Source: Bacteroidota bacterium
GTDB lineage: Bacteria; Bacteroidota; Bacteroidia; Flavobacteriales; Flavobacteriaceae
DNA: 41,717 bases
Assembly: GCA_012522045.1 (NCBI GenBank)
Contig: JAAYLC010000116.1
Coordinates: 1 to 41,717, forward strand
Reading direction: 5' to 3'
Shown here: positions 1 to 41,717 of the stretch, piece after piece
Position numbering within the stretch: position 1 is the stretch's first letter
Layout: each line of letters begins with the position of its first letter
Translations under genes and position numbers: made by a program
Notes under the pieces: generated by a model
What the model was told of the DNA's origin: nothing
The model's database searches: none
The model's input: the letters and a program-made list of their open reading frames with translations, nothing else

Positions 1-2
1 CA

Positions 3-113
3 TTCATCAAGCAAAATAAGGAAAAATGGATAGCATTTGAAAAAGCTCTCCATTCTAAATAGCATGTAAATCCCGATTTACTTGCCGATTATTACATTCA
101 ACTTACCAATGAT
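3..113 (+). other. 5' coding remnant of the SpoIIM-like gene, upstream of and through an in-frame TAG
   Basis: In the same frame as the 114-956 reading, positions 3-59 translate to a segment beginning FIKQNKEKWIAFEKAL, followed by TAG at 60-62, then HVNPDLLADYYIQLTND running directly into the downstream protein. Both sides look like the usual soluble N-terminus of Bacteroidota SpoIIM/DUF95 proteins (a 'KQNKxKWxxFE' stretch, then 'NPDxLAxxYIQLxNDLAYA'). So the real gene starts left of the window and the TAG interrupts it. No frameshift is needed to explain this. Confidence 0.75.
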
Positions 114-956
114 TTGGCATATGCACAAACCCATTATCCTCAGAGCAACACGCATACATACCTGAATGCACTGGCATCTCAAGCGCATCAACTAATTTAC
201 AGAAACAAAAAAGAATCCAAGAAAAACATTATTGATTTCTGGAAAATTGAATTCCCTTTATTTTTCTATAAATATCAAAAAACCTTTTTTTATTCCTTTT
301 TAATTTTTGCGGTTTCCACTTTTATCGGCGTCATTTCTTCATTAAATGATTATTCTTTTATCCGACTCATTATGGGCGACAATTATGTAAATCTCACTTT
401 AGAAAATATTGCCAAAGGCGAACCTACGGCAATATACAAAAGCGGAAGTCAAATAGGGTCGTTTTTGGGAATAACCATTAACAACATCCGCGTGGCTTTT
501 CTGGCTTATGCATTTGGTGTTATTACCTCAGTCGGGACGAGCCTCATTCTTTTTAGAAACGGCGTGATGATCGGTGCTTTTTTTACCATGTTCTACAACC
601 ATGGACTGTTGTTTGAAGCGTCAAAAAGTATCTGGTTGCACGGAACGATAGAAATTTCGGTAATTATCGTTGCAGGATGTGCCGGTCTTGTTATGGGAAA
701 CAGCATCCTTTTTCCTAAAACATATTCTCGAAAAGTTTCTTTCATTAAAGGAGCCAAAGACGGTCTGAAAATCGTGGTCAGCACGATTCCGTTTTTTATC
801 CTCGCCGGATTTATAGAAGGTTTTATTACCCGATATGCCGATATGCCGTTATGGTTGGCAGGAACTATTATTTTTGGTTCGCTGCTTTTAATTCTTTTTT
901 ATTACATTGTTTATCCAATAATTCTTCATCGCAAATATGCCGGAAAAATCATTTGA
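114..956 (+). CDS. SpoIIM-like (DUF95) integral membrane protein, 5' end interrupted
   Basis: The body of a stage II sporulation protein M family membrane protein; in non-sporulating Bacteroidota this family sits beside MoxR/DUF58 genes and its role is unknown. After a soluble N-terminus, hydrophobic helices begin near residue 58 and recur to the C-terminus (roughly 58-76, 125-145, 150-165, 180-200, 222-240, 250-272), with the family's glycine-rich 'FLGITINNIRVAFLAYAFG' segment around residues 117-135. The listed start is a TTG. It is probably not the native start, because homologous coding continues upstream in frame through a TAG at 60-62. If translation starts here the membrane core is intact but at least 37 N-terminal residues are lost. 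The 3' end overlaps the next gene by 20 bases. Confidence 0.8.
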   Translation: MAYAQTHYPQSNTHTYLNALASQAHQLIYRNKKESKKNIIDFWKIEFPLFFYKYQKTFFYSFLIFAVSTFIGVISSLNDYSFIRLIMGDNYVNLTLENIAKGEPTAIYKSGSQIGSFLGITINNIRVAFLAYAFGVITSVGTSLILFRNGVMIGAFFTMFYNHGLLFEASKSIWLHGTIEISVIIVAGCAGLVMGNSILFPKTYSRKVSFIKGAKDGLKIVVSTIPFFILAGFIEGFITRYADMPLWLAGTIIFGSLLLILFYYIVYPIILHRKYAGKII

Positions 957-1836
957 ACTGAGAAAAGCACGAGATATCGGAGAAATTATCGATGCTTACA
1001 TTAAATTTTTAAAATTAAATTTTAATCCTTTCTTTGCTATTTTCCTGCGGTACAACAGTTTTTTTGCAATCGGATTTATTGCGGTAAGTTATTTTTTGGT
1101 TTCCGGATATTGGAATTTGATTTTTTTCCATGCAACAGACGATCCCTTTCAAGAACGAAACATTTTAATGGGAATGGGGCTTTTTTTGGTTCTGATGCTC
1201 GTTACTTCCATCCTTAATTACAGTTTGGCAGCTTCTTATATGGCGGAATACGTCAAGAATAAAGGGGAACCTATCGACAGAAAAAATGTTTTTGAAAGCA
1301 TCCGAAAAATGTCGGGCAATATTTTCCTGTTCATTTTGCTTATGGGAGTCATTTATATCGGCGTTTTTATAGTGAGCACTTTTGCCGGACTCATTCCGTT
1401 ATTTGGCATTCTAATTTATTTTGTGGCTATAACCGGTTACAGAATTTGGATGGGAATATCATTTATGGCTATGTTTTATACAAAATCAGAAGTTACAGAC
1501 AGCTTTTCAATCGGATGGCAATTCACGACTTCAAATTTTATAAAAAGCGTCCTTTCTCATATTGTTTTGGGATTGTTATTAGGCGTGATGGCGCTGACTG
1601 TGATGATGGTTCCCGGATATCTTGTCGGAATAATCTCTTATTTTTCTACAGAATCATTGGCGGACTCCGTTTTTTATAAAATTTTATGGATTATAATCAT
1701 TACCGTTTTGATAGTTAGTTATCTGTTTTTTCAAATACTCACGCAATTTATCAACGGTGTGTTGTTTTTCTCGTTTTATGAAGAAAAAAATAACGAAGCC
1801 GCACGAGAGCGAATTGAACAAATCGGAATTTCATGA
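937..1836 (+). CDS. polytopic membrane protein of the MoxR-DUF58 cluster
   Basis: A 299-residue hydrophobic protein with about six membrane segments (approximately 38-58, 80-100, 120-142, 150-172, 203-230, 245-270) and a short charged N-terminus (MPEKSFELRKARDIGEII). I do not recognise a named domain; Flavobacteriia carry a similar unnamed membrane protein at this place between the SpoIIM-like and DUF4129 genes. It overlaps the upstream gene by 20 bases and the next by 4 (ATGA), so it is almost certainly translationally coupled in one operon. Function unknown; a structural partner of the SpoIIM-like protein is an inference from position only. Confidence 0.75.
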   Translation: MPEKSFELRKARDIGEIIDAYIKFLKLNFNPFFAIFLRYNSFFAIGFIAVSYFLVSGYWNLIFFHATDDPFQERNILMGMGLFLVLMLVTSILNYSLAASYMAEYVKNKGEPIDRKNVFESIRKMSGNIFLFILLMGVIYIGVFIVSTFAGLIPLFGILIYFVAITGYRIWMGISFMAMFYTKSEVTDSFSIGWQFTTSNFIKSVLSHIVLGLLLGVMALTVMMVPGYLVGIISYFSTESLADSVFYKILWIIIITVLIVSYLFFQILTQFINGVLFFSFYEEKNNEAARERIEQIGIS

Positions 1837-2555
1837 AAAAACATTTTGCAACTCTTATATTCTTTATGTTTTTCGGATTGTTTCAGACAAATTATGCTTC
1901 TGAAATTCTTTCCGCTTCGACGGAAGTACCGATTGTAAAAAGAGAATTTGGTGAAAATCTGAACGAAAAATACACAGGAAGTCAGTTCGACTATACCGAA
2001 GATATAGGTGAAAATCAAAATCTTATACAGAATTTCTTAAAATGGTTTTTCCAAAAAATCGGGAATAGTTTTAATATTGAAATAAGTAATGAAACGGTCA
2101 TATTTTTTGAAATACTTTTTTACGGGCTGTTTATCGCTTTTACCTGTTATTTGATTTTCAGAGTTTTGTCAACTCATCCGAGTTTTTCAATCATTAAAAA
2201 AGAAATAAACCCCATTGAAAATCAGGAATATAGCATTGAGGACATTGCCGACACAGATTATAACCGTTTGATTAGTGAAGCGCTCAAATCTGATGATTAT
2301 CGGTTGGCAATTCGTTACAGCTATTTAAAATCACTTCAGGTACTTTCCAAAAAGAATTTTATCAATTTAAACAGCAAGAAAACAAACAGTGATTATACTA
2401 AAGAAATTCAAAATTCTGATATAAAATATTGTTTTAAAAAAATTTCCTATTGGTACGATCACAGTTGGTATGGAGCATACGACCTCAATACCCATGATTT
2501 TGAAAAAGCAAATACAGATTTTAAACAACTAGAAAACAAGGTAAATTATGGGTAG
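1833..2555 (+). CDS. DUF4129 domain-containing membrane protein
   Basis: A 240-residue protein with a signal-like N-terminal hydrophobic stretch (about 5-22), an extracytoplasmic segment, one clear membrane helix (about 88-110), and a cytoplasmic C-terminal region carrying the DUF4129 pattern: 'AIRYSYLKSLQVLSKK' near 163-178 followed by a Trp/Tyr-rich stretch 'YWYDHSWYGAYDL' near 206-218. DUF4129 proteins are regularly encoded beside MoxR and DUF58; no biochemical role is established. It begins in a 4-base overlap with the previous gene and ends in an 8-base overlap with DUF4350, consistent with coupled translation. Confidence 0.85.
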   Translation: MKKHFATLIFFMFFGLFQTNYASEILSASTEVPIVKREFGENLNEKYTGSQFDYTEDIGENQNLIQNFLKWFFQKIGNSFNIEISNETVIFFEILFYGLFIAFTCYLIFRVLSTHPSFSIIKKEINPIENQEYSIEDIADTDYNRLISEALKSDDYRLAIRYSYLKSLQVLSKKNFINLNSKKTNSDYTKEIQNSDIKYCFKKISYWYDHSWYGAYDLNTHDFEKANTDFKQLENKVNYG

Positions 2556-3747
2556 AAATAAATCAAAAATACTGCTTTGGATTTTCGGTTTTTTTATCCT
2601 GCTGCTCATTATTGCCGAATTGTTTCGCCCGACTTCGATTAATTGGCGTTCCAGTTATACTTCATCCGATAAAATTCCATACGGATGTTATGTGATTTAT
2701 CAAGAGTTGCCCAATCTTTTGGAAAAACCTGTAATTAAATCTACGGCAGATCCTTATGAATTTTTAGTTGAAAATGAATTACCGAAAAATTCCGTATTTA
2801 TTTTTATCAATGACTACTTAGGATTTGATTTACAACAATCCAATGCATTATTAAATTTTGTCGAAGAAGGAAATACCGTGTTTCTTGCTACCAAAGATTT
2901 TTTCGGTCCCCTGGCTGACAGTTTAAAAATAAAAACCAGTTATATCATTGAAGTTCAGAAATCTACAATTGAAACAAATTTTGTAGAAAATACATTAAAA
3001 TCATCCGAAAACACTTCCTTGGAAATTCCCGATCCGGCATATTTCTCCAAAATGGATTCGACCACAACTAAAATTATTTCCTATACACAATCCGAGGAAA
3101 AAGACATTGCAAATTTTGTTTCTATCGATTACGGAGCAGGCAAATTTTATATTCATTCGCTTCCTGAAGTTTTCAGTAATTACAATCTTTTATCAGATTC
3201 ACAGGAGTTTGCCGCCGCCAGCCTATCCTATTTAGACGGAGCTGTTTATTATTGGGATGAATATCTCAAAACCGGAAAAGTTATTGTCACCACACCCCTG
3301 CGGTTTGTACTTTCGGAAACCGGGTTAAAGTCGGGGTATTATCTATTGATGATTGGTTTGTTATTATTTGTTATTTTCAGAGGAAAAAGAGAACAGCAAA
3401 TAATTCCCGTCATTCCGCCGGTGGAAAACCTGACCATTTCATTTACGAAAAGCGTGGGAAGTCTGTATTATCAACATCGCAATTACAGCAACATCATAGC
3501 AAAAAAGATTACGTATTTTTTCAGTTCCGTTCGTTCCAAGTTCTTTTTAGAAACTCAGGAAATGTCTGATGAATTTATTCATAAACTGGCTTTAAAGTCC
3601 GGAAATGATTATCATAAAACGAAAGATTTGATTGAATTTATAGAAAAACTAAAAGAAAAACCCAATCATTCAGAAAACGATTTGATAGAATTAAATAAAA
3701 AAATAGAAAATTTTAACCGTAACGAATCTCATGGAAAACACAGATAA
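2548..3747 (+). CDS. DUF4350 domain-containing membrane protein
   Basis: A 399-residue protein with an N-terminal membrane anchor (about 8-25), a soluble periplasmic-type domain with the DUF4350 feature 'SSYTSSDKIPYGCYVIYQEL' just after the anchor, and a second membrane helix near 263-280 followed by a basic cytoplasmic tail. The family is related to glutamine-amidotransferase/ThuA-like folds, but no catalytic residues are evident to me, so an enzymatic role is not claimed. It overlaps DUF4129 (8 bases) and the MoxR gene (17 bases). The length matches Flavobacteriia homologues and I see no lesion. Confidence 0.85.
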   Translation: MGRNKSKILLWIFGFFILLLIIAELFRPTSINWRSSYTSSDKIPYGCYVIYQELPNLLEKPVIKSTADPYEFLVENELPKNSVFIFINDYLGFDLQQSNALLNFVEEGNTVFLATKDFFGPLADSLKIKTSYIIEVQKSTIETNFVENTLKSSENTSLEIPDPAYFSKMDSTTTKIISYTQSEEKDIANFVSIDYGAGKFYIHSLPEVFSNYNLLSDSQEFAAASLSYLDGAVYYWDEYLKTGKVIVTTPLRFVLSETGLKSGYYLLMIGLLLFVIFRGKREQQIIPVIPPVENLTISFTKSVGSLYYQHRNYSNIIAKKITYFFSSVRSKFFLETQEMSDEFIHKLALKSGNDYHKTKDLIEFIEKLKEKPNHSENDLIELNKKIENFNRNESHGKHR

Positions 3748-4723
3748 CTTTGAATCGCACTTTAGTTCACGCATTGATTTGGACGAATTAAACGCAGCGG
3801 TCACCGAAATTAAATCGGAATTGCAAAAAATTATTGTCGGACAAGAAGAAATGTTAGAACTGCTCATTGTAGCGATTCTTTCCGATGGTCATGTTTTGAT
3901 TGAAGGCGTTCCGGGAGTAGCAAAAACCTTAACCGCAAAATTGATTGCAAAATCCATTGATGCGGATTTCAGCCGCATTCAATTTACCCCCGATTTAATG
4001 CCGAGCGATATTTTGGGGACGTCTATTTTTAATCCGAAAGACCAGGCTTTTGAATTTAAAAAGGGCCCTGTGTTTTCCAATATTATTCTCATTGACGAAA
4101 TTAATCGTGCGCCGGCAAAAACTCAAGCAGCACTTTTTGAAGTCATGGAAGAATATCAAATCACGATGGACGGAATCCGGTACGATATGAAAAAACCTTT
4201 TCTTGTTTTTGCAACGCAAAATCCCATTGAACAAGAAGGAACTTATGCATTGCCGGAAGCGCAATTAGACCGATTTTTGTTTAAGATTAATGTCCCCTAT
4301 CCGAATTTGGAAGAAGAATTAAGAATTATAGAAAATCAGCACCATCGAAAAGAAAAACCGCTTTTGGCAGCTGTGAAACCGGTGCTTTCGTCCGAAAAAA
4401 TAATTGAATATCAAAAGCTTGTAAAATCAATTGTAATTGAAAATCACTTGTTAAAATACATTGCCGAAATTATCATAAACACCCGAAATAATGCCAATCT
4501 TTATTTAGGTGCATCTCCGCGGGCTTCGTTGGCAATCATGACGGCTTCCAAAGCACTGGCGGCCATGAACGGACGCGATTTTGTCACTCCGGACGTCATA
4601 AAAAAAGTGGCTCCAAGTGTCCTAAAACATCGCATTATTTTAACTCCGGAAAAGGAAATGGAAGGCTTGACACCTGAAAAAATCATCGGTCAGATTCTGG
4701 AAATAATTGATATTCCACGATAA
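3731..4723 (+). CDS. MoxR-family AAA+ ATPase
   Basis: A 330-residue AAA_3-type ATPase. Visible motifs: Walker A GVPGVAKT at residues 59-66, Walker B IILIDE at 118-123 followed by the family hallmark NRAPAKTQAALFEVMEE, sensor 1 ATQNP at 161-165, and 'LPEAQLDRF' with the arginine-finger region near 175-182; a C-terminal lid follows. MoxR proteins act as chaperone-like ATPases that activate or assemble partner proteins carrying von Willebrand A-like domains, here plausibly the DUF58 protein encoded 19 bases downstream. It overlaps DUF4350 by 17 bases, placing it in the same operon. Confidence 0.93.
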   Translation: MENTDNFESHFSSRIDLDELNAAVTEIKSELQKIIVGQEEMLELLIVAILSDGHVLIEGVPGVAKTLTAKLIAKSIDADFSRIQFTPDLMPSDILGTSIFNPKDQAFEFKKGPVFSNIILIDEINRAPAKTQAALFEVMEEYQITMDGIRYDMKKPFLVFATQNPIEQEGTYALPEAQLDRFLFKINVPYPNLEEELRIIENQHHRKEKPLLAAVKPVLSSEKIIEYQKLVKSIVIENHLLKYIAEIIINTRNNANLYLGASPRASLAIMTASKALAAMNGRDFVTPDVIKKVAPSVLKHRIILTPEKEMEGLTPEKIIGQILEIIDIPR

Positions 4724-4742
4724 CCTTTAACACGTCTTTGAA

Positions 4743-6077
4743 GTGAAGAAATTCTTTAAATCATTCTTTATTAACCAACGCTTCTTCATTGCGTATTTTG
4801 GAGTGGTTTTGCTTTTTGTCCTTTCTTATTTTCGACCCGCGTTATTTCCGATCGCTCAACTGGTATTGGTTTTGTTGCTATTGATAACGCTTCTTGACGG
4901 ATTTTTTCTCTATTCTAAAAAAACACCGATAAAAGCAAAAAGAATTCTTCCCGATAAATTCTCTAACGGCGATGAAAACGAGATTTATATTACCCTTAAA
5001 AATCATCACAAATTCTCTTTACATTTAAAAATCATCGATGAACTTCCGCCGCAATTTCAAATCAGAGATTTTGACATTAAATTAAAACTAAACTCCGGAG
5101 AAACTAAACAAGTTTCATACTCCTTGCGACCCGTTACTCGCGGAGAATACAAATTTGGAGCCTTAAATGTTTTCACAAATACACCAATCGGTTTACTTTC
5201 GCGCCGTATTCAATTTGATGAAAATAAATCGGTGCCGACCTATCCTTCATTTCTTCAGTTTAAAAAGTACGATTTTCTTGCCTTTTCAAAAACACATCAG
5301 CCTTTCGGTCTCAAGAAAATCAGGAAATTAGGAGATACTATGGAATTTGAACAAATCAAGGAATACGTTATCGGCGACAATGTGCGAAACATCAATTGGA
5401 AAGCAACTGCAAAAAAAGCTTCCTTAATGATCAATCAGTTTCAGGATGAAAAATCCCAACCCATCTACTGTGTGATTGACAAAGGAAGAGTGATGAAAAT
5501 GCCTTTTTCAGGGCTCAGTCTTTTAGATTATTCCATCAATGCGGCTTTGGTTTTGTCCAATATCGTTTTAAGAAAACACGACAAAGCCGGGATTTTTACT
5601 TTTTCACGCAAACTTGAAGATAAAGTAAAAGCAGCGCGCAGAAATATGCAAATGCAACTCATACTTAACACACTTTATAATATTGAAACTGATTTTTCAG
5701 AAAGTGATTTTTCCCGTTTGTTTCTGGATATTAAACACACTTTAAAACAGCGAAGTTTGCTCCTGCTTTTTACAAATTTTGAAACCCGCGATGCCTTAGA
5801 AAGACAACTAAAATACCTTCGTGCTTTGAATAAATCACATTTGTTGGTGGTTATCTTTTTTGAAAATACCGAATTGACCGCTTTTATAAAAAAACCGGCC
5901 AAAACAACTCAGGAAATATTTGATAAGGTGATTGCAGAAAAATTTATTCACGAAAAGAAATTAATTGTAAATGAACTTAAGAAACACGGAATCATATCCA
6001 TACTCACAGCTCCGGAAGATTTAACGGTAAATGCAATCAATAAATATCTAGAAATTAAATCAAGAGGGATTTTTTAA
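4743..6077 (+). CDS. DUF58 domain-containing membrane protein
   Basis: A 444-residue protein starting at GTG, 19 bases after the MoxR gene. Two N-terminal membrane helices (about 13-30 and 34-54) precede an extracytoplasmic beta-rich region. The DUF58 signature EFEQIKEYVIGDNVRNINWK occupies residues 201-220, followed by a vWA-like region. At the usual metal-site position the sequence reads 'VIDKGRVMKM', so the canonical DxSxS MIDAS motif is not conserved, as I recall is common in Bacteroidota members. DUF58 proteins are the standard partners of MoxR ATPases. Last gene of the cluster; followed by the divergently regulated oxyR on the same strand. Confidence 0.92.
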   Translation: MKKFFKSFFINQRFFIAYFGVVLLFVLSYFRPALFPIAQLVLVLLLLITLLDGFFLYSKKTPIKAKRILPDKFSNGDENEIYITLKNHHKFSLHLKIIDELPPQFQIRDFDIKLKLNSGETKQVSYSLRPVTRGEYKFGALNVFTNTPIGLLSRRIQFDENKSVPTYPSFLQFKKYDFLAFSKTHQPFGLKKIRKLGDTMEFEQIKEYVIGDNVRNINWKATAKKASLMINQFQDEKSQPIYCVIDKGRVMKMPFSGLSLLDYSINAALVLSNIVLRKHDKAGIFTFSRKLEDKVKAARRNMQMQLILNTLYNIETDFSESDFSRLFLDIKHTLKQRSLLLLFTNFETRDALERQLKYLRALNKSHLLVVIFFENTELTAFIKKPAKTTQEIFDKVIAEKFIHEKKLIVNELKKHGIISILTAPEDLTVNAINKYLEIKSRGIF

Positions 6078-6100
6078 TTATTTTTTCAATAAATAATATT

Positions 6101-6108
6101 GATATTTG
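6101..6108 (+). promoter_or_regulatory. possible -7 promoter element of oxyR
   Basis: GATATTTG lies 29 bases before the oxyR start and differs from the Bacteroidota -7 consensus TAnnTTTG only at the first position. There is no convincing TTG at the -33 distance, so this is tentative. Confidence 0.35.
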
Positions 6109-6137
6109 CATAGTGTCTAATCAATTATTTTTACTGA

Positions 6138-7076
6138 ATGACAATTACGCAATTACAGTATGTTCTTGCTGTTGCGGAGCATCAAAACTTTACCAAAGCC
6201 GCCAAAAAATCTTTTGTGACGCAACCAACCATGAGTATGCAGATTCAAAAGTTGGAGGAAGAATTGGATATTTTAATATTCGATCGTTCAAAAAAACCAA
6301 TCACACTCACTGAAATAGGAGAAAAAATTATTATTCAAGCCCGAAAAATTGTCAACGAAGCCAATCGGATGCAAGATATTGTCGATCAGGAAAAAGGATA
6401 TATCGGCGGAGAATTTTCACTGGGAATCATTCCCACGGTTATGCCAACGCTTTTGCCCATGTTTTTAAAACATTTTAACAAGCGGTATCCGAAAGTGCAA
6501 TTGCGGATTGAAGAACTTAACACCCAGGAAATAATTTCACTATTAAAAGACGGATATCTCGATGCGGCAATAGCTGCAACTCCCTTAAATGATGAAAACA
6601 TTAAAGAATTGCTGTTGTATTATGAACCGTTTGTTGGCTATATTCCTGAAAATCATCGGTTGCGAACAAAAGCTAAAATTACTCCCGAGGATTTAAATCT
6701 TCAAGACATTCTTCTTTTGGAAGATGGTCATTGTTTTCGAGACAACATTATGAATATATGTAAAGCTTCGCGTAGAGAACCTTCGGATAGTTTTCAATTA
6801 CACAGCGGAAGTTTTGAAACGCTTTTAAAATTGAGTGATGAAGGGATGGGAATGACGCTGCTTCCGTATTTACACACGCTTGATTTGTCTAAAGAACGCA
6901 AAAAGAATTTAAAATCATTTGAAAGTCCGCAGCCTGCACGAGAAATTAGTCTGCTTTACAACAAAAGTGAGCTGAAAATACAGATTATAAAAGCACTTAA
7001 CGAAGTTTTACTATCGGTGATTCGGGGAGCGATCAACTTTTATGATGTGAAGATAATCAGTCCCATTAAAGAATAA
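6138..7076 (+). CDS. oxyR: LysR-type hydrogen-peroxide sensor and regulator OxyR
   Basis: A 312-residue LysR-type regulator: N-terminal winged helix-turn-helix (about residues 3-62, with NFTKAAKKSFVTQPTMSMQI as the recognition region) and a periplasmic-binding-like effector domain from about residue 92. The redox switch is visible: GHCFRDNIMNIC places cysteines at residues 199 and 208, the same numbering and spacing as the E. coli OxyR disulfide pair. Known role of the family: peroxide oxidises the pair and the protein activates catalase/peroxiredoxin-type genes. No such target is adjacent here. A strong hairpin terminator follows at 7081-7110. Confidence 0.92.
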   Translation: MTITQLQYVLAVAEHQNFTKAAKKSFVTQPTMSMQIQKLEEELDILIFDRSKKPITLTEIGEKIIIQARKIVNEANRMQDIVDQEKGYIGGEFSLGIIPTVMPTLLPMFLKHFNKRYPKVQLRIEELNTQEIISLLKDGYLDAAIAATPLNDENIKELLLYYEPFVGYIPENHRLRTKAKITPEDLNLQDILLLEDGHCFRDNIMNICKASRREPSDSFQLHSGSFETLLKLSDEGMGMTLLPYLHTLDLSKERKKNLKSFESPQPAREISLLYNKSELKIQIIKALNEVLLSVIRGAINFYDVKIISPIKE

Positions 7077-7080
7077 AAAA

Positions 7081-7110
7081 AAAACGGGTTTTAAATAAAA
7101 AACCCGTTTT
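7081..7110. terminator. bidirectional terminator between oxyR and the DUF2911 gene
   Basis: A perfect 12-bp inverted repeat (AAAACGGGTTTT / AAAACCCGTTTT) with a 6-base loop between two convergent genes. It is flanked by A-runs and T-runs so it can act in both directions. Confidence 0.85.
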
Positions 7111-7130
7111 AAACAAAACTTTAATTGGAA

Positions 7131-7976
7131 TTACAAGGCGCCCCATTCTTGAAGCGATTTAGTATTTAAAGCGACATAATCGTCATTTTTAGCTTTTTTA
7201 GCAAGTTCCAACGATTTTTTAGCTGCGGCAATAGCTCCTTTTTTATCGCCGGCTTTCATATAAATCAGCGCCTGTTGTCTGAGTTGCCAAAACATTGGAT
7301 TTTCTGATAATTCCATCGATTTATCAATCCATTTTTTGGCTTGCTGAATGTCTTTACCGGTTTCAAAATAATAAATTGCTGCCGCATAATAATCATTTGC
7401 AGAAGGACCGTTCATCACGTTGTGAATGTTGGCCAAAACAGCTTCATCAGTTTTGAATTGCACCGGAATTCCGACATAGGTATTCACCCATCGAATCCCG
7501 ATTTTGGCAGCATCGTGAGTAATATCGTCAATAGTGATTGTAAATGTTTCTATTTCTGATGACAAATGACTGGTGGGTACATTTATATGTGCAGCTACTT
7601 TGGAATCGTCCCACTTATCCGGCAATCCCCAATTGTTCGTGTCAGAATAAAAATAAACATCCCAACTTGACACGCCCGGTTTGGTATACAACGCATAACT
7701 TCCTGCTTTTAATGTTTTTCCATTAACAATCACATCATTGCTAAATCGGATTACGGTATTGTTATTGGCTCCGGTTCTCCACATTTTATCAAAGGGTACT
7801 AAATTTCCGTAAATGTGTCTTCCTTTTGCGGAAGGTCTGGAATACTCTACAGAAACATCAGTCAAGCCTACGCGTTGTTCAATTTTTTGAAACGGGCTGG
7901 GTTGAGGCGTTGAAATTTGAGCAAACGAAATCACCCCAAATGCAAGCGCAACAGTTAATGTTAAAATTTTTTTCAT
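7131..7976 (-). CDS. exported DUF2911 domain protein with TPR-like C-terminus
   Basis: A 281-residue secreted protein. The signal peptide is clear (MKKILTLTVALAFGVISFAQ, cleavage likely before Gln20). The DUF2911 domain follows with 'VEYSRPSAKGRHIYGNLVPF' near residues 44-63 and 'WRTGANNNTVIRFSNDV' near 66-82. The C-terminal 90 residues form TPR-like helical pairs (YYFETGKDIQQAKKWIDKSM; IYMKAGDKKGAIAAAKKSLE). Abundant in Flavobacteriia; function unknown. Single-gene unit with its own promoter candidate at 8004-8011. Confidence 0.92.
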   Translation of the reverse strand: MKKILTLTVALAFGVISFAQISTPQPSPFQKIEQRVGLTDVSVEYSRPSAKGRHIYGNLVPFDKMWRTGANNNTVIRFSNDVIVNGKTLKAGSYALYTKPGVSSWDVYFYSDTNNWGLPDKWDDSKVAAHINVPTSHLSSEIETFTITIDDITHDAAKIGIRWVNTYVGIPVQFKTDEAVLANIHNVMNGPSANDYYAAAIYYFETGKDIQQAKKWIDKSMELSENPMFWQLRQQALIYMKAGDKKGAIAAAKKSLELAKKAKNDDYVALNTKSLQEWGAL

Positions 7977-8003
7977 AAATTATATATTAATCGGTTTGGA
8001 AAA

Positions 8004-8011
8004 CAAAAATA
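8004..8011 (-). promoter_or_regulatory. -7 promoter element of the DUF2911 gene
   Basis: On the minus strand this reads TATTTTTG, a full match to TAnnTTTG, 27 bases before the DUF2911 start codon. No good TTG is present at the usual -33 distance. Confidence 0.5.
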
Positions 8012-8173
8012 CAATTGTTCTTTCAAAGAGAAAACCTTGACTGTTGAATTTTAAATTAAGCGATGTGTGTTAAAAATCTTACAAAATTCGAGGCAACATC
8101 CCTATCTTTACTAACAATTTTATTACTCTTGTGTAATGTTTATACATAAAACCCCCACAAATAATTTAAATGT

Positions 8174-8764
8174 ATGAAAAAGCGCTTCTTTTTATATGTT
8201 GCCATCGTTTTCTTTCCTGTTTTCACCCTCGCTCAAGAAGACATACAAATTATAGACAATACTTTAAACACCCAAATGGATGAGGTATTTGAAAAAAGTA
8301 ACAGCTATAAAGAATACAAAGTGATTAAGAAAAGTGAACTTGCTACGTTGCGTAGCAATATTCTGGATTCTATCAGTGAATTAAAACAAAACATTACAAA
8401 TCAGCAGGACATCATTCAAAACCAACAAGCCGCGATTGATACGTTAAACCTTCAACTGAAGCAAACCGAAGAAAATTTGGCAATTTCACAAGAAAATGAA
8501 AAGAGCATTCGGTTTCTGGGAATACAAATGACCAAAAGCAGTTACAACGCACTTCTTTTTAGCATCATCGGGATTTTGGTACTTGCCTGTGCCTTTTTAG
8601 GCTATCGTTTTGTAACCAGCTACAAAGTGATTCGGAATGCCGAATTGAAAATTGCCGAAATGGAAATCGAAATTGAAGACTATCGAAGAAACAGTTTGGA
8701 AAGAGAACAAAAACTTCGTCGAAAGCTTCAAGATGAAATCAATAAAAACAGAAAGTTGCAATAA
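8174..8764 (+). CDS. coiled-coil membrane-anchored protein of unknown function
   Basis: A 196-residue protein with an N-terminal signal peptide (MKKRFFLYVAIVFFPVFTLAQ), a long heptad-like helical region rich in Q, N, E and L (about 55-112), a single membrane helix (about 127-146, 'ALLFSIIGILVLACAFLGY'), and a second, strongly charged cytoplasmic coiled coil to the C-terminus ending in RRKLQDEINKNRKLQ. Comparable proteins beside murA in Flavobacteriia are sometimes labelled 'tRNA (guanine-N1)-methyltransferase'; nothing in this sequence supports a methyltransferase. The architecture suggests a scaffold across the inner membrane. It converges on murA, 14 bases away. Confidence 0.8.
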   Translation: MKKRFFLYVAIVFFPVFTLAQEDIQIIDNTLNTQMDEVFEKSNSYKEYKVIKKSELATLRSNILDSISELKQNITNQQDIIQNQQAAIDTLNLQLKQTEENLAISQENEKSIRFLGIQMTKSSYNALLFSIIGILVLACAFLGYRFVTSYKVIRNAELKIAEMEIEIEDYRRNSLEREQKLRRKLQDEINKNRKLQ

Positions 8765-8778
8765 ACAGAAACTTCCGG

Positions 8779-10086
8779 TCAGACTCTTTTAATTCTTGCA
8801 CCTAATGCGCGCAAGCGTTCATCGATATTTTCGTATCCGCGATCAATTTGTTCAATGTTGTGAATCGTACTTGTGCCTTTTGCCGATAGTGCGGCAATTA
8901 ACAAAGCAATCCCTGCCCGAATATCGGGAGAAACCATGGTTGTCGCTTTCAAATTGGATTCAAAATTATGACCGATTACGGTAGCGCGATGCGGATCGCA
9001 AAGAATTATTTTTGCGCCCATATCGATCAGTTTATCGACAAAGAACAATCGGCTCTCGAACATTTTTTGATGAATCAGCACACTTCCTTTTGCCTGTGTA
9101 CAAACAACCAACACGATACTTAACAAATCGGGAGTAAATCCCGGCCACGGAGCATCGGATATGGTCATTATGGAACCATCGATATAGCTTTGAATTTCGT
9201 AGTTATCATGTGCCGGAATGTGAATGTCGTCTCCAACTCTGTTTAGCGTAATTCCAATTTTTCGAAAAGTTTCAGGAATCAACCCTAAATTTTCCCAGCT
9301 TACATTTTTAATGGTAATTTCACTTTTTGTCATTGCCGCCAAACCAATCCAGCTGCCAATCTCAATCATATCCGGTAAAATCCGATGGGAACACCCCTTC
9401 AAATTGGTCACCCCTTCAATGGTTATCAAATTGGAACCAACTCCGGAAATTTTTGCGCCCATGGCATTGAGCATTTTACATAACTGCTGAATATAAGGTT
9501 CACAAGCTGCATTGTAAATTGTTGTGGTTCTTTCTGCCATAACCGCTGCCATAATAATATTTGCAGTTCCGGTTACAGATGCCTGATCTAAGAGCATATA
9601 GGTTCCTTGAAGACCATTCGGAGCTTCAACGCCGTAGAAACGCTCTTCTCTGTTGTATAAAAATTTGGCGCCGAGTTTTATAAACCCTTCAAAATGCGTG
9701 TCGACACGACGACGACCGATTTTATCTCCGCCGGGGCGTGGCACGGAAGCTTTCCCAAATCTGGCTAACAAAGGTCCGACAATCATAATAGAACCTCGCA
9801 ACGAAGCCGCATCCGTTTTATATTGTTCGGAAGTGAGATAGTCTAAATTGATGTTTTTTGCTGTAAAGGATTTTTTTCCTTTTTCAAGATCCCGGATTGA
9901 AACGCCCAAATTTCTAAGAATTTCAATCAGTTTGTTGACATCAATGATGTCCGGAATGTTTTCGATAATTACTTCTTCTTCTGTTAAAAGTACTGCACAG
10001 AGGATTTGCAATGCTTCATTTTTTGCCCCTTGAGCCGTTATTGCCCCGTGGAGTTTATAGCCTCCTTCAATTTGAAATGTAGCCAT
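8779..10086 (-). CDS. murA: UDP-N-acetylglucosamine 1-carboxyvinyltransferase MurA
   Basis: A 435-residue EPT-family enzyme catalysing the first committed step of peptidoglycan synthesis, enolpyruvyl transfer from PEP to UDP-GlcNAc. Substrate-binding K22-N23 (AKNEA) and the 'SLRGSI' Arg near residue 97 are present. The active-site loop reads VPRPGGDKIGRRRVD: residue 121 is Asp where E. coli MurA has Cys115, the residue alkylated by fosfomycin. Asp is found naturally in some lineages (Mycobacterium, Chlamydia), where it gives intrinsic fosfomycin insensitivity. Ten bases downstream of the DUF4290 gene, so probably co-transcribed with it. Confidence 0.96.
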   Translation of the reverse strand: MATFQIEGGYKLHGAITAQGAKNEALQILCAVLLTEEEVIIENIPDIIDVNKLIEILRNLGVSIRDLEKGKKSFTAKNINLDYLTSEQYKTDAASLRGSIMIVGPLLARFGKASVPRPGGDKIGRRRVDTHFEGFIKLGAKFLYNREERFYGVEAPNGLQGTYMLLDQASVTGTANIIMAAVMAERTTTIYNAACEPYIQQLCKMLNAMGAKISGVGSNLITIEGVTNLKGCSHRILPDMIEIGSWIGLAAMTKSEITIKNVSWENLGLIPETFRKIGITLNRVGDDIHIPAHDNYEIQSYIDGSIMTISDAPWPGFTPDLLSIVLVVCTQAKGSVLIHQKMFESRLFFVDKLIDMGAKIILCDPHRATVIGHNFESNLKATTMVSPDIRAGIALLIAALSAKGTSTIHNIEQIDRGYENIDERLRALGARIKRV

Positions 10087-10095
10087 TCTTAATTT

Positions 10096-10734
10096 TTAAT
10101 GTCTTTTGCGTCTGCTTGTTTTATAATTTTTTCTGGAACTTGAAAACCGTTTCTTGGTCTTCATCAAATCGGATGCATCACTCAAATCTTCATCACGTTT
10201 TCGCAAATCAATTTTTCCATCGGAAAGCTCATATAAATGATCAAAAATCACAATATCTTCAACGGAATCTTTGTTCCAACTCAAATAAGATTTTTTCATG
10301 TGATTGGCAATGGTTAGAATCAACCCGTCTTTTTTGGAACCGTCCTCCCATCGAACTGCTTCGTCAATCATTCGTTTAATATTGTTTCCGTAAAAACGAT
10401 ATTTTGGAAAATTTTGAGGATATTGAAGAGGTTCCGGACGTTCTTCCAATTCTTCTTTTAAAAGTTTCGGATAAGGTGAATCTACATCGAGTTCAAAATC
10501 TGAAATAATAAACAATTGATCCCACAACATATGTTGAAAATCGGGAACATCACGTAGATGCGGGTTCATATTACCCATTACCGAAATTATACTTTTTGCC
10601 GTACGATTACGGGCTTCTTTATCTTCTATCGTTATGGCATAATCTACCATTTTTTGAACGTGTCGTCCATATTCGGGAAGTTTTAATCCGGGACGTTCCG
10701 TATTGTATTCTAAGTTATCTAAAGCTGCTGTCAA
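10096..10734 (-). CDS. DUF4290 family protein
   Basis: A 212-residue soluble protein with the Bacteroidota-specific DUF4290 pattern: 'LEYNTERPGLKLPEYGRHVQ' near residues 8-27 and 'YRFYGNNIKRMIDEAVRWED' near 112-131. The C-terminus is very basic (KKRFSSSRKNYKTSRRKRH), suggesting nucleic-acid or membrane-surface contact. The start is TTG; there is no in-frame ATG before the conserved N-terminus. Function unknown, but its constant place directly upstream of murA suggests a link with envelope synthesis (inference). Confidence 0.85.
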   Translation of the reverse strand: MTAALDNLEYNTERPGLKLPEYGRHVQKMVDYAITIEDKEARNRTAKSIISVMGNMNPHLRDVPDFQHMLWDQLFIISDFELDVDSPYPKLLKEELEERPEPLQYPQNFPKYRFYGNNIKRMIDEAVRWEDGSKKDGLILTIANHMKKSYLSWNKDSVEDIVIFDHLYELSDGKIDLRKRDEDLSDASDLMKTKKRFSSSRKNYKTSRRKRH

Positions 10735-10785
10735 ATTAAATAAATTTTGTGTGAATGATTTTATGGAGTGCTTAAAAATAAGAAT

Positions 10786-11070
10786 TTATAATGAAATAAC
10801 ACCCTCAACCTTGGAAACCGCTATATATTTCTCAACAACTCCATCAGGTGATTGCATGGTTAGCTTTATCGAGATGCTGGTGAAATTTCCTCGTGAAGAA
10901 TCGCGTGTGGTTATCATGGCATCCGTTCCGTCAAAAACGGCACGAACTTCTGCAATTTTTTCCAAATTGGCAGGAACAATAAATTTAAAGAGGTATTGTG
11001 TTGGCCAAGTAGTGTCTTCTTCTAATTGTTTTCTGAGTCTGCTATAAAAATCTTCTGTCTTTTTATCCAT
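10786..11070 (-). CDS. DUF493 family (YbeD-like) small protein
   Basis: A 94-residue protein matching the DUF493 alpha/beta regulatory fold: 'WPTQYLFKFIVPANLEKIAEV' near 22-42 and 'GNFTSISIKLTMQSPDGVVEKY' near 61-82. The fold is ACT-like and the E. coli homologue YbeD is encoded near lipoate genes, but no function is established. It lies 51 bases upstream of DUF4290 on the same strand and diverges from the P-loop ATPase gene. Confidence 0.85.
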   Translation of the reverse strand: MDKKTEDFYSRLRKQLEEDTTWPTQYLFKFIVPANLEKIAEVRAVFDGTDAMITTRDSSRGNFTSISIKLTMQSPDGVVEKYIAVSKVEGVISL

Positions 11071-11125
11071 ACATTAAAATCCTTTGATTGCAAAGATACA
11101 CTTTCAACATCGATTATATTTTATT

Positions 11126-11132
11126 TACTTTG
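11126..11132 (+). promoter_or_regulatory. possible -7 element for the P-loop ATPase-recQ-fmt unit
   Basis: TACTTTG, a one-base-short variant of TAnnTTTG, 16 bases before the TTG start. Tentative; no -33 TTG was seen. Confidence 0.25.
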
Positions 11133-11148
11133 TATAAAATTCTGACAA

Positions 11149-11694
11149 TTGGCAGCAAAAAGAATATTAATCACCGGAGGTCCGGGATCGGGAAAAACAG
11201 CTTTGATAAAGCATTTGGAAAAACAAGGGCATTCCGTACAACATGAAATTTCACGAGAAATTACCCTTCAAGCTCAAAAGGACGGAATTGCTCAGTTGTT
11301 CTTGGAAAATCCGATATTGTTTAGTCAAAAACTGTTGGAAGAACGATTGGAACAATTCAAAGCAGCCGAATCCTGCTCCAAATCCATTTTGTTTTATGAT
11401 CGTGGTGTTGCAGACGTTACCGCTTATTTAGATTTTCTTAAAGTTCATTATCCGCCGCATTTTACCGATGAATGTAATGCAAACCGGTATGATGTGGTTT
11501 TTGTGTTGCCGCCTTGGGAAAAAATCTATGTAACCGATAATGAAAGGTACGAATCCTATGAGCAAGCCGAAACCATTTATCGTCATCTAAGAAAAGGATA
11601 TGAAAAATATGGGTACGCTTTAATTGAAGTTCCCGTTGGTACCGTTCAAGAACGAACTGAATTTATTTTAAACAAACTCAATCACATACTTTGA
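11149..11694 (+). CDS. AAA_28-type P-loop ATPase/kinase
   Basis: A 181-residue P-loop NTPase, TTG start. Walker A GGPGSGKT is at residues 10-17; 'ILFYDRGVADVTAYLDFL' near 81-98 supplies the Walker-B-like acidic and DR motifs of the AAA_28/NadR-kinase-like group, and an Arg-rich lid ('YRHLRKGYEKYGY') follows. Such proteins are predicted small-molecule kinases or nucleotide-binding regulators; the substrate is unknown. Its stop overlaps the TTG start of recQ by 4 bases, so the two are translationally coupled. Confidence 0.8.
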   Translation: MAAKRILITGGPGSGKTALIKHLEKQGHSVQHEISREITLQAQKDGIAQLFLENPILFSQKLLEERLEQFKAAESCSKSILFYDRGVADVTAYLDFLKVHYPPHFTDECNANRYDVVFVLPPWEKIYVTDNERYESYEQAETIYRHLRKGYEKYGYALIEVPVGTVQERTEFILNKLNHIL

Positions 11695-13592
11695 ACGCAT
11701 TAGAAGATGTTTTATATCGATATTGGGGATTTAATTCATTTCGACCGTTACAAAAAGAAATTATAGAATCCGTTTTAAACGGACGTGATACCGTTGCTCT
11801 CATGCCCACAGGCGGTGGGAAATCTTTGTGTTTTCAAGTTCCTTCTTTAGCTTCGGACGGAATCTGTATTGTGATTTCGCCGCTTGTTGCTTTGATGCAG
11901 GACCAAGTACGCGGACTGGAAGAAAAAGGAATTAAAGCGATAAATTTATCCGGTGGAATTTCTTTTAATGACCTTCAAATGCTTTTGGATAATGCACTGT
12001 ATGGAAATTATAAATTCATCTATCTCTCTCCAGAACGATTACAGCAAGACATTGTTCAAAATTACATACGGATGATGAACGTAAACCTCATTGCCATTGA
12101 TGAGGCGCATTGTATTTCTCAATGGGGCAATGATTTTCGTCCGGCTTATAAAAATATTGTTTTGCTTAGAAAGTTGCAACCCCTCACTCCTTTTCTGGCT
12201 TTGACGGCTACTGCAACCCCCAAAGTTCTGGAAGATACCATTCGCGAGTTGAAATTAGAACTTCCTCAAATTTTTAAACAATCTTTCGTCAGAAGCAATT
12301 TAGCATATAAAGTACAAACCGAACCGGATAAAATCTATTGCACTTCCCAACTTTTGAAAGACAATCCGGGAGCAGCTATTGTATATGTAAGAAACAGAAA
12401 AGCAACGATAGATATTGCAGAGCAATTAAATGTTTACGGACTTCGTGCTGATTTTTATCACGGCGGACTTTCTGCAGAAGAAAAAAGAAGCAAATTGGAA
12501 GCTTGGCAACGCGGAAAAATCAATACAATTGTTGCAACCAGTGCATTCGGGATGGGTATTGATCATCCTCATGTACGTTATGTAATTCATTTGCAACTTC
12601 CCGAGAGTTTGGAAAGTTATTTTCAGGAAGTAGGACGCGCAGGTAGAGACGGCGAATATGCCGAAGGCATTTTATTGTATGACAAATTTGATGACAAACA
12701 AGTAGCGTATCAATTTATTGCTAATTTGCCTACGACTTCAGATTTGAAATTCATTTATCGAAAATTAAGCAGTTATTTGCAAATAGCTTATGGAGAAGGG
12801 CAAAACATACAATATCAATTTAATTTTTCTGATTTTGTAAAAAAACACAAACTCAACAGCATACTGACTTACAATGCATTAAAAGGAATGGACAGATTGG
12901 GAATCCTCGAATTGTCTGAGCAGTTTACGAAAAAAACCATCCTCAAGTTTGTAGGCAGTTCGTCTGAATTATTAAGATATTTTGAAAGAGATATGCGAAT
13001 TTCTGTAATTGGAAAATCGATACTCAGACTTTATGCCGGCATTTCTGAGCTTCCGCTTTCAGTGGATCTTGAATTTATTTCCTCAAAAACCGGACAGTCC
13101 GTTGATGATATTCTCTCCATCTTAAAACGGATGCACGAAGATGGAGTTATAGAACTTCAACACGTTGCAACGGATGCTTCAATTACCTATTTAGTGCCAA
13201 GAGAAGACGACCGAACAATTTCAAAAATTGCTGCTGAATTTGAACGATTAAACAAAATAAAAGTTAAGCAAGTGCAGGCGATGATAGAATATGTACACAA
13301 CACTACAACCTGTAGAACTGTCCAGTTGGTAAATTATTTTGGCGAAAAATATAAAACACCTTGTGGAATCTGTTCTGTCTGTACAGCAAAAAATAAAAAT
13401 AAAGTCAAAGTAAATCAACAAGTTTTGGCGGAAGAAATATTGTCAGTCTTAAAAGAAAAAGCAGTTACATCCAAAGAATTGGTAACGTTTTTGCCTTTTC
13501 CCGAAACCGCTATATTAAATACGTTAAAACTTTTATTAGACAATGAACTTATCCGTTTGACGGATAACAACGAACTGTATATCTCCAAATAA
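11691..13592 (+). CDS. recQ: ATP-dependent DNA helicase RecQ (short form)
   Basis: A 633-residue superfamily 2 helicase for recombination/repair, unwinding 3'-5'. Walker A TGGGKS at 40-45, DEAH at 137-140 followed by CISQWGNDFRP, and motif VI 'QEVGRAGRDG' near 311-320. The RecQ-Ct zinc site is visible as cysteines 541, 558, 561 and 564. After it, the C-terminus is a short winged-helix-like segment (VLAEEILSVLKEKAVTSKEL) rather than a recognisable HRDC domain, so this is the shorter paralogue type seen in Bacteroidota. TTG start inside the preceding gene's stop; fmt starts 2 bases after its stop. Confidence 0.95.
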   Translation: MNALEDVLYRYWGFNSFRPLQKEIIESVLNGRDTVALMPTGGGKSLCFQVPSLASDGICIVISPLVALMQDQVRGLEEKGIKAINLSGGISFNDLQMLLDNALYGNYKFIYLSPERLQQDIVQNYIRMMNVNLIAIDEAHCISQWGNDFRPAYKNIVLLRKLQPLTPFLALTATATPKVLEDTIRELKLELPQIFKQSFVRSNLAYKVQTEPDKIYCTSQLLKDNPGAAIVYVRNRKATIDIAEQLNVYGLRADFYHGGLSAEEKRSKLEAWQRGKINTIVATSAFGMGIDHPHVRYVIHLQLPESLESYFQEVGRAGRDGEYAEGILLYDKFDDKQVAYQFIANLPTTSDLKFIYRKLSSYLQIAYGEGQNIQYQFNFSDFVKKHKLNSILTYNALKGMDRLGILELSEQFTKKTILKFVGSSSELLRYFERDMRISVIGKSILRLYAGISELPLSVDLEFISSKTGQSVDDILSILKRMHEDGVIELQHVATDASITYLVPREDDRTISKIAAEFERLNKIKVKQVQAMIEYVHNTTTCRTVQLVNYFGEKYKTPCGICSVCTAKNKNKVKVNQQVLAEEILSVLKEKAVTSKELVTFLPFPETAILNTLKLLLDNELIRLTDNNELYISK

Positions 13593-13594
13593 CT

Positions 13595-14545
13595 ATGAAA
13601 AAATCGCTCAATATCGTATTTATGGGCACTCCTGAATTTGCCGCTACTATTTTAGAAAAAATTGTAAACAGTTCCCACAACGTTATTTCTGTGGTCACTG
13701 TTCCCGACAAACCTGCCGGGCGCGGAAGAAAACCAACTCCCTCTGCCGTAAAAAAAACTGCCGAAAAACACAATCTTCCCCTACTCCAACCAAGCAATTT
13801 AAAAGATTCGGTTTTTGTGAATCAATTAAAAGCATTGCATGCCGATGTTTTTGTGGTTGTGGCTTTCAGAATGCTTCCAAAAGTAGTTTGGGAAATTCCA
13901 CCCCGTGGCACTTTTAATCTGCATGCTTCTCTCCTGCCACAATATCGAGGTGCAGCACCTATTAATTGGGCATTGATTCACGGAGAAACCAAAACCGGAG
14001 TGACCACGTTTTTTATCGATGAACAAATTGATACCGGTGCCATCATCGCAAAAAAAGAAATTGACATTGAACCTACTGACGATGTCAAGACACTTCACGA
14101 CAAACTGATGCATCTCGGCAGTGCTTTGGTTATTGAAACCTTAGATGCCATTGCTGAAGGTGTGGTGCAGCCGATACCGCAAAAATCGAATTTGCAGCTC
14201 AAAGAAGCGCCGAAATTAACACCTGAAAATACCCGAATTGATTGGAATCTTCCCGGAAAAAATATTGTCGATAAAATTCGAGGGCTTTCTCCATTTCCGG
14301 TCGCATGGACGCTATTAAATAATCATGGTGAATCCCAGCGAATAAAACTTTACAAAGCTGTTTTCGAAAAAAAGGAACATCAGGAGAAAATCGGAAAATT
14401 AATTATTTCCAAAAAGGAAATTGCTGTTGCAGTGACTGACGGCTATGTAAAACTGAATGAAATTCAATTGCCCGGTAAGCGAAGAATGTCTGCAATCGAT
14501 TTATTAAACGGATTTTCGTTCGGTGAAAATAGTTACGTATCCTAA
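13595..14545 (+). CDS. fmt: methionyl-tRNA formyltransferase
   Basis: A 316-residue enzyme that formylates initiator Met-tRNA using 10-formyl-THF. The N-terminal Rossmann-type catalytic domain contains the motif NLHASLLPQYRGAAPINWAL (residues about 108-127) with the catalytic Asn-His, and 'IDTGAII' with the catalytic Asp near 146. The C-terminal OB-like domain (about 205-316) includes 'KIRGLSPFPVAWT'. Follows recQ with a 2-base gap, probably in one transcript. Confidence 0.96.
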   Translation: MKKSLNIVFMGTPEFAATILEKIVNSSHNVISVVTVPDKPAGRGRKPTPSAVKKTAEKHNLPLLQPSNLKDSVFVNQLKALHADVFVVVAFRMLPKVVWEIPPRGTFNLHASLLPQYRGAAPINWALIHGETKTGVTTFFIDEQIDTGAIIAKKEIDIEPTDDVKTLHDKLMHLGSALVIETLDAIAEGVVQPIPQKSNLQLKEAPKLTPENTRIDWNLPGKNIVDKIRGLSPFPVAWTLLNNHGESQRIKLYKAVFEKKEHQEKIGKLIISKKEIAVAVTDGYVKLNEIQLPGKRRMSAIDLLNGFSFGENSYVS

Positions 14546-14648
14546 GTGCTTAAGGTTAAAAAAAGATAAGATTCCATCTATTTTGGGCTAATTTTATCAA
14601 CAATATGTTAAAGTTATTAACAAATTACGCCTTTTCCCTTGTCATTCC

Positions 14649-14678
14649 TTGTATCATTCGATAATCCTTTTAAATTTG
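14649..14678 (+). promoter_or_regulatory. promoter of the HU gene
   Basis: TTG at 14649-14651, a 19-base spacer, and TAAATTTG at 14671-14678: a full match to the Bacteroidota sigma-70-type promoter (TTG at -33, TAnnTTTG at -7). It gives a leader of roughly 35 bases before ATG 14720 and rules out an upstream TTG start at 14639. Confidence 0.8.
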
Positions 14679-14719
14679 TAGGAGTAAAACAGAAGTTTAA
14701 CCAACAATTTTTAAAGAGT

Positions 14720-14992
14720 ATGAACAAATCAGACTTAATTGATTCAATGGCAACTGATGCCGGAATTTCTAAAGCAACAGCTAAAAAAGCATTAGATTCT
14801 TTTTTAGGTAATGTAAAAACTGCACTAAAAGACGGAGAACGCGTTTCTTTAGTTGGTTTTGGAACATGGTCAGTTTCAGAAAGAGCTGCTCGTGAGGGTA
14901 GAAATCCTCAAACAGGAAAAACTATTAAAATCGCTGCAAAATATGTAGTAAAATTCAAACCCGGATCAGAATTGCAAAACAGCGTAAACTAA
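14720..14992 (+). CDS. hup: HU-family histone-like DNA-binding protein
   Basis: A 90-residue nucleoid protein beginning MNKSDLIDSMATDAGISKAT. The DNA-binding arm motif GRNPQTGKTIKIAAKYVVKF is intact, with Pro at the intercalating arm tip. The start at ATG 14720 fits HU length; an open frame back to a TTG at 14639 includes the promoter and is not coding. It has a consensus promoter and a hairpin terminator (15019-15050), i.e. a strongly expressed single-gene unit. Confidence 0.95.
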   Translation: MNKSDLIDSMATDAGISKATAKKALDSFLGNVKTALKDGERVSLVGFGTWSVSERAAREGRNPQTGKTIKIAAKYVVKFKPGSELQNSVN

Positions 14993-15018
14993 ACCAACCA
15001 TTTCTAAATAGTAATGCT

Positions 15019-15050
15019 AAAAATCCTTCAAATACCGGAAGGATTTTTTT
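15019..15050 (+). terminator. Rho-independent terminator of the HU gene
   Basis: An 11-bp perfect stem (AAAAATCCTTC / GAAGGATTTTT) with an 8-base loop and a run of seven T, 26 bases after the HU stop. Confidence 0.9.
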
Positions 15051-15142
15051 ATTTCTTGCACCTCCAATTTCTTACTGTTTTGTATTTTTTTTTGTATCCT
15101 ACAAAAATTATTCATAACTTTATTTACGACAATTGAAAATTT

Positions 15143-15703
15143 ATGGATATAACCTTACCTTCCAAAGGAAAATTACTTATCGCAGAACCTTCAATTATTG
15201 GAGATATTTCCTTTAATCGCGCTGTTATTTTATTGGCGGAGTATAACGAAAATGGTTCTGTAGGGTTTATTCTCAACAAACCATTAGAATTTAAACTGAA
15301 AGATTTTATTCCTGAAGTAACTTCAGACCTTCCCGTTTATAACGGTGGTCCTGTTGAACAAGATAATTTATATTTTATTCACTGTGTCCCGGATCTTATT
15401 CCCGACAGTATAAATATTTCAGAAGGAATTTATTGGGGCGGAGATTTTGATACCATTCTCCGGCTCTTAAAAACAAACCGCCTCCAAAAAAATCACATCC
15501 GTTTTTTTCTCGGGTATTCCGGGTGGGAAAAAGATCAGCTCATTCGAGAACTTGAACTACAAACTTGGGTTGTGCAACACAATGTTTATAATGGAAACAT
15601 CATTAAAAAACCGGGATTGAATTTTTGGAAAGAAAAAATGATGGAATTGGGCGGAGATTATTCGCTCTGGTCTAATGCGCCTGAGAATCCGAATTTGAAC
15701 TAA
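15143..15703 (+). CDS. YqgE/AlgH family protein
   Basis: A 186-residue DUF179 protein: 'GKLLIAEPSIIGDISFNRAV' near residues 8-27, 'SVGFILNKPL' near 39-48, and 'YNGGPVEQDNLYFIH' near 65-79. The family is widespread, with a known fold but no firmly established activity (named from AlgH/YqgE). It converges with the class-IV aminotransferase gene, and the 3' ends overlap by 32 bases, an unusually close convergent overlap with no room for a terminator. Confidence 0.92.
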   Translation: MDITLPSKGKLLIAEPSIIGDISFNRAVILLAEYNENGSVGFILNKPLEFKLKDFIPEVTSDLPVYNGGPVEQDNLYFIHCVPDLIPDSINISEGIYWGGDFDTILRLLKTNRLQKNHIRFFLGYSGWEKDQLIRELELQTWVVQHNVYNGNIIKKPGLNFWKEKMMELGGDYSLWSNAPENPNLN

Positions 15704-16577
15704 TCAAATCAAAAGTTCTTTTATTTAATAATGTCAGTATTTCTTGAGAAACGGAAATTCCATATTCTTTTTTTCGATATTTCGTAATCGGTCGGATTCC
15801 AAAAACAACATTCGACAGAAATAACTCGTCGGCTTTTTGAAGTTCAAAAGGTGAAACAGGCCGTTCTTCCAACTTATATTCAGGGTGTGAATCAATAATT
15901 TTTATCAATTGCTTACGCATGATTCCGTTTAAACATCATTCCGATAACGGAGGCGTTGTTATGGTATCCTGATTGACCATAAACAAATTAGCATTTAAAG
16001 CTTCAATGACATTTTTAGCGTCATTCAGGACGAGACAATTTTGATATCCGTTCTCCTTGGCAAAAATGCTTCCCAATACATTTACTATTTTATTGGTTGT
16101 TTTTAAAGTAGCCAATAAATCTTTGCGTACATAAAAATCTTTGTACAATTCTACTTCAGACGGTGAAGTATCCAACTTATATTCGTTAAAGTTTACTTCC
16201 TCAGGAATAATCGCATAATCAATCATTCTTGTATCAGGATGATATTTCCCACCGGTTTTACGCCAAACGAGAATTTTGACTCGGAAGCTTTTTGAAAGGT
16301 TATCGGAAATGGTTTTATCAAGTTCAGATTTTAGATATTCCATCGTAAAATTCATCGGAATTTCCATTCTCAAAATCCGCATGGATGCCATAAGTCGGAA
16401 GTAGTGATCTTCCCAAAACAAAACCGTCCCTTTTACGACAAGCAAGGTTTCAAAAAGTGCATCGCCATAATGCAGCCCTCGATTATTTATGGAAACGAAT
16501 GCTTTGTCCGATTCTACAATTTGCCCGTTAAGATTGATTAAATTTGAATCCGTGATACGATTTGTATGTGGTTGCAT
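15672..16577 (-). pseudogene. class-IV aminotransferase (aminodeoxychorismate lyase-like), interrupted by in-frame TGA
   Basis: A fold-type IV PLP enzyme: 'NNRGLHYGDALFETLLV' near residues 31-47, Lys of 'ATLKTTNKIVNVLGSIFAKE' as the likely Schiff-base region, 'NVIEALNANLFMV' (the PLP Glu), and 'TPPLSE' just before a TGA at 15936-15938. Five codons later the same frame continues as MRKQLIKIID...PFELQKADELFLSNVVFGI, the normal C-terminal third. The expected motif is TPPLS-x-G-x-L-x-G-I-x-R, so the TGA stands at the conserved Gly (GGA to TGA, one base). Starting at ATG 16577 avoids overlap with the START-like gene. Closest role is PabC (folate) or a branched-chain/D-amino-acid aminotransferase; which one cannot be settled here. 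Confidence 0.85.
15936..15938 (-). other. in-frame TGA replacing a conserved glycine codon
   Basis: The plus strand reads tca, giving TGA on the coding strand between 'TPPLSE' and 'CLNGIMRKQL'. The flanking codons (15921-15935: C-L-N-G-I) are open and family-like, so there is no frameshift, only one nonsense codon. Confidence 0.85.
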
Positions 16578-16584
16578 AAAATTA

Positions 16585-16977
16585 TCAGGTTGAACCGAGT
16601 ACTTGGCGCAAGTTTGCAATCATATTTTCCCAGAGCATTTTTCCTTCTTCTATTTCGTCTTCATAGGCAAAATCTGTCACGATAAGAGAAACATCTTGCG
16701 TAATTTCATCAACTTGGATTCTCATTTCGAAATAGGTTTGTTCATTTTCGTCTTCTAACCAACGAAATTTGACCCGTTCCGGACTTTTTCTACTGAGCAA
16801 TTTAGCAGCTTCTTCACTTCCTTCCCAAATAAAAGAAAAGTGTTCTCCACGGGAGTTTACATTATCCGCATACCACTCCGACAAACCTGAAGGAGTCGAT
16901 AAATATTGATATAAAAGCGTTGGAGAAACTTGTAGCGGAAACTCCATTTCATACTTTATTTTTTTATCCATAAACAA
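16585..16977 (-). CDS. START-like (SRPBCC fold) domain protein
   Basis: A 130-residue protein with the helix-grip START-like pattern: 'YEMEFPLQVSPTLLYQYLST' near residues 8-27, 'GLSEWYADNV' near 31-40, 'VKFRWLEDENEQTYFEMRI' near 69-87. It resembles AHSA1/Bet-v-1-type ligand-binding or co-chaperone-like proteins; the ligand is unknown. It lies 7 bases upstream of the interrupted aminotransferase on the same strand, an arrangement typical of Flavobacteriia, and is likely its operon partner. Confidence 0.88.
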   Translation of the reverse strand: MFMDKKIKYEMEFPLQVSPTLLYQYLSTPSGLSEWYADNVNSRGEHFSFIWEGSEEAAKLLSRKSPERVKFRWLEDENEQTYFEMRIQVDEITQDVSLIVTDFAYEDEIEEGKMLWENMIANLRQVLGST

Positions 16978-17175
16978 TGCTTTAGAGAATCGGCAATATA
17001 TAGATATTCATGTAATCTTCAAATTTCTATATAACAATTTTAAGAAATATACTTAAACTCTGTTATTCAGACAAATAGAATTTTCAATAAAAACTATTCT
17101 ATTGACTTAGAACTGATAACGAATACTAATTTTAACCGATACATTCGCAAATAAAATGCATATTATTCACAATAA
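16978..17175. other. non-coding AT-rich gap
   Basis: About 200 bases upstream of the START-like gene and beyond the tRNA terminator. I find no open frame with coding character, no repeat and no full TAnnTTTG promoter match here. Confidence 0.6.
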
Positions 17176-17210
17176 AAAAAGCTGTTTAAACAATCGTTAA
17201 ACAGCTTTTT
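17176..17210 (-). terminator. Rho-independent terminator after tRNA-Met
   Basis: A 14-bp perfect inverted repeat (AAAAAGCTGTTTAA / TTAAACAGCTTTTT) with a 7-base loop, immediately 3' of the tRNA on the minus strand and ending in a T-run. Confidence 0.9.
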
Positions 17211-17216
17211 ATCCTG

Positions 17217-17290
17217 TAGCGAAGGGGAGACTTGAACTCCCGACCTCAGGGTTATGAATCCTGCGCTCTGACCACCTGAGCTACCTCGCC
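17217..17290 (-). tRNA. tRNA-Met (CAU anticodon, elongator type)
   Basis: A 74-base cloverleaf on the minus strand: acceptor GGCGAGG, D-stem GCTC/GAGC, anticodon loop TTCATAA, T-stem GGGAG/CTCCC with loop TTCAAGT, 3' acceptor CTTCGCT and discriminator A. The anticodon is CAT. The first acceptor pair is a G-U wobble rather than the unpaired C-A of initiator tRNA, and the 5' sequence resembles elongator tRNA-Met of the group. A tRNA-Ile2 (lysidine) reading is a less likely alternative. CCA is not encoded. Confidence 0.9.
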
Positions 17291-17405
17291 ATAAACATAC
17301 ACTAAAACTAAATCTTGTTTTTATTTAGCGGGGCAAATATAAAAACAAATCCCAGTGAAGCAAGCATATTTTATAAAAAAAGTATTTTTCTACCCAAGAA
17401 AAAAA

Positions 17406-18779
17406 TCAGCTTGATAATTTTTCTTTTAACACGTCAAAAGTCACCTCCTCTTGGGCTCCGGTTTTCATGTTTTTTAATGTATAAACTTGTTGCTTCAGCT
17501 CTTTTTCACCTGCCATCACTGTAAACGGAATATCGCGTTTATCGGCATATCCCATCTGCTTTCCGATTTTACTTTTATCGGGATAACGTTCTACCGCAAT
17601 TCCGGCATCTCGCAATTTGAGAATCGTTTTCATGGCAAAAAGAGCTTCGGCATCTCCAAAGTTGATAAACAGCGCTTTCGTTCCTTCTGAAATTGTTTCC
17701 GGAAACAATTTCACCGCTTCCATAACCAAATAAATACGATCCAAACCAAACGAAATTCCAATACCGCTCATATTCTTAAGCCCGAAAATTCCCGTTAAAT
17801 CGTCATACCTTCCTCCGCCGCCGATACTTCCCATAGAGACATTTTCCGGTGCAGCAACTTCTATAATTGTTCCTGTGTAATAATTCAATCCGCGGGCAAG
17901 GGTCACATCCAATTGTAAATTTGCTGAATGGACACCGAGATTTTCCGAAGTATGAATCACAAAAGCGACTTCTTCATATCCCTGCATTCCGATTTCGGAA
18001 TTTTGAAGTAATTCTTTTAAAACTTTCAATTGGGCTTCATTTGTACCCGACAGGGACAACAAGGGCTCTAATTTTGCAATTGAAGCATCATTAATTCCTT
18101 TTTCCAGCATTTCCTTTTTTACGCCTGCTGCGCCTATTTTATCCAATTTATCCAATGCAACCGTGAAATCTATCAACTTTTCTTCTGCTCCGATAATCTC
18201 TGCAATTCCGGTCAATATTTTTCGGTTGTTGATTTTAATGGTAACTCCTTTCAAATTTAATTCGTCGAAAACTCGTGAATACAATTGAATAAACTCCACT
18301 TCCTGCCAAAGCGATTCTGACCCGATGACATCGGCATCACACTGATAAAATTCTCTGAATCGTCCTTTTTGCGGACGATCGGCGCGCCACACCGGTTGAA
18401 TTTGATAACGCTTAAACGGAAAAACCAATTCATTTTGATGTTGTACCACATAACGGGCAAAAGGAACGGTTAAATCATAGCGCAATGCCCTATCGGAAAT
18501 TAAAGGGGTCAGTTGTTGACTGTCTTTTGTTTGATAAATTTCATCTTTAACCTTGGACAGATAATCTCCGCTATTGAGGATTTTAAAAATCAATCGGTCT
18601 CCTTCTTCTCCGTATTTTCCCATCAAGGTTTCATAATTTTCAAAAGAAGGTGTTTCTATCGGTTGAAATCCAAATAATTTAAAATTTCTTCGAATGGTTT
18701 CGATGATGTAATATCTTTTTGCAACTTCAACCGGATTAAAATCTCGTGTTCCTTTGGGTGTTGAGGGCTTCATATTCAA
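17406..18779 (-). CDS. hisS: histidyl-tRNA synthetase
   Basis: A 457-residue class II synthetase. Motif 1 region '[20 protein letters not shown]' near residues 10-29, motif 2 '[18 protein letters not shown]'-like ([20 protein letters not shown], about 129-148), the HisRS signature '[14 protein letters not shown]' near 295-308, and motif 3 '[11 protein letters not shown]' near 341-351; an anticodon-binding domain follows ([12 protein letters not shown] onward). An upstream candidate -7 element lies about 70 bases away and a tRNA-Met gene follows 115 bases downstream on the same strand. Confidence 0.96.
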
Positions 18780-18920
18780 TAAATTATAAGTGTAAATACT
18801 ACTCCAACGCGATTGTTTGGAAAAACTGTAAATTCGCTGTCATAAATTTGTCTGCAAATATCCTAAAATTATAGTAACTTTATTTGAACTTTGTTGTCTT
18901 ATAGCTATACCGATACCAAA

Positions 18921-20159
18921 ATGCTTTCTCTTTTTCGCGAAAATATCCAAATTGCATTAGAATCCATTCGTTCTCAAATTTTACGAGCTGTTTTAACCAT
19001 TATTATCATAGCCATCGGAATTTGGGCACTCGTGGGAATTTTAAGTGCGGTCACGGCTTTGGAAGCTACAATTTCCAGCAATTTTGCATCGATGGGCGCC
19101 AACACATTCAGCATTCGGCAATACGATTCTCAGATTCAGATGAGTAGTGGCGAACGTGAAAAAATCCACCCGGTTATCAGCTATAGCAATGTCCGAGATT
19201 TCATATCAAAATACGATTTTCCGGGAACCCAAACTTCGGTATCGTTTCGTGCCACCGGAAATGCAGAAATAAAATACGGCTCTGAAAAAACAGATCCCGA
19301 GATTCAAGTTTATGGTGTGAATGAAAATTACATTGAAAATACCGGAAGTCAGTTGGAAAGAGGACGAAATTTTACGGTTTTCGATATTCAAAACAACAAC
19401 AATGTCTGCATCGTCGGTTATGATTTTTTAAAAGGGTTGTTTAAAGACGAAGACCCGCTGAATAAAGTTATAAGCATCCGCGGTGTTCGATTCACCATTA
19501 TTGGCGTTTTGGAAGGAAAAGGTTCCAGTTTCGGAAACAATCAGGATTTAAAAGTAATTATTCCCATTCAAATTGCTCGCAGTATTTATTCGACACCCAA
19601 TATAAATTACAACCTCTCTGTTCGCGTATCTAATCAAGAGCATATGACTGTGGCTCAAGATGAAGCAATTATCACGTTTCGAAACATTCGCGGTCTTTCA
19701 CCAACGGAAGAGAATAATTTTGCTATTGAACGAAGTGACGATTTGATATCCAGAATTTCCTCCATCACGGTTTATTTGGAAGTAGCTGCTTGGGTGATCA
19801 GCATCATTACAATTTTAGGTTCATCCATTGCATTGATGAATATTATGTTGGTTTCAGTCACAGAAAGAACCCGTGAAATTGGTGTGCGTAAAGCATTAGG
19901 TGCAAAACGTTCTACAATATCTGCTCAATTTTTTATAGAAACCATTGTCATCGGGCAATTTGGAAGTATTCTGGGCATCATTCTCGGCGTGTTGACCGGA
20001 TTTGCTTTTGCAAGAATTTTTGAATTTCCATTTGAACTTCCTTGGACGGCGATGATTTGGGCCACCATTATCACTTTTATTGTCGCGTTGATTGCCGGCG
20101 CTTATCCCGCAACCAAAGCTGCCAAACTGGATCCGGTAGAAAGTCTGCGTTACGAATAG
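18921..20159 (+). CDS. MacB/FtsX-type ABC transporter permease
   Basis: A 413-residue membrane protein with an N-terminal helix (about 22-44, 'RAVLTIIIIAIGIWALVGIL'), a large periplasmic MacB_PCD-type domain (about 50-280), and three C-terminal FtsX-domain helices (about 290-315, 343-367, 378-400) with 'VTERTREIGVRKALGAKR' near 321-338 and the terminal 'AYPATKAAKLDPVESLRYE'. The start is set at ATG 18921 because homologues begin MLSLFREN-like; the frame is open back to a TTG at 18891. No cognate ATPase gene is adjacent, so its ABC partner must be elsewhere. Likely envelope export or lipoprotein/macrolide-type mechanotransmission. Confidence 0.9.
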   Translation: MLSLFRENIQIALESIRSQILRAVLTIIIIAIGIWALVGILSAVTALEATISSNFASMGANTFSIRQYDSQIQMSSGEREKIHPVISYSNVRDFISKYDFPGTQTSVSFRATGNAEIKYGSEKTDPEIQVYGVNENYIENTGSQLERGRNFTVFDIQNNNNVCIVGYDFLKGLFKDEDPLNKVISIRGVRFTIIGVLEGKGSSFGNNQDLKVIIPIQIARSIYSTPNINYNLSVRVSNQEHMTVAQDEAIITFRNIRGLSPTEENNFAIERSDDLISRISSITVYLEVAAWVISIITILGSSIALMNIMLVSVTERTREIGVRKALGAKRSTISAQFFIETIVIGQFGSILGIILGVLTGFAFARIFEFPFELPWTAMIWATIITFIVALIAGAYPATKAAKLDPVESLRYE

Positions 20160-20162
20160 AAT

Positions 20163-20633
20163 TTAACCCAGAACGTCTTCAAAATATCGGTACAGCGTTC
20201 CTTTTGTAATAACTGCACCTTGTTCTATCAAGATGAAAATATCCTTGTTTCTGTCGTCACTAATCGCTTTCGTGGAGGTATATAAACTTACCGAATCATC
20301 GTTGATATTTTGTTGAAGCCATTTATAACCATAATCGGTAGTAATGTCTATGGCATTATTGTCAATTTTAATAGCGATGAGGTTCAGATGCGTATCAGAA
20401 ATATAAAATAACATCAATTGTTGCGGAGAAATATGTTCAAGATACTTAACGTTATTCAGCACCCCTTCCCAGATTAAATCACTAAAAACATCAAGTTCTT
20501 GTTCCATTACTTCCGGTTTGTTCTTCTTGATATCTTCCCATTCATCGGCAGTAATTGATTGTGCAGCAAGAAAATTTATAAATTCTTGATGCATCTCCTC
20601 AAATTGTTCTTTTGTTAATCTTCTATATTTCAT
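20163..20633 (-). CDS. DUF6495 family protein
   Basis: A 156-residue soluble acidic protein beginning MKYRRLTKEQFEEMHQEFI, with 'EWEDIKKNKPEVMEQELDVF' near residues 31-50 and 'YLEHISPQQLMLF' near 64-76. This matches the uncharacterised Bacteroidota DUF6495 family, habitually encoded downstream of rplI. No catalytic motif is visible. A terminator (20660-20693) separates it from rplI, so it is probably transcribed independently; its stop is 3 bases from that of the convergent permease gene. Confidence 0.8.
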   Translation of the reverse strand: MKYRRLTKEQFEEMHQEFINFLAAQSITADEWEDIKKNKPEVMEQELDVFSDLIWEGVLNNVKYLEHISPQQLMLFYISDTHLNLIAIKIDNNAIDITTDYGYKWLQQNINDDSVSLYTSTKAISDDRNKDIFILIEQGAVITKGTLYRYFEDVLG

Positions 20634-20659
20634 CGTTTTACAAAAAATGATTAAAAAAC

Positions 20660-20693
20660 AAGACCTTTTCCGATAATCATTGGAAAAGGTCTT
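20660..20693 (-). terminator. terminator of the rpsF-rpsR-rplI operon
   Basis: A 12-bp perfect stem (AAGACCTTTTCC / GGAAAAGGTCTT) with a 10-base loop, 25 bases past the rplI stop, followed on the minus strand by GTTTTTT. Confidence 0.88.
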
Positions 20694-20717
20694 ATGAGAT
20701 ATGATTTTTAAAAAAGT

Positions 20718-21167
20718 TTAATTTTCAGGTACGACTTCAAAGTTAATCGTACTGATAACATCTCTGTGGAAACGAACGGTAGCTTCATATTGTCCGGCGC
20801 GTTTTACGACACCTCCGGCAATAACGATAAATTTCTTATCAATAGAAATACCTTCTTTTTCCATATATTCTGCAAGGTTTGCATTTGTTACCGAACCAAA
20901 CAATTTATCTGCTTCTCCGGTTTTAGCCGTAATCCGAATTTCAAGTGCTGCCAATTTTTCGGCTTGTACTTTGGCTTCGTCAATAATTTTCTTTTCTTTA
21001 AAAGCACGTTGTTTTAAAGTTTCTTGCAATACTTTTTTTGCCGATGGAGTTGCCAAAACTGCAAATCCCTGAGGAATCAGATAATTGCGACCATAACCAT
21101 TTTTTACGGTAACAATATCATCTGCAAAACCAAGATTTTCTACGTCTTTTTTTAATATAAGTTCCAT
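20718..21167 (-). CDS. rplI: 50S ribosomal protein L9
   Basis: A 149-residue ribosomal protein with the signature 'GYGRNYLIPQGFAVLATPSA' near residues 24-43, a long connecting helix (about 45-75), and a C-terminal rRNA-binding domain ending FEVVPEN. Third gene of the rpsF-rpsR-rplI operon, 13 bases after rpsR. The usual primosomal priB gene between rpsF and rpsR of Proteobacteria is absent, as expected for this phylum. Confidence 0.97.
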   Translation of the reverse strand: MELILKKDVENLGFADDIVTVKNGYGRNYLIPQGFAVLATPSAKKVLQETLKQRAFKEKKIIDEAKVQAEKLAALEIRITAKTGEADKLFGSVTNANLAEYMEKEGISIDKKFIVIAGGVVKRAGQYEATVRFHRDVISTINFEVVPEN

Positions 21168-21180
21168 TACGCTTTGGTTT

Positions 21181-21477
21181 TTATTTTAATAAATCTGCAA
21201 CGTAAGGCATCAATGCCAAATGACGTGCTCTTTTGATGGCTGTAGCCACTTTTCTTTGATATTTCAATGAAGTTCCGGTAAGTCTTCGCGGAAGAATTTT
21301 TCCTTGTTCATTCACGAATTTCAATAGAAAATCCGGATCTTTATAATCTACATACTTAATACCCGATCTCTTAAAACGGCAGTATTTTTTCGTTTTTGTA
21401 GTTTCGATATTTAACGGTGTCAAATATCTGATTTCACCGTCCTTTTTACTTTTTGCTTGTTGCTGAAGTGATGTCAT
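21181..21477 (-). CDS. rpsR: 30S ribosomal protein S18
   Basis: A 98-residue protein with the S18 core '[20 protein letters not shown]' near residues 41-60 and '[20 protein letters not shown]' near 63-82 followed by ARHLALMPY. The N-terminus carries an extra basic/Gln segment common in Bacteroidota. Binds S6 on the ribosome; encoded 5 bases after rpsF. Confidence 0.97.
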
Positions 21478-21482
21478 AATCC

Positions 21483-21824
21483 TTATGCTGATTTTTTGTT
21501 GCGGTTACGTCTTTTTTCGGCCCACGCTATGGCGTGTTTATCGAGTTTTACAGTCAAGAAACGCATAAAACGTTCATCTCTTTTAAACTCGGTTTCGAGG
21601 TCGTGTACCAACTGCCCTTCGTCAGTTGTAAATTCAAACAGATGATAAAATCCGCTTTTTTTCTTTTGAATTTGGTAGGCTAATTTTTTTAACCCCCAAT
21701 TTTCTTTAGCTATCATCTTGGCACCGCGAGAAGTAAGAAAATCTTCATATTTCTTCACTGTTTCCTTTATCTGATCTTCAGATAAAACGGGATTTAAGAT
21801 GAAAACAGTTTCATAATGATTCAT
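21483..21824 (-). CDS. rpsF: 30S ribosomal protein S6
   Basis: A 113-residue S6 protein beginning [20 protein letters not shown], with '[18 protein letters not shown]' near residues 48-65 and a basic C-terminus ([12 protein letters not shown]). First gene of the operon, with a ~66-base leader that contains a hairpin and a consensus promoter (21891-21921). Confidence 0.97.
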
Positions 21825-21867
21825 ACTAAAATCAATTAAATAAATAGTTAATATAAAAAGTATTTTT

Positions 21868-21884
21868 CATGGCTTTCTGCCACG
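21868..21884 (-). promoter_or_regulatory. hairpin in the rpsF leader
   Basis: On the minus strand CGTGGC-AGAAA-GCCATG folds into a 6-bp stem with one G-U pair and a 5-base loop, just downstream of the predicted start of transcription. S6:S18 autoregulatory leaders are known in many bacteria; I cannot confirm that this hairpin matches the known motif. Confidence 0.35.
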
Positions 21885-21890
21885 AGGGTG

Positions 21891-21921
21891 CAAAAGTAAA
21901 CTTTTTCTACTGAATAATCAA
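21891..21921 (-). promoter_or_regulatory. promoter of rpsF-rpsR-rplI
   Basis: On the minus strand TTG (21921-21919), a 20-base spacer, then TACTTTTG (21898-21891): a full match to the Bacteroidota housekeeping promoter, giving a leader of about 60 bases. Confidence 0.75.
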
Positions 21922-21942
21922 AAACTATCTTTAAATTTATTG

Positions 21943-24390
21943 TTATTGCATATCTACATCAACGTTTATCCTTACACTTGCAAATTCACGAATCGTGTTG
22001 AAATAATTTAAAAGCTTGTTGATGTGTTGTTTTGTTGCTTGTAAATTCTGATTTTTCGGGATTTTCAACAACACGCTGTAAATATATTGATTCCGGATTC
22101 GGCTGACGGGTGGTTGTGCAGGTCCCAAGATATTTTCGGCAAAAGACTTCTCCAGACTTTGTGCAAACCAATGGGCGGCTTTTTCCACTTTAATTAAATT
22201 TCGGTCTTTAAATTCAAAATGAATGATTCTGTAAAAAGGAGGGTATTTAAATTTTTCACGTTCCAGAAGTTGTTCGTTAAACATCGCTTCATAATCATTA
22301 TGAACCACTTGATATAAAATTCTGTGCAGCGGGTTGTAAGTTTGAATGATTACTTTTCCGCGTTTGTTGGTTCGCCCTGCCCTGCCGGCTACTTGTGACA
22401 ACAATTGATAACTTCGTTCATGCGCTCGAAAATCCGGAAAATGAAGTAAATTGTCAGCATTCATCACTCCTACCAATCCTATTTTTCTGAAATCCAATCC
22501 TTTTGCCAACATTTGTGTTCCCACCAGAATATCGATTTCTTCATTTGCCAAAGCATCCAATAATTTTGAATACGCATGTTTGCCACGCGTGGTATCTTGA
22601 TCCATTCTCGCCGTTTTATGCTCGGGAAAAAGCTCGCGCAATTCATTTTCAATTTGCTCTGTTCCCAATCCCTTGGTGTTTAAAGCAGTACTTCCGCAAG
22701 CTGCACAATGTTTAATCATCGCCATATTGTATCCGCAGTAATGACATCGCAATTGATTGCTGCCTTTGTGATAAGTCAAGCTTACATCACAATTCGGGCA
22801 TTGCGGAGCGGTTCCGCAAGTGGCACATTCTACCATAGGTGAAAATCCACGGCGATTTTGAAAAAGGATAACCTGTTCGCCTTGTTCCAAAGTGATTTTA
22901 ATTTCTTTCAACAACACATCACTGAAATTCCCTATCATGCTTTTTTTCTTGATTTTTTCCCGAATATCGACCAGTTGAATTTCAGGCATGGGTACATTTC
23001 CGTAACGTTTTTTTAGAATTGCCAATCCGTAACGATTTGTTATGGCATTGTGATAACTCTCTAACGATGGTGTTGCCGAACCCAACAACACCTTTGCCCG
23101 GTGAAAGTGTGCCAACATAATAGCCGAATCTCTTGCGTGATAACGCGGCGAAGGGTCAAATTGTTTATATGAAGTTTCGTGCTCTTCATCGACGATAATC
23201 AATCCGAGGTTTTTAAAAGGCAGAAATAAGGAAGATCGCGCCCCAATTATAATCTGAGTATTTGATTTTTCATTTAATAAATTGTTCCATACTTCCGTAC
23301 GTTCATTTAAGGAGTACTTAGAATGATAAACCGAAATTTTATTGCCAAAATACTTTTGAAGCCGTTGTATTAGTTGGGTAGTCAGTGCAATTTCCGGCAA
23401 CATAAACAGAACTTGCTTGCCTTCTTCAATTACTTCTTTAATTAAATTCACATAAACTTCTGTTTTTCCGCTTGATGTAACTCCATGCAAAAGGACAACT
23501 TCTTTTGCTTTAAAAGATTCATGAATGCTTTTTAAGGTTTCGTTTTGTGCATCATTTAAAGTAGCTACTTCCACAGCCTCTTCCTGTTCAAAAGATACTC
23601 TGTCTTGTTGTATGTAGTAAATTTCAAAAATATTTTTATCCAGCAATCCTTTTATGACAGAATCTGAAACCTTTGTAATTTCCTGCAATTCTATAAGTCC
23701 GACTGGTTTTTTTGACTTTGATATCCTAGAAAAATAATGCATCAAAACTTCTTTTTGTTTGGGAGCTTTTGAAAGCTTGTCTAACAGCATTTGCATTTTT
23801 TCTTGGGAATTGTATTCCTCATTGAGACGAATATATTTTTTTAATTTCGGAACGTATTTTTCATACAAGGTTTCTTCAATTTCTACAATTCCTTTTTCGA
23901 TTAATTTTTTTACAGTTCCAACGATATTTTTTTTCCCTGTGAGCTCTTTAATTTTATCAATATAAATCGTAGATTGATGTTGTAATAGGTGATAAATTTC
24001 AAGCTCATCGTCAGAAAGGTTTAAATCGTCAGTTTTAGTTTCAGTCAGGGATAGAATCGTTTCGCTTTCTAACAGAAACGTACTGGGCAGCGCAGTTTTT
24101 ATCATTTCGCCCAACGTACTCATGTAATAAGCTGCCATCCACTCCCAAAATTTCATTTGAATTTGCGTGATTACAGCTTCTTCTTCTATGATATGGTCAA
24201 TGGGTTTTGCTTGGTAATTAATGGGCGCATGGGAATGAATATGATAAACTATGGCCGTATAAATTTTCGATTTTCCAAAAGGCACTGCCACACGCATTCC
24301 TTTTTTTAAAAAGGCCGCTTCATGTTTATTAACGGAGTAAGTAAACGTTTGACGAAGCGGAATCGGGAGAATGACATCTATAAAAAACAC
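21943..24390 (-). CDS. priA: primosomal replication restart helicase PriA
   Basis: An 815-residue superfamily 2 helicase that reloads the replisome at stalled forks. The N-terminal DNA-binding domain occupies about 1-110. Walker A GVTSSGKT is at 303-310 and DEEH at 401-404, followed by ETSYKQ. The zinc-binding insert shows eight cysteines at 522, 525, 531, 534, 549, 552, 562 and 565. 'GTEQIENELRELFP' and 'DILVGTQMLAKGLDF' mark the later helicase motifs. Monocistronic on the minus strand between the DUF2147 terminator and the rpsF promoter. Confidence 0.97.
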   Translation of the reverse strand: MFFIDVILPIPLRQTFTYSVNKHEAAFLKKGMRVAVPFGKSKIYTAIVYHIHSHAPINYQAKPIDHIIEEEAVITQIQMKFWEWMAAYYMSTLGEMIKTALPSTFLLESETILSLTETKTDDLNLSDDELEIYHLLQHQSTIYIDKIKELTGKKNIVGTVKKLIEKGIVEIEETLYEKYVPKLKKYIRLNEEYNSQEKMQMLLDKLSKAPKQKEVLMHYFSRISKSKKPVGLIELQEITKVSDSVIKGLLDKNIFEIYYIQQDRVSFEQEEAVEVATLNDAQNETLKSIHESFKAKEVVLLHGVTSSGKTEVYVNLIKEVIEEGKQVLFMLPEIALTTQLIQRLQKYFGNKISVYHSKYSLNERTEVWNNLLNEKSNTQIIIGARSSLFLPFKNLGLIIVDEEHETSYKQFDPSPRYHARDSAIMLAHFHRAKVLLGSATPSLESYHNAITNRYGLAILKKRYGNVPMPEIQLVDIREKIKKKSMIGNFSDVLLKEIKITLEQGEQVILFQNRRGFSPMVECATCGTAPQCPNCDVSLTYHKGSNQLRCHYCGYNMAMIKHCAACGSTALNTKGLGTEQIENELRELFPEHKTARMDQDTTRGKHAYSKLLDALANEEIDILVGTQMLAKGLDFRKIGLVGVMNADNLLHFPDFRAHERSYQLLSQVAGRAGRTNKRGKVIIQTYNPLHRILYQVVHNDYEAMFNEQLLEREKFKYPPFYRIIHFEFKDRNLIKVEKAAHWFAQSLEKSFAENILGPAQPPVSRIRNQYIYSVLLKIPKNQNLQATKQHINKLLNYFNTIREFASVRINVDVDMQ

Positions 24391-24426
24391 AGTACAAGTA
24401 TAGGTTTTTGCAATGTTACGAAATTT

Positions 24427-24451
24427 AAAAAAGGCTACTTTGTGAGCAGCC
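24427..24451 (-). terminator. terminator after the DUF2147 gene
   Basis: On the minus strand GGCTGCT-CACAA-AGTAGCC, a 7-bp stem with one G-U pair, followed by TTTTTT; 28 bases after the DUF2147 stop and before priA. Confidence 0.8.
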
Positions 24452-24478
24452 CGAAAATATTGATTTTAATTTTATTAA

Positions 24479-24907
24479 TTATTCAAAACGTTCCCAATAC
24501 TGAGATCTTCCCATCAAAGAAAACCCAATATAACCGCGTACTTTAAGTTTGTTGGGGTTTTCGAGTTCCATAAGTGCTTTGTAAATTTTTCCAGTGTTGG
24601 GATCGGTAATGGTTCCTCCACTGTATTCACTTCCGTTTTTTTTCAAATCTTTGAGTATTTCCATTCCAAGGATTGGTTTGTTTTTATCGGCTCCGGTACA
24701 ATTTATACATTTGTCGTTTCTCTTTTCCGGATTTAAAATTTCAACAACTTTGCCATAGGCTTTTCCATTCTTTTTATAAATTTCCACAATGGATTTTGCT
24801 TCTCCGGTGATGTCGTCAATTGTTTTCCATTTTCCATATACCTCTTGCGCTATTGTATAGTTCACTGTGAAAAAAACAGTCAAAAAAGTGAGGATAGTAC
24901 CATTCAT
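24479..24907 (-). CDS. exported DUF2147 domain protein
   Basis: A 142-residue secreted protein: signal peptide to about residue 20 (TILTFLTVFFTVNYTIAQ), then the DUF2147 pattern 'VYGKWKTIDDITGEAKSIVE' near 23-42, 'GTITDPNTGKIYKALMEL' near 98-115, and the conserved terminal 'LKVRGYIGFSLMGRSQYWER'. A Cys pair, 'KCINC', near 67-71 could form a disulfide. Fold is lipocalin/beta-barrel-like; function unknown. Third gene of nadC-yihY-DUF2147, 16 bases after yihY. Confidence 0.9.
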   Translation of the reverse strand: MNGTILTFLTVFFTVNYTIAQEVYGKWKTIDDITGEAKSIVEIYKKNGKAYGKVVEILNPEKRNDKCINCTGADKNKPILGMEILKDLKKNGSEYSGGTITDPNTGKIYKALMELENPNKLKVRGYIGFSLMGRSQYWERFE

Positions 24908-24923
24908 ACAAATTGTTTTAGGT

Positions 24924-25844
24924 TTATTTTGTTATGCGTTTTCTGAGGCGTTGCAAAGAAACTTCCAATTCAAATCCCAACAAAAGAAGATTTGAATTAA
25001 TCCAAATATAAACCATCAAAATTAATAATCCTCCGATAGAACCATAAATTTCGTTGTAGTTTGAGAAATTATTAATATAAATACCAAAAAAATAAGTCGT
25101 AAGTAAAAATAAGATTGTGGTAATAAAAGCGCCTATTGAAAGGAAACGTGCATCTTTTCCTTTTTTGGTTCCGAAATAATAAAGCATGGCGATAATGGTA
25201 TATACCATAATAATAAATACTGCATATTGAAGATAGGTAACATATGAAATTTCACTTTGAATGATAGCCAAGCTTCTAAAATCCCGAATAATATATTCCC
25301 CATATAAGATTATTCCTACTGAAATTATCATCACCAAAGCCAAGAGAAAAGACACGCCCAATGCCACGGCATACTGTTTAAAAAAACTCCGGTTTATAGA
25401 GACATGATATGAATATTCAAATGCTGAGAAGATAGCATTTACGCCATTGGTTGTTAAAAAAGCCGACAGAAAAAACACCACCGAGAGTAATTGAGTACGT
25501 CTGTTTACTGCAATATCTGCAATGATGGGATAAAAGAAATCGCCCGTTTGAGGAGGCAATAAAGACTGTACAAAAATTAAAAAACGTGTTTGGAATCCTT
25601 CAATGGGGACGTGCGGAATTAAATTTAACAAAAAGAGTAAAAAAGGAAAAAGTGCCAAGAGAAAACTATAAGCTATGGAACTTGCCCGTGCGGAAAAAGT
25701 ACCTTCAAAGATCCCTTTTCCGTATACTCCCAGCAAATCGTAAAGGGTAATTCCCATCATTCCCGGAAGTTTCACATGCCTGCTCAGTTTAACAATTTTG
25801 TTTGAACCGATTCGATTTAGGATATTTTTGGGTTCCTTTTTCAT
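24924..25844 (-). CDS. YihY/BrkB family inner membrane protein
   Basis: A 306-residue polytopic protein of the YihY/virulence factor BrkB family with about six membrane helices (from about 45-65 to 265-285 in this numbering). The family signature 'FSARASSIAYSFLLALFPFL' and 'YGSIGGLLILMVYIWINSNLLLLGFELE' (split here for clarity: YGSIGGLLILMVY, then LLLLGFELE) are present. The start is ATG 25844, overlapping the nadC stop by 4 bases (ATGA); a longer frame back to 25922 would lie inside nadC. Long misnamed RNase BN; actual function unknown, possibly transport or envelope stability. Confidence 0.9.
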   Translation of the reverse strand: MKKEPKNILNRIGSNKIVKLSRHVKLPGMMGITLYDLLGVYGKGIFEGTFSARASSIAYSFLLALFPFLLFLLNLIPHVPIEGFQTRFLIFVQSLLPPQTGDFFYPIIADIAVNRRTQLLSVVFFLSAFLTTNGVNAIFSAFEYSYHVSINRSFFKQYAVALGVSFLLALVMIISVGIILYGEYIIRDFRSLAIIQSEISYVTYLQYAVFIIMVYTIIAMLYYFGTKKGKDARFLSIGAFITTILFLLTTYFFGIYINNFSNYNEIYGSIGGLLILMVYIWINSNLLLLGFELEVSLQRLRKRITK

Positions 25845-26707
25845 TCGATTGCTTTTAAACTCAAATCCATATTGTTTACGGAATGAGTCAATGCACCTGC
25901 AGAAATAAAATCGACGCCGCATTCGGCATACCCGCGAATGGTTTTTTCATGAATGCCGCCACTGGATTCGGTCTCAAAACGTCCGGCTATCATTTGAACG
26001 GCACGTTTTGTATCTTCATAATTGAAATTATCTAATAAAATTCGATGCACTCCGCCTTCGACCAAGATTTCTTCAATTTCTTTAAAATTTCGTGCTTCCA
26101 CGATTATTTTCAAATCCAAATGATTGTTTTCCAAGTATTTTTTGGTTTTAGAAATTGCTTTTTGAACGCCGCCGCTAAAATCAATGTGATTGTCTTTGAG
26201 CATGATCATGTCATACAGTGCAAACCGATGATTTTCGCCACCTCCTATTTTCACAGCCCATTTTTCTATCGCCCGAATTCCGGGAGTCGTTTTACGTGTA
26301 TCGAGAATTTTTGCTTTTGTACCTTCAACTAATTTAACAAATTTTGCTGTCTTTGTAGCAATGGCGCTCATCCGTTGCATGACGTTCAACATCACGCGCT
26401 CTGATTTTAAAATGGATTGTGACAACCCGGAAACATAAAAAACAACATCGCCGTATTTCACAGGAGTGCCGTCGGTAATTTTGATGTCCATTTCCAATCC
26501 GGGGTCTACATATTCAAAGAGTTTACGTGCAAAATCAACGCCGGCGATAATGCCTTCATCTTTTACCAAAAGTTTGGCACTGCCAACGGCATCTTCGGGA
26601 ATACACGCCAGCGAAGTGTGATCGCCGCCACCAACATCTTCGCGAAGTGCATTGGCTATGATTAAATTTATTTCTTTATTAAATTGTTTCTTGGAAATCA
26701 TAATCAA
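25841..26707 (-). CDS. nadC: nicotinate-nucleotide pyrophosphorylase (carboxylating)
   Basis: A 288-residue QPRTase converting quinolinate and PRPP to NaMN in de novo NAD synthesis. Visible: 'REDVGGGDHTSLACIP' near residues 18-33, 'ERVMLNVMQRMSAIATKTAK' near 102-121, 'ILDTRKTTPGIRAIEKWAVK' near 133-152 (substrate-binding Arg/Lys), 'GGGENHRFALYDMIMLKDNH' near 154-173, and C-terminal 'GVDFISAGALTHSVNNMD'. Either of two closely spaced Met codons may be the start. Leads an operon with yihY and the DUF2147 gene; diverges from rlmH. Confidence 0.96.
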   Translation of the reverse strand: MIMISKKQFNKEINLIIANALREDVGGGDHTSLACIPEDAVGSAKLLVKDEGIIAGVDFARKLFEYVDPGLEMDIKITDGTPVKYGDVVFYVSGLSQSILKSERVMLNVMQRMSAIATKTAKFVKLVEGTKAKILDTRKTTPGIRAIEKWAVKIGGGENHRFALYDMIMLKDNHIDFSGGVQKAISKTKKYLENNHLDLKIIVEARNFKEIEEILVEGGVHRILLDNFNYEDTKRAVQMIAGRFETESSGGIHEKTIRGYAECGVDFISAGALTHSVNNMDLSLKAIE

Positions 26708-26789
26708 AAGTTTTTGCTAAAATACTTTAAAAATACGGAAGCTTTAGACATAATAAAAGCAGTTTGAAATGCAATTTTCACTTAAAACG

Positions 26790-26797
26790 TATCTTTG
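26790..26797 (+). promoter_or_regulatory. promoter of rlmH
   Basis: TATCTTTG, a full match to TAnnTTTG, 27 bases before the rlmH start, with a TTG 23 bases upstream (26764-26766), at the far edge of the accepted spacing. Confidence 0.6.
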
Positions 26798-26824
26798 AAA
26801 ACAAAATGATTTGAAATAGCGTTT

Positions 26825-27298
26825 ATGAAAATTCAGCTTATAACCATCGGCAAAACAGACGATAAAAATCTAATCCAATTAATTCAGGCTTATGAAAAAC
26901 GATTAACACATTATATTTCATTTGAAATCATCACGATTCCTGACATTAAAAAAGGAAAAAACATGAATGATGAAATTCAGAAAAAAAGAGAAGGCGAACT
27001 TATTCTTAAACACATTGCTCCCGGAGATGATGTTATTCTATTAGATGAAAAAGGAAAAAGTTTCACTTCGGAGTCTTTTGCAGATTTTATTCAAAAAAAA
27101 ATGAACAGTGGTTTGAAAAATTTGATTTTTGTCATTGGCGGTCCTTACGGTTTTTCTCCTGAAGTTTACAAAAGGGCTACGGATAAACTTTCACTGTCTG
27201 CTATGACTTTTTCTCATCAAATGGTGCGGTTGTTTTTCATCGAACAATTGTACAGAAGTTTTACGATTTTAAACAATGAACCGTATCACCATCGCTAA
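26825..27298 (+). CDS. rlmH: 23S rRNA (pseudouridine1915-N3)-methyltransferase RlmH
   Basis: A 157-residue SPOUT methyltransferase acting on the assembled 70S ribosome. The trefoil-knot motifs are present: 'VILLDEKGKSFTSESFADFI' near residues 73-92, 'LIFVIGGPYGFSPEVYKRA' near 101-119, and the C-terminal 'LSAMTFSHQMVRLFFIEQLY' plus 'NNEPYHH'. Length is typical for the family. It converges with the CarboxypepD_reg-like gene with only 5 bases between the stops. Confidence 0.96.
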   Translation: MKIQLITIGKTDDKNLIQLIQAYEKRLTHYISFEIITIPDIKKGKNMNDEIQKKREGELILKHIAPGDDVILLDEKGKSFTSESFADFIQKKMNSGLKNLIFVIGGPYGFSPEVYKRATDKLSLSAMTFSHQMVRLFFIEQLYRSFTILNNEPYHHR

Positions 27299-27303
27299 GA
27301 TTG

Positions 27304-28104
27304 TTAATTTCTCCTGTTTAACACGCGATATTCTTCATAACAACTACTGATGGCGTCCAATATTTGCAAGTCACTTGCGGCTCGAATAAATTCGGCAGAA
27401 TAGTTACATTTATTCAAGATTTCATCAATATCTGCACGTTCCAGTTGCAAAACGGCCATAAGGGTTTCCCGATCATATTTTGAGTGCAATAAATTTCGGA
27501 TTTCGTCATCTTCTTTCATCTGTCGGAGTTTTCGCATATTTCGCGGTTTCTTTCCAAACATATTGTACAGAAAATCTGCCGGATTGGATACGGCTTCCAT
27601 AACCCGACTCACGGCGCCCGGTTTTGAACTTCCTCCCTCATATCCGCTATTTAAACCGGCTATGCGATACCGATAATTGTCATAAACCGGAATTATTTTG
27701 GCATCAATTTCAATATAGCCCGTCAGTTGAACGGGTTTGACCACAACTTCTTCCAAAGCAATTCCCAATTCTGTCATTTTAACTTTTACATCGCCAAACT
27801 TAAGCCAGTCATTGGTAACACGAACGCGAATGGATTTAAATCCCAAGTAGGAAAAATATAACGTATCGTTCACTGCTGCAGTAATGGAAAATTCTCCTTT
27901 TTCATTAGAAACCGCACCAATTACCTGATTTAAATTGACGATATTCACATTTTCCAATACGTTATCATTGGCATCGTTCATCACCACTCCGGAAATTTTG
28001 TGATTTTCTTGTGCAATTGTCAACACAGAAAAAAACATAAAAAGCATAAACAAAAACTGTTTATGCAATTTGAAGTTGAGAAAAACTGAGATAAGCGTAT
28101 TCAT
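27304..28104 (-). CDS. exported CarboxypepD_reg-like domain protein
   Basis: A 266-residue protein with a long signal region (hydrophobic about 15-31, ending AQ), then a carboxypeptidase-D-regulatory-like beta sandwich: 'KISGVVMNDANDNVLENVNI' near 36-55, 'GAVSNEKGEFSITAAVNDTL' near 63-82, 'YFSYLGFKSIRV'. This domain is the usual N-terminal extension of SusC/TonB-dependent receptors, but there is no plug or barrel after it; instead a 150-residue helical C-terminus follows ('LLHSKYDRETLMAVLQLERA'). Probably periplasmic or surface-exposed; function unknown. Confidence 0.85.
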   Translation of the reverse strand: MNTLISVFLNFKLHKQFLFMLFMFFSVLTIAQENHKISGVVMNDANDNVLENVNIVNLNQVIGAVSNEKGEFSITAAVNDTLYFSYLGFKSIRVRVTNDWLKFGDVKVKMTELGIALEEVVVKPVQLTGYIEIDAKIIPVYDNYRYRIAGLNSGYEGGSSKPGAVSRVMEAVSNPADFLYNMFGKKPRNMRKLRQMKEDDEIRNLLHSKYDRETLMAVLQLERADIDEILNKCNYSAEFIRAASDLQILDAISSCYEEYRVLNRRN

Positions 28105-28155
28105 TTCAAATTTTTACCGTTCTAAAAGGGCGGTCATGAGTCATATTTATAGAGG

Positions 28156-28163
28156 CAAATATA
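28156..28163 (-). promoter_or_regulatory. -7 promoter element of the CarboxypepD_reg-like gene
   Basis: The minus strand reads TATATTTG, a full TAnnTTTG match, 51 bases before the start codon; no clear -33 TTG. Confidence 0.5.
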
Positions 28164-28213
28164 CTTATACAATAGCGCTTATTAAAATTGCTTTAGACAG
28201 AAATACACTTAAA

Positions 28214-28465
28214 TTAATCTATTTCTTCGTAATCAATATACTCACCGATGTCTTTTTGTTTGTCTTTGGATTTATAATGAGATTTTTGGGAATTAAAATT
28301 GGTGTTTTGCCGGGTTTCAAACTGCGCATCATGCATCTGATTTACCATCGATTGAAATTTATTATGTGCTTTTCTGGACAGGTATCTTAAAATGTAAGGC
28401 ATTAGTAATCTTGCCAGAATGCGAATTCCGAAAAACACAAGAAGAATAATGAGAATCGTTTTCAA
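28214..28465 (-). CDS. DUF4834 family small membrane protein
   Basis: An 83-residue protein with one N-terminal membrane helix (TILIILLVFFGIRILARLLM), then a hydrophilic tail with the family's 'EYIDYEEID' acidic C-terminus. A Bacteroidota-restricted family of unknown function; orientation suggests a cytoplasmic tail. It has its own candidate promoter (28492-28499), back to back with that of the outer-membrane protein gene. Confidence 0.85.
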   Translation of the reverse strand: MKTILIILLVFFGIRILARLLMPYILRYLSRKAHNKFQSMVNQMHDAQFETRQNTNFNSQKSHYKSKDKQKDIGEYIDYEEID

Positions 28466-28491
28466 AAAAATATATTTTGTTTTATTGCGTC

Positions 28492-28499
28492 AAAAATAG
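28492..28499 (-). promoter_or_regulatory. -7 promoter element of the DUF4834 gene
   Basis: The minus strand reads TATTTTTG, a full TAnnTTTG match, 26 bases before the DUF4834 start. Confidence 0.5.
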
Positions 28500-28553
28500 T
28501 GATTACCCCTGAAAAAGTAGAATTTCTGCTATTAAATTAATGGTAAAATCCTA

Positions 28554-28561
28554 TATCTTTG
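28554..28561 (+). promoter_or_regulatory. -7 promoter element of the outer-membrane protein gene
   Basis: TATCTTTG, a full TAnnTTTG match, 23 bases before ATG 28585. Its position inside the open frame that extends back to 28540 argues for the 28585 start. Confidence 0.6.
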
Positions 28562-28584
28562 ACTTAAATTATATCTGTAAGCTT

Positions 28585-29583
28585 ATGCGATCTTTCCTTT
28601 TAATAATCAGTTTCTTATTTGCTATTCAACCTGCTTTTTCACAATACACCGAAGTTATAAATGCGAACCATCCCGGAGCTTCAGAAGGTGCATTTTCCGT
28701 GGGTCGTGATGTCCTACAATTGGAAACCGGATTTAATTTCGGTCAAGAGAAACATTCCTTATTAGATACGGAAACTGTCAATTATGGAGTTGATTATACA
28801 TTGCGTTATGGACTTCTTTCCGAAAGGTTAGAGCTTCGATGGACGGGCGAATTTCGCGCTTCCGACATCACCGAAAAACAGTTTGAACCGCAGCGTCAGC
28901 AACAGATTTCAAACTTTACGAGCAATGTAATCGGCATAAAATATTTAGTTTATGATCCTCATATTGTGAGAGACTTAAAAGGTCCGAATTTATATAGTTG
29001 GCGTGCTAACAATACCTTTCAATGGAGAGATTTAATTCCCGCAGTTTCTCTTTTTGCCGGATTAAATTTAGATTTAGACGATCTAAATCCTTACTTGCCT
29101 CCGAATACCTCAGCAATAAGTCCAAAAGTGGTACTTTCTACTCAAAATAATTTTAAAGGCGGTTGGGTTTTAGTCACCAACATTATCGGAGACCGACTTG
29201 CCAATGAATTTCCTTCCTACAGCTATATCGTAACGCTTACGCATTATGTGGGCAATGCAGTCTCAATTTTTGCTGAAAATCAAGGAATCATGAGTGATTT
29301 TTATGCAGATCAACTGATTCGCGGAGGTGGAGCAATTTTACTGGGTCGCGACTTTCAAATAGATATATCGGCAACCTACAGTTTTAAAGACACACCTTCA
29401 ATTTTATACGGAAGGCTGGGCTTTGCTTATCGATTTGATATGCACAGTCAAGACGAGTATTTGGAAGAGATGGATCCTTCAAAATCCATAGAAGAAAGAA
29501 AAGAGTTAAAAAAAGGTCGCCAAAAAAATAAAAACGATAACGACACTCCCGAAGAATTGGAAATGGGCGGTGACGAAAATTAA
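28585..29583 (+). CDS. outer-membrane beta-barrel protein, MetA-pathway 'transporter' type
   Basis: A 332-residue protein whose signal peptide begins exactly at ATG 28585 (MRSFLLIISFLFAIQPAFSQ); the frame is open to an ATG at 28540 but that stretch contains the promoter. The mature part has alternating aromatic/polar strands ending in 'YGRLGFAYRFDM', consistent with a barrel of the Phenol_MetA_deg/'transporter' family, followed by a highly charged, K/E/D-rich C-terminal tail of about 50 residues (from EYLEEMDP). The tail is unusual after a barrel, where a terminal Phe/Tyr strand is normally last. Substrate unknown. Confidence 0.85.
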   Translation: MRSFLLIISFLFAIQPAFSQYTEVINANHPGASEGAFSVGRDVLQLETGFNFGQEKHSLLDTETVNYGVDYTLRYGLLSERLELRWTGEFRASDITEKQFEPQRQQQISNFTSNVIGIKYLVYDPHIVRDLKGPNLYSWRANNTFQWRDLIPAVSLFAGLNLDLDDLNPYLPPNTSAISPKVVLSTQNNFKGGWVLVTNIIGDRLANEFPSYSYIVTLTHYVGNAVSIFAENQGIMSDFYADQLIRGGGAILLGRDFQIDISATYSFKDTPSILYGRLGFAYRFDMHSQDEYLEEMDPSKSIEERKELKKGRQKNKNDNDTPEELEMGGDEN

Positions 29584-29590
29584 AATAAGA

Positions 29591-30742
29591 ATGATAGAGA
29601 TTAAAGAAGTCCTTTCACACAAGGATTTGAAGAAATTTGTCAAATTCCCTTTCGAATTATACAAAGATTGTCCCTATTGGGTTCCTCCGCTGATTAAAGA
29701 TGAAATGGAGACTTTAAACCCAAAGCTGAATCCGGCGTTTAAAAATGCCGATGCTTGGTTTTATTTGGCATATAAAAACGGAAAAGTTGTGGGACGTATC
29801 GGCGTTATGGTTAATCATTTGGATATTGAGATTTTAGGAAACAAGAAAATACGATTCGGTTGGTTGGATATGATAGACGATATCGAAGTAACCCGGGCTT
29901 TATTGGAAAAAGCATTTCAAAAAGGAAAAGCGTTGGGATTGGAATATGTCGAAGGACCGATGGGTTTTAACAATATGGAAAAAGCCGGCATCCTCACCAA
30001 AGGTTTTAAGGAAATGAATACGATGATAACTTGGTATCATTATCCGTATTATTTTGAACATATGAAACAAATGCGGTTTGAAAGACAAGCCACTTGGATT
30101 GAATTCAAAATGCAGGTTCCGTCTTCTATTTTTGAAAAAATCACCAAATTTTCCAATTTAATCAAAGAACGCTACTCATTAAAAGTCATTCCCATTCAAA
30201 ACAAAGAACACATCCTAGATTTGGCAGATGCTATGTTTAAACTGCTCAACAGCACCTACAGTAGTTTACAAACGTATGTTCCCCTTCAACCGGAACAAAA
30301 AGAATATTACAAAAAGAAGTATATGAATTTTCTGAATCCGGATTACATCACCTGTATCAAGGATAAAAATGACAAACTCATTGCGTTCTCAATCGTCATG
30401 CCCTCTTTTTCAAAAGCACTTAAAAAGGCAAACGGAAAACTTTTCCCATTTGGTTGGAAATACATTTTGGATGCCCAACGAAAAAATGACACCGCCGCAT
30501 TTTACCTTATCGGAATTGATCCTGAATATCAAGGAAAAGGCATTACCGCTATTATTTTTGAAGAAATGTTATCGATGTTTATCGCAAAAGGCATCAAAAC
30601 AGTTGAAACCAATCCGGAGCTTGTTGAGAATCGTGCGGTTCAATCTTTATGGAAAGACTACAATCCTGTTCAGCATAAAGAACGAAGCACTTTTAAAAGA
30701 GCGATTACTCGTGGCTATTCGCTATCGGAATTAGATTTATAA
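29591..30742 (+). CDS. GNAT-fold N-acetyltransferase family protein
   Basis: A 383-residue protein from ATG 29591; a GTG at 29570 would overlap the previous gene and adds no conserved residues. The N-terminal half has 'FVKFPFELYKDCPYWVPPLI' near 16-35 and the C-terminal half carries a GNAT acetyl-CoA loop 'IGIDPEYQGKGITAIIFEEM' near 303-322. The two-lobed ~390-residue form is common in Bacteroidota; the acceptor is not known. Eight bases after the outer-membrane protein gene, so likely co-transcribed. Confidence 0.85.
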   Translation: MIEIKEVLSHKDLKKFVKFPFELYKDCPYWVPPLIKDEMETLNPKLNPAFKNADAWFYLAYKNGKVVGRIGVMVNHLDIEILGNKKIRFGWLDMIDDIEVTRALLEKAFQKGKALGLEYVEGPMGFNNMEKAGILTKGFKEMNTMITWYHYPYYFEHMKQMRFERQATWIEFKMQVPSSIFEKITKFSNLIKERYSLKVIPIQNKEHILDLADAMFKLLNSTYSSLQTYVPLQPEQKEYYKKKYMNFLNPDYITCIKDKNDKLIAFSIVMPSFSKALKKANGKLFPFGWKYILDAQRKNDTAAFYLIGIDPEYQGKGITAIIFEEMLSMFIAKGIKTVETNPELVENRAVQSLWKDYNPVQHKERSTFKRAITRGYSLSELDL

Positions 30743-30796
30743 CCATGTTATTCTTCTACAAAAATTAATTTATCGTTTATGCTCGGTGTAAATTAG

Positions 30797-30804
30797 TACC
30801 TTTG
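30797..30804 (+). promoter_or_regulatory. -7 promoter element of the acyl-CoA dehydrogenase gene
   Basis: TACCTTTG, a full TAnnTTTG match, 22 bases before the start codon; no TTG at the expected -33 site. Confidence 0.55.
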
Positions 30805-30826
30805 CACTGCCTAAAATTTAACTAAA

Positions 30827-32005
30827 ATGAAACCAGATTTATTTGAAGCTCCCGATTATTACAATATCGATGAATTGTATACTGACGAACAAAAACTAGT
30901 TCGTGATGCCGCACGTGAGTGGGTCAAGCGAAATGTTTCACCAATCATTGAAGATTATGCACAACGCGCAGAATTTCCAAAACAACTCATAGACGGGTTG
31001 TCGGAAATCGGAGCTTTCGGACCTTATATACCTGAAGAATACGGCGGTGCCGGATTGGACCAAATTTCCTACGGTCTGATTATGCAAGAAATTGAACGCG
31101 GCGACAGTGGCGTAAGAAGCACGGCTTCTGTTCAGTCTTCACTTGTTATGTATCCCATTTGGCGTTACGGAACCGAAGAACAACGAAAAAAATTCCTCCC
31201 GAAATTGGCATCCGGAGAATGGATGGGATGTTTTGGATTGACGGAACCCGATCACGGAAGTGACCCGGGATCGATGATTACCAATTTTAAAGATATGGGA
31301 GATCATTATTTGTTAAACGGGGCAAAAATGTGGATAAGCAATGCTCCTTTTGCACACGTAGCAGTGGTTTGGGCAAAAAATGAAGAGGGAAGAATTCACG
31401 GACTGATTGTAGAAAGAGGAATGGAAGGTTTTTCTACTCCTGAAACTCACAACAAATGGTCTCTTCGTGCTTCAGCTACCGGCGAATTAATTTTTGACAA
31501 TGTAAAAGTTCCCAAAGAAAATTTACTTCCCGGTCGTTCCGGACTTGGTGCCCCCTTGAGCTGCCTGGATTCTGCACGATACGGAATAGCGTGGGGAGCT
31601 ATCGGAGCAGCTATGGATTGTTATGACACAGCACTTCGCTATGCAAAAGAGCGAACCCAATTTGGCAAACCCATCGGTGCTTTTCAATTGCAGCAAAAGA
31701 AATTGGCAGAAATGATTACCGAAATTACCAAAGCACAAGTTTTAACATGGCGTCTTGGAGTTTTAAGAAATGAAGACAAAGCAACTTCTGCACAAATCTC
31801 TATGGCAAAAAGAAACAATGTCGACATGGCAATTAAGATTGCAAGAGAAGCTCGTCAAATCTTGGGAGGAATGGGAATTACCGGAGAATACAGCATCATG
31901 AGACATTCCATGAATTTGGAAAGTGTAATTACTTATGAAGGAACTCACGATATTCACTTATTAATTACCGGATTAGACATTACCGGATTAAATGCTTTTA
32001 AATAA
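30827..32005 (+). CDS. glutaryl-CoA dehydrogenase-like acyl-CoA dehydrogenase
   Basis: A 392-residue FAD enzyme. Acyl-CoA dehydrogenase signatures: 'CFGLTEPDHGSDPGSMITNF' near residues 139-158, 'WISNAPFAHVAVVWAK' near 170-185, 'YAKERTQFGKPIGAFQLQQK' near 272-291, 'ARQILGGMGITGEYSIMRH' near 343-361, and the catalytic base Glu371 in 'ITYEGTHDIH', the position used by glutaryl-CoA dehydrogenases. The likely role is oxidative decarboxylation of glutaryl-CoA in lysine/tryptophan degradation; another acyl-CoA substrate cannot be excluded. Electrons would go to ETF. Own promoter and strong terminator. Confidence 0.93.
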   Translation: MKPDLFEAPDYYNIDELYTDEQKLVRDAAREWVKRNVSPIIEDYAQRAEFPKQLIDGLSEIGAFGPYIPEEYGGAGLDQISYGLIMQEIERGDSGVRSTASVQSSLVMYPIWRYGTEEQRKKFLPKLASGEWMGCFGLTEPDHGSDPGSMITNFKDMGDHYLLNGAKMWISNAPFAHVAVVWAKNEEGRIHGLIVERGMEGFSTPETHNKWSLRASATGELIFDNVKVPKENLLPGRSGLGAPLSCLDSARYGIAWGAIGAAMDCYDTALRYAKERTQFGKPIGAFQLQQKKLAEMITEITKAQVLTWRLGVLRNEDKATSAQISMAKRNNVDMAIKIAREARQILGGMGITGEYSIMRHSMNLESVITYEGTHDIHLLITGLDITGLNAFK

Positions 32006-32022
32006 ACAAGAATTAATATACT

Positions 32023-32060
32023 AAAAAGGGCTTTTAAACAGTGTTTTAAAAGCCCTTTTT
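32023..32060. terminator. bidirectional terminator between the acyl-CoA dehydrogenase and ferredoxin genes
   Basis: A long inverted repeat (AAAAAGGGCTTTTAAA / TTTAAAAGCCCTTTTT) with a 6-base loop between convergent genes, A-run on one side and T-run on the other. Confidence 0.9.
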
Positions 32061-32084
32061 TATGTTGAATACTTAGGAGTTTTA

Positions 32085-32414
32085 TTATGCTTCCGGTGCC
32101 AGTTCAACCTCAAGTCCGTCCATAGCATCTGTTATAAATAATTGACAACTCAATCGGGAATTGTCTTTCACAAAAAATGCTTCAGAAAGCATTAAATCCT
32201 CATCTTGATCCATTTCAGGAAGTTCGTGATCACTAATTACATAACATTGACACGAAGCACACATCGCCATGCCTCCACAAATTCCGATGCTGCCTTCCGG
32301 TGCCAATTCATAAGAACGAATAAGTTCCATTACATTCATATTCATATCTGTCGGAGCATTCACGGTATGAGATTTTCCTTCACGATCGATAATAGTAATC
32401 TTTATATCATTCAT
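32085..32414 (-). CDS. adrenodoxin-type 2Fe-2S ferredoxin
   Basis: A 109-residue ferredoxin with cluster ligands at Cys46, Cys52, Cys55 and Cys90 (CGGMAMCASC, then LSCQ), the spacing of vertebrate-adrenodoxin/Isc-type ferredoxins rather than plant-type. Highly acidic, as expected for an electron carrier. It has its own promoter element (32431-32438) although it follows the ferredoxin-NADP reductase gene on the same strand, which is its probable electron donor. Confidence 0.94.
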   Translation of the reverse strand: MNDIKITIIDREGKSHTVNAPTDMNMNVMELIRSYELAPEGSIGICGGMAMCASCQCYVISDHELPEMDQDEDLMLSEAFFVKDNSRLSCQLFITDAMDGLEVELAPEA

Positions 32415-32430
32415 CTTGCATTTTTTTATG

Positions 32431-32438
32431 CAAAGTTA
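32431..32438 (-). promoter_or_regulatory. -7 promoter element of the ferredoxin gene
   Basis: The minus strand reads TAACTTTG, a full TAnnTTTG match, 16 bases before the ferredoxin start codon. Confidence 0.55.
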
Positions 32439-32537
32439 ATCCATATAAATCGCTTCCTAAAAAACCCAGTTGAATAAAATAGAAACCGTTTAAAGCAGAA
32501 AAAGGGATGGGATAACCATTTTTCCGAAACTTGATGG

Positions 32538-33590
32538 TTATTCAATCATTTTTACAACAGCTTTAGGAGCCTCTTTCTTACTTCCATCAAAACCTTGTAC
32601 TCCTCCAACGGTTGTATATTTTAAGACATAGCGTTTGTTGGGAAATATCCGTTGGTATGCGCTTTGGCACATTAAGGTTGCTTCGTGAAATCCGCAGAGA
32701 ATCAATTTTAATTTTCCGGGATAGGTATTGATATCGCCAATGGCATAAATTCCGGGAATATTGGTTTGATAATCTAAAGTGTTGTCCACTTTTATCGCGT
32801 TTTTTTCAATTTCCAACCCCCAATCTGCAATAGGGCCCAATTTTGGGGCCAGCCCAAACAACGGAATAAAATAATCACAATGGCGCTCAATGATTTCCGA
32901 ACCGCGTTGAATGGTGACAGCTTCCAATTTTTCATCACCTGCTAATGCAACTACTTCGGCGGGAGTTATCAATTCTACTTTTCCGGCATTTTTCAATTCT
33001 TGAACTTTATCTACGCTGTCCAAAGCTCCTCTAAATTCATTTCGACGGTGAACAAGCGTTACGCTTTTGGCAATATCGGCCAAATAAATTGTCCAATCCA
33101 ATGCAGAATCGCCACCTCCGGAGATTACAACTTTTTTGTCTCTATAAATTTCCGGGTCTTTAACCATATAAACCACACCTTTATCTTCGTAATACGCAAG
33201 GTTTGAGATAGGCGGTTTTCGCGGTTCAAAACTTCCGAGTCCGCCGGCAATGGCGATTACTTTTGCGTGGTGTTTGGTTCCTTTATCTGTAGTCACGATA
33301 AACGTCCCGTCTTCTAATTTATCGATAGTTTCGGCACGTTCTCCGAGTGTAAATCCCGGTTGAAACGGTTCGATTTGTTTCATCAAATTATCGACCAAGT
33401 CCCCGGCCAAAATTTCAGGAAATCCCGGAATGTCATAAATCGGTTTTTTGGGATATAATTCTGCTAATTGTCCTCCGGGTTGTGGCAATGCATCAATAAG
33501 ATGACACTTTAGCTTCAGCAAGCCTGCTTCAAAAACGGCGAAAAGTCCCGTAGGACCTGCGCCGATTATTAATATATCAGTTTGTATCAT
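32538..33590 (-). CDS. ferredoxin--NADP+ reductase, thioredoxin-reductase-like type
   Basis: A 350-residue two-dinucleotide-domain flavoprotein. FAD-binding GAGPTG is at residues 10-15, 'YPKKPIYDIPGFPEI' near 46-60, the NADPH motif 'VISGGGDSALDWTIYLA' near 149-165, and the C-terminal FAD segment 'YAIGDINTYPGKLKLI' near 283-298. The redox CxxC of thioredoxin reductase is absent, which is the hallmark of the TrxR-like FNR group. Adjacent ferredoxin supports this call. Own promoter candidate at 33615-33622. Confidence 0.93.
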   Translation of the reverse strand: MIQTDILIIGAGPTGLFAVFEAGLLKLKCHLIDALPQPGGQLAELYPKKPIYDIPGFPEILAGDLVDNLMKQIEPFQPGFTLGERAETIDKLEDGTFIVTTDKGTKHHAKVIAIAGGLGSFEPRKPPISNLAYYEDKGVVYMVKDPEIYRDKKVVISGGGDSALDWTIYLADIAKSVTLVHRRNEFRGALDSVDKVQELKNAGKVELITPAEVVALAGDEKLEAVTIQRGSEIIERHCDYFIPLFGLAPKLGPIADWGLEIEKNAIKVDNTLDYQTNIPGIYAIGDINTYPGKLKLILCGFHEATLMCQSAYQRIFPNKRYVLKYTTVGGVQGFDGSKKEAPKAVVKMIE

Positions 33591-33614
33591 GAATTAATTC
33601 TTCTAATTCAAAGA

Positions 33615-33622
33615 CAAAATTA
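33615..33622 (-). promoter_or_regulatory. -7 promoter element of the ferredoxin-NADP reductase gene
   Basis: The minus strand reads TAATTTTG, a full TAnnTTTG match, 24 bases before the start codon. Confidence 0.5.
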
Positions 33623-33664
33623 ACAAGCATTTGTACAGTTATGAAATGATATAAATCAATGAAT

Positions 33665-33901
33665 TTATAAACTGACTACTTTCTCGATTTGTGGGACATG
33701 CTTTTTAATAGTCATCTCCACTCCCAGTTTTAAAGTCATTTGATTTACAGAGCAACCAACACAAGCTCCGAGTAACTGTACATTTACGATTTTATCATCA
33801 TCAATAGATATTAATGTAATGTCTCCTCCGTCATTCTGGAGAAAAGGGCGAATTTCAGCCAATGCGCCTTCTACTTTTGCTGTTAACTCTTCTTTAGTCA
33901 T
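33665..33901 (-). CDS. NifU-like C-terminal (Nfu) iron-sulfur scaffold protein
   Basis: A 78-residue stand-alone Nfu domain with the cluster-binding CxxC at Cys47 and Cys50 (GACVGCSVNQMTLKLG). It holds or delivers 4Fe-4S clusters to apo-proteins, as a dimer bridging one cluster through the CxxC pair. It follows mrp by 3 bases, so the two are co-transcribed; Mrp is an Fe-S carrier of the same pathway. No N-terminal A-type domain as in E. coli NfuA. Confidence 0.95.
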   Translation of the reverse strand: MTKEELTAKVEGALAEIRPFLQNDGGDITLISIDDDKIVNVQLLGACVGCSVNQMTLKLGVEMTIKKHVPQIEKVVSL

Positions 33902-33904
33902 AAT

Positions 33905-35041
33905 TTATTTTACGGCACTACAACCCGCCATCGTTGTAATTTTAATTGCTTCTGTTGGCGGTAAATTTTCATTTCTTCTCACAGTTTCTTGAACTACATT
34001 TCGCGTCACGTTAATAAATTTATCTTCAACTATAGTTGCAGTTTGTAAAGCTGCAGGGCGTCCCACATCTCCGGCTTCTCGAATTCCTTGAACAATTGGA
34101 ATTTCACCTAAAAACGGAATTTCAAGGGTATCGGATAAATTTTTGGCTCCTTCTCTTCCAAAGATATAATATTTATTCTCAGGCAACTCTTCAGGGGTAA
34201 AATACGCCATATTTTCGATGATTCCCAATACAGGAACATCAATGTTTTCTTGTCTGAACATGGCTACACCTTTACGTGCATCAGCAAGGGCAACCGGTTG
34301 TGGCGTACTTACGATAACTGCACCCGTAATGGGCAATGCCTGCATAATACTCAAATGAATGTCACCGGTTCCGGGAGGAAGATCCAACAAAAGAAAATCC
34401 AAATCACCCCAAGCAGCATCAAATATCATTTGATTTAAAGCTTTGGCAGCCATAGGACCTCTCCAAATGACAGCTTGATCAGGTTGCGTGAAAAATCCGA
34501 TACTCAAAACTTTTATACCGTAATTTTCAACAGGCTTCATTTTACTTTGTCCGCCCACATTCACCGATAAAGGTTTTTCATTTGCAACGTCAAACATCAT
34601 CGGAATGGAAGGACCGTAAATATCCGCATCCAAAATGCCTACTTTAAATCCCATTTTTGAAAGGGTTATACCGATATTAGCTGTTACGGTACTTTTCCCT
34701 ACCCCTCCTTTTCCGGAAGCAATTGCAATAATGTTATTAACTCCCGGAATGGGTTTTCCCTTAATTAAATTCGGATTTTGAGGACGTTGTGGAGCTTCCA
34801 CTCGAATATTCACCTGAATTTTTAAATCCGGATTGACTTTTTCTTTAATCACTTTTTTAACATCGGCTTCAGCACGCTTTTTAATGTGCATTGCAGGCGT
34901 GGATAATTTTAAATCTACAACCACTTCGTCTGCAAAAGTCATCACATTTTGCACATTTCCGCCTTCAACCATATTCTTGCCTTCTCCGGGTACAGATATA
35001 GTCTCTAAAGCCGTTAATATATCTTTCTTTGAAATACTCAT
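33905..35041 (-). CDS. mrp: Mrp/ApbC-family iron-sulfur cluster carrier ATPase
   Basis: A 378-residue protein: N-terminal MIP18-like (DUF59) domain (about 1-85) and a P-loop ATPase with deviant Walker A GKGGVGKST at 110-118, 'DADIYGPSIPMMF' near 138-150 and 'LLLDLPPGTGDIHLS' near 217-231. The CxxC that bridges the cluster in E. coli Mrp is missing: the region reads 'IENMAYFTPEELPENKYYIF'. I recall this being usual in Bacteroidota, but the only Cys near the end is Cys374 in AGCSAVK. Leads the Fe-S block; promoter at 35077-35084. Confidence 0.93.
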   Translation of the reverse strand: MSISKKDILTALETISVPGEGKNMVEGGNVQNVMTFADEVVVDLKLSTPAMHIKKRAEADVKKVIKEKVNPDLKIQVNIRVEAPQRPQNPNLIKGKPIPGVNNIIAIASGKGGVGKSTVTANIGITLSKMGFKVGILDADIYGPSIPMMFDVANEKPLSVNVGGQSKMKPVENYGIKVLSIGFFTQPDQAVIWRGPMAAKALNQMIFDAAWGDLDFLLLDLPPGTGDIHLSIMQALPITGAVIVSTPQPVALADARKGVAMFRQENIDVPVLGIIENMAYFTPEELPENKYYIFGREGAKNLSDTLEIPFLGEIPIVQGIREAGDVGRPAALQTATIVEDKFINVTRNVVQETVRRNENLPPTEAIKITTMAGCSAVK

Positions 35042-35076
35042 TATGCTGGATTTATATTTAGATTCATTCTAAAATG

Positions 35077-35084
35077 CAAATATA
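35077..35084 (-). promoter_or_regulatory. -7 promoter element of mrp-nfu
   Basis: The minus strand reads TATATTTG, a full TAnnTTTG match, 35 bases before the mrp start; TTA rather than TTG stands 19 bases upstream of it. Confidence 0.5.
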
Positions 35085-35150
35085 ATCTTTAAGATTGGGA
35101 AAGTAAAAAATTATACCCATTTCCGACATAAATGTCTTTATTATTTGAAA

Positions 35151-35486
35151 TTATTTTATTTTCGGACAGGGATTCCAAAATTTTGATTCGAAGTCTACTA
35201 CTTTATTATCCTTAACAGTAATACCTTCGTTTTCTAGTAATTGTTGCATTAAGTTTGTCCCCTGAAAGTGATGTTTTCCGGTCAACATTCCATTTCTGTT
35301 AACCACACGATGCGCCGGAACGTTTTGTTTGTTCCTGTTGTTTAATGCCCAACCCACCATGCGCGCACTTCGTGGTGCTCCGATACATCGTGCTATGGCT
35401 CCATAAGTAGTGACGCTGCCAAAAGGAATTTGTCTGGTGATTTCATAAACTTTATCGAAAAAATTAAATTCCTCAGTTACCACCAC
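35151..35486 (-). CDS. alkyltransferase-like (ATL) MGMT-family protein
   Basis: A 111-residue protein with the DNA-binding fold of O6-methylguanine-DNA methyltransferase: 'QIPFGSVTTYGAIARCIGAP' near residues 19-38 and 'ARMVGWALNNR' near 41-51. The active-site motif PCHR is PAHR (57-60), so the methyl-accepting Cys is Ala58 and direct repair is not possible. Such ATL proteins (E. coli YbaZ has PWHR) bind alkylguanine and flag it for nucleotide excision repair. Its start overlaps the lysE-type gene's end by 10 bases. Confidence 0.9.
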   Translation of the reverse strand: MVVTEEFNFFDKVYEITRQIPFGSVTTYGAIARCIGAPRSARMVGWALNNRNKQNVPAHRVVNRNGMLTGKHHFQGTNLMQQLLENEGITVKDNKVVDFESKFWNPCPKIK

Positions 35487-36106
35487 TTAAAAATTTTTCC
35501 AAACGTAATCACAGCAATGATTGCTGTAATACCTCCGATTATCAGATTAAAGTTAACTTTTATAGGATAGGTGTCTTCTGTTTTAGGTTTCGAAAGAAAT
35601 ATATATCCCATCAATACTGAAAACGTTCCGATAACTGCTCCAATTACTGCAAACCAAAAGTACCACTCTTTATTGACCAACCACCCGATTTCAGTAAATG
35701 TCAAGCTGATATAAACCCAATATGGAAAAATGAGTAAATTGAGAAATCCCATCAACACGCCCGTAAACCATCGTCCGGTTTTAGAACGTTCGGGAGTGTC
35801 TGCAATGGTTTTTCGGGTGTCTTTCGCAAAAGCAAAAAAATAAACAGATAGCACAACAAAAATTCCAACGGCTATTTTTTGTAAGAAACTCACCACATCC
35901 GGATGTTTCTGAATGTATTGCGACATCAACAAGCCTAAAAGTGTATACACAGCAACGGCTACGCATACGCCGAGCGAAAAGATAATTGCCTTTTTTACTC
36001 CTTCTTTTAAATTTACTTTTACCGCGTAAAGATTGAGCAGTCCCGGCGGCAACGTCCCGATTAGGGATGCAAAAAATCCGATAAGAAGGTTAAATACAAT
36101 AGTCAT
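35477..36106 (-). CDS. LysE/RhtB-type exporter
   Basis: A 209-residue membrane protein with about six helices (approximately 3-22, 39-60, 69-89, 112-133, 143-165, 185-203) and the family's opening 'GTLPPGLLNLYAVKVNLKEG'. LysE-family proteins export amino acids or similar metabolites; the substrate cannot be predicted here. Between trmB (17-base gap) and the ATL gene (10-base overlap) on the minus strand, in what looks like a three-gene operon. Confidence 0.88.
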   Translation of the reverse strand: MTIVFNLLIGFFASLIGTLPPGLLNLYAVKVNLKEGVKKAIIFSLGVCVAVAVYTLLGLLMSQYIQKHPDVVSFLQKIAVGIFVVLSVYFFAFAKDTRKTIADTPERSKTGRWFTGVLMGFLNLLIFPYWVYISLTFTEIGWLVNKEWYFWFAVIGAVIGTFSVLMGYIFLSKPKTEDTYPIKVNFNLIIGGITAIIAVITFGKIFKWW

Positions 36107-36123
36107 AAATCAGTTTTGACTAT

Positions 36124-36801
36124 CTATGAACAGAATTTAAAACAGAGATACGTTATTTTTTTATTCTGCTCAAGATATTTTTTCTCATAAAATGTTTGAA
36201 TTGAAAGTACTTCTTCCGGAGCTCCGTGATTGTTGTAAATATCGTGATTGGAATATTCAATTATTTCGCCCCTCGTACTGACAACACCCAAGGTATATCC
36301 ATGTAAAAATTCACTGTCGGTTTTTAAATGAACCACGCCTTCCGGCTTTATTATTTTTTTATATTTTTCCAAAAAATCAGGTTGTGTAAGCCGATGTTTT
36401 GTACGTTTATACTTTATCTGAGGATCGGGAAAAGTTATCCAGATTTCAGCGACTTCGTTTTCTTCAAACACCAAATCAACCAGTTCAATTTGAGTTCTTA
36501 AAAAAGCAACATTCGAAAGGTTTTCTTCAATTGCTGTTTTTGCTCCGCGCCAAAATCGAGCGCCTTTTATATCAATTCCGATAAAATTTTTATCCGGATT
36601 TCTTTTAGCCAATGCTATGGTATACTCTCCTTTTCCGCATCCCAATTCCAAAATTAACGGATTTTTGTTTTTAAAAAAATCCCGATTCCATTTTCCTTTC
36701 AATTTAAACGCTCCGGAAACAACTTCTTCTCTTAAAGGTTGAATTACATTTTGAAATTTTTCATTTTCGCGAAAGCGTTTAAGTTTGTTTTTACTCCCCA
36801 C
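36124..36801 (-). CDS. trmB: tRNA (guanine46-N7)-methyltransferase
   Basis: A 225-residue Rossmann-fold SAM methyltransferase, GTG start. SAM motif I 'LILELGCGKGEYTIALAKRN' near residues 50-69, 'NFIGIDIKGARFWRGAKTA' near 74-92, the TrmB motif 'IWITFPDPQIKYKRTKHRL' near 120-138, and 'GVVHLKTDSEFLHGYTLGVV' near 155-174. Methylates G46 in the tRNA variable loop. First gene of the trmB-lysE-atl group and divergent from the glycosyltransferase. Confidence 0.95.
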   Translation of the reverse strand: MGSKNKLKRFRENEKFQNVIQPLREEVVSGAFKLKGKWNRDFFKNKNPLILELGCGKGEYTIALAKRNPDKNFIGIDIKGARFWRGAKTAIEENLSNVAFLRTQIELVDLVFEENEVAEIWITFPDPQIKYKRTKHRLTQPDFLEKYKKIIKPEGVVHLKTDSEFLHGYTLGVVSTRGEIIEYSNHDIYNNHGAPEEVLSIQTFYEKKYLEQNKKITYLCFKFCS

Positions 36802-36922
36802 AGTTTTGTCAGCTTTTATCCCATTTTTTGGTGAAAATACCGTACCTTCACCTACTTTTATAAAAAGGCGAAATTAACAAATTAACTCTAATATTCTGTA
36901 GCTATTTATATACAAATACACT

Positions 36923-37981
36923 ATGTCCGCTCAAAAAAATATTTTGGTAGCCCCCGTTTTTTGGGGGTTAGGTCATGCCACCCGCTGTATTCCGATTATT
37001 AGACAATTATTAAATTTTAATTTCAATGTTATCTTGGCATCAGACGATGCTGCGCTGCACTTACTTCAAAAAGAATTTCCAAACCTGGAAGCTATCGAAC
37101 TGCCCGGATACCATATTCGCTATCCCAAAAAAGGATATTTTTTTAAACTGAAATTAATTTCTCAACTTTCTACAATTTTAAAGTCTGTTAGACAAGAACA
37201 TAAAAAACTAAAGGAGTTTCTTGAAGAAAAAAACATTCACGGAATAATTAGTGACGGACGACTCGGGCTTTACAGCGATAAATTTCCTTCTGTTTATGTG
37301 ACCCATCAATTGCAATTATATACAGGAAAAACTACTTTTATTTCTTCGTGGTATCACCGCAAACTCATGGAGAAATTTGACGCTATTTGGATTCCCGATT
37401 CCATCAATCCCGTTGCCGGATTAAGTGGCAAGCTCGGACATCCCAAAAAGCTTCCGGAAAATGCAAAATACATAGGACCGTTGTCGCGATTTCACAAAAG
37501 AGACCTTCCCAAAACCATCGACTACTTGGTTATTTTATCAGGTCCGGAACCGCAACGAAGTATGTTGGAAAAAGTAATGATTAAAGAATTACAAGACAGT
37601 GCTAAAAAAATAGTGTTAGTACAAGGAAAAATTGAAGCTGAACAAACAAGAAGAAAAATCGGGAATATTGAAATTGTAAATTATATGTCGAGTGAAGAAC
37701 TGGAACAAAATTTAAACCAATGTGAATATGTAATTTCCCGTTCAGGGTACAGCACCATTATGGATTTGGCGCGATTGGAAAAGAAAGCTTTTTTTATTCC
37801 AACTCCAGGACAATATGAGCAACTGTATTTATCGAAAAGACTCAAACACCTCGGATTGGTTTACTCCTGTCAACAACACGAATTCAAAGCTGAAAAATTG
37901 AAAAATTTAACCGTTTACAAAGGATTGAGTGCCCCGATTGAAGCAGTGGATTTTGAAAACTTGTTTCAGATTTTCAATTGA
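36923..37981 (+). CDS. MurG-like (GT28-type) glycosyltransferase
   Basis: A 352-residue GT-B protein: N-terminal 'ILVAPVFWGLGHATRCIPII' near residues 6-25 and a C-terminal nucleotide-sugar region 'YMSSEELEQNLNQCEYVISR' near 254-273, then 'SGYSTIMDLARLEKKAFFIPTPGQ' (the SGYSTIMDLA loop) with 'YEQLYLSKRL'. This resembles the unnamed Bacteroidota glycosyltransferases related to MurG/UDP-GlcNAc transferases; donor and acceptor are unknown. Stands alone between divergent trmB and the convergent histidine kinase gene, 8 bases from its stop. Confidence 0.85.
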   Translation: MSAQKNILVAPVFWGLGHATRCIPIIRQLLNFNFNVILASDDAALHLLQKEFPNLEAIELPGYHIRYPKKGYFFKLKLISQLSTILKSVRQEHKKLKEFLEEKNIHGIISDGRLGLYSDKFPSVYVTHQLQLYTGKTTFISSWYHRKLMEKFDAIWIPDSINPVAGLSGKLGHPKKLPENAKYIGPLSRFHKRDLPKTIDYLVILSGPEPQRSMLEKVMIKELQDSAKKIVLVQGKIEAEQTRRKIGNIEIVNYMSSEELEQNLNQCEYVISRSGYSTIMDLARLEKKAFFIPTPGQYEQLYLSKRLKHLGLVYSCQQHEFKAEKLKNLTVYKGLSAPIEAVDFENLFQIFN

Positions 37982-37989
37982 TTTTTTTA

Positions 37990-39030
37990 TCAGTCCGTTT
38001 TCTTTTGAATCGTAAAAGAAAATTCGGATCCGATTCCCAACTGACTGTCTATGAAAATTTTCTCGTTATGGGCTTCCAAAACATATTTTACAATGGACAA
38101 TCCCAAACCGCTTCCTCCTTCTTTTCGTGAACCGGTTTTATCGACACGGTAAAAACGCTCAAAAACACGATTTAAATTTTCTTTGGCGATTCCTACCCCG
38201 TTGTCTGTGATGCGAACCAAATACTTTTCTTTTGAAAAATCTTCAATTGTAATTTCAGTCGTTCCTTTCTTCTTCCCGTATTTAATTGAATTATCAATTA
38301 AATTAATCAACACTTGTTCTGTTTTTTCCGCATCGGCATACACCCAAAAATTCTTTTTTCCGAAAGTTTCAATATTCAAACTGATATTTTTTTTAGAAGC
38401 TTTCATTTCGAGTAAATCAATGACATTTTCAATCATTTTTCGAAGATTAAACACCGATTTGTCGAGAATTTGCTGCCCGGATTCCAACCGACTTATCAAA
38501 TCCAAATCATTTACAATTCGCGTGAGTCTTTCCACACCTTTTGCAGCTCCTTCCAAGTATTTTGTAAGAATTTCGGGATCGTTTTTTGCACCTTCCATAA
38601 GGGTCAAGATATACCCCTGAACTGTAAAAAGCGGTGTCCGTAATTCATGAGCTACATTGCCCATAAACTCTTTCCGATAATTTTCAAGGATGTTTAAAGC
38701 ATCTATTTCAGATTGTTTGTCCCTTGCGAAACGCTCCACTTCACGAGTTAGCGATTCGATATCGGTCACCACTGTTTTTGAAGTAGATTTGCCTTGTTCT
38801 CCTTCTATTTCCTGTAAAATCAACGAAACTTTTCGTCTTACATAGCGCTCCATCCAATAATTCAGGAAAAAATAATACAAAATAAAGATGATGAGCACGA
38901 TAACAATTCCTCCGAGCAGCACCAATCTGTCTGTTCCGAGGGAAGTAAGGTAAAACAACAGCATCAATCCGATAAAAAGCACGAACAAGAGCAGCAATAA
39001 AACCAGATTGAATGTCTTATTATTTTTCAT
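37990..39030 (-). CDS. PhoR-like membrane sensor histidine kinase
   Basis: A 346-residue kinase from ATG 39030 (a start at 39045 is possible). Two N-terminal membrane helices (about 7-28 and 36-57) with almost no periplasmic loop, so it probably senses membrane or intracellular state. HisKA H-box 'EFMGNVAHELRTPLFTVQGY' with phospho-accepting His128, N-box 'NLIDNSIKYGKK', G1 'DNGVGIAKE', and G2 'EGGSGLGLSIV' in the HATPase domain. Overlaps the response regulator gene by 11 bases; the pair is surely co-transcribed and co-functional. Confidence 0.92.
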   Translation of the reverse strand: MKNNKTFNLVLLLLLFVLFIGLMLLFYLTSLGTDRLVLLGGIVIVLIIFILYYFFLNYWMERYVRRKVSLILQEIEGEQGKSTSKTVVTDIESLTREVERFARDKQSEIDALNILENYRKEFMGNVAHELRTPLFTVQGYILTLMEGAKNDPEILTKYLEGAAKGVERLTRIVNDLDLISRLESGQQILDKSVFNLRKMIENVIDLLEMKASKKNISLNIETFGKKNFWVYADAEKTEQVLINLIDNSIKYGKKKGTTEITIEDFSKEKYLVRITDNGVGIAKENLNRVFERFYRVDKTGSRKEGGSGLGLSIVKYVLEAHNEKIFIDSQLGIGSEFSFTIQKKTD

Positions 39031-39739
39031 TAGCTCCGTTGACAAATTGATAACCTATCCCTTTTACCGTACGAAATTTATCTTCTCCCAATTTTTCACG
39101 CAACTTTCTGATATGCACGTCGATTGTACGATCACCAACTACAACTTCACTTCCCCAAATCGCGTTTAATATTTCCTCGCGGTTAAATACTTTTTCGGGT
39201 TGGGATGCCAATAAAAAAAGAAGTTCAAACTCCTTTCGCGGAAGTTCTATTTCTTCATTATTTAAAGTCACTTTAAACTCGTTTCTGTCGATGGTGAGTC
39301 CTTCTAAATGAATTTTATAATCGACATCGGTTTTTTTGGAACGACGCAACAAAGCTTTAATGCGGCTTTTTAAAACTTTTGGAGCTATGGGTTTTGTGAT
39401 GTAATCATCTGCTCCGGCATCAAATCCTTCTACTTGAGACAAATCTTCTGTTCGAGCAGATAAAAACGCAATGATGGTATCGTTTAAATTTTCATATGAA
39501 CGGATTTTTTTACAAGCTTCAATACCATTCATTTTTGGCATCATAACATCCAAAAGAATTAATTGCGGCAAAAATTTTAGCGCTTGCTTAACCGCTTCAT
39601 GACCATTTTTAGCTTCTACAACACGATAGCCTTCCAAGGATAAATTGTATCGAATAATTTCTCGAATATCGGAATCGTCATCAACTACCAAAATGAGGGT
39701 TTCCTTGTTATTCACCTTAAAACTATATGAATCTTTCAA
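39020..39739 (-). CDS. PhoB/OmpR-family response regulator
   Basis: A 239-residue regulator: receiver domain with acidic pocket 'VVDDDSD' near residues 18-24, phospho-acceptor Asp64 in 'LLDVMMPK', and Lys116 in 'DDYITKPIAP'; C-terminal winged helix with 'LPRKEFELLFLLASQPEKVF' near 170-189 and 'VGDRTIDVHIRKLREKLG' near 204-221. The start codon is TTG (a GTG at codon 9 is an alternative). The cognate kinase follows with an 11-base overlap. PhoB-like organisation suggests a phosphate or envelope response, but target genes are unknown. Confidence 0.93.
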   Translation of the reverse strand: MKDSYSFKVNNKETLILVVDDDSDIREIIRYNLSLEGYRVVEAKNGHEAVKQALKFLPQLILLDVMMPKMNGIEACKKIRSYENLNDTIIAFLSARTEDLSQVEGFDAGADDYITKPIAPKVLKSRIKALLRRSKKTDVDYKIHLEGLTIDRNEFKVTLNNEEIELPRKEFELLFLLASQPEKVFNREEILNAIWGSEVVVGDRTIDVHIRKLREKLGEDKFRTVKGIGYQFVNGANEK

Positions 39740-39788
39740 CTAAAACAACCTTTTTAATTACATATTTAAAATGCAGTTCACCAGTTAT

Positions 39789-40790
39789 TTAGCGCTTATT
39801 TATTAAACTTTTACTTCTACTCTTGATTTCAGAAATAATTAGAGGCGCATGAACTCTGGAATTTTCGATAAACCACTTATGCGTTTCCATGCCTCCACAA
39901 ATTACTCCGGCAAGAAAAAGACCTTTGACATTTGTTTCCATCGTTTCCGGATTGTATTGCGGTAACTTTAAATCATCATCAGATAGTGTAACTCCGATAT
40001 TTTTTAAAAATTCAAAATCCGGTCGATAACCGGTCAAAGCCAAGACAAAATCATTTTCAAGAATCACTGGTCCTTTTGGGGTATCTATTATCACTTCGCC
40101 TTCTTTGATTTCTACAATATTTGATTCAAAATAAGCGGTGATGCTCCCTTCTTTTATTCTGTTTTCTATATCCGGTCTTACCCAATATTTTACACGTTCT
40201 CCAATTTCTTTCCCGCGAATTACCATTGTGACTTCTCCTCCTTTTCTCCAAATTTCCAAAGCTGCATCCACAGAAGAATTACTCGCTCCGACGACGATCA
40301 CTTTTTGCATGGTATATGGATGTGGTTCTTTATAGTAATGGGAAACTTTATCCAGCGATTCTCCGGGCACATTTATCAGTTGAGGAAGATCATAAAATCC
40401 GGTGCTGATAATTACATTTTTTGCTTTGTAAGTTTCTTTTTCGGTTTGAATTCTGAAAATGGTGTCTTCTTTATGAATAGTAGTGACTTTTTCATAAAGG
40501 CGAATGTTTAAATTGTTTGATGAAGCAACTCTACGATAATACTCCAGCGCTTCGTTTCTATTGGGTTTGGGATTATTACTGATAAAAGGGATTCCTCCTA
40601 TTTCCAATTTTTCCGATGTGGAGAAAAAGGTCATATTCAAAGGATAATTAAACAGTGAATTTGTCAAAGTTCCTTTTTCGACTACAATGTATGATAACGA
40701 ATTTTGTTTGCATTCCAATGCACATGCGATCCCGATGGGGCCTGCTCCTACAATCAAAACGTCAAGCAAGTCATTTTCTAAAGTTTTCAT
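39789..40790 (-). CDS. YpdA-family FAD/NAD(P) oxidoreductase (bacillithiol disulfide reductase-like)
   Basis: A 333-residue flavoprotein: FAD motif GAGPIG at 15-20, 'LFNYPLNMTFFSTSEKLEIG' near 46-65 (a YpdA-type signature), NAD(P)H motif 'VIVVGASNSSVDAALEIWR' near 163-181, and C-terminal 'GLFLAGVICGGMETHKWFIE'. In Firmicutes YpdA reduces bacillithiol disulfide with a Cys in GGGPCG; here that position is Ile19, with Cys23 four residues later, so the mechanism may differ. Four bases after rpe, so transcribed with it. Confidence 0.88.
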   Translation of the reverse strand: MKTLENDLLDVLIVGAGPIGIACALECKQNSLSYIVVEKGTLTNSLFNYPLNMTFFSTSEKLEIGGIPFISNNPKPNRNEALEYYRRVASSNNLNIRLYEKVTTIHKEDTIFRIQTEKETYKAKNVIISTGFYDLPQLINVPGESLDKVSHYYKEPHPYTMQKVIVVGASNSSVDAALEIWRKGGEVTMVIRGKEIGERVKYWVRPDIENRIKEGSITAYFESNIVEIKEGEVIIDTPKGPVILENDFVLALTGYRPDFEFLKNIGVTLSDDDLKLPQYNPETMETNVKGLFLAGVICGGMETHKWFIENSRVHAPLIISEIKSRSKSLINKR

Positions 40791-40794
40791 AAAA

Positions 40795-41460
40795 CTATTT
40801 TCCTCTTTTCAATTTGGCTATCACCTCTTTTGGGTTTGCTGCAGAAAAGACAAAATTACCTGCAACCAGAATATCTGCACCGGCAGCGAGTAATTGTTTT
40901 ACATTTTGATTGGTCACTCCGCCGTCAATCTGAATTTTTGCAGACGAACCACTTTTGACAATCATTTCGCGGAGTTGTTCAATTTTTCGATATGAATTTT
41001 CAATAAATTTCTGTCCTCCGAAACCAGGATTTACAGTCATTACACAAATCAAGTCTGCATCTTCGATAATGGGTTCCAACAAATTTGCTGCAGTATGCGG
41101 ATATATAGCTACTCCGGCCGTCATATTTGCATTTTTTATTGCTTGAATACTTCGGTGAAGATGGGTACAAGCTTCGTAATGTACTGTTAAATTTGCTGTT
41201 CCTAAATCGGCGAACGTTTGAATGTATCGATCCGGATCGACAATCATCAAATGCACATCTAATGGTTTTTTGGCATGTTGGCTGATGCTTTTAATTACCG
41301 GCATTCCAAAAGAGATATTCGGGACAAAGACACCATCCATCACATCCAAGTGAAACCAATCGGCATCACTCAGGTTTACCATTTCAATCTCGTCTTGAAG
41401 ATTGGCAAAATCTGCAGCCAGCACAGATGGCGCAATTAGGGGAAAATTCGTGTGTTTCAT
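40795..41460 (-). CDS. rpe: ribulose-phosphate 3-epimerase
   Basis: A 221-residue TIM-barrel enzyme interconverting ribulose-5-P and xylulose-5-P in the pentose phosphate pathway. Signatures: 'WFHLDVMDGVFVPNISFGMP' near residues 36-55 (metal-binding His/Asp), 'LDVHLMIVDPDRYI' near 68-81, 'VMTVNPGFGGQKFIENSYRK' near 138-157, and 'IQIDGGVTNQNV' near 175-186. Heads the rpe-ypdA transcript. A TAnnTTTG element lies only 6 bases before its ATG, and a second promoter candidate comes from the mobile-element side (41544-41573). Confidence 0.96.
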   Translation of the reverse strand: MKHTNFPLIAPSVLAADFANLQDEIEMVNLSDADWFHLDVMDGVFVPNISFGMPVIKSISQHAKKPLDVHLMIVDPDRYIQTFADLGTANLTVHYEACTHLHRSIQAIKNANMTAGVAIYPHTAANLLEPIIEDADLICVMTVNPGFGGQKFIENSYRKIEQLREMIVKSGSSAKIQIDGGVTNQNVKQLLAAGADILVAGNFVFSAANPKEVIAKLKRGK

Positions 41461-41466
41461 AACTTA

Positions 41467-41474
41467 CAAAGATA
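41467..41474 (-). promoter_or_regulatory. proximal -7 promoter element of rpe
   Basis: The minus strand reads TATCTTTG, a full TAnnTTTG match, with 6 bases between it and the rpe ATG. If used, the transcript would be leaderless or nearly so. Confidence 0.45.
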
Positions 41475-41537
41475 CGAGTTCTGCCAAATATGAAGTTTTA
41501 ATACCGAAGTGATTTAAACTTTTTTTGTAAAAAACAA

Positions 41538-41596
41538 GCAGTTCAAAATTAGTAATTTAGAGTTGATAACCAATAAATTACGACTCTATGAACTGC
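41538..41596. repeat. nested inverted repeat around the putative transposase start
   Basis: An outer 8-bp pair GCAGTTCA (41538-41545) / TGAACTGC (41589-41596) and an inner 8-bp pair GTAATTTA (41552-41559) / TAAATTAC (41574-41581), separated by a 14-base loop and 6-7-base internal loops. The right outer arm contains the ATG at 41588-41590. Probably a terminal or subterminal element of an insertion sequence. Confidence 0.7.
41544..41573 (-). promoter_or_regulatory. outward-facing promoter at the mobile-element edge
   Basis: On the minus strand TTG (41573-41571), a 19-base spacer, then TAATTTTG (41551-41544), a full two-box match with the same spacing as the HU promoter. It points toward rpe and lies within the inverted repeat upstream of the putative transposase start. 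Confidence 0.55.
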
Positions 41597-41717
41597 AAGT
41601 ACACAAATTTACAAAAAGAGCTAATAGAAAATTGCATTTTATGCTTTATTCCGAAAAATAAACGAGGTTTTGCCAGTCAGTTTGAAATGGCGGATATTTT
41701 CAAATGTATTGTCCATA
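41588..41717 (+). mobile_element. 5' end of an insertion sequence transposase gene, IS5-type (DUF4096-like), cut by window end
   Basis: From ATG 41588 the frame is open for 43 codons to the window end and reads MNCKYTNLQKELIEN, then ILCFIPKNKRGFASQFEMAD, then IFKCIVH. I recognise the pattern of Bacteroidota IS5-family transposase N-termini (xKYxxLTxELxExxILPxLxxxKRGF...xEIFNCILYKLxTGxQW), a DUF4096-like helical domain preceding the DDE core. Only the first ~43 residues are visible, so family assignment is tentative and an IS91-type or unrelated protein is possible. Start lies inside an inverted repeat. Confidence 0.5.

Follow-up and report, generated by a model that had tools for sequence, protein, structure and literature searches.

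A TGA at an invariant glycine of a PabC-like gene in a draft flavobacterial genome that carries similar in-frame stops elsewhere

Main finding

The window analysed here, a stretch of 41,717 nucleotides from a draft flavobacterial genome, contains a gene for a PabC-like, vitamin-B6-dependent class-IV aminotransferase that is interrupted by an in-frame TGA at a conserved glycine. Most likely this is a sequence error or a recent loss rather than any new mechanism, and the likeliest single reading is that the stop is false, or an unselected variant, in the draft consensus. Seen in isolation, a stop at an invariant residue seems meaningful; the same genome, however, interrupts even its sole prolyl-tRNA synthetase (ProRS) gene. 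Caution is called for: without reads, a lone stop found in this genome should not be taken as biology.

The interrupted gene and its neighbours

A TGA with one frame on both sides had been reported in the preliminary description, where the strand was left unstated. The frame is indeed continuous and lies on the minus strand, the plus-strand reading of the same region being riddled with stops. Translation gives a gene of 301 codons (16577-15675) that starts at ATG 16577, seven bases past the stop of the preceding gene, and ends at the terminal stop 15674-15672. The start is followed by 213 sense codons, the TGA (15938-15936) and 87 further codons in unchanged frame. The features concerned are the following.

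15672..16577, minus strand: interrupted PabC-like class-IV aminotransferase gene (translation; Pfam Aminotran_4, 169.7 bits across the stop; 109 orthologues)
15936..15938, minus strand: in-frame TGA, codon 214 (column Gly in 109/109 relatives)
15918..15920, minus strand: ATG proposed for reinitiation; it encodes the Met of GIMR and follows the conserved Gly-Ile (sequence; PMC3174152)
16539..16541, minus strand: TTA (Leu 13), as against Met in 108/109 relatives (relatives' alignment)
16585..16977, minus strand: START_2-domain gene directly upstream, used as rate yardstick (Pfam START_2, 137.3 bits; same locus in 107/109 relatives)
15143..15703, plus strand: convergent YqgE/AlgH-like gene that overlaps the PabC-like gene at the latter's 3' end (Pfam DUF179, 136.6 bits)

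The fold of the interrupted enzyme is clear from its translated sequence. The class-IV aminotransferase profile (PF01063) matches it well above the cut-off of 28.5 bits, over profile positions 2-222 of 223 and residues 55-280 of translation P0001 (E=1.2e-49), in which the stop is residue 228. The best NCBIfam match is the PabC equivalog model TIGR03461, whose curated cut-off of 176.85 bits is missed by the 148 bits obtained. Four intact relatives likewise remain under this cut-off with 130-140 bits, and the name is therefore limited to 'PabC-like'. The genome, checked for a second pabC or ilvE as had been suggested, yielded no second PabC-like gene; its other two class-IV members look like branched-chain aminotransferases of the ilvE type.

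The stop site in relatives

Relatives from the Flavobacteriaceae and Flavobacteriales were gathered by tblastn without any requirement at the site of the stop, yielding 109 sequences. The genome collections searched hold no close relative (best identity about 60%), and the comparison is thus made without any same-species sequence. Relatives of the gene were also sought in viral contigs, and none was found there. The preliminary description had placed the stop at a conserved glycine, and the alignment bears this out: every one of the 109 relatives has Gly in the interrupted column, encoded by GGT in 53, GGC in 24, GGA in 24 and GGG in 8. The TGA replaces the first Gly of the motif TPPLSxGCLxGIxR. 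In the set of PabC structures compared in PMC3174152, Gly199, which lies beside the phosphate of the cofactor with Arg202, is strictly conserved. Judged by its spacing, Gly199 corresponds to the second Gly of the motif, that of GIxR, located just past the stop.

Age of the lesion

The gene was constrained on both sides of the stop until very recently. The TGA is the only stop within 903 bases, which contain no frameshift either, and the downstream half was rightly described as free of further lesions, its 87 codons being open to the terminal stop. Where at least 95% of the relatives agree, the gene keeps 49 of 50 columns upstream of the stop and 21 of 22 downstream (70/72). The ratio of downstream to upstream divergence is ordinary (rank 79 of 108). 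Taken as a ratio to the corresponding value of the START_2 gene, the mean distance of the gene to its relatives is 1.538, the median being 1.533. Since the conserved columns are kept and the rate relative to START_2 is at the median, the stop is either recent or not real.

A second difference is found near the 5' end, where residue 13 is Met in 108 of the 109 relatives, apparently as start codon, and Leu (TTA) in the window. The in-frame ATG twelve codons upstream (ATG 16577) can serve as start, and the start of the gene seems to have moved there. This change, for which two bases must differ, looks like genuine divergence. An old, decaying pseudogene could account for the loss of the original start Met together with the presence of a stop. 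The expected relaxed constraint and further lesions were looked for and are absent, as seen from the intact 903 bases, the 70 conserved columns and the median rate, and such a pseudogene is accordingly very improbable.

Similar stops elsewhere in the genome

The draft genome amounts to 2.69 Mb in 247 contigs and is 93% complete. A hexamer-based scan, covering 1.11 Mb of readable sequence (the window and 140 other contigs, whole or in part), picked out in-frame stops flanked on either side by coding signal. Most of the TAA cases were plain gene boundaries. Chosen candidates were translated, every stop being written as X, and compared with Pfam; this left 13 further in-frame stops, about 12 per Mb, each inside a single Pfam domain match that runs across the stop. 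TAA, TAG and TGA are all represented, at differing residues.

L168:17505: in-frame stop in 3HCDH
L169:5138: in-frame stop in Lysine_decarbox
L219:10497: in-frame stop in 2-Hacid_dh_C
L242:8160 (G000:C188), minus strand: TAG in a Response_reg receiver domain; regulator PorX-like by eye
L147:18709-18711 (G000:C34): in-frame TAA in tRNA-synt_2b, the catalytic domain of ProRS
L242:439: in-frame stop in DJ-1_PfpI
L133:4882: in-frame stop in DUF420
L199:7419: in-frame stop in Amidohydro_2
L117:2007: in-frame stop in CarbopepD_reg_2
L168:7612: in-frame stop in DUF4835
L194:13199: in-frame stop in HisKA_3
L178:9341: in-frame stop in AAA_15
L119:2737: in-frame stop in Phage_portal

An additional case lies outside any single domain:

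L250:1255 (G000:C196), minus strand: in a SucC-like gene, a TAA that separates the two domains and is followed two residues later by a Cys that looks unusual by eye

Locus L168 (G000:C55) displays three candidate stops within its first 20 kb, namely those at 7612 and 17505 listed above and one at 18480, in a gene that is MarR-like by eye and has no Pfam match. The clustering is as if errors were grouped by contig.

The same scan was applied as a control to 0.63 Mb from the loci of the 109 relatives, an imperfectly matched sample that consists of one conserved neighbourhood from many genomes picked for matching this gene. It returned 23 candidates, of which 20 were recurrent gene boundaries by eye and the other three had no Pfam match. 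No domain-spanning stop could thus be confirmed in the 0.63 Mb of the control (p about 0.003 under equal rates). A stretch as long as the window would be expected to contain about 0.5 such stops at the rate of 13 per 1.11 Mb, so that finding one there is unremarkable.

Prolyl-tRNA synthetase is indispensable to any cell. A search for ProRS in this genome and in 25 relatives gave one copy above cut-off in each; in this genome it is the only full-length one, the other matches being weak and below cut-off. The copy is uninterrupted in 25/25 relatives, and only that of this genome contains a stop, a single TAA. Since the cell cannot do without this enzyme, the ProRS stop is very probably false.

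Explanations of the stop

The preliminary description had offered four readings: a sequence error, a recent null, UGA readthrough and a two-piece enzyme made by reinitiation. The first two survive and the last two have become unlikely.

The error reading is favoured by the many similar stops, in excess over the relatives and including one in the only ProRS gene. A long-constrained, ordinary PabC-like gene would carry one stop that is most probably absent from the living population, and that may have arisen as a base-substitution error or as a rare unselected variant that entered the draft consensus of this fragmented genome. We infer that the stop of the window belongs to the same artefact class as the other stops of the genome. 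Some of these may nevertheless be real pseudogenes; ProRS is the only one among the interrupted genes whose real loss a living cell could hardly survive. Two observations count against the error reading: the start change at residue 13, and the missing PabA and PabB, which provide a biological reason for a real null.

A genuine nonsense null of recent origin would be tolerated if the earlier steps of 4-aminobenzoate synthesis had been lost and 4-aminobenzoate or folate were taken up. This alternative is plausible, if on the doubtful side. PabA, PabB, TrpE and TrpD were sought in the genome and not found, nor was any Anth_synt_I_N domain or free-standing PabA/TrpG amidotransferase; the genome being 93% complete, with the contigs below 3 kb in the sequence covered read as N, these absences are not certain. 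The GATase matches correspond, by resemblance in open-frame length, to PyrG, GuaA and CarA, and to the interrupted DJ-1-like gene. Only one chorismate-binding enzyme was found, an isochorismate synthase; of 148 other near-complete family members, 145 show at least two such matches. With PabA and PabB not found, PabC would have no substrate; FolP is present, so 4-aminobenzoate would need an outside source. The replacement of the usual start Met also fits a null. The same sort of stop in the ProRS gene, which no cell could lose and live, speaks against it. So does G023 (L031), another near-complete family member with one chorismate-binding enzyme, whose orthologue is uninterrupted. Loss of the orthologue is therefore not a simple consequence of PabB loss, and the enzyme may have a role besides the reaction of PabC. 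With FolP and isochorismate synthase present but none of the four enzymes sought being found, the organism is a possible auxotroph for 4-aminobenzoate and tryptophan. A real null would make it a flavobacterium dependent on outside 4-aminobenzoate or folate, by ordinary pathway erosion.

That the stop is passed or bridged, through UGA readthrough, selenocysteine, recoding or reinitiation at ATG 15920, has a very small probability. The downstream half is open and conserved, and the ATG noted 15 bases past the stop is present. The 'functional event' considered in the preliminary description is nonetheless weak. The product starting at 15920 lacks the GIxR Gly that is strictly conserved in the PabC structures (PMC3174152), and the upstream fragment lacks it too, which makes a two-piece enzyme unlikely. 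Recoding of UGA finds neither loss of RF2 nor disuse of TGA: prfB scores 472 bits and has no internal stop, and TGA terminates 67 of 466 long open frames. A selenoprotein was considered and rejected, Cys or Sec never being found at this column in the 109 homologues. The interrupting stops of the genome are of all three kinds and fall on mixed residues, and no stop-reading tRNA was seen in the part read, where just ten tRNAs turned up. It is hardly credible that the stops are real and that a flavobacterium tolerates them by suppressing stop codons of all three kinds throughout its genes, so that ProRS, the PabC-like enzyme and some dozen further proteins would still be made at full length.

Comparison with known systems

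Read across the stop, the gene of the window resembles PabC in its fold-type IV motifs (FET, the catalytic Lys region and GIxR); it differs by its score below the cut-off, its interruption and the partners PabA and PabB that were not found. As in auxotrophs that have lost 4-aminobenzoate synthesis, FolP is kept in the absence of detectable PabA and PabB, but the PabC-like gene is here otherwise undegraded.

In SR1/Gracilibacteria, UGA is read as glycine. The present case recalls this code by an in-frame TGA at a Gly position of a conserved gene. The likeness ends there, and the code was rejected for this genome on the presence of RF2, the normal use of TGA as terminator and the occurrence of all three kinds of interrupting stop at varied residues.

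Searching the literature for stops in metagenome-assembled genomes brought up no paper. The spurious premature stops of draft or metagenome-derived assemblies are matched here by isolated stops of all three kinds in genes that are otherwise intact, an essential single-copy one included, the stop of the window being a probable case of this kind.
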